In this document: positions 1 through 50,743 of the stretch, in pieces
How the letters are laid out: every line of letters starts with the position of its first letter
Numbering within the stretch: position 1 is the first letter of the stretch
Translations under genes and position numbers: made by a program
Source of the DNA: Prevotella sp.
GTDB taxonomy: Bacteria > Bacteroidota > Bacteroidia > Bacteroidales > Dysgonomonadaceae
Reading direction: 5' to 3'
Length of the DNA: 50,743 bases
Assembly: GCA_031273295.1 (NCBI GenBank)
Contig: JAISSD010000287.1
Coordinates: forward strand, 1 to 50,743
Notes under the pieces: generated by a model
Database searches by the model: none
Told to the model about the DNA's origin: nothing
The model's input: the letters and a program-made list of their open reading frames with translations, nothing else

Positions 1-379
1 CTGATATTGTCGTGATCTTGACAGGTTTAATATCGCAATATGCTTTGTATAAATATATTGAATATTCAAGCGCTGTAAAAATGCGACAGTTTATTCTGTG
101 CCAAGTCAGGAGTTCTGAATTTTAAAAATAAATTCAGTCAGGAATGTATCGCCCGATAGAAAAAACAAGACAACTTTCGCCTGCATCCCGTCAAGTATGC
201 ACCCCTACAGGATGCAAGGCGCAGAGACGCCTGTTTCGTTCTACCGGGCGACACAAAAACGCGGGATTCGTAGAGACAGGGCGCGCCACGTCTACCGGCA
301 GGCCTGAAAGCCCCAATCCTGCCGGACTTTCGAATATTCTACATACCTGAACAATTTTATGATCATGCACGGCACACTG
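1..379. other. Intergenic region with interspersed repeat fragments
   Basis: I see no convincing gene here. An open frame at 144-350 has no family resemblance and lies on repeat-like DNA. The stretch around 182-275 (a 'gcatccc...ctacaggatgc' motif followed by 'gacgcctgtt' and 'ctaccgggcgac') recurs in related form at 16970-17030, upstream of the polysaccharide operon, and more weakly near 13845 and 47250. The likeliest reading is a dispersed non-coding repeat. Confidence 0.5.
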
Positions 380-415
380 AAAAAGGAGTTACATTTCTAA
401 ATGCAACTCCTTTTT
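380..415 (-). terminator. Rho-independent terminator after rplI
   Basis: An 11-bp perfect stem (AAAAAGGAGTT paired with AACTCCTTTTT) encloses a short loop. Read on the minus strand it ends in a run of T and lies about 30 nt past the rplI stop codon. It would end the rpsF-rpsR-rplI transcript. Confidence 0.8.
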
Positions 416-443
416 CTATCAATCGGTTAATTCCTTATTTTCG

Positions 444-887
444 TTATTCGGAGACTACTTCAAAAGGTATCTCCACCGAAATCTCTTTGTGAAGCTTAAC
501 GACTGCCTTGTAAGCGCCTACTTCTTTCACTGCATCTTTGATGATGATCAGTTTTCGTTCCACATTGCAGCCCAATTTATCAAGAGCTTCCGCAATTTGA
601 ATATTGGTTACGGAACCGAAGATAGTACCGGTAGAGCTTGTTTTTGCTCCGATAGTAAGCGACACTCCTCCAAGTTTGGCAGCCAAAGCCTCGGCGTCTT
701 TTTTGATTTTTTCAAGTTTATGAGCGCGTTGCTTCAGATTCTCGGCCAAAACTTTCTTTGCAGACTCTGATGCTATCACGGCTTTGCCCTGAGGTATGAG
801 GTAATTACGTCCGTAACCGTTTTTTACAGTTACGATTTCATCTTTATATCCCAAGTTAAGGATGTCTTCTTTCAATATTATTTGCAT
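444..887 (-). CDS. rplI: 50S ribosomal protein L9
   Basis: This is ribosomal protein L9, a structural protein of the large subunit that binds 23S rRNA through its N-terminal domain. The 147-residue length is normal. The N-terminal signature is present ([16 protein letters not shown] followed by [16 protein letters not shown], about residues 1-36). The charged helical linker (about 40-75) and a C-terminal domain ending in EIPFEV are also clear. It is the last gene of the minus-strand rpsF-rpsR-rplI operon, 20 nt after rpsR, and is followed by a hairpin terminator. The ATG start agrees with the family N-terminus. Confidence 0.98.
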
Positions 888-907
888 TTCTTTTTCCTCC
901 TTGTTTA

Positions 908-1174
908 TTATTTCATTAAGTCTGTAACGTAAGGAAGCAAAGCCAGATGGCGGGCTCTTTTTACAGCTTGTGCAACACGGCGCTGGAATTTAAGAGATGT
1001 TCCGGTAATACGGCGAGGAAGGATTTTCCCCTGTTCGTTAAGGAATTTCTTCAAAAACTCAGGGTCTTTGTAATCTATATACTTGATGCCGTTCTTTTTG
1101 AAACGGCAGTATTTCTTTTTCTTGACGTCAACTGAAGGCGGAGTCAAATATCTGATTTCTGATTGCTGTGCCAT
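908..1174 (-). CDS. rpsR: 30S ribosomal protein S18
   Basis: This is ribosomal protein S18, the partner of S6 in the small-subunit platform. It has 88 residues, with the family core [18 protein letters not shown] (about 20-37), then [17 protein letters not shown] and the basic C-terminal helix [10 protein letters not shown]. It lies between rpsF (3 nt between the two coding regions) and rplI, in the standard bacterial order, so the three are surely co-transcribed. Confidence 0.98.
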
Positions 1175-1177
1175 AAT

Positions 1178-1534
1178 TTAGTTCTCCTTTACTACTTCTT
1201 TTTTAGGTGATTTTAGATTTCTTCTCTTCTGTGCGTATTCGTGCGCAAACTTATCCTGACGGAAAGTCAAGAAGCGGATCACACGTTCGTCACGGCGGAA
1301 GTTGATTTCCAGTTTAGCGATAACAGACGGATCAGCATCAAACTCTAACATCGCGTAAAAACCGGTGGATTTCTTCTGAATCGGATAAGCCAGTTTGCGA
1401 AGTCCCCAGTTTTCCTCGCTTACTATTTTCGCCCCTTCGTTGGTCAAAATAGTTTTGAATTTATCTACCGTTTCCTTCATCTGTACATCAGACAAAACGG
1501 GAGTCAAAATGAAAACGGTTTCGTAATTGTTCAT
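1178..1534 (-). CDS. rpsF: 30S ribosomal protein S6
   Basis: This is ribosomal protein S6, which assembles with S18 on 16S rRNA. It has 118 residues and opens [16 protein letters not shown], the typical first beta strand. The conserved [19 protein letters not shown] block lies at about 62-80 and [11 protein letters not shown] at about 98-108. The basic C-terminal tail is variable in the family. It is the first gene of the operon and follows an exact Bacteroidetes-type promoter (1582-1612, minus strand), leaving a leader of about 40 nt. Confidence 0.98.
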
Positions 1535-1581
1535 AAATTAAATAATTAGAAATTAAACATATCATTTTTGCAAATGAGGTG

Positions 1582-1612
1582 CAAAGATAGAGCTTTTTAT
1601 TAATATAACAAA
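1582..1612 (-). promoter_or_regulatory. Promoter of rpsF-rpsR-rplI
   Basis: On the minus strand this reads TTTG, then exactly 19 nt, then TATCTTTG, which matches the Bacteroidetes consensus TTTG-N19-TAnnTTTG at every fixed position. It lies about 48 nt upstream of the rpsF ATG. Confidence 0.85.
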
Positions 1613-1632
1613 TGCTAAAGCTCTAAAAAATC

Positions 1633-1676
1633 TTTGACAGGCGAACTTCTTGTCTTACATTTGCATGCAACAAGAA
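1633..1676 (+). promoter_or_regulatory. MarR gene promoter with overlapping palindromic operator candidate
   Basis: TTTG (1633-1636), a 19-nt spacer and TACATTTG (1656-1663) form an exact Bacteroidetes promoter. Two dyads overlap it: a perfect 10-bp palindrome TTGCATGCAA at 1661-1670, and outer arms TTCTTGT (1647-1653) and ACAAGAA (1670-1676). Dyads across the -7 box and start site are where a MarR dimer would repress its own gene. The promoter is seen directly; the operator role is inferred. Confidence 0.7.
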
Positions 1677-1698
1677 AGCCATATAAGAGTAACCGCAA

Positions 1699-2181
1699 AT
1701 GAAAAATGAAGAAGTATTCAGCCTGGACGAGGATTTAGACCTCATCTTCCCCATTATAAACGGAAAAGTGTCGATGGCAATCAACCGCATGATGCACCGC
1801 AACCTGCGTAAGGAAGGGCTTGACATTACCCCCGAACAATGGACCGTGCTGGCATTCCTTTGGCGCGAAGACGGCGTGACCCAGCAGACTTTATGTAATT
1901 CGACATTCAAAGATAAACCGAGCATGACGCGCCTGATAGACAATCTGGCTAAACAAGGCCTCGTATATCGTAATGCCTCTGCCATAGACAGGCGTTCCAA
2001 TTATATATTTCTCTCCGACTTGGGCAAATCAATAAAAGAACAGGCCAACAAAGCCGTACACCGGACAATGGAGGCCGCGCTGGCAGGCATTGATGAAAAC
2101 GGGCTAAAGCAAGTACGTTTCCTGTTGGCGGCCGTTTTCGGTAATATAAGGGAGGCCCTGAAAGATTCTAACCGCTATTAG
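1699..2181 (+). CDS. MarR-family transcriptional regulator
   Basis: This is a 160-residue winged-helix regulator of the MarR family, which binds palindromic DNA as a dimer. The family core is visible: ITPEQWTVLAFLWREDGVTQQTL (helices 2-3, about 43-65), the recognition helix region DKPSMTRLIDNLAKQGLVYR (about 73-92), and the wing with the DRRSNYIFLSDLGK motif (about 98-111). It diverges from the ribosomal operon, and its promoter carries a palindrome that may be its own operator. The C-terminal 14 nt overlap the end of the convergent glycosyltransferase gene. The effector and target genes cannot be told from sequence. Confidence 0.9.
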   Translation: MKNEEVFSLDEDLDLIFPIINGKVSMAINRMMHRNLRKEGLDITPEQWTVLAFLWREDGVTQQTLCNSTFKDKPSMTRLIDNLAKQGLVYRNASAIDRRSNYIFLSDLGKSIKEQANKAVHRTMEAALAGIDENGLKQVRFLLAAVFGNIREALKDSNRY

Positions 2182-3055
2182 AATTCGACAAATGCGTCAT
2201 TAATTTGTCACGCAACTTTTCAGAGACAGGATACCCGAATTTTCGGGCAAAGAAAGCTTCCGAACCGACAATGTTCTCGTAGTCCCTTTCATCCAGATTT
2301 GCGGGAGATAGCCCGTCACGGTGTTCCCATAACATGAACCTCAGATTCTTTTTGGCTACCTTTTCTCTAAAGGGAGAATTCATCAGTATGGAATGGAGGA
2401 GTATTTCTTCGGCGCAAAAAGTGTATTTATACGCCTTGAGAACATGCGGATATTTATCGAGAAAATCAAGGAAGTATTCCACCGCGGGGCGAGTAAGCGT
2501 CCAATATGTGGAACCGCCGTAGAGGTCTTGCAATTCGGACGGCAGCTTCCGCTTGTATCCCGCTATCTTCTGCACCAGTATGAATGCTTTGATAAATACG
2601 CGTTGCCAACTCTTCGCGTCGAATATTTCATATAGATTGTAGTATACGACTCTGTTCAGCCCTCCTTCCAGCCAGGTTTTAAGAGGCAATGGACAGGCGG
2701 AAATGAATTCTGTTCCGTAGTTCTCTTGCAAATATCCGGTTATCCGGTGCGGCGATTTTACAGGAAAATCCTGTCCTGTGATCAGGTGGACATAATCTGC
2801 ACTTTTATCCTTGACACATTCCCGCGCCAGAAGCAGGATGGCTTTAAGATGATCGATACTGCCCCAGTTAACTTTGTATTCGCGGGAGACAAGTCTAACT
2901 GTTGGCCTGGACGCCAGCGCTTTAATATCGGGATCAGCGATCCGGCTCTTCCTGTCTATATGGATATAGAACGAATAGTTTTCGTCAAAAAAATCTATTA
3001 TTTCGCGTAATTGCTGCGGATACTTGTATGCCGTTATCAATATAGCGTGTTTCAT
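2168..3055 (-). CDS. Core-2/I-branching-type glycosyltransferase (GT14-like)
   Basis: This 295-residue protein resembles the beta-1,6-N-acetylglucosaminyltransferase (GT14) family. Visible hallmarks are an N-terminal AILITAYKYPQQL strand, the YSFYIHIDRKS motif, YVHLITGQDFPVKSP (about 87-101), GGSTYWTLTRPA (about 179-190) and FCAEEILLHSILMNS (about 211-225), which carries the acidic pair typical of the catalytic site. There is no signal peptide or membrane segment, so it probably works in the cytoplasm on an envelope glycan. The acceptor is unknown. It is a lone gene, convergent with the MarR gene. Confidence 0.85.
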   Translation of the reverse strand: MKHAILITAYKYPQQLREIIDFFDENYSFYIHIDRKSRIADPDIKALASRPTVRLVSREYKVNWGSIDHLKAILLLARECVKDKSADYVHLITGQDFPVKSPHRITGYLQENYGTEFISACPLPLKTWLEGGLNRVVYYNLYEIFDAKSWQRVFIKAFILVQKIAGYKRKLPSELQDLYGGSTYWTLTRPAVEYFLDFLDKYPHVLKAYKYTFCAEEILLHSILMNSPFREKVAKKNLRFMLWEHRDGLSPANLDERDYENIVGSEAFFARKFGYPVSEKLRDKLMTHLSNSNSG

Positions 3056-3409
3056 CCTTTTAATTTTTAACCGGCATTTCGCACCAAATAAATTCCTGAA
3101 AAAAAGCCAGAGAACAAAAAAATAACATACCTGGCCAATAAATCATTAAAAATGACTGTATTGACAAATATCTCCGAATCAATGAACAGGCAAAAATATT
3201 AAAAAGTATTCAGAGCTGCAAACAAAATACCAGATTTCCTGGCCTCCCGGCAAATCAGGATGACAGCAAAGGGGGGAAAAAACGGTCAGATTGAAGGAAA
3301 GAAAAAAGGTTTGTGTCGGGTTGTCGACATATCTTCCGGTATTTTGTCATCCGCCCAATGACCATATTCTTGAAAAGTTCAAACAGATTCCAAATCAAAA
3401 AGAGATATA
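3056..3409. other. AT-rich intergenic stretch
   Basis: There is no supported gene between the glycosyltransferase start and the first toxin-antitoxin promoter repeat. The DNA is AT-rich with scattered stops in all frames. Confidence 0.5.
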
Positions 3410-3453
3410 AAATGTTCCATAAACAAGAGATAAACAAGTATATTTGTAAAATA
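3410..3453 (+). repeat. 44-bp direct repeat, copy 1, carrying a -7 box
   Basis: This 44-bp sequence is repeated without mismatch at 3945-3988. It contains TATATTTG (3439-3446), a match to the Bacteroidetes -7 box, and lies 23 nt upstream of the ParD-like antitoxin gene. It therefore appears to be a duplicated promoter region. Confidence 0.85.
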
Positions 3454-3476
3454 AAACTATAAGAAAGAAGTTTGGT

Positions 3477-3704
3477 ATGACAACATTAGAACTGGAAAAC
3501 AAAAAAGCGTCCTTAACAAGGAAAATATTAAATATAGATGATGAAACATTGTTGGATGAACTTGCAGGGATTATCGAGCGTTTCAATCGGCACGCCCTCC
3601 CCTGTCAATATTCCATAGAAGAACTAAAAGCCGGTATACCTGCATTTTTGAATGATATAAAAGCCGGTAAAACCATACCCCATAATACAATAAAAAGAAA
3701 ATGA
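3477..3704 (+). CDS. ParD-like antitoxin of a RelE/ParE-type module
   Basis: This 75-residue acidic protein resembles small antitoxins found in Bacteroidetes beside RelE/ParE toxins. An N-terminal helix (TTLELENKKASLTRKILNID) is followed by a variable middle and a C-terminal SIEELKAGI...KAGKTIPHNTIKRK segment that would wrap the toxin. It overlaps the next gene by 4 nt (ATGA), so the two are translationally coupled. The partner toxin is truncated, so this antitoxin may now be an orphan. The family match is by eye and moderate. Confidence 0.7.
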   Translation: MTTLELENKKASLTRKILNIDDETLLDELAGIIERFNRHALPCQYSIEELKAGIPAFLNDIKAGKTIPHNTIKRK

Positions 3705-3883
3705 AGCTGCACTGGTCGCAAGAAGCAAAAGATAATCTTGATTCCATATATGGTTATTACTTCGTTAAATCACCAACCATTGCTTGTCGTATCCACAACT
3801 CCATAATAGATGAAACTGAAAGGCTGTTAACAACAATTTTGAACGCCTTCATCAAAGACACCTTGTTACAGATACAAAAATAA
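3701..3883 (+). pseudogene. Truncated ParE/RelE-type toxin
   Basis: The first 45 residues (MKLHWSQEAKDNLDSIYGYY, then SPTIACRIHNSIIDETERLL) fit the N-terminal half of a ParE-type gyrase-inhibitor or RelE-type toxin. The protein then runs into an unrelated tail (TILNAFIKDTLLQIQK) and stops at 60 residues. Relatives have about 95-100 residues, so the C-terminal strands that carry the active or target-binding residues are missing. The deletion lies just upstream of the second 44-bp repeat. It is most likely inactive. Confidence 0.7.
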
Positions 3884-3944
3884 AAGCTTGTCACAAATCA
3901 AAGAGCCACAACCAAATCAAATCAAAAAACATTAAGCGCCGGTC

Positions 3945-3988
3945 AAATGTTCCATAAACAAGAGATAAACAAGTATATTTGTAAAATA
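3945..3988 (+). repeat. 44-bp direct repeat, copy 2, carrying a -7 box
   Basis: This is identical to 3410-3453. Its TATATTTG (3974-3981) lies 55 nt upstream of the HigA-like gene. Two unrelated toxin-antitoxin operons thus share the same promoter segment. Recombination between the copies would delete the ParDE-like locus. Confidence 0.85.
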
Positions 3989-4035
3989 TATAAAGATATT
4001 AACTTGGCAGCAGCCATCAATATCCAACTATTCTT

Positions 4036-4548
4036 ATGGATCCAATAATAGATATAATAAAAGGTATTCATCCCGGTATCTTTCTTGACCGGGAATTAAA
4101 GAAGAGAAAGATGACGAAAAGCCGCTTTGCGTTATCTATTGATGAATATCCTCAATCCTTGGTTGCGATAACCAAGGGCAAGAGACGGATGAATCCCGGG
4201 CTTGCATTGAAGATAGAGAATGCTTTGAACTTTGAAGAAGGATTCTTTATGATACTGCAAGTGTATTATGATATGGCCCGAATTAAAAAGGAAAAGTACA
4301 GGGACTATCATCCGGATTTGACAAAAATAAATCCGACTCTGTTCTGGGATACAAAAATAGAAAATATTGATTGGGTAAAAAATAAACGCTCGGTTATCCG
4401 GCGGGTTTTTGAACGGGGAAATGAACAGGAAAAAGCGGAGATCTTTCGGTTCTATGGAAAAGATACTATAAATGAAGCTTTAAATTTTTATAATGATATC
4501 AAGCCTTCTGTCAGAGATAAAGCAAATAAATTTCTATCAGAGGTATAA
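4036..4548 (+). CDS. HigA-like helix-turn-helix antitoxin
   Basis: This 170-residue protein begins with a HigA/VapI-like helix-turn-helix domain: IHPGIFLDRELKKRKMTKSRFALSI (about 11-35) resembles the HPGEIL.eEL...gms..elA opening of plasmid antidote proteins. KGKRRMNPGLALKIENALNF (about 48-67) completes the fold. The C-terminal half is helical and charged and may hold the toxin-neutralising part. The next gene, 4 nt away, is an AbiEii-type nucleotidyltransferase toxin. I therefore read it as the antitoxin and autorepressor of that pair, although classical AbiEi antitoxins have a different domain build. Confidence 0.75.
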   Translation: MDPIIDIIKGIHPGIFLDRELKKRKMTKSRFALSIDEYPQSLVAITKGKRRMNPGLALKIENALNFEEGFFMILQVYYDMARIKKEKYRDYHPDLTKINPTLFWDTKIENIDWVKNKRSVIRRVFERGNEQEKAEIFRFYGKDTINEALNFYNDIKPSVRDKANKFLSEV

Positions 4549-4552
4549 GACT

Positions 4553-5194
4553 ATGCTATACTACAATACGATTACTCCTTTGCTATGTACATCATTAAAC
4601 AAGTTGATGTTAGCCGGCATATTGAAACCGTTCAGACTGGTTGGTGGTACTGCATTAAGTTTGCAGCTTGGGCACAGGGAGTCTGTTGATATTGATTTGT
4701 TTACGGATTATGAATATGGCAGTATTGATTTTGAGGCTATAAAAGATTATTTGGACGAAGCCTTTCCTTATGTTTCCACATCTGAAATTGATTTGGTCGG
4801 ATTTGGAAAATCTTTCTATATCGGAGATTCTGCTTCTAATTATATCAAGCTGGATTTATACTACACAGATCCTTTTATCCGTCCTGTAAAAGAGGTTAAT
4901 AATATTCGATTGACAGATGTTGAGGATATTATAGCAATGAAGCTGGATGTGTTCTCCCGAAATGGACGGAAGAAAGATTTCTGGGACTTGCATGAGTTAT
5001 TAAATAGTTATAGCATTGACCTGATGCTTTCATTCTATACAGAACGTTACCCTTATGCCGGAAATGAGAAAGAAGTTATTAATAATCTCACACAGTTTGA
5101 TTTTGCAGAAAACGATCCGGATCCAGTGTGTCTAAAAGGGAAATACTGGGATTTAATTAAACTTGATTTTGTTGAAGCCATAAATACAAAATAA
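4553..5194 (+). CDS. AbiEii/AbiGii-family nucleotidyltransferase toxin
   Basis: This 213-residue protein has the AbiEii/AbiGii nucleotidyltransferase signature: RLVGGTALSLQLGHRESVDIDLF (about 27-49) holds the GG motif and the metal-binding DxD. Downstream are YIKLDLYY (about 100-107) and IAMKLDVFSRNGRKKDFWDLHELL (about 124-147), the lysine/arginine block typical of the family. AbiEii toxins transfer nucleotides to block growth, often as an anti-phage response. I placed the start at 4553, just after the antitoxin stop. An upstream in-frame ATG at 4493 lies inside the antitoxin gene and adds residues not expected in the family. Confidence 0.88.
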   Translation: MLYYNTITPLLCTSLNKLMLAGILKPFRLVGGTALSLQLGHRESVDIDLFTDYEYGSIDFEAIKDYLDEAFPYVSTSEIDLVGFGKSFYIGDSASNYIKLDLYYTDPFIRPVKEVNNIRLTDVEDIIAMKLDVFSRNGRKKDFWDLHELLNSYSIDLMLSFYTERYPYAGNEKEVINNLTQFDFAENDPDPVCLKGKYWDLIKLDFVEAINTK

Positions 5195-6315
5195 TGCCTT
5201 AAAAAAGCCTTTGTTAAGATGGGATATAAAAAACGGGTAACTACTCAGGTCAAAAAACAAGGGATGGATTCACACCTCTCAATCTTCCAAGCATATACCG
5301 TTATAAATTGTTTATTCCTCATGCCATAATATAGTGCTTGTCGAGACGTTTGTCTCAAAAACAATTGCATTCCATACTGAAAAGATAACGCATTTTTAAC
5401 AAAATAAATTTAAAAAAGATGTATAGATACTATTGGTTCAATATAACGGGGATGCACAGGCGGAATTTCAACCTCTTGGCGGACAGTACGGGAATGCCCG
5501 CCACATCATGCAATACCTGACCGCAATACCTGCAATAATCAGCGCCATGTTCTATTATCCCGTCCGGGCGAAAGCTCATTGACAGGGTTGGTGCCCGCAT
5601 TAACCTCCCGGCTTCTTCCCGATTTTTGAGGTAATGAGTCCCCTATCATTTTCATGCAGCACGCAGTGCGGTATTTCAATTGAGCGGAAAACAAGACAGT
5701 TAGAAGCTCTTACGGAAAAATTAAAAACGGCTTGAGAGGGATGTTACATAAGAGAGGTTGGAGGACTATATGATTCTTTGCTACTGAGTCCCCAAACGAT
5801 GAATCGCCACCCGCAAAAAGTAACTGGAAAACAAGGCCTTAGCGGATTGCCATAAATTTAGTTTTATCAATAAAATCAGGTGGATATGAGGTTTTTGCAC
5901 TCCAAAATTTTTAACGCAAAGAATCCACAAAATCTGCAAAAGAAATTCTTTGTGTCCTTTGTGATACACTTTGCGCCCTTTGTGTTAAACGGATTTTCTT
6001 GCAGTGCAACAATTTGAATTGCTTTGCTTTGCGCCCTTTGTGATATACCGTGCACGGCATGGTTTTGTGCATGGATAGTATATGGTAAAAAATCTCATTT
6101 TTACCTAATTCCAATAAACAAAACAACCCCGGACACAAGCATCCACCACCTTGAATACTTTCAGTCAATCCATTAGTCAGGCTTACTTTTGTTCTGCATT
6201 CATGTTAATGCAGAATAATCCGCAAAACTAAAAAAGAAACTGCATCCGGAAAGTCACAGTCACAGTCGCAGTCGCAATTACGCTAAAGCCAATAATGGTT
6301 GCGGTTGTCATCGTA
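5195..6315. repeat. Non-coding repeat mosaic A
   Basis: This is 1.1 kb without a credible gene, built from dispersed repeats. A solo 14-nt end GTAACTACTCAGGT (5237-5250) matches the terminal repeat of the MITE-like element at 41.4 and 45.7 kb. A 'ttgtttattcctcatgcc' motif lies at 5308-5325. The segments at 5630-5664, 5728-5788 and 5890-5990 recur in the same order at 10830-11080. CTTTGTG-rich runs cover 5945-6045, and a 'gcacggcatggttttgtgca' motif near 6053 recurs at 16140 and, inverted, near 11140. Open frames here (for example 5911-6168) merely read through these repeats. Confidence 0.8.
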
Positions 6316-6747
6316 TCACCGCAACACTATTAACTTCCATAATTCCCCGGCGCTCAATACCGGAAGATCCGATGTTTTAAAATCTTTTTTATTCCTGGTT
6401 ACGATTATATCCAATTCGTGCTCTAAAGCCGTGTAATATTGAATGGCGTCTTCAAAATTACTGAAATCAGAAGCTAACGCCAACTCCAGAATTTTGTCAT
6501 CCAGAGGCAGTACCCGCACAAATGGTTTAAACTTTATTAAATTTTCCCGTATTTCATCCTGATTCAAATATTTCGATAAGATATACTGTGCATTTGCAAA
6601 AGACAAAGCGGAAATATAAAATTGAAAGCGTGTCCCGGCGCCATCTGCCAATGTGAATAAATTTTGAGTATCCCGATAGAAGCTTTCCCTTTTAGCGAGT
6701 AATTCAATAATTATGTTCGTATCAATTAAAAACTTGTTGTAATCCAT
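6316..6747 (-). CDS. PIN-domain ribonuclease toxin (VapC-like)
   Basis: This 143-residue PIN-domain protein probably cleaves RNA with metal ions. The first catalytic aspartate sits in FLIDTNIIIELLAKRE (about 6-21). Later acidic positions appear in DFSNFEDAIQYYTALEHELDIIVTRNKKDF (about 94-123), the usual C-terminal PIN pattern. It lies 2 nt after an 80-residue gene on the same strand that resembles the DUF6364 antitoxins, so the pair is a VapBC-like type II toxin-antitoxin module. The length is normal and nothing looks broken. Confidence 0.88.
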   Translation of the reverse strand: MDYNKFLIDTNIIIELLAKRESFYRDTQNLFTLADGAGTRFQFYISALSFANAQYILSKYLNQDEIRENLIKFKPFVRVLPLDDKILELALASDFSNFEDAIQYYTALEHELDIIVTRNKKDFKTSDLPVLSAGELWKLIVLR

Positions 6748-6749
6748 AA

Positions 6750-6992
6750 CTATGAATATTTTTTGTCCAAATAATCCCTGTAATTCTTCCGTTCTTCCAT
6801 TACTGCATCAGGAATAACCCCTGTAAGGCTCTTGACCAAAGGACTCGTTTTATTTGAAACAGAGGAATTTCCTGTAAGAGTATTCAAATAGTTCTCAATG
6901 AGTTTGGACAAACCGGTCTTGAGAGTCCTGGCGTAATATCCGGCATCTTCAACTGTATCCCTATTCAAATTCAATGTCAATTTTGTATTCAT
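6750..6992 (-). CDS. Antitoxin of the PIN module (DUF6364-like)
   Basis: This 80-residue protein opens MNTKLTLNLNRDTVEDAGYYAR, the pattern of the DUF6364/ribbon-helix-helix-like antitoxins: a short beta strand then a helix ending in GLSKLIENYLNTL (about 27-39). The lysine-rich C-terminus (AVMEERKNYRDYLDKKYS) would bind the toxin. It is the first gene of the pair. A perfect 12-bp palindrome TATTACGTAATA at 7033-7044, about 40 nt upstream, is a candidate operator for autorepression. Confidence 0.75.
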   Translation of the reverse strand: MNTKLTLNLNRDTVEDAGYYARTLKTGLSKLIENYLNTLTGNSSVSNKTSPLVKSLTGVIPDAVMEERKNYRDYLDKKYS

Positions 6993-7032
6993 AATAATCT
7001 TTTATATATTCATACGTGTAAATGTAATTATT

Positions 7033-7044
7033 TATTACGTAATA
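7033..7044. promoter_or_regulatory. Palindrome upstream of the PIN module
   Basis: TATTACGTAATA is a perfect dyad about 40 nt upstream of the antitoxin start, the expected place for an antitoxin operator. The function is inferred from position only. Confidence 0.4.
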
Positions 7045-7644
7045 TTATGAAATAGATTATCAAATTTTCTTAATTTTTTTTACAAAGAACCCGTTCTTCT
7101 TTTTTCTTGTGTATTTTGCGCCTTGCTTTGCGCTCTTTGCGTTTAAAGAAATTCTTTGTAACCGCAACATAAAGTTTTCCCGCAAAGTACGCAAAGTTTA
7201 AATTTTTTACAGTCCATCTACAACCCGCTTTATTCTTGACTGTTGTCATACCATCGCCATACTCTCTACGCATGAACCGGCAAAACCGGATACGAAAACT
7301 TTGATACCGTATCGAATTCCTATTTAGATCATCCCATGTAATCACTGAATGATAGTATATTATATCACACTCAGGCATTGCGGCGGATACTCGCATTTCA
7401 TAACTATTGCAGATTAAAAGGCGGAATATTGCAAATTAATTTTATCTTTGTATCCGAAGGGGGCGTCGACTTCCGGCGTCAATTCAAGAATTAAAAATGA
7501 AGAATGCGTCAGGTTTGACCCGCTTTTGTTTTGTCGATCGCTAATCGTAAAGTCTTGATTTTTTTTAGACAGGATGGAAGTAAAAAAACGTTACCCCGTT
7601 GACTGATGACTGAAAAAGCGGCCCGTAACCGAAAAACGGATAAA
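7045..7644. other. Intergenic stretch with a CTTTGCG repeat
   Basis: No gene is supported. At 7110-7200 lies a block of 'gcgctctttgcgttt' and 'cgcaaagtacgcaaagttt' type repeats, related in style to 41240-41330. An open frame on the minus strand (7070-7396) reads straight through this block, is highly basic at its end and has no family look, so I left it out. Confidence 0.5.
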
Positions 7645-8361
7645 ATGAAGATAGATATATGGTCGGATATAGCCTGCCCGTATTGTTATATAGGAAAGCG
7701 GAAACTGGAAATGGCATTAAGCCGCTTTCCCTATAAAGATAATATTGAACTTGTGTGGCACAGCTATGAACTGGACCCTGATTTGCCCCAAAAGGCGTCG
7801 GAGTCCAATATCTACAGCTACTTTGCCGGCAAACACAATACAAGTGTGGACGAAGCCCGTGAAACAATGGCCAATACGGCAAAACTGGCGAAAGAAGCGG
7901 GCTTGAATTTCGATTACGACAATCTTGTTGTTGCCAATACGTCCGGCGCCCTCCGCCTGGTAAAACTGGCGGATGAATCAAACCTGGCTACCGAAGCGGA
8001 AGAAGCGCTGTTCGATGCTTACTTTGTGAAAGGAGAAGATATCAGTAATAAAAATACCCTTGTGAAATTAGGCGCACAAACAGGGCTAAAGGAAAATGCC
8101 ATCATGGAAATGCTGGACAGCGACAACTATCTTGACAAGATCAAAGAAGATACCGAATATGGCGAAAACGAACTTGATCTGGAATATATTCCGTTTTATG
8201 TATTCAACAACAACCGGATAGTACAAGGCTCTATCCCGGTTGAAGACTATCTCGAAGTCCTGACCAGATCCTACGCCGAATGGGAGCAAAACGGAGCGCC
8301 TTCCGGAAAAGGAGAAATTATCGGCGGGCGATCCTGTTCCATAGACGGGGTTTGCAGCTAA
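7645..8361 (+). CDS. DsbA-family oxidoreductase, FrnE-like
   Basis: This 238-residue protein is of the thioredoxin-fold DsbA superfamily, FrnE/2-hydroxychromene-2-carboxylate isomerase branch. It begins MKIDIWSDIACPYCYIGKRK with a CPYC redox motif at residues 11-14. SGALRLVKLADE (about 95-106) and the late VP/IP loop (YIPFYVFNNNRIVQGSIP, about 177-194) are also typical. No signal peptide is present, so it is cytoplasmic. I chose the ATG at 7645 because the family starts there; an ATG 13 codons upstream adds an unusual tail. A cysteine pair lies in the C-terminal tail (GRSCSIDGVC). Its substrate is unknown. Confidence 0.9.
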   Translation: MKIDIWSDIACPYCYIGKRKLEMALSRFPYKDNIELVWHSYELDPDLPQKASESNIYSYFAGKHNTSVDEARETMANTAKLAKEAGLNFDYDNLVVANTSGALRLVKLADESNLATEAEEALFDAYFVKGEDISNKNTLVKLGAQTGLKENAIMEMLDSDNYLDKIKEDTEYGENELDLEYIPFYVFNNNRIVQGSIPVEDYLEVLTRSYAEWEQNGAPSGKGEIIGGRSCSIDGVCS

Positions 8362-8373
8362 AAAACAAACCGA

Positions 8374-9765
8374 GTGAAAAGACTTTTACATCCTGTTATG
8401 TATATATCGTTGTTCTTTGCGGTTCTTGCCTGCTCAAACGACGATGATCTTTCTTCCGGCGGGAAGCTTGTATTTTCATCGGATACAATCAGTTTCGACA
8501 CTGTGTTTACCGGTATCGGTTCTGCGACCAGGCAGTTCAAAATATATAACAAAAACAGCAAATCGCTTGTCATAGGATCAATAGAACTGATGAATTCCGC
8601 AAAAAGCGGATTCGGAATGAACATTGACGGAGAAAAGGCTGCAAAACTGACTCATGTGGAAATTCTGAAAAAGGATAGCCTGTTCGGTTTCATAGAGGTC
8701 GCCGTTAATCCTTCAGAAGCCGAAAATCCTTTATTGATACGCGATTCCATCAGGTTTGAAACAAACGGAAACATACAATACCTGCAACTTGAAGCCGTAG
8801 GGCAAAATGTATATGTATGGAAAGGCGAAAGGATCACCAAAGATTCGGTAATTACCGGTAAAAAACCGCTTCTGGTCTATGATTCCATAGTCGTCAACAA
8901 AGGAGTTACCGCTACTGTGGAAGAAGGGACAAGGATTTTCTTCCGGAATAATGCTTCCATCCGGATACACGGTACTCTGAAAGCTAAGGGCGCAATACAT
9001 AAACCCGTGATTTTCAGAGGAGACCGTTTCGACAGGATTGGAGCCGGTATTCCTTATGATAATGTACCCGGACAATGGGAAGGGGTGTATTTTTACCCCG
9101 AAAGCCACGGCAACCACCTGGAGAATATAAACATACGGAACGCCGCAAAGGGCATGACATTTTACGCATCCGGTATACAGTATAAAAAAGCCGCTCTTGT
9201 AAATACGGTTGTACAAAACACATCGGAATACGGCATATTGTCTGTAAATTGCAATATTGACGCAGGAAATTGCTTGCTGGTCAACTCAAAAGGCGCCGCC
9301 CTGACATTAATCGGCGGCGAATATTCATTTTTGCATTGCACCATTGCCAATTATTTCAGGTGGTCGGCAAGGACTACCGAGAGCCTGATGATACGCGGCA
9401 ACAAAGAGACGCCTCTGACTAAATGCGATATTGTCAATTCCATCGTCTATGGCTCTGCAAATAAAGAGATTAAGATGGATATGATTCCCGGAGCCGCGTT
9501 CAATCTCCGGTTTATAAACTGTCTGATAAAAGGAACCGAAACGTCCTCTTCTTGTTTTGAACATATAATATGGAACAAGGATCCTTTGTTCAAGGACTTG
9601 AATACCGGAGGCATTTATTCTTGCAACTTCGAATTGCAAGAGCTTTCTCCGGCTATAGACAAAGGAGACAAGGCGTATTCGCATACTCTGCCTTTCGATT
9701 TGAAAGGACAATCCCGGCTAAATGACTCTAATCCCGATACAGGCTGCTATGAATGGAACAGGTAA
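8374..9765 (+). CDS. Lipoprotein with right-handed beta-helix
   Basis: This 463-residue protein begins with a signal peptide ending in a lipobox (FFAVLAC, cysteine at about residue 20), followed by SNDDD, an acidic stretch like the Bacteroidetes lipoprotein export signal. That suggests a surface-exposed lipoprotein. After an Ig-like domain (about 30-145), repeats of the kind found in parallel beta-helix proteins (GVTATVEEGTRIFFRNNASIRIHG; ENINIRNAAKGM; LVNTVVQNTSEYGI) cover about 165-440. It starts with GTG, 12 nt after the frnE-like gene, and overlaps the next gene by 17 nt. The ligand is unknown. Confidence 0.8.
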   Translation: MKRLLHPVMYISLFFAVLACSNDDDLSSGGKLVFSSDTISFDTVFTGIGSATRQFKIYNKNSKSLVIGSIELMNSAKSGFGMNIDGEKAAKLTHVEILKKDSLFGFIEVAVNPSEAENPLLIRDSIRFETNGNIQYLQLEAVGQNVYVWKGERITKDSVITGKKPLLVYDSIVVNKGVTATVEEGTRIFFRNNASIRIHGTLKAKGAIHKPVIFRGDRFDRIGAGIPYDNVPGQWEGVYFYPESHGNHLENINIRNAAKGMTFYASGIQYKKAALVNTVVQNTSEYGILSVNCNIDAGNCLLVNSKGAALTLIGGEYSFLHCTIANYFRWSARTTESLMIRGNKETPLTKCDIVNSIVYGSANKEIKMDMIPGAAFNLRFINCLIKGTETSSSCFEHIIWNKDPLFKDLNTGGIYSCNFELQELSPAIDKGDKAYSHTLPFDLKGQSRLNDSNPDTGCYEWNR

Positions 9766-10795
9766 ACGGATCAAGGCGCTCCTTGTAGCAATTATACTGT
9801 TGGCTTCCTGCTTGCCCGCCGGCGCACAGGAGAATTTCCGCGTTATGTTCTATAATGTGGAAAACATGTATGATACGAAGGATAATCCCGACACGCATGA
9901 TGACGACTTCACGCCGGGCGGGCAATTGCACTGGACCAACCGCCGATATTGGAAAAAGCTGAATGATATAAGCAAAGTCATATCATCTGTCGGCGGGAAG
10001 TATCCGCCGGCTTTGATCGGCGTCTGCGAAGTTGAAAATGATTCGGTATTGTTTGACCTGACAAAAAGGGCTGATCTGAGAAAACACAAGTACGAATATA
10101 TAATAACCAAATCGAAAGACGGCAGAGGCTCGAATGTCGCCTTGCTCTATCAACGGGACCAAATAAAGATAACAAGCAAAAAATTTTATACCCCCGTTCT
10201 GAAATCAAACGCCCTGAAAACCACCCGGGATATACTGCATGTCACAGGCAAAGTCGTCAACGACGAAATACTGGATATATTTGTATGCCATTTTCCGTCG
10301 CGGCGCGACGGAATCAGCAGGACAAGGCCCGACCGCATCCAATGCGCGGAACTTCTGAAGCAAAAAACGGATAGTATTTTCCGCATTCGCAAAAAAGCGA
10401 ATATCATTATCATGGGCGACTTCAACGATTACCCGAATGACACAAGCCTGTCCGAAATCCTTGCCGCGCACGGGCTTACAGGCTCTATTTCAGACAGAAG
10501 GCTATATAATATGTTTTATCACCGCGTACACGAGAAAAATGCGGGATCATACAAATACAGAGGGAAATGGAATTTCCTGGACCAGTTCATCGTAAGCGGT
10601 AATTTGCTAAGCCCCTCTTCCGGGATTTCCATAAAAGGCAAGGAAGCGCATGTCTATTCCGCGGCTTTCCTTTTGCACGATGACAATAAAAAGTATGGCG
10701 GCCAAAAGCCGTTCCGCACTTATTCGGGATTTAAATACCCGGGCGGTTACAGTGACCATCTGCCTGTTTATATGGATTTGATCATTAAAAACTAA
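9749..10795 (+). CDS. Secreted endonuclease/exonuclease/phosphatase-family enzyme
   Basis: This 348-residue protein (from the ATG at 9749) has a signal peptide (KALLVAIILLASCLPAGA) and the complete EEP fold: FRVMFYNVENMYDT near the N-terminus, PALIGVCEVEN with the metal-binding glutamate, GRGSNVALLY, FVCHFPSRRDG, IIMGDFNDYPND with the catalytic Asp-Asn pair, and GGYSDHLPVYMDL with the final Asp-His. It is probably a periplasmic or secreted Mg-dependent nuclease or phosphodiesterase. It overlaps the preceding lipoprotein gene by 17 nt, so the two likely form an operon and may act together at the envelope. The substrate cannot be told. Confidence 0.88.
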   Translation: MNGTGKRIKALLVAIILLASCLPAGAQENFRVMFYNVENMYDTKDNPDTHDDDFTPGGQLHWTNRRYWKKLNDISKVISSVGGKYPPALIGVCEVENDSVLFDLTKRADLRKHKYEYIITKSKDGRGSNVALLYQRDQIKITSKKFYTPVLKSNALKTTRDILHVTGKVVNDEILDIFVCHFPSRRDGISRTRPDRIQCAELLKQKTDSIFRIRKKANIIIMGDFNDYPNDTSLSEILAAHGLTGSISDRRLYNMFYHRVHEKNAGSYKYRGKWNFLDQFIVSGNLLSPSSGISIKGKEAHVYSAAFLLHDDNKKYGGQKPFRTYSGFKYPGGYSDHLPVYMDLIIKN

Positions 10796-11316
10796 TGTTT
10801 CGCCTTTCTATTTAATACACTGACAAACAGGTAATGAGTCCCCTATCATTTTCATGCAGCACGCATAATAGTAACACGGGGAGTGTGGTATTTCAATGAG
10901 CGGCTTGAGGGGGATGTTACATAAGAGGTTGAGGGGATGTATGATATTCCATTGCTACCGAGGTTGTTTTGTTTATTGGAATTAGGTAAAAACGAGGTTT
11001 TTATACTCCAAAATTTTTAATGCAAAGAATCCGCAAAATCTGCAAAGGAAATTCTTTGTGTCCTTTGTGATACGCTACTGAGGTTGTTTTGTTGGAAAAA
11101 TTAGGTGGAAATGAGGTTTTTTACCATATACCATCCATGCACAAAACCATGCCATGCACGGTATAAATGGATTTGGCGCCCTTTGTGATACGCTTTGTGT
11201 CCTTTGTGTTAAATGAATTTGGCCATTCTTTTTTTGCAGTGCGACAATTTGAAAAGCCATGTCAACAAGTACTCTTCTGTCGACATGGCATATACTTGCA
11301 AGCAGATATCGCGCAC
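10796..11316. repeat. Non-coding repeat mosaic B
   Basis: No gene is supported. The order of repeats mirrors mosaic A: 10830-10864 equals 5630-5664, 10902-10962 resembles 5728-5788, and 10998-11080 resembles 5890-5990. After these come an inverted 'catgcacaaaaccatgcc' block near 11140 and CTTTGTG runs to about 11215. The shared order shows that the whole cassette was duplicated, not just short motifs. Confidence 0.8.
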
Positions 11317-12774
11317 TTATTTCGCCGGGATATTCTTTAATATTTCCAATAAAAACGCCCACCATTTCTCTACGGACGGTATATTTACCTTTTCGTTAGG
11401 AGAATGAGCCTCCCTGATTGTAGGGCCGCACGAAATCATATCCAGACGAGGGTATTTCTCCAGAAACAGCCCGCATTCGAGGCCGGCGTGGATTGCCATT
11501 ATCTTTGCCTCTTTGCCGAATAGCCTCCTGTAAGCATCCCTGGCTACTCCCAACACTTTGGAATCCGGATTTGGCTTCCATCCCGGATAACCCGCCAAAT
11601 GTTCAACTTTCGCCTTGGCCAGTGTGAATACGGCATTCACCATATTTCCCGCATCATCTTTCAATGAGTTTGTCGAACTTCTCTGGCTTGTGGTCACTTC
11701 GATGATGTTTCCTTCCTTCATCTTCACCGAAGCCAGATTTGTGGACGTCTCCACCAATCCCGGTATTTCAAAGCTCATGCCCAGTACGCCGTGAGGGCAG
11801 GCGTACAATACATTCAGCAAGTTGTTTGCAGTATCCTTGTCTATCACAAAAGAAGGCGCATCGGTAGATTCGACTGTTATTTCCAGCTTCGGATCTATGT
11901 ATTTCAGTTCCGCCTCGATTTCCGGAGCCAGCGTATTCAGTTCCATTATCACTTCTTCCTTTCTGTTATAAGGAACTCCGGCTATAGCACAGGCTTCGCG
12001 TGCGATGGCATTATGAAGATTTCCTCCATTGATTTCGGCCAGGGATAAATCATATTTTCTGCCGAGCGTCCACAGGTAGCGGGTCAGTATCTTGTTTGCA
12101 TTACCCAAGCCTTTATGGATCTCGGAACCGGAATGCCCTCCTTTCAGTTTTTTCACTTCTGTCCTGAACCAAAAGTAATCGGCCGGCACGGCATCCGGCC
12201 TGTAATTGAATGTGGCGATCGAGATTTTACCTCCGGCGCATCCTATATATATTTCGCCCTCTTCTTCAGTATCCAGATTGATGAGGATATCCCCGTTCAG
12301 AAAGTCTTTGCTCAAGGCATAAGCTCCTGTAAGGCCGGTTTCTTCGTCTACGGTAAACAGGCATTCCAGTTTTCCGTGTTCTATCGTATCCGACGCCAGG
12401 ATCGCCAAAGCCGCCGCGACTCCGATACCGTTATCAGCGCCGAGTGTGGTTCCGTTTGCTCTCAACCAGTCGTTTTCCACAATTGTTTCTATCGGGTCAT
12501 TATCAAAGTCATGGACAGTAGCGCCGTTTTTCTCGCATACCATGTCTACATGCCCTTGAAGTATGACGGTCTGCAGATTCTCTTTGCCTTTAGTGGCAGG
12601 CTTGGTAACAAGCACATTCCCTGCATCATCTTTCTTCGCCTCCAAATTATGCTTTTTCGCAAAATCAAGCAGATAAGCGGTTATTTTACCTTCCTTCTTC
12701 GACGGGCGCGGGATTTGGCTTATTTCATGGAAGTAATTCCACACAGCGCCGGGCTTTAAATCTTTTATTGTCAT
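11317..12774 (-). CDS. pepD: Aminoacyl-histidine dipeptidase (M20 family)
   Basis: This 485-residue protein is a cytosolic PepD-type dipeptidase that hydrolyses Xaa-His and related dipeptides with two zinc ions. Metal and catalytic residues are in place: GHVDMVCEK (His75, Asp77), TTLGADNGIG (Asp114), DEETGLTG (Glu144-Glu145), LDTEEEGEIYIGCAGG, GGHSGSEIHKGLGNA, and HAGLECG with GPTIREAHSPNE near the C-terminus. The length is normal. It stands alone on the minus strand; a 14-bp palindrome (12791-12804) lies just upstream of its start. Confidence 0.95.
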   Translation of the reverse strand: MTIKDLKPGAVWNYFHEISQIPRPSKKEGKITAYLLDFAKKHNLEAKKDDAGNVLVTKPATKGKENLQTVILQGHVDMVCEKNGATVHDFDNDPIETIVENDWLRANGTTLGADNGIGVAAALAILASDTIEHGKLECLFTVDEETGLTGAYALSKDFLNGDILINLDTEEEGEIYIGCAGGKISIATFNYRPDAVPADYFWFRTEVKKLKGGHSGSEIHKGLGNANKILTRYLWTLGRKYDLSLAEINGGNLHNAIAREACAIAGVPYNRKEEVIMELNTLAPEIEAELKYIDPKLEITVESTDAPSFVIDKDTANNLLNVLYACPHGVLGMSFEIPGLVETSTNLASVKMKEGNIIEVTTSQRSSTNSLKDDAGNMVNAVFTLAKAKVEHLAGYPGWKPNPDSKVLGVARDAYRRLFGKEAKIMAIHAGLECGLFLEKYPRLDMISCGPTIREAHSPNEKVNIPSVEKWWAFLLEILKNIPAK

Positions 12775-12790
12775 ATTCCGTTAATTTTTT

Positions 12791-12804
12791 AGTAGATATC
12801 TACT
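12791..12804. promoter_or_regulatory. Perfect 14-bp palindrome upstream of pepD
   Basis: AGTAGATATCTACT lies 17 nt before the pepD start codon. It could be an operator or a leader hairpin. A second palindrome, AAAGATATATCTTT, lies at 12900-12913. Confidence 0.4.
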
Positions 12805-12906
12805 TTGTTTAGTAATAGCATATAAAATTATACAGATAACAGATAAAAAGCAATTTTTTTGCATCTTTTAAAGGTTTTAATGCAATGTTTTTTTAACATA
12901 AAGATA

Positions 12907-12944
12907 TATCTTTGCCAAGTCGTTCTAAAAAAAGGATATATTTG
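12907..12944 (+). promoter_or_regulatory. Two candidate -7 boxes upstream of the OmpH-like gene
   Basis: TATCTTTG (12907-12914) and TATATTTG (12937-12944) both match TAnnTTTG. The TTTG ending the first box lies 22 nt ahead of the second box, not the ideal 19. Either could drive the gene at 13010. Confidence 0.45.
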
Positions 12945-13009
12945 TATCCGTATCTTGTATGGACAAACTTTCTTTATTAAAAAAAGATTAACTAAATGCA
13001 ATTAAATAA

Positions 13010-13696
13010 ATGAAGAATATCTCTAAGGAAGAAAAAGAAATATGCGACACGCGCTCGTCGGGAACAAATCGGTTCGGGCTAGCCGGAATGCATTATGTTA
13101 TTAACGGCGTATTCGCAGTTGCAATAATCGTTTTGTTTATTTTGTTTTTTACGCTTGATAAAAAAGGTACGGAAGAAGGAAGCGCGTCTTTACAATTTGC
13201 TGAAGGCGATTCCACAGGCGTATTATCCATCGCTTATGTCAATGTGGATTCTTTACTGCTCAACTACAACTATGCGAAAGACGCGAACGATGTTTTAATG
13301 AAAGAGTATAACAGTTCCAACGCGACATTGAACAAGAAACAAAGACAGTTTGAAGCGGAAGTAGCCGATTTTCGCAAGAAAATTGAAAATAACGCGTTCT
13401 TAAGCCAGGAGCGCGCCCAGCTGGAACAAACCCGTATACAGAAGTTGGAAACCGACCTTCACGCTACGGCAGAACGCTTGCAGGACGAATATGTGAGAAA
13501 GCAGGCAAAAGTTACCGCCGAGATAACCGACTCGGTACGCATGTGCCTGAAAGATTACAACAAGAAAGCGAAGTATCAGATAATTTTCAGTAATACGGGA
13601 TTGGATAATATCCTGTTGGCTAAAGATTCTTACGATATAACAAAAGATGTGATACAATTGCTCAACAGCCGCTACAAACAGGAAAACGCCAGGTAA
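13010..13696 (+). CDS. OmpH/Skp-family protein, membrane-anchored
   Basis: This 228-residue protein has an N-terminal cytoplasmic tail, one membrane segment (INGVFAVAIIVLFILFF, about 31-47) and then a Skp/OmpH domain: IAYVNVDSLLLNYNYAKDANDVLMKEY (about 73-99), a long coiled coil (about 100-175) and the closing strand YQIIFSNTGLDNILLAKDSYDITKDVI. Skp-like proteins are periplasmic holdases for outer-membrane proteins; here a membrane anchor replaces a cleavable signal peptide. It stands alone between pepD and aroE. Confidence 0.85.
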   Translation: MKNISKEEKEICDTRSSGTNRFGLAGMHYVINGVFAVAIIVLFILFFTLDKKGTEEGSASLQFAEGDSTGVLSIAYVNVDSLLLNYNYAKDANDVLMKEYNSSNATLNKKQRQFEAEVADFRKKIENNAFLSQERAQLEQTRIQKLETDLHATAERLQDEYVRKQAKVTAEITDSVRMCLKDYNKKAKYQIIFSNTGLDNILLAKDSYDITKDVIQLLNSRYKQENAR

Positions 13697-13903
13697 CAGC
13701 TATTGATGACATGGAAACGGGATAATTGCCGAATGGCGTTGTCCTTTTTTTATACTTCTTTGTTTTATGGTCAGGAAACCGTTTAGGCATGAGAAATAAA
13801 CAACTATGACAGTATATGTCGAAATGATTGTATTTTGCAATGCTTGCATCCTGTAGAGATACATCCCTGCTGTTACAGGTTATTTATTTTTCATCGCTTA
13901 AAT

Positions 13904-14022
13904 TTTCAGGTCGGTTTTCAGGTCGGTTTTCAGGTCGGTTTTTCTTTTGTGAAGCGACAATAGCGGGCTGTCGGAGCCAGATAAAGGGGTAAACCGACCT
14001 GAAAATAAAACCGGCCTGAAAA
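13904..14022. repeat. Inverted array of the 12-mer ttcaggtcggtt
   Basis: Three direct copies of ttcaggtcggtt (13904-13940) face inverted copies aaccgacctgaa and a variant (aaccggcctgaa) at 13992-14020. The two arms could fold into a large hairpin with a loop of about 50 nt. The same 12-mer, in the aaccgacctgaa direction, forms the KTDLKTDPKTDP-coding array inside the AlbA_2 gene at 26039-26092. Confidence 0.75.
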
Positions 14023-14060
14023 TGAATGAAAGGCAGGAAACAAGCGATTGTTATTCCCGC

Positions 14061-14153
14061 ATGAAACGAGCATGCAAAACTTGCTCAAAGAGCATGAACA
14101 TGTTGCGAGTTCCATGTGACCTTAAAAAAACAAATTATGTACACATGAAAATA
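14061..14153 (+). repeat. Peptide-like repeat, copy 1
   Basis: This stretch and 17287-17399 are similar in DNA and keep similar translations in the same frame: both open MKRACK and share a later (R/Q)VP...LK.TNY..MK motif. It may be a fragment of a once-coding sequence or a conserved leader. The frame continues into aroE by chance and is not annotated as a gene. Confidence 0.5.
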
Positions 14154-14199
14154 TTCGTGGAAAATTCAACCATGTTCTCAAATTTAATACAGTTACACT

Positions 14200-14943
14200 A
14201 TGGATCTATATGGAATAGTAGGAAATTCGCTGGCTCATTCCTTTTCTCCCCGTTATTTTACCGGGAAATTTGCGAAAGAGAATATTGATGCGGAATATGT
14301 AAAATTCGAGATTCCGGATATTTCTTTATTTCCGGATATAGTAAACTCGCATGCAAATCTTAAGGGTATGAACGTGACCATACCTTACAAGGAAAAGATC
14401 ATTCAATACCTGGACGAACTCGACCCGCCGGCAAAAGAACTTGGAGCGGTAAATGTCATAAAGTTCTTGCGGGATGGCGACAGGGTCAGGCTGGCCGGAT
14501 ACAATTCCGATATTATCGGTTTTCGGAACTCCATCGGGCCTTCGATAGATCGGAATATTCATCGCAAGGCATTGATACTGGGAACAGGAGGCGCTTCCAA
14601 AGCCGTGGCCGGAGGACTGCGAAGCCTTGGGCTGGACTTTACCTGTGTTTCCCGTACACCAAAAGCAGGACAACTGGCCTACCGGGATCTGGACGAAAGT
14701 ACATTCAATGAATATACGGTAATCGTAAACGCGTCGCCGCTGGGCACATTTCCGAATGTCGACGAAGCTCCGGATATTCCTTATCAATATTTGACTTCCG
14801 GTTGTTTATTGTATGACCTGGTCTACAATCCCGCCGAAACGAAATTTTTAAGGCTCGGTAAAGAAAGGGGTTCCAAGGTGAAAAACGGTTCGGAAATGCT
14901 CGAATTGCAGGCTCTTGCAGCCTGGGATATATGGAACGGATAA
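14200..14943 (+). CDS. aroE: Shikimate dehydrogenase
   Basis: This 247-residue enzyme reduces 3-dehydroshikimate to shikimate with NADPH in aromatic amino acid synthesis. The shikimate-binding NSLAHSFSP lies at about 9-17, the catalytic lysine is in NVTIPYKEK (Lys64), the catalytic aspartate in YNSD (Asp104), and the NADP loop is GTGGAS (128-133). Further support is NASPLGTFP, the YDLVYNP motif and the C-terminal GSEMLELQALAAW. It is slightly short but complete, as is usual in Bacteroidales. A bidirectional terminator separates it from the convergent SPOR gene. Confidence 0.96.
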   Translation: MDLYGIVGNSLAHSFSPRYFTGKFAKENIDAEYVKFEIPDISLFPDIVNSHANLKGMNVTIPYKEKIIQYLDELDPPAKELGAVNVIKFLRDGDRVRLAGYNSDIIGFRNSIGPSIDRNIHRKALILGTGGASKAVAGGLRSLGLDFTCVSRTPKAGQLAYRDLDESTFNEYTVIVNASPLGTFPNVDEAPDIPYQYLTSGCLLYDLVYNPAETKFLRLGKERGSKVKNGSEMLELQALAAWDIWNG

Positions 14944-14945
14944 AT

Positions 14946-14977
14946 AAAAAAGCCCGGACAATTCCGGGTTCTTTTTT
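14946..14977. terminator. Bidirectional terminator between aroE and the SPOR gene
   Basis: A GC-rich stem (CCCGG...CCGGG) is flanked by AAAAAA on the left and TTTTTT on the right. It can end both the aroE transcript and the convergent SPOR-gene transcript. Confidence 0.8.
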
Positions 14978-15000
14978 CTATTCTTGCGATTACTGTCCGG

Positions 15001-15930
15001 CTATTTCCTTTTGGAATAGAGCCAGGCGGTTTCAAATTCAGGATTCTCCTTTCTGAAAGTATCAAGAAAAGATTCGGCCAGGGTTTTATCATCAAAGGAA
15101 GATATGTATATCCTGTATCTATCCCCTCCTTCCACAATATCCGCGTCCTCGAAGCCGTAACTTTTAATTTTAGAGAGCAGTTTGTCCGCTTTCCCGATTG
15201 TGTTTTCGCCTCCGACAATAATATAATAGGTACGTACAGATTTTGTATTGACCGGGCTGTCGTCGCTTGCAACATCAGCCGGCTTGATACTATCCGCCGG
15301 CATGCCGGTTTTTTCCGGTTCCTTGTGCAGGTACGACAGAGAACTTGTGACTGTCGATATAAAATCCGCGTTTTGAATAACCCTGTTATTGCTATCCTTG
15401 ATATGAATGGGCGTCATAAAAAGGACAACCGCAGCTACGGCGGCGGCTATGCTTCCTATAGTATATTTCAAGGAAGTATCTCTTCTGGCCCTGACGCTCA
15501 TCTTGTCTATCTCGGCAAGCTGTTTTATTCCGGCAGGATATAACCCGAAAAACGCAGGCCATGCAAACGTCTTGCTTCGGACAAAAGTAATATTCATCCC
15601 GTTATCGGACGTCAATGAGCCTAGATTGCCACAGGGAACCGTTTTGCCGTTTTTCAGTTCCTTTTTGATTGCTGCGACAAACTCTTTGATCTTTTTGCAA
15701 GCGGCGTTATAGGATATATTTTCATCCTTAACGATACAGGACGCTATAATACCGTCATCATGACTCAATTCGGCATTAAAAACAATATTGTGTTTTGGCG
15801 GATCTATTTCACCGGTGGATAAAAAGATTGCCGGTTCCATATTTAAAATGAAGCCTCCAAAATCCGGTATGATAACACAATTGTGTATGGGAAGTGAAAA
15901 TTCCAGGTATTTAAATATTGTTTTTTCCAT
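15001..15930 (-). CDS. HU-CCDC81 and SPOR domain protein
   Basis: This 309-residue protein has the Bacteroidetes-specific build of two N-terminal HU-CCDC81-type domains (LPIHNCVIIPDFGGFILNMEPA, about 14-35; NISYNAACKKIKEFVAAIKKELKNGKTV, about 71-98), one membrane segment (about 155-175) and a C-terminal SPOR domain (TYYIIVGGENTIGKADKLLSKIKSYG to the end). SPOR domains bind denuded peptidoglycan at division sites, so it probably links the cytoplasm or nucleoid to septal peptidoglycan. The order is as expected for the family and nothing is missing. The convergent neighbour is aroE. Confidence 0.9.
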   Translation of the reverse strand: MEKTIFKYLEFSLPIHNCVIIPDFGGFILNMEPAIFLSTGEIDPPKHNIVFNAELSHDDGIIASCIVKDENISYNAACKKIKEFVAAIKKELKNGKTVPCGNLGSLTSDNGMNITFVRSKTFAWPAFFGLYPAGIKQLAEIDKMSVRARRDTSLKYTIGSIAAAVAAVVLFMTPIHIKDSNNRVIQNADFISTVTSSLSYLHKEPEKTGMPADSIKPADVASDDSPVNTKSVRTYYIIVGGENTIGKADKLLSKIKSYGFEDADIVEGGDRYRIYISSFDDKTLAESFLDTFRKENPEFETAWLYSKRK

Positions 15931-16329
15931 ATTGCAAAGATAAGCATAAGCGGGATATTTTTTGCAGTTAAAAATGAAATTTTATTATTCAAATCTTATA
16001 ACTATCTGAATTTCATACGAATATGGTTTTGAATTTCACCCGGCATATGGAAGGCTTTCAGACTTGGTCTGACGGCTATGCCCTACGGGATAGAACACCG
16101 CAAAACTCAATCACCCCGGCATATCTTGTTATACACCGCGCACGGCATGGTTTTGTGCATGGAAAGTATATGGTAAAAAAACGCATGGTATGCCGCGTGA
16201 AGTATAAATTGTTTATTTCTCATGTCCAAGCGGGCTAAACGATAAAATTTCCGGCAAATAAAGATCCGTTTTTTAGAACCAAAGATCTTTATTGACTAAA
16301 ATTTAAACGGTTTATTGATCTAAAAACGC
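15931..16329. other. Intergenic region with mosaic repeats upstream of gmhA
   Basis: The stretch 16070-16230 is a mosaic of dispersed repeats: a 'ccctacgggatagaacaccg' segment akin to 16990-17060, the 'gcacggcatggttttgtgca' block near 16140, and 'ttgtttatttctcatgtcc' (16209-16227). An open frame at 16023-16238 reads through them and is not supported as a gene. Confidence 0.6.
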
Positions 16330-16337
16330 TAATTTTG
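16330..16337 (+). promoter_or_regulatory. -7 box of the first gmhA
   Basis: TAATTTTG matches TAnnTTTG. No good TTTG is found 19 nt upstream. The box lies so close to the gene that the TTG at 16335 cannot be the start codon; this argues for the ATG at 16347 or 16356. Confidence 0.5.
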
Positions 16338-16355
16338 TACAAAACAATGACGAAC

Positions 16356-16961
16356 ATGAAAGATACGATCATACGCCAGATACAAGACTCCATTTCGGTA
16401 AAAAAATCGTTATTGGCCGACGCCGTTTTACTGGAAAATATTCAACATGCAGCCGAAACAGTTACAGACGCTTATCGGAAGGGATTCAAAACCTTATTGG
16501 CCGGAAATGGAGGCAGCGCAGCTGACGCCCAGCATATTGCCGGGGAATTTGTCAGTCGCTTTTACTTTGATCGACCGGGATTGCCGGCAATAGCGCTAAG
16601 TACGGATACTTCTATCCTGACGGCCATCGGCAACGATTACGGTTTCGATAAATTGTTTGAACGCCAGGTTCAGGCTCATGCCCAAACCGGAGATGTTTTT
16701 ATTGGAATCACGACTTCAGGCAACTCCGAAAACATAATCAGGGCGCTGATGGCATGCCGCGAAAAAGGCGTCAGATCAATTGTTCTTACAGGTAAAACGG
16801 GCGGACGAACGACGGATATCTGTGATATCTGCCTGAAAGCGCCTTCATCCGATACTCCGCGAATACAGGAATCCCATATATTGATAGGCCATATAATCTG
16901 CTGTATTGTAGAGAAAGAATTATTCGGACATTTATGTGATGAAAAAATAAATAACCTGTAA
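16356..16961 (+). CDS. gmhA: Phosphoheptose isomerase (sedoheptulose 7-phosphate isomerase), copy 1
   Basis: This SIS-domain enzyme of about 200 residues converts sedoheptulose 7-phosphate to D-glycero-D-manno-heptose 7-phosphate. Family motifs are LLAGNGGSAADAQHIAGEFVSRF, LSTDTSILTAIGNDYG, FIGITTSGNSENI and the metal/active-site segment PRIQESHILIGHIICCIVE. It closely matches the second copy at 36273, at both protein and DNA level. I prefer the ATG at 16356 (MKDTIIRQIQDSISVKK), because the upstream promoter box leaves no room for a longer start; 16347 is possible. It stands just ahead of the polysaccharide operon but is separated from it by that operon's own promoter. Confidence 0.93.
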   Translation: MKDTIIRQIQDSISVKKSLLADAVLLENIQHAAETVTDAYRKGFKTLLAGNGGSAADAQHIAGEFVSRFYFDRPGLPAIALSTDTSILTAIGNDYGFDKLFERQVQAHAQTGDVFIGITTSGNSENIIRALMACREKGVRSIVLTGKTGGRTTDICDICLKAPSSDTPRIQESHILIGHIICCIVEKELFGHLCDEKINNL

Positions 16962-17168
16962 CAGCATGGACGCATCCCTACCGGATGCAAAAAATAATGA
17001 CGCCTGTTCCATTCTACCGGGCGACGCATCCCAGACACTGCAAAATTCAATCATCCCGACATATCCTGTTATAAAACTGTCTATTTCTCTTGCCTAATCC
17101 GACAAAATGGTCATTTTCCCGAATTAATCATGAATGTTATACAGCGACAAAACTTTACAGACAATATG
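16962..17168. other. Repeat-bearing gap between gmhA and the polysaccharide promoter
   Basis: The segment 16970-17095 contains the 'gcatcccta...ggatgc / gacgcctgtt / ctaccgggcgac' repeat also seen at 182-275, followed by a 'ctgtctatttctcttgcc' variant of the dispersed motif found at 5308, 13786, 16209 and 45723. There is no gene. Confidence 0.6.
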
Positions 17169-17199
17169 TTTGCTTTCATCTAAAAAATGCCTACATTTG
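17169..17199 (+). promoter_or_regulatory. Promoter of the polysaccharide operon
   Basis: TTTG (17169-17172), exactly 19 nt, then TACATTTG (17192-17199) match the Bacteroidetes consensus at all fixed positions. Transcription would start near 17206, leaving an untranslated leader of about 310 nt before the Wza-like gene. I see no flanking inverted repeats that would make it an invertible promoter. Confidence 0.75.
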
Positions 17200-17514
17200 C
17201 AAAGTCAAAAAAGTAGAAGTATATCAAGTGTGTTTGTAATTATTTATTCTATGCGTTCTTATGTCACACAGTGCGGGAGATCTTTCATGAAACGGGCATG
17301 CAAAAGCGGCGCCAAAGAGTATGAAACAACGTCTGGCGAAGCCTGTATGTTGCAAGTTCCTTATGAGCATCTAAAAACAAATTATATACGCATGAAAAAT
17401 ATAGACCTTATACAAAAATAAAAACGATAAGACCTGATTAATTATGTTATTTGTTATTCAATTGTTACTCGAACCGGAAGATTTTTATATTTTGGAATAC
17501 TTTAATTTAGCTGT
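17200..17514 (+). promoter_or_regulatory. Long leader of the polysaccharide operon
   Basis: About 310 nt separate the predicted transcription start from the first gene. The leader holds the second copy of the peptide-like repeat (17287-17399). An open frame from 17134 includes it and ends at 17421, but it starts upstream of the promoter and resembles no family. The leader may regulate readthrough, as long leaders do in other Bacteroidales capsule loci; this is inference. Confidence 0.45.
17287..17399 (+). repeat. Peptide-like repeat, copy 2
   Basis: It matches 14061-14153 in DNA and in the translated frame (MKRACK start; LQVP and LKTNYIRMK end). A possible 44-codon reading frame runs from the ATG at 17287 to 17421. 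Its place in the operon leader makes a leader peptide conceivable, but the other copy ahead of aroE is fused to unrelated sequence. Confidence 0.5.
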
Positions 17515-19902
17515 ATGAAAAGACTAATCCTTTGTATCTTTATTTCTTTGATCTCTATTCATCTCCTGTTTGCGCAAATGTCTGACAGTCAGGTTATTGG
17601 CTTTGTAAAAACAGAGATGGACAAAGGTACGCCGCAACAGGTAATAGCCTCGGAATTGCTAAAACGCGGAGTTACTCAAGCCCAGTTGGAGAGAATAAAA
17701 AATCAGGCGAATCAGGAAAAACAAGGCGCCTCTGCCGCTGTTCCAGACAGAACTGTATTGCGAACGGGGTTATCGGATGATATAACGGCTTCTTTATCAG
17801 ACGACAATGAAAATTTGCCGGACAATAATAAATTGCAAATATTCGGAAAAAATATTTTTAATCAAAAAAAACTTTCATTTACTCCCAATGTGAATATTCC
17901 TACGCCGGAGGATTACAGGCTCGGACCCGGGGACGAGGTCATAATAGATATCTGGGGCGTGTCTCAGGCGTCGGTCAGACAAACAATATCTCCCGAAGGA
18001 AGTATCGTTGTGGACAGACTCGGACCGGTTTACCTGAACGGGATGACAATCAAGGAGGCGAATAGCTATGTTCAGCAAAAATTTGCCGGACTGTATTCCG
18101 GAATAGGAGATCATGAAGGAGCATCCCAAATAAAACTTGCATTGGGACAAATACGCACTATTCAAATAAATATAATGGGCGAAGTGGTCGCTCCCGGCAC
18201 ATACTCCGTATCTTCGTTATCTTCGTTGTTTCACGCCTTGTACAATGCCGGAGGGATCAATGACGTCGGATCTTTGCGATCGATACAATTATACCGCAAA
18301 GGGAAGTTGATCAAAACGGCTGATATTTATAAATATTTACTGGACGGAGATTCCAGCGGAGATATACGGTTAAATGACAGCGATATAATCATCGTCCCTC
18401 CATATATATCGCTGGTCGGAATTACAGGGAAAGTAAAACGCCCGATGTATTACGAAATGACGTCCCAGGAAACACTGGCCGATATGATACGGTATGCAGG
18501 CGGATTTACGGGCGACGCCTACAGGGATGAAGTCGGTCTGGTCAGAAAAACGGGAGGGTATGATAAAATATTCACCCTGACTTCTGCCGATTTTGCAAAT
18601 TTCATATTGAATGACGGCGATTCTGTTGACATTCGTTCCGGTTTGAATTTGTATGAAAACAGGGCGGAAATACAAGGCGCTGTCTATCGCCCGGGATATT
18701 ATGAAATAGGAAAAGATATAAAAACGCTAAGGAATCTGATCGACAAAGCCGGAGGGTTGAGAGACAATGCTTTTCTTTACAGAGCGATATTGACAAGAGA
18801 AAAGGACGATCTGACTGTCGAAAATATTTCTGTTAATTTAAGTTCGCTTTTTGCCGGCAACGCAAACGATATAAGCTTGCGAAAAAATGACGTTTTATTC
18901 GTTGCCGCCGCAGATATTGTCACGGATTTAGGGAATTTGTCCATTTATGGCAATGTGGTTTCACCGGGTTCATATACATACGCGGATAATACGACTATCG
19001 AAGATCTGATTGTAAAAGCCGGAGGATTATTGGGTTCGGCTTCCACCGCCAAAGTGGATGTGGCCCGCCGGATCGTGGATCCATCGAGTACCAAAAGCCT
19101 GTCTACAATAGCAGAAACTTACACTTTCGGTATAAAAGACGGCTTGATAGCAGACGGGAACTCTGATTTCACGCTCAAGCCATACGACCAGGTATATGTG
19201 CGCAGAAGCCCCGGATATATGGAACAGCGTAATGTTGTGCTTGAAGGAGAAGTCCTGTTTCCGGGCAGTTACGCCCTGAAAGAAAAAACAGAAAGAATAT
19301 CGGAAGTGATAAAGCGTGCGGGAAATTTGACTCGACATGCACATTCGCCGGGCGCAAAATTAGTCAGGGAAAAATCCGAATACGAAATTGAAACCCAAAG
19401 GAAATCTTTGAAAATGATATCCGAAAGCGGGATCAAGGATTCCATCTCTGCCGAATTGTTGGACGTCGAGAGGTATTATACTATCGGCATAGATCTGGAT
19501 AAAGCTATCGCCAATCCCAAATCCGAATATGATCTGGTTCTAAAAGCCGGGGATAGAATAATGATACCGGAATATGACAATACCGTGAAAATAAACGGAG
19601 CGGTGATGTATCCCAATTCCGTGTTATACAAAGAAGGAGAGAAAGTTTCATACTATATAGACCAGGCCGGAGGATATAATGAAACGGCCCAGAAGAAAAG
19701 GGCTTACATTGTTTATATGAATGGCACTGTCGCAAAGGTGAAAGGTTCAAACAGAGAGGCTATTCAGCCGGGATGCGAGATAATCGTTCCAACCAGGGAA
19801 CAGAAACACAAGATGACTTTAGCCGAAACTATCGGTATCGGCGCCAGTATAACTTCCATGGCCTCGGTTGTGGCTTTATTGATTAACGCTTTAACGAAGT
19901 AG
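17515..19902 (+). CDS. Outer-membrane polysaccharide export protein (Wza-like, multi-SLBB)
   Basis: This 795-residue protein is a large Bacteroidetes-type capsule export protein. It has a signal peptide (cleaved near residue 20, FAQ) with no lipobox. A helical region follows, then the poly-export domain (PTPEDYRLGPGDEVIIDIWG, about 124-143). A series of SLBB domains comes next, each opening like IMGEVVAPGTYSV, ITGKVKRPMYYEM, IQGAVYRPGYYEI, IYGNVVSPGSYTY, LEGEVLFPGSYAL and INGAVMYPNSVLY. A membrane helix lies at the C-terminus (about 770-792). It should form the export channel with the Wzz-like protein encoded 4 nt downstream. It is the first gene of the operon. Confidence 0.93.
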   Translation: MKRLILCIFISLISIHLLFAQMSDSQVIGFVKTEMDKGTPQQVIASELLKRGVTQAQLERIKNQANQEKQGASAAVPDRTVLRTGLSDDITASLSDDNENLPDNNKLQIFGKNIFNQKKLSFTPNVNIPTPEDYRLGPGDEVIIDIWGVSQASVRQTISPEGSIVVDRLGPVYLNGMTIKEANSYVQQKFAGLYSGIGDHEGASQIKLALGQIRTIQINIMGEVVAPGTYSVSSLSSLFHALYNAGGINDVGSLRSIQLYRKGKLIKTADIYKYLLDGDSSGDIRLNDSDIIIVPPYISLVGITGKVKRPMYYEMTSQETLADMIRYAGGFTGDAYRDEVGLVRKTGGYDKIFTLTSADFANFILNDGDSVDIRSGLNLYENRAEIQGAVYRPGYYEIGKDIKTLRNLIDKAGGLRDNAFLYRAILTREKDDLTVENISVNLSSLFAGNANDISLRKNDVLFVAAADIVTDLGNLSIYGNVVSPGSYTYADNTTIEDLIVKAGGLLGSASTAKVDVARRIVDPSSTKSLSTIAETYTFGIKDGLIADGNSDFTLKPYDQVYVRRSPGYMEQRNVVLEGEVLFPGSYALKEKTERISEVIKRAGNLTRHAHSPGAKLVREKSEYEIETQRKSLKMISESGIKDSISAELLDVERYYTIGIDLDKAIANPKSEYDLVLKAGDRIMIPEYDNTVKINGAVMYPNSVLYKEGEKVSYYIDQAGGYNETAQKKRAYIVYMNGTVAKVKGSNREAIQPGCEIIVPTREQKHKMTLAETIGIGASITSMASVVALLINALTK

Positions 19903-19906
19903 CGCG

Positions 19907-21001
19907 ATGGAAGACGCACAAGACAAGACAACAAAAGAGATGGAGATAGATCTGCTTGCGTTAGCCAAAAAATTGTGGCAAGCCAGGAGATTTATACTGA
20001 AAGTATTGGCAGCCGGATTTATCGCAGGACTTGTCATAGCCTTTAGCATTCCTAAAGAATATACCGCTACTGTTATCCTGACGCCGGAATCCCAATCCAC
20101 AGCATCCGGGAATATGGGTTCTTTAGCCGCATTGGCAGGAGTAAATCTTGGCAATGCAAAAAGCGAGGATGCTTTGGCGTCGCCCGATTTATATCCGGAT
20201 GTGTTCCGTTCCACTCCTTTTCTTCGGGGCTTGTTCAATATCAATGTGAAAGATGCAAAGCAAGGTATGGACACAACGCTTTATGCCTATCTGAAAAACC
20301 ATCAGAAAGGGGCATGGTGGACTCATGTATTAAAAGCGCCGGACGCTTTGACGGGGATTTTTTCTTCCGGCGACCCTGTCTCCAATGTTACAGTAGATAA
20401 CAACAGCCGTGTTCTTTCAAAAAAAGAGATGTCGGTAATAGAGGTTTTGCACAGCAGGTTAACTGTTTCTTCTGACAAGAAAACCGGCGTCACCACAATC
20501 GAGGTAACCATGCAAAGCCCCGAGATCGCGGCTTTTCTGGCAGACAGTTTAATTTCATACTTTCAGTCGTATATCATTAATTACAGAACGCAAAAAGCGC
20601 GAAAGGACTTAGCGTATGCGGAAATGTTGTACGAGGAGGCCAAAGCGGATTATTACAAGACACAAGCGAATCTGGCGGCATTTATAGACGGCAATATGAA
20701 TGTTGTATCCGCGAAATTCAGAACAACACAGGAAAGGCTTCAAAACGAAGCCAATTCGGCATACACAGTCTATAACCAGATGGCCCAGCAGTTACAAATG
20801 GCCAAAGTAAAAGTTCAGGACACTACTCCGGTGCTTACTGTAATACAGCCGGCAATAGAGCCTCTGTCTCCGTCGAAACCATCGAAAAAGATGATATTGG
20901 CAGGTATCCTGTTTTTGAGTTTCCTGGCGGCTTCCGTTTGGATCATCAGAAAGGACTTGTGGAACCTGGTTGTGGCGGATAATACAAGATCGTACCCTTA
21001 G
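19907..21001 (+). CDS. Wzz-type chain-length determinant protein
   Basis: This 364-residue inner-membrane protein has the Wzz build: a short cytoplasmic N-terminus, a first membrane segment (FILKVLAAGFIAGLVIAFSI, about 30-49) leading into KEYTATVILTPES, a long periplasmic coiled region, and a proline-rich PAIEPLSPSKPSKK motif just before the second membrane segment (MILAGILFLSFLAASVWII, about 330-348). It sets polysaccharide chain length and works with the Wza-like protein. There is no C-terminal tyrosine-kinase domain. Confidence 0.92.
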   Translation: MEDAQDKTTKEMEIDLLALAKKLWQARRFILKVLAAGFIAGLVIAFSIPKEYTATVILTPESQSTASGNMGSLAALAGVNLGNAKSEDALASPDLYPDVFRSTPFLRGLFNINVKDAKQGMDTTLYAYLKNHQKGAWWTHVLKAPDALTGIFSSGDPVSNVTVDNNSRVLSKKEMSVIEVLHSRLTVSSDKKTGVTTIEVTMQSPEIAAFLADSLISYFQSYIINYRTQKARKDLAYAEMLYEEAKADYYKTQANLAAFIDGNMNVVSAKFRTTQERLQNEANSAYTVYNQMAQQLQMAKVKVQDTTPVLTVIQPAIEPLSPSKPSKKMILAGILFLSFLAASVWIIRKDLWNLVVADNTRSYP

Positions 21002-21052
21002 CGACTTACAAACAAAATTACAATAAATAAAAAACGGAAAGATAATAAGACC

Positions 21053-22354
21053 ATGGATAGAAGTATTATACTTGATCTTGTGAAAGAGTATTACAGGGAA
21101 AAATTCACAAACCGGTCTTTCCAACCGGGAGAGACTCCTGTTCCCTTTGCCGGAAGAGTCTTTTCCGAAGAAGAAATGGTTAATTTGGTCGACGCCTCTT
21201 TAGACTTTTGGCTGACGACAGGCAGGTATGCTGAAGAGTTTGAATCCCGGTTCGCGGAATTTATGCAACAGAGAAATTGCCTTTTGGTCAATTCCGGGTC
21301 TTCGGCCAATCTGGTTGCGTTTTCCACATTGACCTCCGAGTTATTAAAAACAAAGCGAATACTTCCGGGAGATGAAGTTATTACCGTTGCGGCCGGATTC
21401 CCTACAACCGTAAATCCTGTTGTTCAATATGGCGCTGTACCGGTATTTGTAGATGTGGACATTGAAACATTCAATATAAAGGCTTCGGATCTGGAGAATG
21501 CGGTAACAGAAAAAACAAAAGCGATAATGCTTGCCCATACATTGGGCAATCCGTTTGATCTCGATACCGTGAAATCCATTGCGGACAAATACGGTTTATT
21601 TCTTGTCGAGGATTGTTGCGACGCCGTTGGTTCCACTTACAGAGGGCAAATGGTCGGAACTTATGGCGATTTGGCGACAACCAGCTTTTATCCGGCGCAC
21701 CATATAACAATGGGCGAGGGAGGTTCTGTTTTGACAAGCAATCCCTTACTGAAACGCATCGCGACATCGATGCGCGACTGGGGGCGCGACTGTTATTGCG
21801 ATCCCGGATGCGACAATACTTGCGGACGGCGGTTTAAGGGGCAATATGGCGATCTGCCAAAAGGGTACGACCATAAATATGTATATAGCCATGTGGGGTA
21901 TAATCTGAAAGTCACAGACATGCAGGCGGCGATCGGCGTCGCTCAATTAAAGAAATTACCGGATTTTGTGCAAAAAAGAAAGGATAATTTCAACAGGTTG
22001 TATAACGGACTGAAACAGTATGAGGAATATCTGATATTGCCGAAAGCCACGCCGAATTCCGATCCGTCCTGGTTTGGTTTTCCTTTCAATACAAGAGAAA
22101 ACGGCAAGTTCGACAGAAACAACCTGGCGGAATTTCTGGAAAGCCATAAAATCCTGACCCGCCAGTTGTTTGCCGGCAATATGACCAAACAACCGGCCTA
22201 CAAGAATGTGAATTACCGGATATCGGGCGCTTTGGACAATACGGATTACATTATGCACAACACTATTTTCATAGGCGTTTATCCGGGTATCGACGATATC
22301 AGAATGGATTATATATTATCCGTATTCGACAAATTCTTTAATAACCTGCATTAA
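21053..22354 (+). CDS. rfbH: CDP-4-keto-6-deoxy-D-glucose-3-dehydrase (E1)
   Basis: This 433-residue enzyme is the PMP- and [2Fe-2S]-dependent E1 (RfbH/DdhC/AscC) that removes the C3 hydroxyl from CDP-4-keto-6-deoxyglucose. It has the DegT-aminotransferase fold, but the usual PLP lysine is replaced by histidine in [14 protein letters not shown] (His at about 217), the hallmark of this dehydrase. The iron-sulfur cysteines are present in [17 protein letters not shown] (about 246-262). VNSGSSANL (about 81) and [11 protein letters not shown] are also typical. It opens the dideoxysugar set and needs a reductase partner, which I take to be the next gene. Confidence 0.95.
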
Positions 22355-22367
22355 TATATTCGAAGAT

Positions 22368-23063
22368 ATGGCTACTATATCAAAGGCAACAGTTTGTGAG
22401 ATTAAGGAATACGGTAAAGATACAAGAGAATACGCCTTAAAGCTGGACAGGAACAATTACTTTGAGCCGGGTTCTTTCCTTCTTCTTACACTGGAGGAAA
22501 AAGACGACTATACGAAATGGCCCGAATCCCGGAATTTCAGCATTGCTTCCATTTATGGCAAAGACGCCATGATCAGGCTTGTAATAAGAAAAACCGGAGC
22601 ATACACAACCCGCATTTTCAATGAGCTTGCCGTGGGTAAAACATGTACGGTCAAATATGCTTTTGGCGATTTTCTCCTGCCTTTTTATGACGCGAAAAGT
22701 CCTGTTTGCTGTATTGCGGGAGGAACAGGGATAGCGCCTGTTTTAAGTTTCGCCGAAGAATTGAAAAAGAATGGACAGGAAAGCCGTCTGCATGTTTATT
22801 ATTCTTTCAAAAACAGTGAAGAAAATATAGGTGTTGACGTACTGAAAGGAATAGTTCCCGGCAGTCAGCTTCATCTGTATTCTACACGCGAACAACTATC
22901 CGGCGTAAACTGTAGAAGGATAGAGAAAAACGATATTCTCGATAGCGGTTTGGACTTTGAATCATCGCATTTTTATATTTGCGGTTCCGAGGCTTTTACC
23001 GCTTGTTTTAAAGAGCTATTGCTTGGCGAGGATGTACGGAATATTTACACCGATGAATGGTAA
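22368..23063 (+). CDS. Ferredoxin-NADP reductase-fold protein, E3-like, lacking the [2Fe-2S] domain
   Basis: This 231-residue flavoprotein has the FNR fold: an FAD motif ESRNFSIAS (about 52-60), a GAYT...L phosphate loop, the NAD-binding CCIAGGTGIAPVLSF (about 115-129), and a C-terminal YICGSEAF then YTDEW. By position, 13 nt after rfbH, it should be the E3 reductase (RfbI/DdhD/AscD) feeding electrons to E1. Known E3 proteins have about 330 residues and start with a plant-type ferredoxin domain with four cysteines. That domain is absent here: the protein begins directly with the FAD domain. Either electrons pass straight from FAD to E1 or another ferredoxin helps. Confidence 0.85.
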   Translation: MATISKATVCEIKEYGKDTREYALKLDRNNYFEPGSFLLLTLEEKDDYTKWPESRNFSIASIYGKDAMIRLVIRKTGAYTTRIFNELAVGKTCTVKYAFGDFLLPFYDAKSPVCCIAGGTGIAPVLSFAEELKKNGQESRLHVYYSFKNSEENIGVDVLKGIVPGSQLHLYSTREQLSGVNCRRIEKNDILDSGLDFESSHFYICGSEAFTACFKELLLGEDVRNIYTDEW

Positions 23064-23079
23064 ACAACTGTTTTAAGAT

Positions 23080-23856
23080 ATGAAAGCTGTTATCCTGGCC
23101 GGAGGACTGGGCACTCGATTGAGCGAGGCGACCGGTCTGATCCCGAAACCGATGGTGGAAATCGGAGGCAAACCGATTTTGTGGCATATAATGAAAACAT
23201 ACAGTCACTACGGTATCGATGAATTTATTATATGCTGCGGTTACAAGCAATATGTAATCAAGGAATATTTTGCCAATTACTTTCGCCACAACTGCGATAT
23301 GACTGTAGACCTGTCCAACAACAGTATCAGGATACTGAACAACTATTCGGAAAACTGGAAAGTTACGATGGTGGATACAGGATTGAATACCATGACCGGA
23401 GGGCGTATAAAACGCATACGGCAGTATGTGGACAACGAACGTTTTTTATTGACTTATGGCGACGGGGTTGCCGATATCGATATTTTAGATACATTGAGGT
23501 TCCATGAAAAATCAAACTGTATTTTAACCCTCACGGCATACAAGCCTACAGGTAAATTCGGAGCATTGGAACTGGATCTTGAGACCAATAAAGTCAAATC
23601 GTTCCTGGAAAAACCGGATGGCGACCGTAACTGGATCAATGCGGGTTACTTTATTTGCGAACCGGAGGTCTTTGATTATATAACGGAAGGCGACAACACT
23701 GTATTTGAACGCAAACCTTTGGAGCATATCGCTAAAGAAGGTAAAATGCAAGCGTATCTGCACCGAGGTTTCTGGAAACCCATGGATACGCTACGGGATA
23801 ATGTGGAATTGAATGAAATGTGGGACAAGGGGGAGGCTCCCTGGAAAGTTTGGTAA
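23080..23856 (+). CDS. rfbF: Glucose-1-phosphate cytidylyltransferase
   Basis: This 258-residue nucleotidyltransferase makes CDP-glucose from CTP and glucose 1-phosphate. It begins MKAVILAGGLGTRLSEATGLIPKPMVEIGGKPIL, the RfbF signature with its SEAT and PKPMVEIGG motifs. FIICCGYKQYVIKEYF (about 50-65), LTYGDGVADIDI (about 126-137) and WINAGYFICEPEVFDYI (about 186-202) follow. The length is usual. It provides the first step of the dideoxyhexose pathway encoded by this operon, and ends 1 nt before the rfbG start. Confidence 0.96.
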   Translation: MKAVILAGGLGTRLSEATGLIPKPMVEIGGKPILWHIMKTYSHYGIDEFIICCGYKQYVIKEYFANYFRHNCDMTVDLSNNSIRILNNYSENWKVTMVDTGLNTMTGGRIKRIRQYVDNERFLLTYGDGVADIDILDTLRFHEKSNCILTLTAYKPTGKFGALELDLETNKVKSFLEKPDGDRNWINAGYFICEPEVFDYITEGDNTVFERKPLEHIAKEGKMQAYLHRGFWKPMDTLRDNVELNEMWDKGEAPWKVW

Positions 23857-23857
23857 T

Positions 23858-24934
23858 ATGGATTTGGATATTTTCAGCGGATTTTATAAAGGCAAAAAAG
23901 TCCTGGTCACGGGACATACGGGCTTCAAAGGTTCCTGGCTTTCTATATGGCTGGAGGCTATGGGAGCCGAAGTTACAGGTTATTCTTTGGATCCCTGTAC
24001 CGAAAGGGACAATTTCGTATTATCGGAAATATCAGGTAAAATTGTTGATATACGCGGAGATATACGGGACAGGAATGCCCTGGCGGAGGTTTTCTCGAAA
24101 TACAGGCCCGAAATAGTATTCCATCTTGCGGCGCAGCCATTGGTACGCCTTTCGTATGACATTCCGGCGGAAACATACGAAGTGAATGTGATGGGTACGA
24201 TAAATGTGCTTGAAACTATTCGCATAACGGATAGCGTAAAGTCCGGAATAATGATTACCACCGACAAATGTTATGAGAATAAAGAGCAGATATGGGGATA
24301 CAGGGAAAACGAGCCGATGGGTGGATATGATCCTTATTCATCGAGTAAAGGCGCCGCTGAAATAGCCATTTCCTCGTGGCGAAACTCTTTCTTTAATCCA
24401 AAAGACTATGGTAAACACGGGAAATCCATAGCAAGCGCCCGTGCAGGCAATGTTATAGGTGGAGGCGACTGGGCTTTGGACCGGATAATTCCCGATTGTA
24501 TAAGGTCTCTTGAGTCGGATCGGCCGATCAATATAAGAAATAAAAAAGCAATCCGTCCGTGGCAGCATGTACTGGAGCCGTTAAGCGGTTATCTGCAACT
24601 GGCTCAAAAGATGTGGAACGAGCCTGTGTCGTATTGCGAAGGCTGGAATTTCGGGCCTGGAGCGGAATCTATTGCTACTGTATGGGATGTGGCGTCCAAG
24701 GTAATCGACAATTACGGCAAGGGTGAATTGACAGACTCTTCCGATCCCAATGCCGTACATGAAGCCGGTTTGTTGATGCTCGATATATCCAAGGCCAAAT
24801 TTAAACTGGGATGGGAACCACGGATGAATTTGAATCAATGTATTGAATTAACGGTAGACTGGTATAAACAATATCAATCGGCAAGCGTGTATGATTTATG
24901 CGTGAAGCAGATCGGAAAATATTTGGGGAGATGA
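23858..24934 (+). CDS. rfbG: CDP-glucose 4,6-dehydratase
   Basis: This 358-residue extended SDR converts CDP-glucose to CDP-4-keto-6-deoxyglucose with bound NAD. The NAD loop is TGHTGFKGSWL (about 16-26). TTDKCYEN (about 130-137) and the catalytic YDPYSSSKGAAE (about 150-161, Tyr and Lys) are classic for RfbG, as is RPWQHVLEPLSGYL. I start it at 23858, right after the rfbF stop, because an upstream ATG at 23813 lies inside rfbF. The 3' end (KQIGKYLGR) has a decayed second copy at 26338-26370, beyond the inserted AlbA_2 gene. Confidence 0.95.
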   Translation: MDLDIFSGFYKGKKVLVTGHTGFKGSWLSIWLEAMGAEVTGYSLDPCTERDNFVLSEISGKIVDIRGDIRDRNALAEVFSKYRPEIVFHLAAQPLVRLSYDIPAETYEVNVMGTINVLETIRITDSVKSGIMITTDKCYENKEQIWGYRENEPMGGYDPYSSSKGAAEIAISSWRNSFFNPKDYGKHGKSIASARAGNVIGGGDWALDRIIPDCIRSLESDRPINIRNKKAIRPWQHVLEPLSGYLQLAQKMWNEPVSYCEGWNFGPGAESIATVWDVASKVIDNYGKGELTDSSDPNAVHEAGLLMLDISKAKFKLGWEPRMNLNQCIELTVDWYKQYQSASVYDLCVKQIGKYLGR

Positions 24935-24935
24935 T

Positions 24936-26267
24936 ATGACCAAAGAAGATCAACATATCGAATACAAATCCGGTTTTAATGATGAAGTCATAGAAACGCT
25001 AACGGCTTTTGCCAATACCAAAGGAGGAAAAGTTTTGGTCGGAGTCAAGAACGATGGTAATCCGGTACAGGGATTCACTGTTGGCGACGAAAGTATTCAG
25101 AAGTGGGTCAATGAGATAAAAACTAAAACACAACCGTCGATCATTCCCGATGCAGAAGTTGTTGAATATAAAAGTACGGAAGTTGCAATATTTAGAGTAC
25201 AGGAATTTCCGGTAAAGCCGATAGCTTGTCGCGGAAGGTATTTTAAACGGGTAAAAAACTCTAACCATCAATTAACGCCTCTGGAAATTTCGGACTTGAA
25301 TTTACAAACCTTGCAGGTTTCCTGGGATTCTTATCCGGCTGCAAATACATCCATTGAAGATATTGATTTGGAAAAAGTCAGAAAATTCGTCAATAAGGTA
25401 AATGAAACAGGAAGATTTCATTTATCCGGCATCCTGATGGAGGATTTAAAAAAATTGAAACTGATAAATAACGGAAAAATCACTAACGCAGCCTTACTTC
25501 TTTTTGCTAAAGACGATATTATTTACAATGTGCATTTGGGCAGATTTAAAACGCCGGATATGATCATTGACGATAAAATGTTGCGTTTACCACTTTTTGA
25601 TGCAGTAGATGCAATCATGAAATATTTAATATCGCAAATTAAAGTAGCTTTTGAAATTAAGGGAATGCCTACACAACGAACGGAAATATTTGAATATCCG
25701 ATTCCCGCTTTGCGTGAATTGACACTTAATGCGTTGATCCACAGAGATTATTTAAGCTCGGCAGATATTCAAATTAAAGTTTTCGATAATTACATCACAT
25801 TTTTCAATCCGGGTAAATTACATGACGATTTAAATATCGAAGATTTGAAAACAGATTCATATCCTGCTTTTGCCCGTAACAAATTGCTTGCCGAAATATT
25901 TTATCTGACAGGAGAAATAGAAAAATACGGCAGTGGATTTTTGCGTATTCGGCGGGAGATAGCCGAATATCCGACCATGAAAATGGATTTTAAGGAAATT
26001 GGAGGGGGATTTATGGTAAAGATAAGTTATACACGGCAAAAAACCGACCTGAAAACCGACCCGAAAACCGACCCGAAAACCGACCCGATAGATACATTGA
26101 TTTTATCTGTTATATCGGATACAAGCAGGATATCTATCCCCGATATTGCCAAACAAATCAACAGGGGTGTATCGGCAACAAAGGGACGAATTGCCAGGCT
26201 TAAAGCTAAAGGCCTGTTGGAACGGGTTGGGTCTGCAAAAGGCGGTTACTGGAAAATAAATCACTAA
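24936..26267 (+). CDS. AlbA_2-domain / HATPase-type putative transcriptional regulator
   Basis: This 443-residue protein has the COG2865 layout. An N-terminal Schlafen AlbA_2 domain (QHIEYKSGFNDEVIETLTAFANTKGGKVLVGVKNDG, about 6-41) is followed by a middle region and a GHKL-type ATPase domain (PALRELTLNALIHRDYLSSADIQIKVFDNYITFFNPG, about 256-292, with EKYGSGFLRIRRE). A KTDLKTDPKTDPKTDP array lies at about 369-384 and a winged helix at the C-terminus (ISIPDIAKQINRGVSATKGRIARLKAKGLLERVG). It has no sugar-metabolic role and lies 1 nt after rfbG. The duplicated rfbG end behind it shows it is an insertion into the operon. Its target is unknown. Confidence 0.88.
   Translation: MTKEDQHIEYKSGFNDEVIETLTAFANTKGGKVLVGVKNDGNPVQGFTVGDESIQKWVNEIKTKTQPSIIPDAEVVEYKSTEVAIFRVQEFPVKPIACRGRYFKRVKNSNHQLTPLEISDLNLQTLQVSWDSYPAANTSIEDIDLEKVRKFVNKVNETGRFHLSGILMEDLKKLKLINNGKITNAALLLFAKDDIIYNVHLGRFKTPDMIIDDKMLRLPLFDAVDAIMKYLISQIKVAFEIKGMPTQRTEIFEYPIPALRELTLNALIHRDYLSSADIQIKVFDNYITFFNPGKLHDDLNIEDLKTDSYPAFARNKLLAEIFYLTGEIEKYGSGFLRIRREIAEYPTMKMDFKEIGGGFMVKISYTRQKTDLKTDPKTDPKTDPIDTLILSVISDTSRISIPDIAKQINRGVSATKGRIARLKAKGLLERVGSAKGGYWKINH
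26039..26092 (+). repeat. 12-bp tandem array inside the AlbA_2 gene
   Basis: Four units of aaaaccgaccYg coding for KTDL/KTDP form the linker before the winged helix. The same 12-mer occurs as an inverted array at 13904-14022. Unit number can be expected to vary by slippage without breaking the frame. Confidence 0.8.
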
Positions 26268-26337
26268 AGACAGATAATAAATGGAAATAATATCGGTTTT
26301 TAATCTAAAATATGGGAAGAGAATTTTTATTCTTTAC

Positions 26338-26370
26338 CTGAAACAGATAGAAAAATATATAGGGAGATGA
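26338..26370 (+). repeat. Decayed second copy of the rfbG 3' end
   Basis: Aligned with 24902-24934 it matches 27 of 33 nt and reads LKQIEKYIGR-stop against VKQIGKYLGR-stop in rfbG. Its TGA overlaps the ATG of the epimerase gene (ATGA). The original operon probably had rfbG directly and translationally coupled to the epimerase before the AlbA_2 gene entered. Confidence 0.75.
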
Positions 26371-26903
26371 AAAAAAACGAAACATTCATAGATGGACTAT
26401 TTGTATTGGAAACAACTAATTTTAAAGACGAAAGAGGCAGTTTTCAGAAACTGTTCAATTTTGATTTTTTTAAAGAAAACGGGCTTGAAACCGATTTTTG
26501 CGAATTTTACTATTCCATATCAAAAAAAGATGTAATTAGGGGTATGCATTTTCAATTATCTCCGTTCGACCATGCCAAACTGGTATATGTGAGTAAAGGG
26601 AAGATTAGGGATGTAGTTGTTGATCTGAGGAAACAATCCAAAACATATAAACAGTTTTTTAGCATTGAATTAGATGATATATCTGCTAAATATTTATATA
26701 TCCCAAAAGGGTTAGCTCATGGCTTTTTATCTTTGGAAGAGGATACGATTGTGAATTATGCACAAACATCGTGTTATTCCAAAGAACATGATTCCGGAAT
26801 CAGATTTGACTCTTTTAGTTATAACTGGGGATTGGACAATCCTGTTGTATCCGGCAGAGATTTGAATTTTGATATATTAGACAATTTTAAATCACCTTTT
26901 TGA
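26367..26903 (+). CDS. RmlC-like nucleotide-sugar epimerase (AscE-like candidate)
   Basis: This 178-residue cupin of the dTDP-4-dehydrorhamnose 3,5-epimerase superfamily has NFKDERGSFQKLF (about 18-30), the catalytic histidine in RGMHFQ (about 58-63), KLVYVSKGKIRDVVVDLRK and YIPKGLAHGFLSLEEDTIVNY. In a dTDP pathway this would be RmlC, but no dTDP-sugar gene is present. All upstream sugar enzymes use CDP, so the likely role is C5 epimerisation of CDP-4-keto-3,6-dideoxyglucose, as done by AscE in CDP-ascarylose synthesis. The function is inferred from context. Confidence 0.82.
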   Translation: MKKNETFIDGLFVLETTNFKDERGSFQKLFNFDFFKENGLETDFCEFYYSISKKDVIRGMHFQLSPFDHAKLVYVSKGKIRDVVVDLRKQSKTYKQFFSIELDDISAKYLYIPKGLAHGFLSLEEDTIVNYAQTSCYSKEHDSGIRFDSFSYNWGLDNPVVSGRDLNFDILDNFKSPF

Positions 26904-27781
26904 TGAATATTTTAATAACAGGAGCCACTGGTTTTATTGGTCAAAATTTAATCGAATCCATAAAGACGGTCCATAATATATATATATATGCTCGCCCTTC
27001 TTCAAATTTAGATATTATTGGTTTGAATTATAATGTTTGTTTTGAAACAGATATATCGAAAATTCGCACTTATTTGATAGAGAACAAAATAGAAGGTATT
27101 GTTCATCTAGCTTCATTGTTTTTATCTTCCCATAATGAATCTCAAATAAAAGATTTAATTAAATCAAATATATATCTAGGCGCCTCACTGCTTGAGGCTT
27201 CTATTAATACCAATGTGAAATGGTTCTTAAATACAGGAACTTTTTGGCAACACTATATACCTGATTCAAAAAAATATTGTCCTGTAAATTTATATGCCGC
27301 AACAAAACAGGCATTTATAGATATCGCAAGGTACTATGTGGAAACAACTTCCATCAGATTTGTTACATTAAAGATATGCGATACATTTGGGAAGAATGAT
27401 TCGCGACCTAAAATATTTAATCTATGGGAGAGTAATTCTCAAAAAGGAGATGTACTGGATATGTCTTCCGGAGAGCAATACATAGATATAATACACATTG
27501 AAGACGTTGTTAGAGGATTTATACATCTTATTGATATGCTTAATTCAGATGCGATATTAGAGCCGGAATACGCTCTATATGCGAAAGAAAGATATACTTT
27601 AAAAGATTTATGCGAAATATATGAAAAAACTACGGGAAAGAGGCTTAATATAAATTGGGGGGCACGACCTTATCGGATTAGAGAGGTTATGAATCCTTGG
27701 ATTGCAGGAACCCGGCTGCCAGAATGGATGCCTCAACATGATATAATACAAGGTATAATTAAATCAATGCAAAAAGAGTGA
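26903..27781 (+). CDS. NAD-dependent epimerase/dehydratase-family reductase (AscF/RfbJ-like candidate)
   Basis: This 292-residue extended SDR has an N-terminal NAD loop ILITGATGFIGQNL (about 3-16), HLASLF, LNTGTFWQHY in the active-site strand, and the catalytic YAATK (Tyr and Lys, about 131-135). This resembles reductases that complete CDP-3,6-dideoxyhexoses (RfbJ/abequose, AscF/ascarylose). I start it at the ATG 26903, which overlaps the epimerase stop (TGATG). With the epimerase it would give CDP-ascarylose or a near relative. The exact stereochemistry is unresolved. Confidence 0.8.
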   Translation: MNILITGATGFIGQNLIESIKTVHNIYIYARPSSNLDIIGLNYNVCFETDISKIRTYLIENKIEGIVHLASLFLSSHNESQIKDLIKSNIYLGASLLEASINTNVKWFLNTGTFWQHYIPDSKKYCPVNLYAATKQAFIDIARYYVETTSIRFVTLKICDTFGKNDSRPKIFNLWESNSQKGDVLDMSSGEQYIDIIHIEDVVRGFIHLIDMLNSDAILEPEYALYAKERYTLKDLCEIYEKTTGKRLNINWGARPYRIREVMNPWIAGTRLPEWMPQHDIIQGIIKSMQKE

Positions 27782-29199
27782 GCATTTCTCTATCAAAAAA
27801 AGATATCTATTGGAGCTACCTAGCTCAATTTTTTTCATTAGCATCCGGTATCATTATATTGCCAATGGTTCTTCGGATGTTATCTACGGAGGAAATTGCG
27901 ATGAATTATCTTATGCTTACTATCGGTTCTTTAGTCGCATTATTTGATTTTGGTTTTGCACCCCAATTCGGACGTAATATTACATATATATTCAGTGGAG
28001 TTCAAGAACTTAAGAAGGAAAATATAAGTATAGTAGAAAAGCATACAGGTATTAATTATCGATTGTTAGCGACAATGATTTCTACAGCTCAATTTGTATA
28101 TCGAAGATTAGCTCTATTGGTTTTATCTATTATGTTAACTTTGGGTACATTGTATATTTACCATATTACTCATGGTTTCACTACGGTGAAAAACTCTTTA
28201 TTGATTTGGTGTATTTACTCTCTTTCCACTTTTTTTAATATATATTATTCGTATTTTAATTCTTTGTTAACAGGCCGAGGACTAATTATGGAATCAAAGA
28301 AAGCTATGGTATTTTCCAGAATAGCTTATTTAATTCTATCTTTTGGTTTATTATATCTGGGAATGGGACTCGTTGGCCTATCTTTGGCTAACTTAATTAC
28401 TCCTTTCGTAAATAGATATATATCTTATTATTATTTTTTCACAAAAGACATAAAGGAAAATATCAATACTATATTTATAACCCGAAAAGAGAAATACGAT
28501 CTATTCAAGAAAATCTGGTATAATTCAAAAAAACTAGGACTGGTTTTTATTGGATCTTATGCGATAAGCAAATTAAGTATGTTTCTCGCCGGACTGTTCC
28601 TGTCATTAGATGAAGTTGCTTCTTATGGTCTGATGATTCAATTAGTCGGGTTAATAATGACTGTTTCCACAACTTTATTTTATGCATATAACCCAATATT
28701 TTCAGCTCTAAGAGTAGAGCATAATAATGATAAACTTATAAGGACTTTTGCGTTCACAATGAATATTTATTATTTATTATTTATTATAGGTTCTTTATTC
28801 TTAATTTTTATCATACCATGGTTATTGCAATTGGTCGGTTCCAATGCAGTACTTCCTAATAATAACATCGTTATATTATTTTGTTTTATAATGTTTTTGG
28901 AAGGTAATCATTCTTGCTTTTCAACAATGATTGTCACGAAAAATAAAATTCCATTTGTCGAATCATCATTGATAGCAGGAGCGGTTATTGCCATTGGTGA
29001 TTATCTATCTTTAGCTTTTACATCTTTAGGTATTTGGGGGTTAGTGTTAGTTCAAGGAATTACGCAAATAGTATATGCTAATTGGAAATGGCCATTCGAA
29101 ATATGCAAAGAATTCGGAATCACACCCATAAACTTTTTAAAACTTGGGTTTAAATCATCATTAGAAAAATTCGCAAAATACAGATATGTATACAAATAA
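27778..29199 (+). CDS. Polysaccharide flippase (Wzx-like)
   Basis: This 473-residue membrane protein of the polysaccharide-flippase (MOP) superfamily carries lipid-linked repeat units across the inner membrane. About a dozen membrane helices are visible, from IYWSYLAQFFSLASGIIILPMVLRML near the N-terminus to IGDYLSLAFTSLGIWGLVLVQGITQIVY near the end. It starts with GTG overlapping the previous stop (GTGA). A stretch of very AT-rich DNA starts here, as is common for Wzx/Wzy genes. Confidence 0.88.
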   Translation: MSISLSKKDIYWSYLAQFFSLASGIIILPMVLRMLSTEEIAMNYLMLTIGSLVALFDFGFAPQFGRNITYIFSGVQELKKENISIVEKHTGINYRLLATMISTAQFVYRRLALLVLSIMLTLGTLYIYHITHGFTTVKNSLLIWCIYSLSTFFNIYYSYFNSLLTGRGLIMESKKAMVFSRIAYLILSFGLLYLGMGLVGLSLANLITPFVNRYISYYYFFTKDIKENINTIFITRKEKYDLFKKIWYNSKKLGLVFIGSYAISKLSMFLAGLFLSLDEVASYGLMIQLVGLIMTVSTTLFYAYNPIFSALRVEHNNDKLIRTFAFTMNIYYLLFIIGSLFLIFIIPWLLQLVGSNAVLPNNNIVILFCFIMFLEGNHSCFSTMIVTKNKIPFVESSLIAGAVIAIGDYLSLAFTSLGIWGLVLVQGITQIVYANWKWPFEICKEFGITPINFLKLGFKSSLEKFAKYRYVYK

Positions 29200-30097
29200 A
29201 ATTACAATTGCAATACCCGTTTATGAGCGTATCGCTTTTTTTAAAGAAGCATTAAACAGTGCAATCAATCAAACTATCAAATGTCCTATAATAGTAATTG
29301 ATAATGCCTCAACCCATAATAAATTTAAAGATATTATTGTGGAAACAGAATTATCAAACAGAATAACATATATCAAAAATACTGAAAACGTTGGGATGAC
29401 CAATAATTGGAACAAATGTATCGAATATTGTAAGACTACCTACTTAACGATCTTACATGATGATGACACTTTGCATCCATCTTTTATAGAAAATATATTA
29501 AATACAATGGAAACACTTTCAGATTCGGATAGTGTCTGTATAGCTTCTGATGTGTTGGTTGGCAATTATCCACCTGATTTAATTGATCTGCAACAACCAA
29601 TATCTCATATAAAAAAAATCAAATCTCATTTTTTCTTATTTCAAAATTTATCCCCTTTTCCCGGAATAGTTTTTCCAAAAGATATAGCGATAAAAATAAA
29701 TGGCTTTAATGATTCGATGTATCCTGTTTCTGATTATGATTATTGGATTAGGTTGTCTTATATCATTCCTGTTTATAAAACAAGTAAAGTTCTGGCTTAT
29801 TATAGGATATCAGAACAGCAATCAACAAATAAAGCATTCATTGATATTATAGAAAAAACATATAATAAAAGAAAGGAACTGTTTATTCTGCAAAAAAGTA
29901 ATAAAATAATTCGTTTCTTTTCCATGTACAATTTATACAATATATATTGTTTTTATTGTGATACTTGCAAAAACCAGATTAACTTTGAAAAAGATTTTAG
30001 AAACAAAGAATTGCGTTCAATATTAGAATCATTTCATTATCGAAATTCCTTTTTCATGAAATTATTAAACAAAGTTTTTCTGTATTTTTATAGCTAA
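29186..30097 (+). CDS. Family 2 glycosyltransferase
   Basis: This 303-residue GT-A enzyme begins KITIAIPVYERIAFFKEALNSAINQT with the nucleotide-binding strand. VIDNASTHNKF (about 37-47), TYLTILHDDDTLHPSFIENIL with the DxD motif (about 86-106), PGIVFPKDIAIKINGFNDSMYPVSDYDYWIRL (about 159-190) and a helical C-terminus follow. It adds one sugar to the repeat unit on the cytoplasmic face; donor and acceptor are unknown. Its start overlaps the flippase by 14 nt. Confidence 0.9.
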   Translation: MYTNKITIAIPVYERIAFFKEALNSAINQTIKCPIIVIDNASTHNKFKDIIVETELSNRITYIKNTENVGMTNNWNKCIEYCKTTYLTILHDDDTLHPSFIENILNTMETLSDSDSVCIASDVLVGNYPPDLIDLQQPISHIKKIKSHFFLFQNLSPFPGIVFPKDIAIKINGFNDSMYPVSDYDYWIRLSYIIPVYKTSKVLAYYRISEQQSTNKAFIDIIEKTYNKRKELFILQKSNKIIRFFSMYNLYNIYCFYCDTCKNQINFEKDFRNKELRSILESFHYRNSFFMKLLNKVFLYFYS

Positions 30098-30114
30098 CCA
30101 TATTTTTGCAACAT

Positions 30115-31272
30115 ATGAATCTAAATATTTTATTTTATACCCAAATATCTCCCTTTCCTACAAATGGAGGAGAACGGATTCGTTCCTACGGGCTAATTAA
30201 AGCTTTATCTGAGATAGGTTATAATGTTTTTGCTATAATTAACAATGAAGATAATATAAACTTAAGAGATTATGACCTACCGAATGTTACATATATTGGA
30301 CATTCACCTTCAAAAATTTCTTTTTTTGAAAAGTTGTTTCTTTTATTTCTTTTCAAAAAAGAGAGGAATGTTATAAATATTTTTAATAACATCCTAAGTA
30401 AAGAAAAAATAAATTATGCTTTTTTAGATTACGCTTTTATTGGACAATATATTGACTTTTTCAAATTAAAAAAAATACCTGTAATTTTAGGAACGCATAA
30501 TGCTCAAGCTGACCTAGTATTTCAACAACCGGTTTATAATATATTCCAGAAAATTAGAAAGAAACAATCTATATACTTTTTAAAAAAACATGAACGGAAG
30601 TATTTTAATAAAGCAGATAAACTCATAGTTGTTAGTGAAGATGATCTTTCTTATCATAAAAAATTTGTTGAGCGGTATAAGATTTCCATTATCCCAAATT
30701 TTCTAGATGAATCAAAATATAGTGACTCTCAACCTTTCAAAAAAGAAAACTATCTAATAATGACTGCTAATTTTAAGGCTTATATGAATTTTCAAGGAGT
30801 AAAATGGTTTTTAGAAACTGTCTGGAATAATGAATTAGCAAAAAAAACAGAATTATTATTAGTAGGAAAAGGCTCTAAAGAAGCTCTAATAAAAATAGGC
30901 AGTTTTCCGTCAGTAAAGGCGATAGGCATGGTAGATGATATTACGTCATATATAAGAAAATCAAAAGCTGCAATAATACCATTAATACACGGTAGTGGCT
31001 CTCGACTAAAATGCCTTGAGGCAATGGCGCTAAAAGTTCAGATAATAAGTACTCCTAAAGGAGTGGAAGGCATAAAATGTGATTCTTTTATTATTGTAAA
31101 CTCTATAGATGAATTTAAAGATTGCTTGTTAAAAGTTGTCGATGCTCCTGATGTCATTGATGAAATAGCTTATACTACTTTTATGAATAACTATAGTCTT
31201 AAACACGCTAAATTAATTTTAGAAGAAATAATAAATAGTCTCCCCCCCCCCTCTAAAAAAGGAAAGGATTAA
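30115..31272 (+). CDS. Family 4-type glycosyltransferase with a 3'-terminal C tract
   Basis: This GT-B glycosyltransferase of 385 residues opens NILFYTQISPFPTNGGERIRSYGLIKALSEIGY. Its C-terminal domain contains LLLVGKGSKEAL, VKAIGMVDDITSYIRKSKAAIIPLIHGSGSRLKCLEAMALKVQIISTPKGVEG, where a donor-binding glutamate is expected. I chose the ATG at 30115; a TTG 9 nt upstream is less likely. A run of ten C residues at 31242-31251 lies a few codons before the stop, so slippage by one base would change or extend the C-terminus. Confidence 0.88.
   Translation: MNLNILFYTQISPFPTNGGERIRSYGLIKALSEIGYNVFAIINNEDNINLRDYDLPNVTYIGHSPSKISFFEKLFLLFLFKKERNVINIFNNILSKEKINYAFLDYAFIGQYIDFFKLKKIPVILGTHNAQADLVFQQPVYNIFQKIRKKQSIYFLKKHERKYFNKADKLIVVSEDDLSYHKKFVERYKISIIPNFLDESKYSDSQPFKKENYLIMTANFKAYMNFQGVKWFLETVWNNELAKKTELLLVGKGSKEALIKIGSFPSVKAIGMVDDITSYIRKSKAAIIPLIHGSGSRLKCLEAMALKVQIISTPKGVEGIKCDSFIIVNSIDEFKDCLLKVVDAPDVIDEIAYTTFMNNYSLKHAKLILEEIINSLPPPSKKGKD
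31242..31251 (+). repeat. C10 homopolymer in a glycosyltransferase gene
   Basis: Ten consecutive C bases lie within AT-rich DNA at the end of the coding region (Leu-Pro-Pro-Pro). Losing one C gives a stop three codons later; gaining one C extends the protein by about 20 residues. Confidence 0.85.
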
Positions 31273-31351
31273 AATTTATCAAACAAGATATTCTACGGAA
31301 TAAATTGATTATTAATAAAAACCTGTCTTACTCAACATGTATTCAGAAACA

Positions 31352-32134
31352 ATGGAAGATACTAAAATATCAATCATAACAGTTTCTTATAATGCAGCAA
31401 ATGTTATAGAGAAAACGATTCAATCTGTCATAAATCAGACCTATACAAATATTGAATATATTATTATTGATGGAGGTAGTACAGATGGTACCGTGGATAT
31501 TATAAAAAAATATGAGGGTAAGTTAGCTTATTGGATCAGTGAACCGGATAAAGGCATCTATGATGCAATGAATAAAGGAATTGAGATAGCTACGGGAGAA
31601 TGGATCAATTTTATGAATGCAGGAGACGGATTCAACAATGCAACTGTTTTAAAAAAAATATCTGATAAAAATTATTTTCAATCTAAAGATTTTCAGGTAC
31701 TTTACGGGGATGCTATTGTTGTATGCAGTGATTCTTCGAAGCGATTGATTAAAGCCGGTCGAAATTTAAAAGAACAATGGAAAGGACCTATTTTTAGGCA
31801 TGGTGCAATGTTTGTAAGAACATCTATCCATAAAAAGAATCAATTTAAATTGGATTCGCAATTTAAAATCTGTGCTGATTTTGATTTAATTTATAATCTG
31901 TTCTTATCAAGTTATTCTTTTTCGTATGTTGATGAAATAATTATGTATTTTGAACGTGATGGCGTCTCAAATAGTAGAGTGCGGTGTGCTAAAGATAACA
32001 AAATGGTAGTACTCTCTTACTCTCCATGTCTGAAATATGAATTTTGGCATGATATACATATTATTAGGGCGTATTTTATAGATATGTTCATTAAACCTCT
32101 TTTATATTTATTAAGCAATAAAAATCAAAAATGA
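31352..32134 (+). CDS. Family 2 glycosyltransferase (WcaA-like)
   Basis: This GT-A enzyme of 260 residues has the classic [28 protein letters not shown] opening, [16 protein letters not shown] (about 33-48), [35 protein letters not shown] (about 58-92, with the donor and metal-binding residues) and [15 protein letters not shown]. Relatives are common in O-antigen and capsule loci. An ATG at 31337 would add five residues; I prefer 31352 because the family begins there. The end overlaps the acyltransferase start by 4 nt (ATGA). Confidence 0.92.
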
Positions 32135-32673
32135 AGAGAATAAAAAAATTTCTATTTGGATTTCTTAAATATTTATTTAGAGAATGGATCATGTTTTATC
32201 CATGCCATACTTTGCGGATTTTTTTCATTAAATTATTTACTCAGCACATAGGAGCCAAAGTATATATCGGTATGGGATTGGATTTGAGGGGGGCTAAATC
32301 CAAAATAAAGATAGGGAATAATGTCTTTATCAATAGAAATGTATTATTGGACGGCAGAGGGGAATTAGTAATAGGCAATAATGTTGACATTGGGCAGGAA
32401 ACCAATATTTGGACAGCAGAGCACGATCCGAATGATGAAAATCACCAAACGAACCTTTATCCGGTAATAATCGAAGATTATGTTTGGATAGCAACAAGGG
32501 TAACTATTCTTCCCGGGGTTAAAATTGGGAAAGGAGCAGTGGTTGGCGCCGGAAGCATTGTCACAAAGGATGTTCCCCCTATGACGATTGTAGCAGGAAC
32601 TCCGGCCAGAAAAATAGGTGAAAGGAAAAATTCGCTTCAATACAAGATGGCCAATAGACCTTGGTTTATTTAA
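32131..32673 (+). CDS. Hexapeptide-repeat acyltransferase (WcaF-like)
   Basis: This 180-residue left-handed beta-helix acyltransferase (probably acetyl-CoA dependent) shows hexapeptide repeats: [40 protein letters not shown] (about 78-99, with the catalytic histidine), [55 protein letters not shown]. It would acetylate a sugar of the repeat unit. A short N-terminal hydrophobic patch may attach it to the membrane. Confidence 0.92.
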
Positions 32674-32695
32674 TGATAGTAGAGCAATATTAATC

Positions 32696-34057
32696 ATGCA
32701 AATTCCTATAATAGGTTTCATATTTATTGTGACAGGTATAACTGCTTTTCTTTTTAATCGAAAGTTGTTATACGATCTTACTATATTTTTCATCCCGTTC
32801 TCGGCCACAGCTGTAATCAATATTGGTCAAGCATCGAATAGCAGTTCTATCCAACCATATATGCTTTTTGCATCACTTTGGATTCTGTCATTAATAATCA
32901 AATCGTTACTGAAAAAAGGAAAAAAAACATTAATAATAAAGGTGCCGATAAAAGAATACAAAGCGATATTGCCTCTCATTTTATTTTCTGTTGTAGCTCT
33001 TATTTCTTTGGTTATGCCTCTGCTTATAGACGGTTCCGAATTAGGGAATAAGACGGGGAGATTAGGATTTGAAGAACCTATATATTTTACGTCTACGAAT
33101 ATTACGCAGTATATATATCTGCTCTTGGGTATTATTTTCAGTATTTGCATCTATAGTTACAATAAAAAGAAAGAAAACTACTTGCATACGCTAAAAGTAT
33201 ATTATTACGCTATACTCTTTACCGTAATTTGGGGATTAATTGAATATTTATTGAAAATAACAGGAAAAGAGCCTATTCCGGTCTTTAATAATAGTTTAAA
33301 GACCGGAAATATGGTGCTGGCCGTGATTGAAGATGGAGGACAGCGTATTGCATCTGTTTGTGCTGAAGCATCAATATTTGTTCAGGTTGTAATTGTAATT
33401 TTACCTTTTGTTATTATTGGAATACAAAATAATAAATATATAACGAATAAGTATTTTGATTGTTTTTATTTATTTTTAACTATATTGACGATCTTGCTAA
33501 GTACTTCCAGTAGTGGTATTCTCGCTCTGATTATATTAGCTATCTTAATTTTTCTTATAAAGCAACATTCATTATCAATAGGTAAAAAAATATTATACAC
33601 GACCTCTTTCTTTTTTTTATTGTTTATTTTTGTGACTCTTACTTTCCTTTTTTGGGGAGATATGTTGCAAATGATGATTTTTGATAAACCAGAATCATAC
33701 TCAGCAATGGAACGATTGGGGAATATTATTCAGGCGTGGTATAATTTTGAAAATTACCCATTATTGGGGGTCGGATGGGGAAGTGTTACTTCAATGGATC
33801 TAGTGGTGAAGCTTTTATCAAATACAGGTATAGCAGGAACATTGCTATTCTTGATATATCTGTTTATTACAGGGAGGAATTTAATAAGATGCAGTAAAAA
33901 CGAGTATCTTTATACAGAAAAGTTGAGAGATGCTATTTTGATATCTTTTATTCTTGTCGTTTTTCTTAGTGAAATAGCCGGATTAAGTTTTATGTTTGGA
34001 CATCCCTGGCTTATTTTGGGACTTAGTATGATTTGTCAGTCTGCTACTAAAAAATAA
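32696..34057 (+). CDS. Polysaccharide polymerase (Wzy-like)
   Basis: This integral membrane protein of about 453 residues has many helices and a large loop holding the O-antigen ligase/polymerase pattern (AMERLGNIIQAWYNFENYPLLGVGWGSVTSMDLVVKLLSNTGIAGTLLFL, about 337-386). It would polymerise repeat units at the periplasmic face of the inner membrane. The frame is open upstream to a GTG at 32618, within the acyltransferase gene, but the hydrophobic start at ATG 32696 fits better. Confidence 0.85.
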   Translation: MQIPIIGFIFIVTGITAFLFNRKLLYDLTIFFIPFSATAVINIGQASNSSSIQPYMLFASLWILSLIIKSLLKKGKKTLIIKVPIKEYKAILPLILFSVVALISLVMPLLIDGSELGNKTGRLGFEEPIYFTSTNITQYIYLLLGIIFSICIYSYNKKKENYLHTLKVYYYAILFTVIWGLIEYLLKITGKEPIPVFNNSLKTGNMVLAVIEDGGQRIASVCAEASIFVQVVIVILPFVIIGIQNNKYITNKYFDCFYLFLTILTILLSTSSSGILALIILAILIFLIKQHSLSIGKKILYTTSFFFLLFIFVTLTFLFWGDMLQMMIFDKPESYSAMERLGNIIQAWYNFENYPLLGVGWGSVTSMDLVVKLLSNTGIAGTLLFLIYLFITGRNLIRCSKNEYLYTEKLRDAILISFILVVFLSEIAGLSFMFGHPWLILGLSMICQSATKK

Positions 34058-34098
34058 TACAATTTAGAAATGTATAATAAAATCAAATTTCAATATCT

Positions 34099-35124
34099 AT
34101 GAAAATTTTGTTCATATGTGGTAGTTATCCTCCAGAGAAATGTTCTAATGCCGATACATCTGCTATTATGGTAGATATTCTGAATAAAAAGGGACTTGAT
34201 GTTGAAGTCATGAGCAATATTGATTGGAAACTCTCCAATTGGAGGAATATCCGAAAAATAATAAAAAAAAGCCAAGCTGATATAATATATATACAGTATC
34301 CAGGTATGGGATATAAATTTAGCATAACACCCCAGATTCTTTCGTTTTTGAACCGCAGACGAGTAATAGTAACATTACACGAGGTTAGTCAGCTACATAT
34401 AATTAGGAAGTTATCACTTCTTCCATTCTCGTTTTGTAAAAGAATTATGTTCACGAATAATTTTGAAAGAAATTATTTTCATAAAATTTATGCTTGGACA
34501 AAGCAAAACAAAACAGGTAAAATACCTATTGGGTCAAATATATCTACATATTTGGATTTGCCATTAAAAGATAGAAATCGTAATCAAATAGTCTATTTCG
34601 GACAAATCAGGCCTAAAAAAGGAATAGAAGAAATTATAGAATTAGCAAAACTAATAAAGAAAAATGATCTGAATTACACCGTTATTATAATGGGAAGAAC
34701 ATATGAAAAATTTTATGATTTTTATCAGGAAATGCTAGCGCTAACCGAAGATACAAATATCAGTTGGTTAATAGATGTTAGTGAAAAAAGAGTTTCCGAG
34801 ATTCTAGGCTCAAATGTTATTGCTTATCTTCCTTTTCCTGATGGCGCTTCTGAAAGGAGAGGTTCTTTGTTTGCCGCCTTATCTCATCACATGATTGTAT
34901 TTACGACAAAAGGAGGCCAATCCCTACAAGAAATGAATAATTGTGTGACATATATAAATACCCCTGTTGACTTTTTTAATTATTTAATCCAAGATTATAA
35001 TATAAACACATTGATGACTGACGAAAAAAATAAAAATTCAAATATTAATGCGTTTATGAATCAATATAGCTGGGATGTTATAATGAATCAATATATTGAG
35101 GAATTCAAAAAAGTACGTCAATAA
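34099..35124 (+). CDS. Family 4-type glycosyltransferase
   Basis: This 341-residue GT-B protein begins KILFICGSYPPEKCSNADTSAIMVDILNKKGLDVEVMS. The C-terminal half has QIVYFGQIRPKKGIEEIIELAKLI, YTVIIMGRTYEKFYDFY, ISWLIDVSEKRVSEILGSNVIAYLPFPDGASERRGSLFAALSHHMIVFTTKGG, in which ERRGSL takes the place of the usual EGFGxxxxE donor-binding motif. The donor sugar is unknown. The next gene follows 6 nt later on the same strand. Confidence 0.88.
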   Translation: MKILFICGSYPPEKCSNADTSAIMVDILNKKGLDVEVMSNIDWKLSNWRNIRKIIKKSQADIIYIQYPGMGYKFSITPQILSFLNRRRVIVTLHEVSQLHIIRKLSLLPFSFCKRIMFTNNFERNYFHKIYAWTKQNKTGKIPIGSNISTYLDLPLKDRNRNQIVYFGQIRPKKGIEEIIELAKLIKKNDLNYTVIIMGRTYEKFYDFYQEMLALTEDTNISWLIDVSEKRVSEILGSNVIAYLPFPDGASERRGSLFAALSHHMIVFTTKGGQSLQEMNNCVTYINTPVDFFNYLIQDYNINTLMTDEKNKNSNINAFMNQYSWDVIMNQYIEEFKKVRQ

Positions 35125-35130
35125 AATTCT

Positions 35131-36267
35131 ATGAAAATGAAAATCGCCATAGTACACGATGAATTGGTTCGTAGAGGAGGAGCAGAACAATTTACTTTGA
35201 TATTACATAAAGCCTTTCCCGAAGCTCCAATATATACAAGCACATATAATATAAAAAAAACATATGAGGCCTTTGCGTCTACAAACATACGTTCTACTTG
35301 GTTAACTAACATTGCCAAAAATGAGAAGATGCTGAAAAGGTTATTCTTCCCGTTTGGCATTTTGGCAATGAAAAGTCATTATTTGGAAAATTATGATATT
35401 GTTTTAATGTCAACTACAACAAGCGCTAAATATGTCAGAGTAAAACCGGGAACTTTGATAATCGCTTATTGTCATTATCCATTTCGTTTACTATGGTTTC
35501 CCGATAGCTATATTCAAGGAACAAAGATTAGAAGTATAAAGAGTATTCTTCTTAAAATTCTGATTGGAATTTTCAAGAAAATGGATTACAAAGCAGCAAA
35601 GAAGATTGATGAGTTTATCACAAATACGCCGGAAATAGCCAGGATTATAAATACATGTTATGAGCCAAAAAATCCGGTCTCAGTAATGTATTCTTCTATT
35701 TCCTGTTCTAATTTTTACGTAGAATCCAATCCGACAGAAGATTATTATTTGTTGATATCAAGAGTCGAACCATACAAAAAAGTTGATATTGCAATAGACG
35801 CATTTAATAAAATGCCCAATAAAAAACTGATTATAGCAGGAAAAGGTTCCCGGAAAGAACATTATCAAAAAACAGCAAATTCGAATATCGAGTTTAGAGA
35901 AAATTTGTCGAAAGAAGAAGTTGCGAAGTTATATGCAAATTGTAAAGCATTTATTTTTCCTCAACAAGAAGATTACGGGCTTACTCCTATTGAAGCAAAT
36001 GCATCGGGAAGACCGGTTGTTGCATATGGAAGAGGCGGGATCACTTACACAACAATTCCATATACATCCGACAGCAAAAATTCAACAGCTATATATTTTG
36101 AAGAACAAACCCCGGAATGTTTAATAAAAGCTATTGAATTAGTAGAAACTCTGGAATTTGATCCCGTTTTTATAAGAAAACATGCCGAAAAATTTGATGA
36201 AAGTTTTTTTATAGAAAATATTCGTAATTTTGTGAATGAAAAATTTAATAAGTGGAATAAACAATAA
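35131..36267 (+). CDS. Family 4 glycosyltransferase (WbaZ-like)
   Basis: This 378-residue GT-B enzyme has the opening KIAIVHDELVRRGGAEQFTLILHKAFPEAPIYTSTYN, typical of the WbaZ/mannosyltransferase-like subgroup. MSTTTSAKYV and AYCHYPFRLLWFPDSY (about 110-125) follow. LLISRVEPYKKVDIAIDAFNKM and KLIIAGKGSRKEHYQ are in the nucleotide-binding half, with FIFPQQEDYGLTPIEANASGRPVVAYGRGG (about 272-301) holding the donor-binding EDYGxxxxE motif. It probably transfers mannose or a related sugar; specificity is inferred only by resemblance. Confidence 0.9.
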   Translation: MKMKIAIVHDELVRRGGAEQFTLILHKAFPEAPIYTSTYNIKKTYEAFASTNIRSTWLTNIAKNEKMLKRLFFPFGILAMKSHYLENYDIVLMSTTTSAKYVRVKPGTLIIAYCHYPFRLLWFPDSYIQGTKIRSIKSILLKILIGIFKKMDYKAAKKIDEFITNTPEIARIINTCYEPKNPVSVMYSSISCSNFYVESNPTEDYYLLISRVEPYKKVDIAIDAFNKMPNKKLIIAGKGSRKEHYQKTANSNIEFRENLSKEEVAKLYANCKAFIFPQQEDYGLTPIEANASGRPVVAYGRGGITYTTIPYTSDSKNSTAIYFEEQTPECLIKAIELVETLEFDPVFIRKHAEKFDESFFIENIRNFVNEKFNKWNKQ

Positions 36268-36272
36268 CGATT

Positions 36273-36863
36273 ATGCTTTACAATATAATTAAAACACAAA
36301 TTCAATCTTCTATTGTTACAAAACAAGCGATTTTGTCTGATGAGACATTATTATCAGATATAGAAAAAGCCGCAAAGACAGTGATCGACGCATATAGAAA
36401 CAATAAAAAAACATTATTAGCCGGTAATGGAGGAAGTGCTGCCGACGCTCAACATATTGCCGGTGAATTTGTAAGTCGCTTTTATTTCGACCGACCGGGA
36501 TTGCCGTCAATAGCGCTAAGCACAGATACTTCTATTCTTACTGCCATAGGCAATGATTACGGATACGAAAAATTATTTTCACGACAAGTTCAGGCACAGG
36601 GTCAAGAAGGGGATGTCTTTATTGGAATATCCACATCGGGAAATTCTCCAAATATTCTTTTAGCAATTGAAGAATGCAAGAAAAAAGGAATATATACTAT
36701 TGGCCTTACAGGACAAACCGGAGGAAAGATGGTCGATATTTGTGATCTTACAATTAGAATACCATCAACAGAAACTCCCAGAATTCAGGAATCGCATATA
36801 TTAACCGGACATATTATATGCTGTATCGTTGAAGATGTAATTTTTAACCATTTAAAGCCCTGA
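36273..36863 (+). CDS. gmhA: Phosphoheptose isomerase, copy 2
   Basis: This 196-residue SIS-domain enzyme shares almost all motifs with the copy at 16356: LLAGNGGSAADAQHIAGEFVSRFYFDRPGLP, ALSTDTSILTAIGNDYG, FIGISTSGNSPNI and PRIQESHILTGHIICCIVED. Long stretches of DNA are also the same. It precedes the heptose kinase gene by 9 nt and lies inside the polysaccharide operon, which suggests that the operon's glycan contains a heptose made through the GDP-D-glycero-D-manno-heptose route. The intact motifs give no reason to think it inactive. Confidence 0.95.
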   Translation: MLYNIIKTQIQSSIVTKQAILSDETLLSDIEKAAKTVIDAYRNNKKTLLAGNGGSAADAQHIAGEFVSRFYFDRPGLPSIALSTDTSILTAIGNDYGYEKLFSRQVQAQGQEGDVFIGISTSGNSPNILLAIEECKKKGIYTIGLTGQTGGKMVDICDLTIRIPSTETPRIQESHILTGHIICCIVEDVIFNHLKP

Positions 36864-36872
36864 AAACAAGCT

Positions 36873-37910
36873 ATGATTATACGGTCCAAAGCTCCTTTGC
36901 GCCTCGGATTGGCGGGAGGAGGAAGTGATGTTTCGCCTTACAGTGAGGAATATGGCGGTTCCATATTAAATGCTACTATAAGTTTATACGCTTATTGTAC
37001 AATAGAAGAAACAGATGATCGTTTGATTTCCCTTAATGCGCCTGATATAGGCAAATCAATAGATTACCCTGTTTGTGAAACGCTGCCTATTGACGATAAT
37101 TTAGATTTACATAAAGCAGTGTATAACCGCATTGTAAAAGATTATAAAATATCGCCAAGGTCTTTTTCTATCACTACCTATTCCGATGCACCTCCGGGAA
37201 GCGGGTTAGGGTCTTCTTCTACTATGGTTGTTTCCATAATTAAAGCTTTCGCAGAATGGCTGAATTTGCCACTTGGAGAATACGAAATAGCCAGATTAGC
37301 CTACGAAATAGAAAGAATTGATTTGCAATTGAGCGGAGGCAAGCAAGATCAGTATGCTGCAACATTTGGCGGATTTAATTTTATGGAATTCAGAAAGGAT
37401 GATCAGGTTATTGTAAATCCGCTGAGAATCAAACAATGGATAATCGATGAGTTAGAGGCTTCAATCATACTCTATTACACAGGAGCTTCCAGAGAATCGG
37501 CAAAGATCATAGATGAACAAAAGAAAAACACTTTATACGGGAACATAGAGGCTATTGAAGCCATGCACCGAATAAAGCAAAGTTCTCTGGATATGAAAGA
37601 GGCAATACTGAAAGGAAACATCCTTGAATTTTCCAATATACTTGGAAAAGCCTGGAACGACAAGAAAAAAATGGCATCATCAATATCAAATAACCGTATT
37701 GACGAAATATTCAAAGCGGCAGTAGGTGCCGGAGCTTTAACCGGTAAAATATCCGGAGCTGGAGGCGGTGGATTCATTATATTTGTTGTGGATCCAAAAA
37801 AGCGGGTAGGAGTAATTAATGCGTTGAGTTTACTGAATGGGCGAGTTGTTGATTTTCAATTTAGTAAAGGAGGTTGCCATAGTTGGAAAATTTACAATAG
37901 TTTATCTTAA
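36873..37910 (+). CDS. hddA: D-glycero-D-manno-heptose 7-phosphate kinase
   Basis: This 345-residue GHMP kinase phosphorylates heptose 7-phosphate to the 1,7-bisphosphate. It starts [36 protein letters not shown], the HddA signature, and has the ATP-binding [17 protein letters not shown] (about 107-123), [27 protein letters not shown] (about 149-175) and the C-terminal [19 protein letters not shown] (about 287-305). It is the last gene of the continuous operon. The next steps (GmhB phosphatase and HddC guanylyltransferase) are not encoded in this window. Confidence 0.94.
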
Positions 37911-38526
37911 AACATCCCGCCACCTCCAAATCCGAAACCTATCTCTCCCTCCTACTCCAACCAGAGGCGCAGGTGCTCATAGGATGAATAAGCTAAAAAA
38001 ACGGCATGGCTGAACATGGCTACCAATTCGGGGTTTACAGGTTTTCGTGCAAATTTTTCCGTTTGGTTTTTAAATCCATCATTGGCCGGCCAATGAAGTG
38101 GGCGTTAAAAGCGTTTTTGGTTCCCCCTGTCCTTTCGGATTTAACCGCACTGCGTTCCGTTGACAGTTAACTGTAATCCGTTTATTTTTTTGTCGTTTCA
38201 CGCCATTTTCAATTTTTAATTCCACACAGTAAAAAAGAAGATAAAAAAACCTTTAAAGCGCCTGCTTTCCCCATGTATCAAACGATAAGGCGGACGGGAT
38301 AGCACAAAAAAGATATCCGCTTGTGCAGACTTTTTAGAGTCAAAATGTTTGATTCCCATCCAAAATTACGACAATTGAATATAAAAAGGCGGAAATATGC
38401 AACAATTCATTCAATTGGAATCAATATATCCGCGACAAATATAATAAAGCCGTATACGGCAAACAACAAAAATAAAGAGATGAGTAAATCCCTCTATTCT
38501 TGTTACATTCTTAATTCATTGGGAAG
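37911..38526. repeat. Repeat-rich gap after hddA
   Basis: The 50 bp after the hddA stop ('catcccgccacctccaaat' and on) recur after the acyltransferase gene at 41088-41140. A perfect 16-bp palindrome CATTGGCCGGCCAATG lies at 38080-38095 and ACAGTTAACTGT at 38163-38174. The segment 38213-38404 is the first of three copies of a longer repeat (others at 39629-39810 and 41582-41679). An open frame at 38321-38530 reads through that repeat and is not conserved between copies. Confidence 0.7.
38213..38404 (+). repeat. About 190-bp dispersed repeat, copy 1
   Basis: It is shared with 39629-39810 (nearly full length) and 41582-41679 (right half). Conserved landmarks are 'ccgcttgt', 'tttttagagtcaaaatgttt', 'gacaattgaatataaaaagg' and 'atatgcaaca'. 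Frames are broken between copies, so it is non-coding. Confidence 0.8.
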
Positions 38527-38649
38527 TTAAGAATTAACAGGCCAATTACCATTGCAAATATAGTAACCGGAACCGCCAACAGAAGTGACAACAAGTGCAT
38601 TATCTGCATTTGACCGAATAGAACCACCTTCAATACGAATACTTGTCAT
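38527..38649 (-). CDS. Candidate 40-residue peptide downstream of the LytTR gene
   Basis: This short minus-strand frame codes for 40 residues, starting MTSIRIEGGSIRSNADNALV and ending YYICNGNWPVNS. It has an ATG start, no signal peptide, a glycine-serine-rich middle and one cysteine. It lies 151 nt downstream of the LytTR regulator gene on the same strand. I do not recognise a family. It could be a small secreted or signalling peptide tied to the regulator, or the surviving tail of a beta-helical protein. Confidence 0.4.
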   Translation of the reverse strand: MTSIRIEGGSIRSNADNALVVTSVGGSGYYICNGNWPVNS

Positions 38650-38800
38650 AATAAATATAATTTTTATTTTTCCGCCTACTCTTCCCGGTTTTCGGCTACT
38701 CCGTTTTGTGAATTAATCACGATGCAAGGTACGACGGAACAGCTGGGCGTAAAAATACAGTTTCCGAATGACAAGTTTTGTTTCCCAACAACTATTTATT

Positions 38801-39253
38801 CTACGGATATATCATTTGCAACGCAACAATTTTGTGTTTCCTCCCCACCGGCAGGCGGTTATTGTCATTCAACAGAACATACCCGCTTGTGATGCGTTTT
38901 ATGAAATCCTTGTTTACTGCATAGGTGTTATGGATGCGGACAAGCGTGTCGGTGTAATAGTTTTCGAGGAAATATCCCATTGGTTTGCTTTGAGTGATGT
39001 TGCTGCCGTCACAAAGGTAAAATATGCAATAGGTACGGTCTGCTTTGATGTATCTGATTTTACCGGCGGGAATTATTTTGCGATTATATGATTGGTAATA
39101 GGCTGCCAGATTCTGGTAATGGCTTCTTGTTTCGCGGTAAACGCCCAGCAGTTTCAGGTGTTCAATGATGGCGGCAAGTGGCAAATACATTTCTATGGTA
39201 ATTGACTCGTCGCTCTGTTTCAAGCGGATTTCTGTCGGTGATTTATCCTTCAT
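38801..39253 (-). CDS. LytTR-domain DNA-binding protein
   Basis: This 150-residue protein has a C-terminal LytTR DNA-binding domain (about 55-148). KIRYIKADRTYCIFYLCDGSNITQSKPMGYFLENY matches the opening of the domain, followed by LVRIHNTYAVNKDFIKRI and YVLLNDNNRLPVGRKHK, where the usual 'f.RiHrSyiVN...I' and 'lPvsR' patterns are plain. There is no receiver domain; the N-terminal 50 residues are a helical extension of unknown role. It is isolated in repeat-rich DNA with a candidate peptide gene downstream. Targets are unknown. Confidence 0.88.
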   Translation of the reverse strand: MKDKSPTEIRLKQSDESITIEMYLPLAAIIEHLKLLGVYRETRSHYQNLAAYYQSYNRKIIPAGKIRYIKADRTYCIFYLCDGSNITQSKPMGYFLENYYTDTLVRIHNTYAVNKDFIKRITSGYVLLNDNNRLPVGRKHKIVALQMIYP

Positions 39254-39401
39254 ACGGTACTATCTTTTCGTTAATAATTATTTTTTTTATTTCGTTCAAT
39301 TATTTTTAAAAAAGCGCACTGCCGTTATATTTCGGATAAATTATTTCCTGATGACCATAATATTTCCCCAATAACACGTTTTTATGTATTTCAATGTAGA
39401 A

Positions 39402-39434
39402 AACGGCGCATCGCGTTCAACGAAATGCGCCGTT
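39402..39434. other. Perfect 10-bp GC-rich hairpin
   Basis: AACGGCGCAT (39402-39411) pairs with ATGCGCCGTT (39425-39434) around a 13-nt loop. Read on the minus strand the stem is followed by TTTTC, as in a weak terminator, yet no minus-strand gene ends here. It may be a relic of a lost gene or part of a small RNA. Confidence 0.6.
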
Positions 39435-39628
39435 CTTCAATTGTGCCTACGGAGGTCTTTTAAATTTCTGTAATTACACAGGTACAAAAAAATCTTGACA
39501 GATTATTATACATTATAAAAACGACGATTACATTTGCATTATGGAAGAAATGAATTGAAAATCGGCAGAGTCAAAATCGACATAGTCAAATGTCTGTTCG
39601 ACGTATCAAATGCACCCAATGCAGGGAA

Positions 39629-39810
39629 TTTTTAATTCCACGCAGTAAAAAAAGAACCTTCAAAGCGCCAGCTTTCTCCATATATCAAACGATAAAGGCG
39701 GACGGAATAGTACAAAAAATATCCGCTTGTGCAAGCTTTTTAGAGTCAAAATGTTTGATTCCTATTCCAAATTCCGACAATTGAATATAAAAAGGCGAAA
39801 ATATGCAACA
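39629..39810 (+). repeat. About 190-bp dispersed repeat, copy 2
   Basis: This is nearly full length compared with copy 1 at 38213-38404 and shares all of its landmarks. Small indels between the copies break any common reading frame. Confidence 0.8.
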
Positions 39811-40099
39811 GCCAACTCAATCGAAATCCATATCTTCGTAGGAAATAAAAATCTCATACGGGAAGAAAAATATCTACCGGTGCAGGCTTAAAGCCAAAGG
39901 ACAATGCGAACAGGAAAAGCAGAAAGACAAAGCTTATAGGGATTTGTTTTCTGCTGCTGTTTCCAAAGTTCGACAACCGATAACCTCATTCTTCAACCCG
40001 TTGAATGAACATACTGTTTATGCAACGGGTAAAATTGCCGTTGCGTTTATTCACCTGATTTTTTAAATGCTGATTCGCTTTAATAATAAAACAAGACAA

Positions 40100-41089
40100 A
40101 TGATAATTGAAAAACAACGTTGTTTATGGATTGATACAGCAAAAGGTATTGGAATAATATTAGTTGTATACGGACATGTTCTAAGAGGGCTTCACAGTTC
40201 GTCAATCCCGTTAAACAAAGGCTTCTTTGAAATTAGTGACGCTTTTGTATATAGTTTTCATATGCCATTGTTTTTTGTTCTTTCAGGATTATTCTTCAAA
40301 AAAAGTCTCGACAAATATACTCCTAAAGGATTATTTATTGAAAAAATCAAAACCATCTTTTATCCTTTTTTAATCTGGTCAATAGTCCAAACGGGAATAA
40401 AAATTGTGTTATCTCAATATACAAATGAGCAAATAGGCCTTGACAGTCTTATAACGTGTATTTTTATCCCCGAGTCTCAGTTTTGGTTTCTATACGCATT
40501 GTTTTTTATCAATATAATCAATATTTTTTTTCATGAGATTTTTAAAAAGAAATGGTTAATTATATCTTTAATAACAGGTTTTCTTTATTATGAATATCCA
40601 ATTAACTTATCTGTATTCTCAGATACGTTTAAATATCTAATATTTTTTAATCTGGGAATATTTCTTTCCGACACACTTTTTGAAGGTGGTTTATTGTCAA
40701 AATATTCAAAATTGCAGTATTTCATGCTAGCATTTTTACTCTTTACAGGTATCGAATATTTTTATATAATGCAATCTCTAAATGTTTTGGATAATTTTTT
40801 ATTGCCGGCAATATCAGGTATAACAATTATAATTCTAATGTCGTATATCATCAGTAAAAAGACATTTTTTGAAATTTTCAACCAGTTAGGAAAATATTCA
40901 ATGGAAATATATATATTGCATAGACTGGTTTTTTCCGGCACAAGAATAATTCTCTTTAGATTTTTAAGTATAGAAAATATATTTATTCATATCACATTGG
41001 GTACGTTACTAGGTGTAATAATTCCTTTTGTTATAACGTGGAAACTCCGAAATGTAACATCTTATAACAGATTATTCAGATTAAACTAA
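40100..41089 (+). CDS. Acyltransferase 3 family membrane protein (O-acetyltransferase)
   Basis: This 329-residue integral membrane protein of the AT3/OafA family acylates extracytoplasmic sugars. The opening RCLWIDTAKGIGIILVVYGHVLRGL has the active-site histidine. AFVYSFHMPLFFVLSGLFFKKS (about 41-62) has the second conserved histidine and the FxxSG motif. FYPFLIWSIVQTG and about ten membrane helices follow. I start at ATG 40100; an ATG at 40067 adds eleven residues not usual in the family. It probably decorates the polysaccharide from the nearby operon, though it is separated from it by 2 kb. Confidence 0.9.
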   Translation: MIIEKQRCLWIDTAKGIGIILVVYGHVLRGLHSSSIPLNKGFFEISDAFVYSFHMPLFFVLSGLFFKKSLDKYTPKGLFIEKIKTIFYPFLIWSIVQTGIKIVLSQYTNEQIGLDSLITCIFIPESQFWFLYALFFINIINIFFHEIFKKKWLIISLITGFLYYEYPINLSVFSDTFKYLIFFNLGIFLSDTLFEGGLLSKYSKLQYFMLAFLLFTGIEYFYIMQSLNVLDNFLLPAISGITIIILMSYIISKKTFFEIFNQLGKYSMEIYILHRLVFSGTRIILFRFLSIENIFIHITLGTLLGVIIPFVITWKLRNVTSYNRLFRLN

Positions 41090-41379
41090 AATATCCCGCC
41101 ACCTCCAAATCCGGAATACCTCCCTCCTACCCCAACTAAAAGCGTTAACGGGCAGGCAGGTACAAATCAAACCTATGTTTGAACAATCTTTTATTGCCCG
41201 ATTCATTTTTTTATCGTAGATTTGGCCAAAGGTAAATGAACCGTGAAAATTTAAACTTTGCGAACTCTGCGGTTACAAAAAAATGATTTAAACGCAGAGA
41301 AGGCGCAGAGTACGCAAAGAAAAAGAAGAGTATAACAATGGTATGACAACAATCTTTATAGAAGGATTGTTGATTAATT
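41090..41379. repeat. Repeats after the AT3 gene
   Basis: The first 50 bp repeat the DNA found just after hddA (37911-37960). At 41240-41330 a block of 'aaactttgcgaactctgcgg' and 'acgcagagaaggcgcagagt' repeats resembles that at 7110-7200. There is no gene. Confidence 0.7.
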
Positions 41380-41581
41380 TTAACTATTCAAGTAGCAAAA
41401 CGAATTGATTTACAAATATTTATCTCGATTCATATTTTTATATTTAATGCAGACGAGAATTATAAACTGCATATTATCAATGAATTATAAAATTAACGTT
41501 CAAATATGACTGATTTTTCTTGATATGATATCTAATTGATTATTTGGCATTTATGCTTATCCAAAGTACCCGGGTAGTTAC
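41380..41581 (+). mobile_element. MITE-like 202-bp element, copy 1
   Basis: This is nearly identical to 45745-45946 along its full length. Its ends form an imperfect terminal inverted repeat (TTAACTATTCAAGTA left; right end complementary to GTAACTACCCGGGTA). It codes for no protein. No target-site duplication flanks it (left 'attaattt', right 'caaaaaat'), so this copy has been involved in a rearrangement. Its right end abuts the half copy of the 190-bp repeat. Confidence 0.75.
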
Positions 41582-41679
41582 CAAAAAATATCCGCTTGTA
41601 CAGGCTTTTTAGAGTCAAAATGTTTGATTCCTATTCCAAATTCCGACAATTGAATATAAAAAGGCGGAAATATGCAACA
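41582..41679 (+). repeat. Right half of the 190-bp dispersed repeat, copy 3
   Basis: It matches the right halves of the copies at 38213 and 39629. The left half is missing and is replaced by the MITE-like element, which points to recombination at this junction. Confidence 0.8.
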
Positions 41680-41756
41680 TCTCATTCGGGCAGAATCAAT
41701 ATATTTGTTGTGCTTAGCGATCAATAGCGAAATTTGTGTTTTCAAAGGCTCTATCT

Positions 41757-41879
41757 ATGTTTACAGATTCATTTGTCCAACGAAAATATAAATCATTTGA
41801 AGTCGGTGACATGATAGATTTTCATATTGTTGAAACGATTATGCAGCTAAAATCAGGAAATAAAATATTATTATTATGA
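41757..41879 (+). pseudogene. Candidate C-terminal remnant of a Gfo/Idh/MocA oxidoreductase
   Basis: This 40-codon frame reads FEVGDMIDFHIVETIMQLKS, then GNKILLL. It resembles the last helix and strand of Gfo/Idh/MocA oxidoreductases (F.dG......i..i..S...g..i.l). Its TGA overlaps the ATG of the aminotransferase gene (ATGA), as between genes of a tight operon. Upstream the frame soon meets a stop and then repeat DNA. I infer that a larger gene heading this module lost its 5' part. The identification rests on a short match. Confidence 0.4.
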
Positions 41880-43159
41880 ATTATAGTCAACGGTTAAACC
41901 GGGTAATTCCCGGAGGTGCACATATTTATAGACAGGGAAATGATCAATATTCCGAAAATGCGCCACAAATTTTGGAGAGAGGAGAAGGCGCCTATATATA
42001 TACGCCTGAAGGAAAAAAATTCCTTGATTATGGAATGGCTCTTCACTCAGTAACGCTTGGATATGGAAATCCATCTGTTACTAATGCCGCTGTTAAGCAA
42101 ATAGGCTACGGAAATGACCTGACGCGGCCATCACTTATTGAATTGCAGGCAGCCGAATTGATGTGCAATTTAATACCCTCTGTCGAAATGGTCAAGTTTG
42201 CAAAAAACGAATCAGATGTAACCACGGCAGCGCTTAAAATTGCACGGGCTTACACCGGTCGGAAATATATTGCCCGATGCGCTCAACATCCTTTCTTTTC
42301 TTTCGATAATTGGTTTATCGGAAATACTCCTGTTACAAAAGGAATTCCCGAAGAAGATGTTCAATTTACACTTAATTTCAACTACAATGATATTCAATCT
42401 TTACAATCATTGTTTGATAAATATTCCGGACAAATTGCAGGAGTAATACTTGAACCGGCTACATCGGAGCATCCTCAAAACAATTTTTTACAGAAAGCCC
42501 AAGAGGCGTGCCATAAAAATGGAGCCATGTTTATTCTTGATGAAATGATTACCGGCTTTCGTTGGCATTTAAGTGGAGCGCAAGCATATTATGATATTAA
42601 ACCTGATTTATGCATCTTTGGAAAAAGTATGGCAAATGGTTTCCCTGTGACGGCAGTTGGTGGAAAAAGAGAAATCATGAATGTTGGTGGAATTAAGGAA
42701 CAAGGAGCAGAACGGGTATTTTTACTCTCCACCATGTATGGAGCGGAAATGTATGGGCTCGGGGCATTTGTCGAAACCATTCATTTTTACAAAGAACATC
42801 ATGTAATTGATCATCTTTGGAGTTATGGTGAAAAATTGACGAATGGAATGAATACAATCGCTAAAGAAATGGGATTGGAAAAATACTTTGAAATCTATGG
42901 CATTCCCTGTTCTCCAAATTACATGACAAAAGATAAAAATGATGAAGTTTCAATGGGATTACGTACACTATTCTTTCAAGAAATGATTAAGAACGGCGTA
43001 TTAATGCCATGTATTGCCATATCTTACGCACATGGTGAAATCGAATTGCAACGGACGCTTGAAGCCACAAGAAAGGCGCTTATGGCGTATGCCAAAGGAT
43101 TAGATGAAGGATATGAAAAATATCAGGGATGTAATAAAATCAGCATTTCGAAAATATAA
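41876..43159 (+). CDS. Class III PLP aminotransferase (glutamate-1-semialdehyde aminomutase-like)
   Basis: This 427-residue fold-type I aminotransferase resembles HemL: RVIPGGAHIYRQG at the start, GEGAYIYTPEGKKFLDYGMALHSVTLGYGNP (about 36-66), FAKNESDVTTAALKIARAYTGRKYIARC, GAMFILDEMITGFRWH with the PLP-binding aspartate (about 218-233), and the Schiff-base lysine in DLCIFGKSMANGFPVTAVGG. Its place ahead of a cytidylyltransferase, SDR and oxidoreductase suggests amination of a sugar precursor, not haem synthesis. Relatives are often found in polysaccharide and flagellin-glycan loci. The substrate is unknown. Confidence 0.9.
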   Translation: MNYSQRLNRVIPGGAHIYRQGNDQYSENAPQILERGEGAYIYTPEGKKFLDYGMALHSVTLGYGNPSVTNAAVKQIGYGNDLTRPSLIELQAAELMCNLIPSVEMVKFAKNESDVTTAALKIARAYTGRKYIARCAQHPFFSFDNWFIGNTPVTKGIPEEDVQFTLNFNYNDIQSLQSLFDKYSGQIAGVILEPATSEHPQNNFLQKAQEACHKNGAMFILDEMITGFRWHLSGAQAYYDIKPDLCIFGKSMANGFPVTAVGGKREIMNVGGIKEQGAERVFLLSTMYGAEMYGLGAFVETIHFYKEHHVIDHLWSYGEKLTNGMNTIAKEMGLEKYFEIYGIPCSPNYMTKDKNDEVSMGLRTLFFQEMIKNGVLMPCIAISYAHGEIELQRTLEATRKALMAYAKGLDEGYEKYQGCNKISISKI

Positions 43160-43192
43160 TTAAATGAATAAAGATAAAATAACTAACATTTT

Positions 43193-43223
43193 GTCACTAT
43201 TTCTTCTCGTGGAGAATAGTGAC
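43193..43223. other. Hairpin between the aminotransferase and cytidylyltransferase genes
   Basis: Outer arms GTCACTA and TAGTGAC and inner arms TTCTC and GAGAA around a GTG loop form a stable stem. No T-run follows on either strand, so it may be a transcript-processing or attenuation site, not a classical terminator. Confidence 0.5.
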
Positions 43224-43344
43224 TAGGAAACTGTTATGAATTAAATTTACTGTCATAATTTTTTAATACATTATAAAACAAGTATTTGCAATGTACTAAT
43301 CGTTATGTTATTCAGTAACAATTCCTAGATTAAAACATTATTAG

Positions 43345-44049
43345 ATGGAAAATCACAATATATTAGCAATTATTCCGGCGAGGGGAGGTAGTAAAGGATT
43401 ACCAAATAAAAATATTAAACCTCTATTAGGAAAACCGCTCATTGCTTATGCTATTGAAGCCTTAAATTCTTCAAAATATCCAATGGACATTGTTATTTCA
43501 ACAGATTCAAAAGTAATATCTGAAGTTGGAAATAAGTTTGGCGTTACATCTGTTATGCGACCTCCCGAGTTGGCCACAGATACGTCTTTAGTTATTGACA
43601 CTGTCAAATATACAATTAATTATTTAAAGAAAACAGGAAAAACATATAATGTATTGTTACTTATAGAACCCACTAACCCATTAAGGAATAACGAGGATAT
43701 TGATGATGCTTTGGATTTTTTCTTTAATACAAGTTCTTTTGATGCTGTTGCCACATTTTCCAAATTAAAACAACCAATTACTAGATTGTGGAATATAAAG
43801 AATAATATTCCAACAACTCTTTTTTCAGATGCAGACCCTTTCAATAGAAGACAAGATCAGAAATATGGATATTATATAAATGGATTAGTATATGCATTTA
43901 AAATATCAAATTTAGAAGATAATGATTATCAATCCTTTTTTAATGCTAAGTTTGGCGCTGTGATTACAAATAAAAAAGTAATAGATATAGATGATGAATA
44001 TGATTTTTTTATTGCAGAACAATTATTAAAACATAAAAATAAATTTTAG
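43345..44049 (+). CDS. CMP-sugar (acylneuraminate-type) cytidylyltransferase
   Basis: This 234-residue enzyme has the CMP-NeuAc synthetase pattern: NILAIIPARGGSKGLPNKNIKPLLGKPLIAYAIEALNSS (about 4-42), DIVISTDSKVISEV, RPPELATDTSLVIDTVKY (about 72-89), LLLIEPTNPLRNNEDIDDAL (about 104-123) and YYINGLVYAFK. It would activate a nonulosonic-type acid or related keto sugar with CTP. The closest named relatives by motif are PtmB/NeuA-like proteins. No NeuB-type synthase is in the window. It ends 1 nt before the SDR gene. Confidence 0.9.
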   Translation: MENHNILAIIPARGGSKGLPNKNIKPLLGKPLIAYAIEALNSSKYPMDIVISTDSKVISEVGNKFGVTSVMRPPELATDTSLVIDTVKYTINYLKKTGKTYNVLLLIEPTNPLRNNEDIDDALDFFFNTSSFDAVATFSKLKQPITRLWNIKNNIPTTLFSDADPFNRRQDQKYGYYINGLVYAFKISNLEDNDYQSFFNAKFGAVITNKKVIDIDDEYDFFIAEQLLKHKNKF

Positions 44050-44050
44050 C

Positions 44051-44845
44051 ATGAGGACATTACAAAATCTATTTTCCTTAAAAGAAAAAGTAGCATTAGT
44101 TCCCGGTGGTGCAGGCTATTTAGGAGAAGCAATATGCGAAACATTAGCAGAATTAGGAGCTAATTTATATATAGCTTCAAGATCGAAACATAAATGTGTA
44201 AATTACGCAAAAGCGCTTGCCGACAAATATCCAATTAAAACAATAGGAAATGCATTGGATATAACAAATATTGATTCTATAAAAGAAAATATTGACTCTT
44301 GTATTAGTGAATTTGGACAGATAGATATACTTGTGAATGATGCGTGGTCGGGGAATAAAAATACTTTTGAAAGTATAAGTTATGACGATTGGAATTATGA
44401 TATTAATGTCTGTCTAAATGGTGTTTTTTATACGATAAAAGAAGTTGTTCCTTATTTATATAAAACACATGGAGTAATTTTAAATATAGCATCCATGTAT
44501 GGTCACATAGCTCCGGATTATAAAATTTACGACGGTAAAAAATATGCAAACCCACCTAGTTATGGCGCCGCAAAAGCAGGTATAATTCAATTAACAAAAT
44601 ATCTTTCAAGTTTTTTGTCGGAAAAAAATATTAGAGTAAATTCAATTAGTCCGGGACCTTTTCCTTTTGAATCCACACAAGAAGAAAACAAAGAATTTAT
44701 AAAAATACTAGCAAATAAAAATATTATTGGACGAATAGGTGAACCTGATGATTTAAAAGGCGCTGTGGCTCTTTTATGTTCAGATGCATCAAAATATATG
44801 ACAGGACAAAATATTTGTGTTGATGGAGGATGGGCTGTATGGTGA
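44051..44845 (+). CDS. Short-chain dehydrogenase/reductase (PtmA-like)
   Basis: This 264-residue classical SDR has the NAD loop ALVPGGAGYLGEAI (about 15-28), DILVNDAWSG (about 96-105), a serine-containing NIASMYGHIAP strand, the catalytic YGAAK (about 174-178) and a closing MTGQNICVDGGWAVW. The wording LVPGGAGYLG and the linkage to a CMP-sugar cytidylyltransferase match PtmA-type proteins of flagellin and surface glycan loci. Its exact oxidation step is not known. It overlaps the next gene by 7 nt. Confidence 0.88.
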   Translation: MRTLQNLFSLKEKVALVPGGAGYLGEAICETLAELGANLYIASRSKHKCVNYAKALADKYPIKTIGNALDITNIDSIKENIDSCISEFGQIDILVNDAWSGNKNTFESISYDDWNYDINVCLNGVFYTIKEVVPYLYKTHGVILNIASMYGHIAPDYKIYDGKKYANPPSYGAAKAGIIQLTKYLSSFLSEKNIRVNSISPGPFPFESTQEENKEFIKILANKNIIGRIGEPDDLKGAVALLCSDASKYMTGQNICVDGGWAVW

Positions 44846-45723
44846 AAATTGGAATGATTGGGTATAATGAAGGAAATGGTCACCCTTATTCATTTTCGGC
44901 GATCATAAATGGATATAATCCTTCTGCTATGGAGACATCTCCATATCCCATTATTAATAAATATTTATCAGAAAGAAACAAGGATGAATTTGGGATCAAT
45001 GATTTTAAAGTCACGCATATTTGGACTCCGAATATTTTTATTGCAAAAAATATAGCCGAATGCACATATATTCCAAATATTGTTTCTGACTATCGTGATT
45101 TTGTAGGGCAAGTAGATGCTGTTATCATTGCGAGAGATGATGTTGATTCTCACTTTGAGTTAATCAATTTCTTCTTAAAAGAAAAATTACTGGTTTTTGT
45201 AGATAAACCATTGTGTTCAAGTCTAAAACATTTAGACTTTTTCATGCCGTATATTGAATCTGCTCAATTAATGTCATGTTCAGGACTAAGATATCAACCG
45301 GATATAATAACTTTTTTTGATGGAAAATTAAAAAGAGAAGATATCTGTTTTGTTAATACATTGAGTTTATTAGATTGGAAAAAATATGGCATTCATCTTC
45401 TTGAGGCCATAACTCCAATTATGGGCATTGATATAAAAAAAGTATCTAATTTAAATGATAAAAACAATTATATTGTAAAGATCGAATATTATTCAGGTCA
45501 ATACGCTTTAATCCAAATAAATAATAATTGTATTAATCCGATGCAGGCAGAATTTTTCACAATAAACGAATCATTAAAAACCATATTTAATCAAAATTTT
45601 GTATGCTTTAAAACCTTGCTTATTGAATTTTCCAAAATGATAAAAAATAAAAAAGCAGCCATAAATCCAATGGAAACATATATGATAGTAAAAACAATTA
45701 TAGAAGGAGAAAAATATGCTTAG
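44839..45723 (+). CDS. Gfo/Idh/MocA-family oxidoreductase
   Basis: This 294-residue protein has an N-terminal Rossmann motif (KIGMIGYNEGNGHP, about 2-15), VDAVIIARDDVDSHFEL (about 92-108), the family lysine-proline motif in LVFVDKPLCSSL (about 116-127), and a C-terminal helix (NPMETYMIVKTIIEGEKYA). I chose ATG 44839 (MVKIGMIG), in a TG-rich overlap with the SDR stop; an ATG at 44830 is possible. It ends the CMP-sugar module. The central domain is short, so the substrate cannot be inferred. Confidence 0.85.
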   Translation: MVKIGMIGYNEGNGHPYSFSAIINGYNPSAMETSPYPIINKYLSERNKDEFGINDFKVTHIWTPNIFIAKNIAECTYIPNIVSDYRDFVGQVDAVIIARDDVDSHFELINFFLKEKLLVFVDKPLCSSLKHLDFFMPYIESAQLMSCSGLRYQPDIITFFDGKLKREDICFVNTLSLLDWKKYGIHLLEAITPIMGIDIKKVSNLNDKNNYIVKIEYYSGQYALIQINNNCINPMQAEFFTINESLKTIFNQNFVCFKTLLIEFSKMIKNKKAAINPMETYMIVKTIIEGEKYA

Positions 45724-45744
45724 GCATGTGAAATAAACAATTTA

Positions 45745-45946
45745 GTAACTATTCAAGTAGCAAAACGAATTGATTTACAAATATTTATCTCGATTCATAT
45801 TTTGATGTTCAATGTAGACGAGAATTATAAACTGCATATTATCAACGAATTATAAAATCAACGCTCAAATATGACTGATTTTTCTTGATATGATATATAA
45901 TTGATTATTTGGCATTTATGCTTATCCAAAGTACCTGAGTAGTTAC
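45745..45946 (+). mobile_element. MITE-like 202-bp element, copy 2, with target duplication
   Basis: The terminal inverted repeats read GTAACTATTCAAGTA on the left and (complement of the right end) GTAACTACTCAGGTA. The element is non-coding. A 9-nt direct duplication aaacaattt flanks it at 45735-45743 and 45947-45955, the mark of a transposition event. IS66-family ends often begin GTAA with an 8-bp duplication, so an IS66-like transposase is a plausible helper; none is in the window. Confidence 0.8.
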
Positions 45947-45951
45947 AAACA

Positions 45952-46389
45952 ATTTTATTTACAATAGGTTACGAAGGTATCTCGCTGGAAGAATATTTGA
46001 ATCGCCTGATCAGGAACGATGTCAAGGTTTTGGTTGACGTCCGGAATAATCCGGCAAGCATGAAATACGGATTCGGCAAAAGTCTGCTTAAACGCTTTTG
46101 CGAAAATTCGGGAATCCAGTACGTACATTTTCCCGAAGTCGGCATACAATCGGAACAACGCCAGGAACTGAATACGCAAGCAGACTACAACCGCTTGTTT
46201 GCCGATTACAAAATAACTTGTCTGACAAAGACACAAGCGGCACAAAACGCCATTTTGAACTTGCTCAAAAAACATCAACGTATTGCCTTAACCTGTTTTG
46301 AAGCAAATATTTGCCAATGCCACCGCAAACATTTGGCGGAAGCAATAACCCAACTACCCGGATTTGTTTATGAACTCAAACATATCTGA
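45952..46389 (+). pseudogene. DUF488-family protein, start codon missing
   Basis: The frame has the complete DUF488 core: FTIGYEGISLEEYLNRLIRNDV, LVDVRNNPASMKYGFGK, and the signature ALTCFEANICQCHRKHLAEAI. No ATG, GTG or TTG precedes the core in frame: after the last upstream stop the codons run to ATT TTA TTT ACA ATA GGT, and the first ATG (45997) would remove the conserved N-terminal strand. The MITE-like element ends six bases before 45952, but even the pre-insertion sequence has a TAA and no ATG there. It may start at the ATT (45952), or be broken. Confidence 0.7.
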
Positions 46390-46391
46390 CC

Positions 46392-47204
46392 ATGTCGCCA
46401 ACCAAAGTCCTGATAACAGTAAAAACCTATCCCGCAATTTCTTCCAAATACGAAGAATTGGTTTGTACAGCCGGTTTTCGCGAAGACGGCAAGCGGGTTA
46501 GAATTTATCCCGTCCAATTCCGCAAAAAATCATATAACGAACAATACAGGAAATACGACTGGATAGAATTGGATTTGGTTAAAAACGACAGCGATTTCCG
46601 CCCCGAAAGTTATCGGCCTTATTCGTTTGACAGCGACATAAATATAGTTGGGCATATTGGTACGGATAAGAATTGGACAGAACGGAAAAAGATTGTCTTG
46701 CAAAAGGTTTACACCAACTTGCATGAACTGATTGCAGAGGCTCATAACAAAGATGTTTGTACTTCCTTGGCAGTTTTCAAGCCCAAAAAGATTTTAGATT
46801 TCAGGGTTGAATCCGTTGAACGTGAATGGGATAAAAAGAAATTGGAAAGACTTCGCCAAATGAACTTGTTTGAAACAGTAACAACTTCAGGCAAGTTTGA
46901 AGTTGTGCGTAAACTTCCTTATAAATTTTCGTATCAATTTAAAGATGAGGCAGGTACGGAAAGCTGCCTGATGATTGAAGATTGGGAAATTGGACAACTA
47001 TATTGGAATTGCCTCGCCAAATACGAGGGTGACGAGTCAAAAGCCGCCGATGTTCGCAAGAAATATTTTGATGACTTTGCCCAAACAAAAGATTTATACC
47101 TGTTTCTCGGCGCCTCTCAGGTGCATCATTTTCCCTCCAAAAATCCGTTTATGATTATCGGAACCTTTCAGCCGAAAAAGGAGTTAACGGGGAGTTTGTT
47201 CTAA
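46392..47204 (+). CDS. Conserved hypothetical protein paired with DUF488
   Basis: This 270-residue protein starts 2 nt after the DUF488 stop and is probably co-translated with it. The N-terminal half opens KVLITVKTYPAISSKYEELVCTAGFREDGKRVRIYPVQFRKK, a beta-rich motif with basic residues, then YDWIELDL. The C-terminal half contains YKFSYQFKDEAGTESCLMIEDWEIGQLYWNC and a closing FLGASQVHHFPSKNPFMIIGTFQ. There is no signal peptide or membrane segment. I do not recognise a characterised family; the tight link to DUF488 suggests a shared nucleic-acid or stress-related role. Confidence 0.75.
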   Translation: MSPTKVLITVKTYPAISSKYEELVCTAGFREDGKRVRIYPVQFRKKSYNEQYRKYDWIELDLVKNDSDFRPESYRPYSFDSDINIVGHIGTDKNWTERKKIVLQKVYTNLHELIAEAHNKDVCTSLAVFKPKKILDFRVESVEREWDKKKLERLRQMNLFETVTTSGKFEVVRKLPYKFSYQFKDEAGTESCLMIEDWEIGQLYWNCLAKYEGDESKAADVRKKYFDDFAQTKDLYLFLGASQVHHFPSKNPFMIIGTFQPKKELTGSLF

Positions 47205-47221
47205 CTTCTATTATTGTTACT

Positions 47222-47347
47222 ATGCACACCTTTAGTGATGAAAAAATAACCCGTAACAGCCCGGATGCATCCCTACAAATGGACGATATCAATATTATTG
47301 GCAGCTCTTTCCACGAAGAATGGAATTACAGAATATTGCCGGAATGA
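47222..47347 (+). other. Short open frame of doubtful status
   Basis: This 41-codon frame (MHTFSDEKITRN, ending SFHEEWNYRILPE) follows the DUF488 partner gene by 17 nt. It overlaps a 'ggatgcatccctac' repeat fragment and matches nothing I know. It could be a small third gene or the tail of a lost one. Confidence 0.25.
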
Positions 47348-47424
47348 AAAGTCATGTTATTTCATAACAATTCCTTTGTATCGGTTTACACGCTTTGAGG
47401 ATTTTTTTGTCTTTCCTGTTTTGC

Positions 47425-47628
47425 TTATGGATGCTCTTTGTGGTACTTGTCGGCTTGATCGATGATTTCATCAAGATTCATGCCGGCAAACAGATTGTCT
47501 TTCCGCCATTCTGTATAATCGAAAGGTTCCCTTAAAAGCAATGCTACAAAACGTTCGGCATCGAGTATTCCCAATTCGTCGTTGAGACATCTGATACCCC
47601 TGTCCAATAATGCTGCGCTGTTTGTCAT
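47425..47628 (-). CDS. Small partner protein of the PIN module (probable antitoxin)
   Basis: This 67-residue protein (DRGIRCLNDELGILDAERFVALLLREPFDYTEWRKD, then GMNLDEIIDQADKYHKEHP) is acidic and helical. Similar small proteins are found beside PIN-domain toxins in Bacteroidetes and other bacteria. It overlaps the toxin gene by 4 nt and follows it in transcription, so the order is toxin first, unlike most VapBC pairs. The antitoxin role is inferred from pairing and size. Confidence 0.7.
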   Translation of the reverse strand: MTNSAALLDRGIRCLNDELGILDAERFVALLLREPFDYTEWRKDNLFAGMNLDEIIDQADKYHKEHP

Positions 47629-48059
47629 ATTTCAATGCTGTTGATAAATTCTACCGGATTGCAAATGACAATGCGTTTGTCCCGGTATTTCAACAAACGC
47701 TTGTCCACAGTTATAAAGTAGTCGCAGTTTCCGGCTATTGCGCAAGCCACGTGAGCGGCGTCGGCTTCCTTAACGCCTGTTGCCGTAATTTCTTTTGCAA
47801 CAGCCCTTATATCTTCCGACATTTCGACAAAAAACGAACTTAATTTTTCCCACTGTGCGATGGCTTTCCTTTTCCCGCTGAAAAGGTTGCGGCTGTTTTC
47901 AAACTTCAGGATAAAGGACCATACAAGTTCAATTCTGTTTTCAATAACTAACCCCTGAATATGAAGTTTTGCCAGCGTTTCCAGGGAAATGCCCAATTGT
48001 GTCTGGTCATCGTACGGACGATTAAAACAACAGTTATCAAGATATATGCGATACTTCAT
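47625..48059 (-). CDS. PIN-domain protein (probable toxin)
   Basis: This 144-residue PIN-domain protein has the first acidic residue in RIYLDNCCFNRPYDDQTQ (about 4-21). The later pattern KEADAAHVACAIAGNCDYFITVDKRLLKY (about 97-125) carries the other conserved acidic positions. It probably cleaves RNA. It is the first gene of a two-gene minus-strand operon with the 67-residue partner. It belongs to a different PIN subgroup from the protein at 6316, so the two modules arose separately. Confidence 0.87.
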   Translation of the reverse strand: MKYRIYLDNCCFNRPYDDQTQLGISLETLAKLHIQGLVIENRIELVWSFILKFENSRNLFSGKRKAIAQWEKLSSFFVEMSEDIRAVAKEITATGVKEADAAHVACAIAGNCDYFITVDKRLLKYRDKRIVICNPVEFINSIEI

Positions 48060-48159
48060 TATCTTCTGAATTATGGCGATAAAGATATGATATTTCTTTC
48101 AATTAGCCAAATTCAGCTCTGTAATAGCGTGTAAACCAACATGTCAAAGAACCCCTTTT

Positions 48160-48229
48160 CAATTACGAATTTCAAATTACGAATTACGGGTGATGAGATT
48201 CGTAATTCGTAATTTTTAATTCGTAATTG
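48160..48229. repeat. Large AATTACGAATT hairpin
   Basis: Two 29-bp arms (48160-48188 and 48201-48229) are inverted copies with 27 of 29 matches around a 12-nt loop. They are built from AATTACGAATT units. Single arms recur at 49737-49770 and 50635-50667. The right arm supplies the last codons and the stop of the gene at 48216 (ending AITN). Confidence 0.85.
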
Positions 48230-49226
48230 CTCTTCCTCCGCAGTTTCCGCAGAAGCTTTTTCCGGCCGCTATGGGAGAGCCGCAGTGTGGGCAAAAGGCG
48301 GACGGGGCGGACTGTGCGGGGGCGGGTGGTTGGTCGTTGCCTGCTTTTTTTAGCAGTTCGCCGAACTTGGACGACAGGTTGCGGAGCTTGGCGTAGAGGT
48401 CGAACGTGATGACGGTTGTGCTCGCTGCGTTGAAGTAGGAGCTCATCATTTTTACCAGGATCCAACTGTCTACAAAGGCGTAGCGTACCGAAAAGGAGAC
48501 CAGCAGCGACAAAATGACCGCTACCAGCATGTTCCATTCCATCAACCGGAACAGTCCGCCGATCAGCACGAACGACAACAGCGTAACCGCTACGATGGTC
48601 AGCAAAACGACGAACGTGGTTTTCGCAGCGTCTTTCAGTAGCGGTTTCCAGTTCTGGGCATACACTACCACGCCGTCGGCTGCGCTTTTATACACATTCT
48701 GTTCGGTATGGTAAAAGGTGTATCCGAGGCAGCACTCGTCGATGTATCCGAGCGAGATGTTGATGAACAGGTCGCCGACTTTCTTTATCGTGTCGCCGCC
48801 AGGCACGTTGCCGAACAGTCCGAGCGCCTTGCCGAGCAGTCGTTGTAGCTGTTTTACGGCGCCGGCCACCAGGCGGTCGATAACGAAATAGACATTCGCC
48901 GTGAGAAAACGCTCCTTTACCCGGTCTTTGCCGAAAGCTACGGGGTTGGAGGGTATGGCGCCGTCTTTGAACGTCTGCGCGATGGCCGCCACGTGGCCGG
49001 CCTTGAGCAGGTAACCGATATAATGCTGTATCATCCAGTGGACAAAACCCCATACGCCCATCCAGACGAAGAACAGGACGGCGCCCACTTCGCCACTCGC
49101 CGTCAGTGCGGCAATCCCCATCACGACGGCAAACAGTACCGCCCCGATCAGCACGTCGACAATCCCCAACGCCAGCTTGAGCCAGCAGAAGCCGATGGTA
49201 CCCGAATAGATTTGACTTGCTTTCAT
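48216..49226 (-). CDS. Polytopic membrane protein with C-terminal zinc ribbon
   Basis: This 336-residue protein has several membrane segments (about 13-48, 50-75 and 196-255) and a linker rich in proline and alanine (QPPAPAQSAPSA). A double-cysteine zinc ribbon (FCPHCGSPIAAGKSFCGNCGG) lies at its C-terminus. The last residues (AITN) and the stop codon lie inside an AATTACGAATT repeat arm, so the natural end may have been slightly different. It is 7 nt from the next gene of a four-gene zinc-ribbon cluster on the minus strand, and the DNA is visibly GC-rich compared with the rest. The function is unknown. Confidence 0.8.
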   Translation of the reverse strand: MKASQIYSGTIGFCWLKLALGIVDVLIGAVLFAVVMGIAALTASGEVGAVLFFVWMGVWGFVHWMIQHYIGYLLKAGHVAAIAQTFKDGAIPSNPVAFGKDRVKERFLTANVYFVIDRLVAGAVKQLQRLLGKALGLFGNVPGGDTIKKVGDLFINISLGYIDECCLGYTFYHTEQNVYKSAADGVVVYAQNWKPLLKDAAKTTFVVLLTIVAVTLLSFVLIGGLFRLMEWNMLVAVILSLLVSFSVRYAFVDSWILVKMMSSYFNAASTTVITFDLYAKLRNLSSKFGELLKKAGNDQPPAPAQSAPSAFCPHCGSPIAAGKSFCGNCGGRAITN

Positions 49227-49233
49227 GCGGCGG

Positions 49234-49728
49234 TTATTTTAGCAGTTTGTACTTGCCGATGACGGGCAGCTCTTTTGCCTTGCCGTTCAGCGCGTTCAGA
49301 ATACCGATGACGGCGAGTATCGTAAACACGATATAGACCAGGTTCAGCACCGTACTGCAAAGCGAGTAGAAACCCCACAATGCCAGTCCGCGCCACAAAA
49401 TAGCCCGCAGGAGAGCGGTGAGGATACTGTCTGCAATCATCCATCCAATCATGGCAATACACAGGAGTAGCCCCTGGTTGGCATGGTAGCGGGCAAACCG
49501 GGAATCTTTTGCCGCAAGGATGGGCACAAGCACCAATGGCCCGAAATAGGCAAGGATCGCCATTGCTTTGTTTTGTTCGACGTCGGATTTGTCGAATCCG
49601 GCAGTGCTATCTGCCGTACTGTTCGGGACGGGACGGCCTGCGGCTGATGTTTGCGCAGGCGCTCCGCATACGGGGCAGAATTTCACGTTATCTGCCATCT
49701 GGTTTCCACATTTACTACAAAATCCCAT
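49234..49728 (-). CDS. Zinc-ribbon membrane protein (DUF4870/Tic20-like)
   Basis: This 164-residue protein begins with a zinc ribbon (MGFCSKCGNQMADNVKFCPVCG, four cysteines at about 4, 7, 18 and 21). A disordered linker (about 25-50) and then a membrane part follow: AILAYFGPLVLVPILAAKDSRFARYHANQGLLLCIAMI (about 53-90), which matches the DUF4870/Tic20-like pattern with its F.r.HanQgl. A closing VFTILAVIGILNALNGKAKELPVIGKYKLL completes it. It probably sits in the inner membrane with the ribbon in the cytoplasm. The role is unknown. Confidence 0.85.
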   Translation of the reverse strand: MGFCSKCGNQMADNVKFCPVCGAPAQTSAAGRPVPNSTADSTAGFDKSDVEQNKAMAILAYFGPLVLVPILAAKDSRFARYHANQGLLLCIAMIGWMIADSILTALLRAILWRGLALWGFYSLCSTVLNLVYIVFTILAVIGILNALNGKAKELPVIGKYKLLK

Positions 49729-49736
49729 ACTCTTTT

Positions 49737-49770
49737 CAATTACGAATTAAAAATTACGAATTACGAATTA
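49737..49770. repeat. AATTACGAATT repeat arm
   Basis: It matches one arm of the hairpin at 48160-48229 and lies between two zinc-ribbon genes. It encodes the last codons (LIRNS) and the stop of the gene at 49754, and lies just upstream of the start of the gene at 49234-49728. Confidence 0.85.
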
Positions 49771-50164
49771 GTTCTTTTATTTTTTCTATCATTCCGCTTT
49801 CTGAAAAGAAGACGGAGAAGATCACTGCGACAAGAATAGACAGTACGACGCCGATTGCCATCCACAGGAGTACGGCGCGTGCGAAGTTTTTCTTGTTTAC
49901 CCTGCCTGTGCCGCCCACCGCCCAGATAATGAGCAGCAAGAGGTTGAGTACCGGTAGCGCCAGCAGGAACAGGATACCAAACCAGCCGCCCGTTGAAATA
50001 GGCCTTTCCTTGGTTTCCACCGTTTGGGGAGCCGCCGGAGCAGCCACAGTCGTCGGCTGTGCAGGCCGGACAGTTGTGCCGCCGCTCATGGCACCGCCGC
50101 ACGAAGTACAAAATTTTACGTTATCGGGGACTTCTGTCCCGCAAGTTGAACATTGTGCCATCAT
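49754..50164 (-). CDS. Small zinc-ribbon membrane protein
   Basis: This 136-residue protein has an N-terminal zinc ribbon (MMAQCSTCGTEVPDNVKFCTSCGG, cysteines at about 5, 8, 19 and 22) and a disordered linker rich in alanine, proline and threonine (about 25-57). Two membrane segments follow (GWFGILFLLALPVLNLLLLIIWAVGG, about 60-85, and AVLLWMAIGVVLSILVAVIFSVFF). The C-terminal LIRNS and the stop are coded by an AATTACGAATT repeat. Its start abuts the stop of the 50165 gene, so the two are surely co-transcribed. The function is unknown. Confidence 0.82.
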   Translation of the reverse strand: MMAQCSTCGTEVPDNVKFCTSCGGAMSGGTTVRPAQPTTVAAPAAPQTVETKERPISTGGWFGILFLLALPVLNLLLLIIWAVGGTGRVNKKNFARAVLLWMAIGVVLSILVAVIFSVFFSESGMIEKIKELIRNS

Positions 50165-50626
50165 TTATTCCATTATTTTCGTTCCACATTCATTACAGAA
50201 ACGACTGCCCGGCGTCGCTTCGGCTCCGCATTGCGGGCAGAAACGTTTGGGCTGTGCCAGCTTGTAGCCGCAACTTTGGCAGAAAGCCGCGCCGTCGGGG
50301 TTTGCCGATCCACATTCGGGGCAATGCCGGGCTTCTTCCGCCTGTTCCGCCTGTTTCTTCGCCTCGACTTCGCCCTGTGCGGCCTTGATGCGTTCCTCTA
50401 TTTCCCGGCGAGTGGCAGCCAGGGCGTCCAGATTTGCCTTGACGTCAGGATGATTGTCCGCTCCGCCATCGGCATACACTTGCCTGCCCAGTCGTGCAAA
50501 GATTTCATTTTCCTTTGCCACCAGGTCTTTCAGTTCGTTTTGTGCCTTATACACTTTCAATTCGGGGTTCCCTTCGGCAGGTATAATATCTGCCAGCCCC
50601 TTTACCAATCCATCTAACAGTCCCAT
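50165..50626 (-). CDS. Coiled-coil protein with two C-terminal zinc ribbons
   Basis: This 153-residue protein starts with a helical region (MGLLDGLVKGLADIIPAEGN and on). A charged coiled coil (about 68-100, ATRREIEERIKAAQGEVEAKKQAEQAEEA) leads to two zinc ribbons: HCPECGSANPDGAAFCQSCGYKL (about 101-123) and RFCPQCGAEATPGSRFCNECG (about 128-148), eight cysteines in all. There is no membrane segment. It is the first of the four minus-strand zinc-ribbon genes in this window. It may be a soluble partner of the membrane members. The function is unknown. Confidence 0.82.
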   Translation of the reverse strand: MGLLDGLVKGLADIIPAEGNPELKVYKAQNELKDLVAKENEIFARLGRQVYADGGADNHPDVKANLDALAATRREIEERIKAAQGEVEAKKQAEQAEEARHCPECGSANPDGAAFCQSCGYKLAQPKRFCPQCGAEATPGSRFCNECGTKIME

Positions 50627-50634
50627 ACTCTTTT

Positions 50635-50667
50635 TAATTACGAATTATCAATTACGAATTACGAATC
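50635..50667. repeat. AATTACGAATT repeat arm
   Basis: This is the third site of the AATTACGAATT repeat family. It lies just upstream of the start codon of the gene at 50165-50626, in the same relation as the arm at 49737 to the gene at 49234; the two genes share the sequence aaaagagtATGGG at their starts. Confidence 0.8.
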
Positions 50668-50743
50668 GAAGATCGGGCTAGCCAATTACGATTTGACACG
50701 GTAAAGGTCAGGAGAGAAAAATTCTCCTCATACCCGCTTATGC

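Follow-up and report, generated by a model that had tools for sequence, protein, structure and literature searches.

Organization of the locus

The window, i.e., the whole stretch of 50,743 nucleotides analysed here, carries two short elements around a four-gene module (Table 1). As had been predicted, these are two 202-bp non-coding elements in the same orientation, with four ORFs between them at 41876-45723. The copies share 94.6% identity (11 differences), and the longest stop-free frame of the right copy spans only 36 codons. The inverted ends of both copies correspond to GTAACTAYYCRRGTA, which occurs seven times in the window with ≤2 mismatches versus 0.62 expected, four of these seven matches being the ends of the pair. 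The earlier description of the elements was thus right about the shared inverted ends and incomplete for the left copy, in which the terminal G is missing. Promoter-like sites were not in excess (26 versus 30.0 in shuffles), nor were hairpins (two versus 2.7 in shuffles), and folding of one 150-nt RNA stretch per window copy revealed nothing unusual.

Table 1. Position and description of the features discussed in the text
Feature	Position	Strand	Description
IS66 left-end remnant (predicted as a solo end)	5237..5273	+	End match
Terminator-like hairpin	41347..41372	+	Left outer flank; adjoins the left MITE
Left MITE copy	41380..41581	+	202 bp; left end TTAAC, right end intact; no 8-bp target duplication
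D1 repeat	41583..41719	+	Starts at the left MITE; related to a 333-bp tandem small-ORF family
Module gene 1	41876..43159	+	Class III aminotransferase (PRK06209 type; named glutamate-1-semialdehyde 2,1-aminomutase)
Dispersed repeat copy (another repeat)	43227..43326	+	~100 bp; between module genes 1 and 2
Module gene 2	43345..44049	+	Cytidylyltransferase; CTP_transf_3; best NCBIfam model PseF, below cut-off
Module gene 3	44051..44845	+	Short-chain dehydrogenase
Module gene 4	44830..45723	+	Gfo/Idh/MocA-type oxidoreductase; stop codon inside the dispersed repeat
Dispersed-repeat piece	45720..45744	+	Core GGCATGAGAAATAAACAATTTA; meets the right MITE
Right MITE copy	45745..45946	+	202 bp; both ends intact; no in-register 8-bp target duplication
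DUF488 gene	45947..46389	+	Lacks the N-terminal domain of ~150 aa; starts at the right MITE
ORF	46392..47204	+	Homologue comes after DUF488 in 4/5 relatives checked, in pieces in one
Intact IS66 element	C101:5876-7311		Single ORF; 1,436 bp, 447-aa transposase, ISBst12 type

The GC content of the module (0.321) was compared with that of the adjacent polysaccharide cluster (0.327). Homologues of its aminotransferase, cytidylyltransferase and dehydrogenase are grouped in 23 of 80 loci, with 26–73% identity, and no oxidoreductase homologue was found in the 80 aminotransferase loci (E 1e-8). The original prediction took a module without elements in relatives as an argument against it; such a case exists in a loose form only, since three-gene groups are found without MITE-type ends (none in the five homologous loci scanned), yet at 26–73% identity they are not the same DNA as the module. 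No second site of the MITE-module-MITE block was found in its own genome, where the other matches measured ~100 nt (best 4 of 112 candidates), and no full match of the block was found in 60 relatives, all of them other species.

The left copy was said to cut into another repeat, and it indeed adjoins the D1 repeat. The upstream parts of the two other D1 copies of the window match each other over 96 columns (81%), and the 87–97 nt preceding D1 at 38211 and 39627 were not found in 41090-41379 (the genome search for this repeat scored the best 40 of 146 candidates). At the right copy, the dispersed repeat usually continues elsewhere as TAAC..., and 5 of its 24 other copies likewise stop matching here; because the repeat may simply end there, a loss on this side is visible in DUF488 only. 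The missing N-terminal domain of DUF488 is present in five of the eight genomes searched, which are the five with a close DUF488 homologue. No translocated copy of this half was found in another part of the genome, in a search repeated with positive controls (five of eight genomes matched).

An IS66-type MITE family and its candidate parent

At least 37 matches to the family of these elements, fragments included, were found in their own genome (best 40 of 61 candidates scored, so that own-genome copy numbers are lower bounds). The end 16-mers were found 66 times genome-wide with ≤1 mismatch, versus once for a reversed-pattern control. Copies differ by about 14% on average, and among the 17 full-length copies, those of the window are mutually closest (SH-like support 0.91), a relationship at 94.6% identity that independent insertions do not predict. 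Outside this genome, where absence is to be read from the best candidates, no copy and no match longer than 44 nt was found in 60 relatives (best 13 or fewer candidates per genome) or in 392 other genomes of the order (best 2 per genome). Seven loci with such short matches were inspected: six are internal pieces without an adjoining end, and the seventh (G079; 44 nt, 82%, MITE positions 1–43) is at best a possible copy, with a terminus too far from the end consensus to count.

An intact IS66 element is present on another contig of the genome (C101; Table 1). Its transposase, encoded by one 447-aa frame on the strand read, matches NF033517 with 240 bits (cut-off 180) as well as PF03050, also over cut-off, and zf-IS66, and the element is flanked on both sides by the 8-bp target duplication AATAAAAG. 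Both of its 15-bp ends are identical to the right end of the right MITE copy, and the left ends of the window MITEs differ from the IS66 end at 2/15 (right copy) and 3/15 (left copy) bases. The MITE-like nature of the window elements therefore holds, as they are short, non-coding, present in many genomic copies and share their ends with an IS66 element, and their membership in an IS66-type MITE family is supported. A candidate for the anticipated IS66-like parent, along with further copies, was likewise recovered; it shares the end sequence and lies within a duplication of 8 bp. It is plausible that the C101 element is the parent of the family; however, it need not be the direct ancestor, because the interiors of the MITEs and of the IS66 element show no clear similarity and the left ends differ. 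Judging from the ends and the duplication length, the IS66 transposase probably mobilises, or mobilised, the MITEs. As for the solo end reported at 5237, it is the remnant of an IS66 left end, with 91.9% identity over 37 nt, and resembles a MITE end in the 14 terminal nt only, ungapped.

Target duplications and flanking sequences

The 9-nt target duplication proposed for the right copy did not withstand inspection, since AAACAATTT is out of register, whereas duplications in this family are 8 bp long and lie directly against GTAAC/GTTAC. Its left junction reads AAACAATTTA followed by GTAAC, and its right junction GTTAC followed by AAACAATTT; the apparent repeat is made up of dispersed-repeat sequence in its left half (25 genome matches) and of DUF488 coding sequence in its right half. 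The 8-mers flanking the window copies carry 4/8 and 5/8 mismatches, the latter between ACAATTTA and AAACAATT, which adjoin the right copy. Comparison across the pair gave the same picture: the outer flanks are unlike (GATTAATT on the left, AAACAATT on the right), so are the inner flanks (CAAAAAAT and ACAATTTA), and a single 11-nt match was found among the four, otherwise unrelated, flanks.

In the whole family, 8-bp duplications with ≤1 mismatch were detected for 6 of the 17 full-length MITEs, three of them already with one mismatch, and the 11 others had none at that level. When all end pairs were considered, the count was 7/25 versus a shuffled mean of 0.49 (maximum 3), two of these 25 pairs being ends that lie side by side without belonging to a single element. 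Ends of different copies were also compared genome-wide, with 7 exact matches (shuffle mean 0.6, maximum 4) and 14 one-mismatch matches (mean 5.2, maximum 12). Among the exact matches, we take C257/C111 and C124/C163 to be copies that were divided between contigs. We regard C204/C208 and C89/C226 as copies that were split, misjoined or recombined, and the remaining three as low-complexity coincidences. For the four window flanks, no exact partner was found among the 8-mers at 76 ends, nor among 148 distinct ends that were loosely defined and include chance pattern matches, where three one-mismatch A-rich matches were obtained. Note that several ends of doubtful type (‘?’) were relabelled by eye before the 76-end comparison, that the rows left out of this set were chance-like matches of the loose end pattern, and that nine sites from the search with end 16-mers lie outside it (C9, C53, C106, C127, C139, C179, C184:168, C208:9685 and C209).

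Origin of the arrangement

The original prediction suggested that the pair placed the module here as a composite unit. This part was not borne out: the outer flanks are unlike, the inner flanks are unlike, and no exact flank partner was found. There is no composite-transposon signature because the outer flanks do not match, and the flanking DNA gives no sign that the module was carried in as one unit by the MITE pair. Moreover, two MITEs in direct orientation at this short distance are within chance expectation (P 0.13 to 0.50), and the arrangement resembles what a repeat-rich genome would ordinarily produce. We therefore emphasize that a bracketing MITE pair alone does not mark a mobile module, and that the duplication register, flank continuity and chance spacing should be checked. 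A RecA-type deletion of 4.4 kb between the direct copies would be possible.

We favour, with moderate confidence, a scenario in which two MITEs inserted separately at the border of a low-GC polysaccharide cluster and their outer flanks were later replaced by recombination or deletion. In this scenario the pair does not transpose as a unit. One copy would have entered the D1 repeat to the left of the last genes of the cluster, and the other the dispersed repeat or the DUF488 gene to their right. The flanks would then have been replaced, leaving, as observed, D1 without its upstream part, DUF488 without its N-terminal half, and no target duplication; homologous recombination between MITE copies, or deletion from an element end, would be the likeliest cause. 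The truncated D1 on the left and the truncated DUF488 on the right fit recombination or deletion at the MITEs, and we infer the recombination step, since no copy with the lost flanks was found (76 and 148 ends).

Several other explanations were weighed against separate insertions followed by flank replacement. An exchange in which homologous recombination swapped a resident stretch between MITEs for the module would account for the four unrelated flanks (one 11-nt match only), for D1 being cut at the left MITE and for DUF488 lacking its N-terminal half at the right one. We nevertheless hold it as doubtful, given that the GC content of the module equals that of the cluster, so that it need not be a newcomer, that neither a donor nor the displaced segment was found, and that the sister status of the copies is not predicted. 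A broader form of this idea, in which IS66-type MITEs act as recombination borders in the polysaccharide locus, the CMP-sugar module is an exchangeable cassette and the DUF488 and repeat losses are scars of the last exchange, seems unlikely; if true, such MITE-bordered exchange would provide a transposase-free route to surface variation. As for transport of the module as one block by the two MITEs, two sister copies in direct orientation around a gene block and truncated neighbouring DNA, as in the Acinetobacter integron cases (PMC3934969), speak in its favour. The lack of a matching outer duplication, the 5.4% difference between the copies (the Acinetobacter MITEs being described there as identical, with 5-bp repeats) and the failure to find a second location of the block in the genome (best 4 of 112 candidates) make it very improbable.

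An assembly chimera, with the contig misjoined within the 202-bp repeats, also has to be considered in an assembly of 312 contigs, several of which end inside a MITE. Misjoins may occur, as two pairs of truncated ends from different contigs have exactly the same target duplication (C257/C111 and C124/C163) and a full copy in C89 shares one with the contig end C226; two of nine contig-end copies also broke despite longest shared runs of 55 and 66 nt. However, the longest exact run with 28 other loci is 46 nt for the left copy and 59 nt for the right one, and 58 nt between the two window copies, whereas seven of the nine contig-end copies share 95–119 identical bases with another copy, and we consider a chimera decidedly unlikely. 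Finally, a history of simple old insertions with mutational decay of their duplications, and without any rearrangement, would be in line with the imperfect duplications of the family (one mismatch in 3/6, none detectable at ≤1 mismatch in 11/17 full-length copies). This explanation is barely credible, since 4–5 mismatches out of 8 need about 50% divergence, far from the average of about 14% between copies, and the truncated D1 and DUF488 show that the two sides are not contiguous.

Comparison with known systems

Our analysis adds an IS66 (ISBst12-type) MITE family whose plausible parent is present, intact, in the genome that carries it. A limited literature search, which covered passages of PMC9769881, PMC3189936 and PMC3281130, yielded no IS66-derived MITE, although such elements may exist elsewhere; PMC3281130 includes two IS66 elements that have repeats of 8 bp, and PMC10969869, PMC8024623 and PMC12888890 contributed nothing decisive. 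ISDge4 of Deinococcus geothermalis, from the ISBst12 group of the IS66 family (PMC12898284), has a single transposase ORF of 449 aa and an 8-bp direct repeat, and thereby resembles the C101 element with its 447 aa; the ends, GTAACTGCTCAGCA / GTGACTACTCAGCA in ISDge4 and GTAACTACTCAGGTA in the C101 element, are a further resemblance. In contrast to ISDge4, the window elements lack a transposase and have only the ends in common, the full IS66 being on a separate contig.

In Acinetobacter, 439-bp MITEs around class 1 integrons were proposed to move them as a block (PMC3934969). As in the window, a same-orientation pair brackets genes with truncated DNA adjoining; in Acinetobacter, however, the copies are identical and 5-bp repeats enclose the block at several sites, whereas the window pair shows 94.6% identity and no outer repeat. 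MITECca01 of Cardinium (PMC9769881) is similarly a lineage-specific MITE of ~240 bp that shares its repeat-rich genome with an intact parental IS, the parent being IS982 in Cardinium and, putatively, IS66 here.

MITE copies and their IS66 relative

As had been predicted from the sequence, the window holds a direct pair of 202-bp elements with inverted-repeat termini, both having the left end GTAACTATTCAAGTA (with T instead of G as the first base in the left copy) and, read inwards, the right end GTAACTACCCGGGTA or GTAACTACTCAGGTA. They have no coding capacity (the longest stop-free frame of the right copy is 36 codons), differ at 11 positions (94.6% identity) and have a longest common exact run of 58 nt.

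Coordinates of the MITE copies and of the repeats adjoining them
Feature	Position	Remark
Left MITE copy, 202 bp	41380-41581	direct orientation relative to right copy
Right MITE copy, 202 bp	45745-45946	direct orientation relative to left copy
D1-type repeat fragments	window 38308-38444, 39714-39850, 41583-41719; L257 (C140:4000-6514)	
Dispersed repeat (GGCATGAGAAATAAACAATTTA core)	window 45720-45744, 5304-5325, 13786-13807, 16205-16226	13786 copy: 3 mismatches

Within the host genome (4.17 Mb in 312 contigs, the window being contig C136), the left copy yielded at least 37 matches, from full-length down to short pieces, a lower bound from 40 scored candidates of 61, in which some matches are parts of one broken copy. 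No MITE copy was seen among the best candidates per genome in 60 relatives or 392 other genomes of the order, where the longest matches reached 44 nt.

The 16-nt end pattern occurred 66 times at no more than one mismatch, against once for the reversed control. At C101:5876-7311, two facing ends 1,436 bp apart enclose a 447-aa IS66 transposase (NF033517, 240 bits for a cut-off of 180; also PF03050 and zf-IS66), and this element has AATAAAAG on either side. The suspected IS66 link is right: over 15 bp, the end of this resident element exactly matches the right end of the right MITE copy, while the left ends of the window MITEs differ from the IS end at 2–3 of 15 bases. Since the MITE interior showed no clear similarity to this element, it is from the ends and the duplication length that we infer that its transposase may mobilise the MITEs. 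The solo MITE end previously noted at 5237 is in fact an IS remnant, with a 37-nt match (91.9%) to the IS left end.

Target duplications and flanking DNA

Within the DNA compared, flanking 8-mers were equal at no more than one mismatch in 7 of 25 end pairs (shuffles: mean 0.49, maximum 3). These are the IS66 element, with an exact duplication, and 6 of the 17 full-length MITEs, 3 of them likewise exact. At the window copies, the two flanking 8-mers disagree at 4 and at 5 of their 8 positions. The duplication AAACAATTT that the original prediction assigned to the right copy was wrong: an extra A lies between the repeat and the left end, and the repeat is out of register. The left half comes from the dispersed repeat with core GGCATGAGAAATAAACAATTTA and the right half is coding sequence of DUF488; the match is coincidence or microhomology.

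Directly right of the left copy, the D1 repeat begins mid-sequence. D1 copies at 38211 and 39627 carry 87–97 further upstream bases (81% identity over 96 columns between the two), of which no more than 10 matching bases were found in 41090-41379. D1 is related to a family that has no fewer than 56 matches in the host genome; in C140, the one contig examined, a D1-related tandem array has 333-bp units with overlapping ORFs of ~90–100 aa.

The DUF488 frame of the window starts at the right MITE. In G026, G043, G035, G030 and G055, the DUF488 protein is encoded by an open frame of 295–372 aa, in which a ~150-aa domain precedes DUF488 (the G026 homologue being 71% identical), and a search of eight genomes with the G026 N-terminal domain matched these five, with no match in the host genome, G018 or G031. 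In 4 of the 5 relatives with this domain, DUF488 is likewise followed by a homologue of the window's next ORF (in pieces in one), from which the DNA right of the right MITE looks native. Where this MITE faces the module, the dispersed repeat (25 host-genome matches at no more than one mismatch) runs on as TAACAG in 14 of the 24 other copies and as near variants in 5; because 5 of the 24 diverge at exactly the same point without a MITE, the repeat may be uncut, and evidence of a cut is weaker here. Compared among themselves, the flanks of both MITEs showed no resemblance beyond one 11-nt match.

The bracketed module

The module comprises a class III aminotransferase (NF004856, 618 bits, cut-off 486), a cytidylyltransferase (133.8 bits with the PseF model, under its cut-off of 205.7), a short-chain dehydrogenase and a Gfo/Idh-type oxidoreductase. 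Homologues of the cytidylyltransferase and the dehydrogenase occurred in 23 of the 80 best of 458 aminotransferase loci, and thus the first three genes form a recurrent set, consistent with a putative CMP-sugar role; the oxidoreductase homologue was found in none of these 80 at E 1e-8. GC content is the same in the module (0.321) and the preceding cluster (25–41 kb, 0.327). It is different (0.474) in the DNA that starts at 46 kb, the right MITE sitting at the border of the low-GC stretch.

A third repeat family of ~100 bp, with imperfect inverted ends, lies between module genes 1 and 2 (43227-43326) and has copies in C199, C254, C96, C258 and C112, and partial copies near IS66-type ends in C49 and C139. 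Furthermore, two genes of the polysaccharide cluster that are unrelated to each other, for a GHMP kinase and an acyltransferase, each overlap at their end with a copy of a 50-nt repeat (37899-37948 and 41078-41127; identity 78%).

Origin of the arrangement

Bracketing by itself is weak evidence, since, with 17 to 37 copies placed randomly on a 4.17-Mb circle, the probability that one or more pairs of neighbours are in direct orientation and no further than 4,365 bp apart is 0.13 to 0.50. Because several contigs of the genome end inside the MITE, misjoins may exist at some of the other copies that a contig spans; exact 8-bp duplications common to MITE ends across contigs (C89 with the end of C226, C257/C111, C124/C163, C204/C208) point to contigs that are joined, or misjoined, through MITEs. 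The longest identical run between a window copy and the other loci compared is 59 bases, whereas 7 of 9 contig-end copies share 95–119; the window junctions are thus probably true, although 2 of the 9 broke at runs of only 55 and 66.

Among the 17 aligned full-length MITEs, the window copies are mutually nearest (SH-like support 0.91), the next-best identity being 92.6%, to the right copy. Of all features, only this sister status speaks for a shared local history, which would involve gene conversion between the neighbouring copies or local transposition. Both copies are without duplication and both adjoin truncated DNA, for which the best explanation is that the two MITEs inserted separately and that recombination or deletion took place at them later.

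The proposal that the MITE pair had placed the module was not upheld, the outer duplication typical of such units being absent; the 439-bp MITE pairs of Acinetobacter, in contrast, have 5-bp repeats (PMC3934969). Recombination between the two copies might, in principle, remove the module. As for the C101 element, its ends are closely similar to those of ISDge4, an ISBst12-group IS66 element that has a single transposase of 449 aa and a direct repeat of 8 bp, and whose transposition has been shown (PMC12898284).
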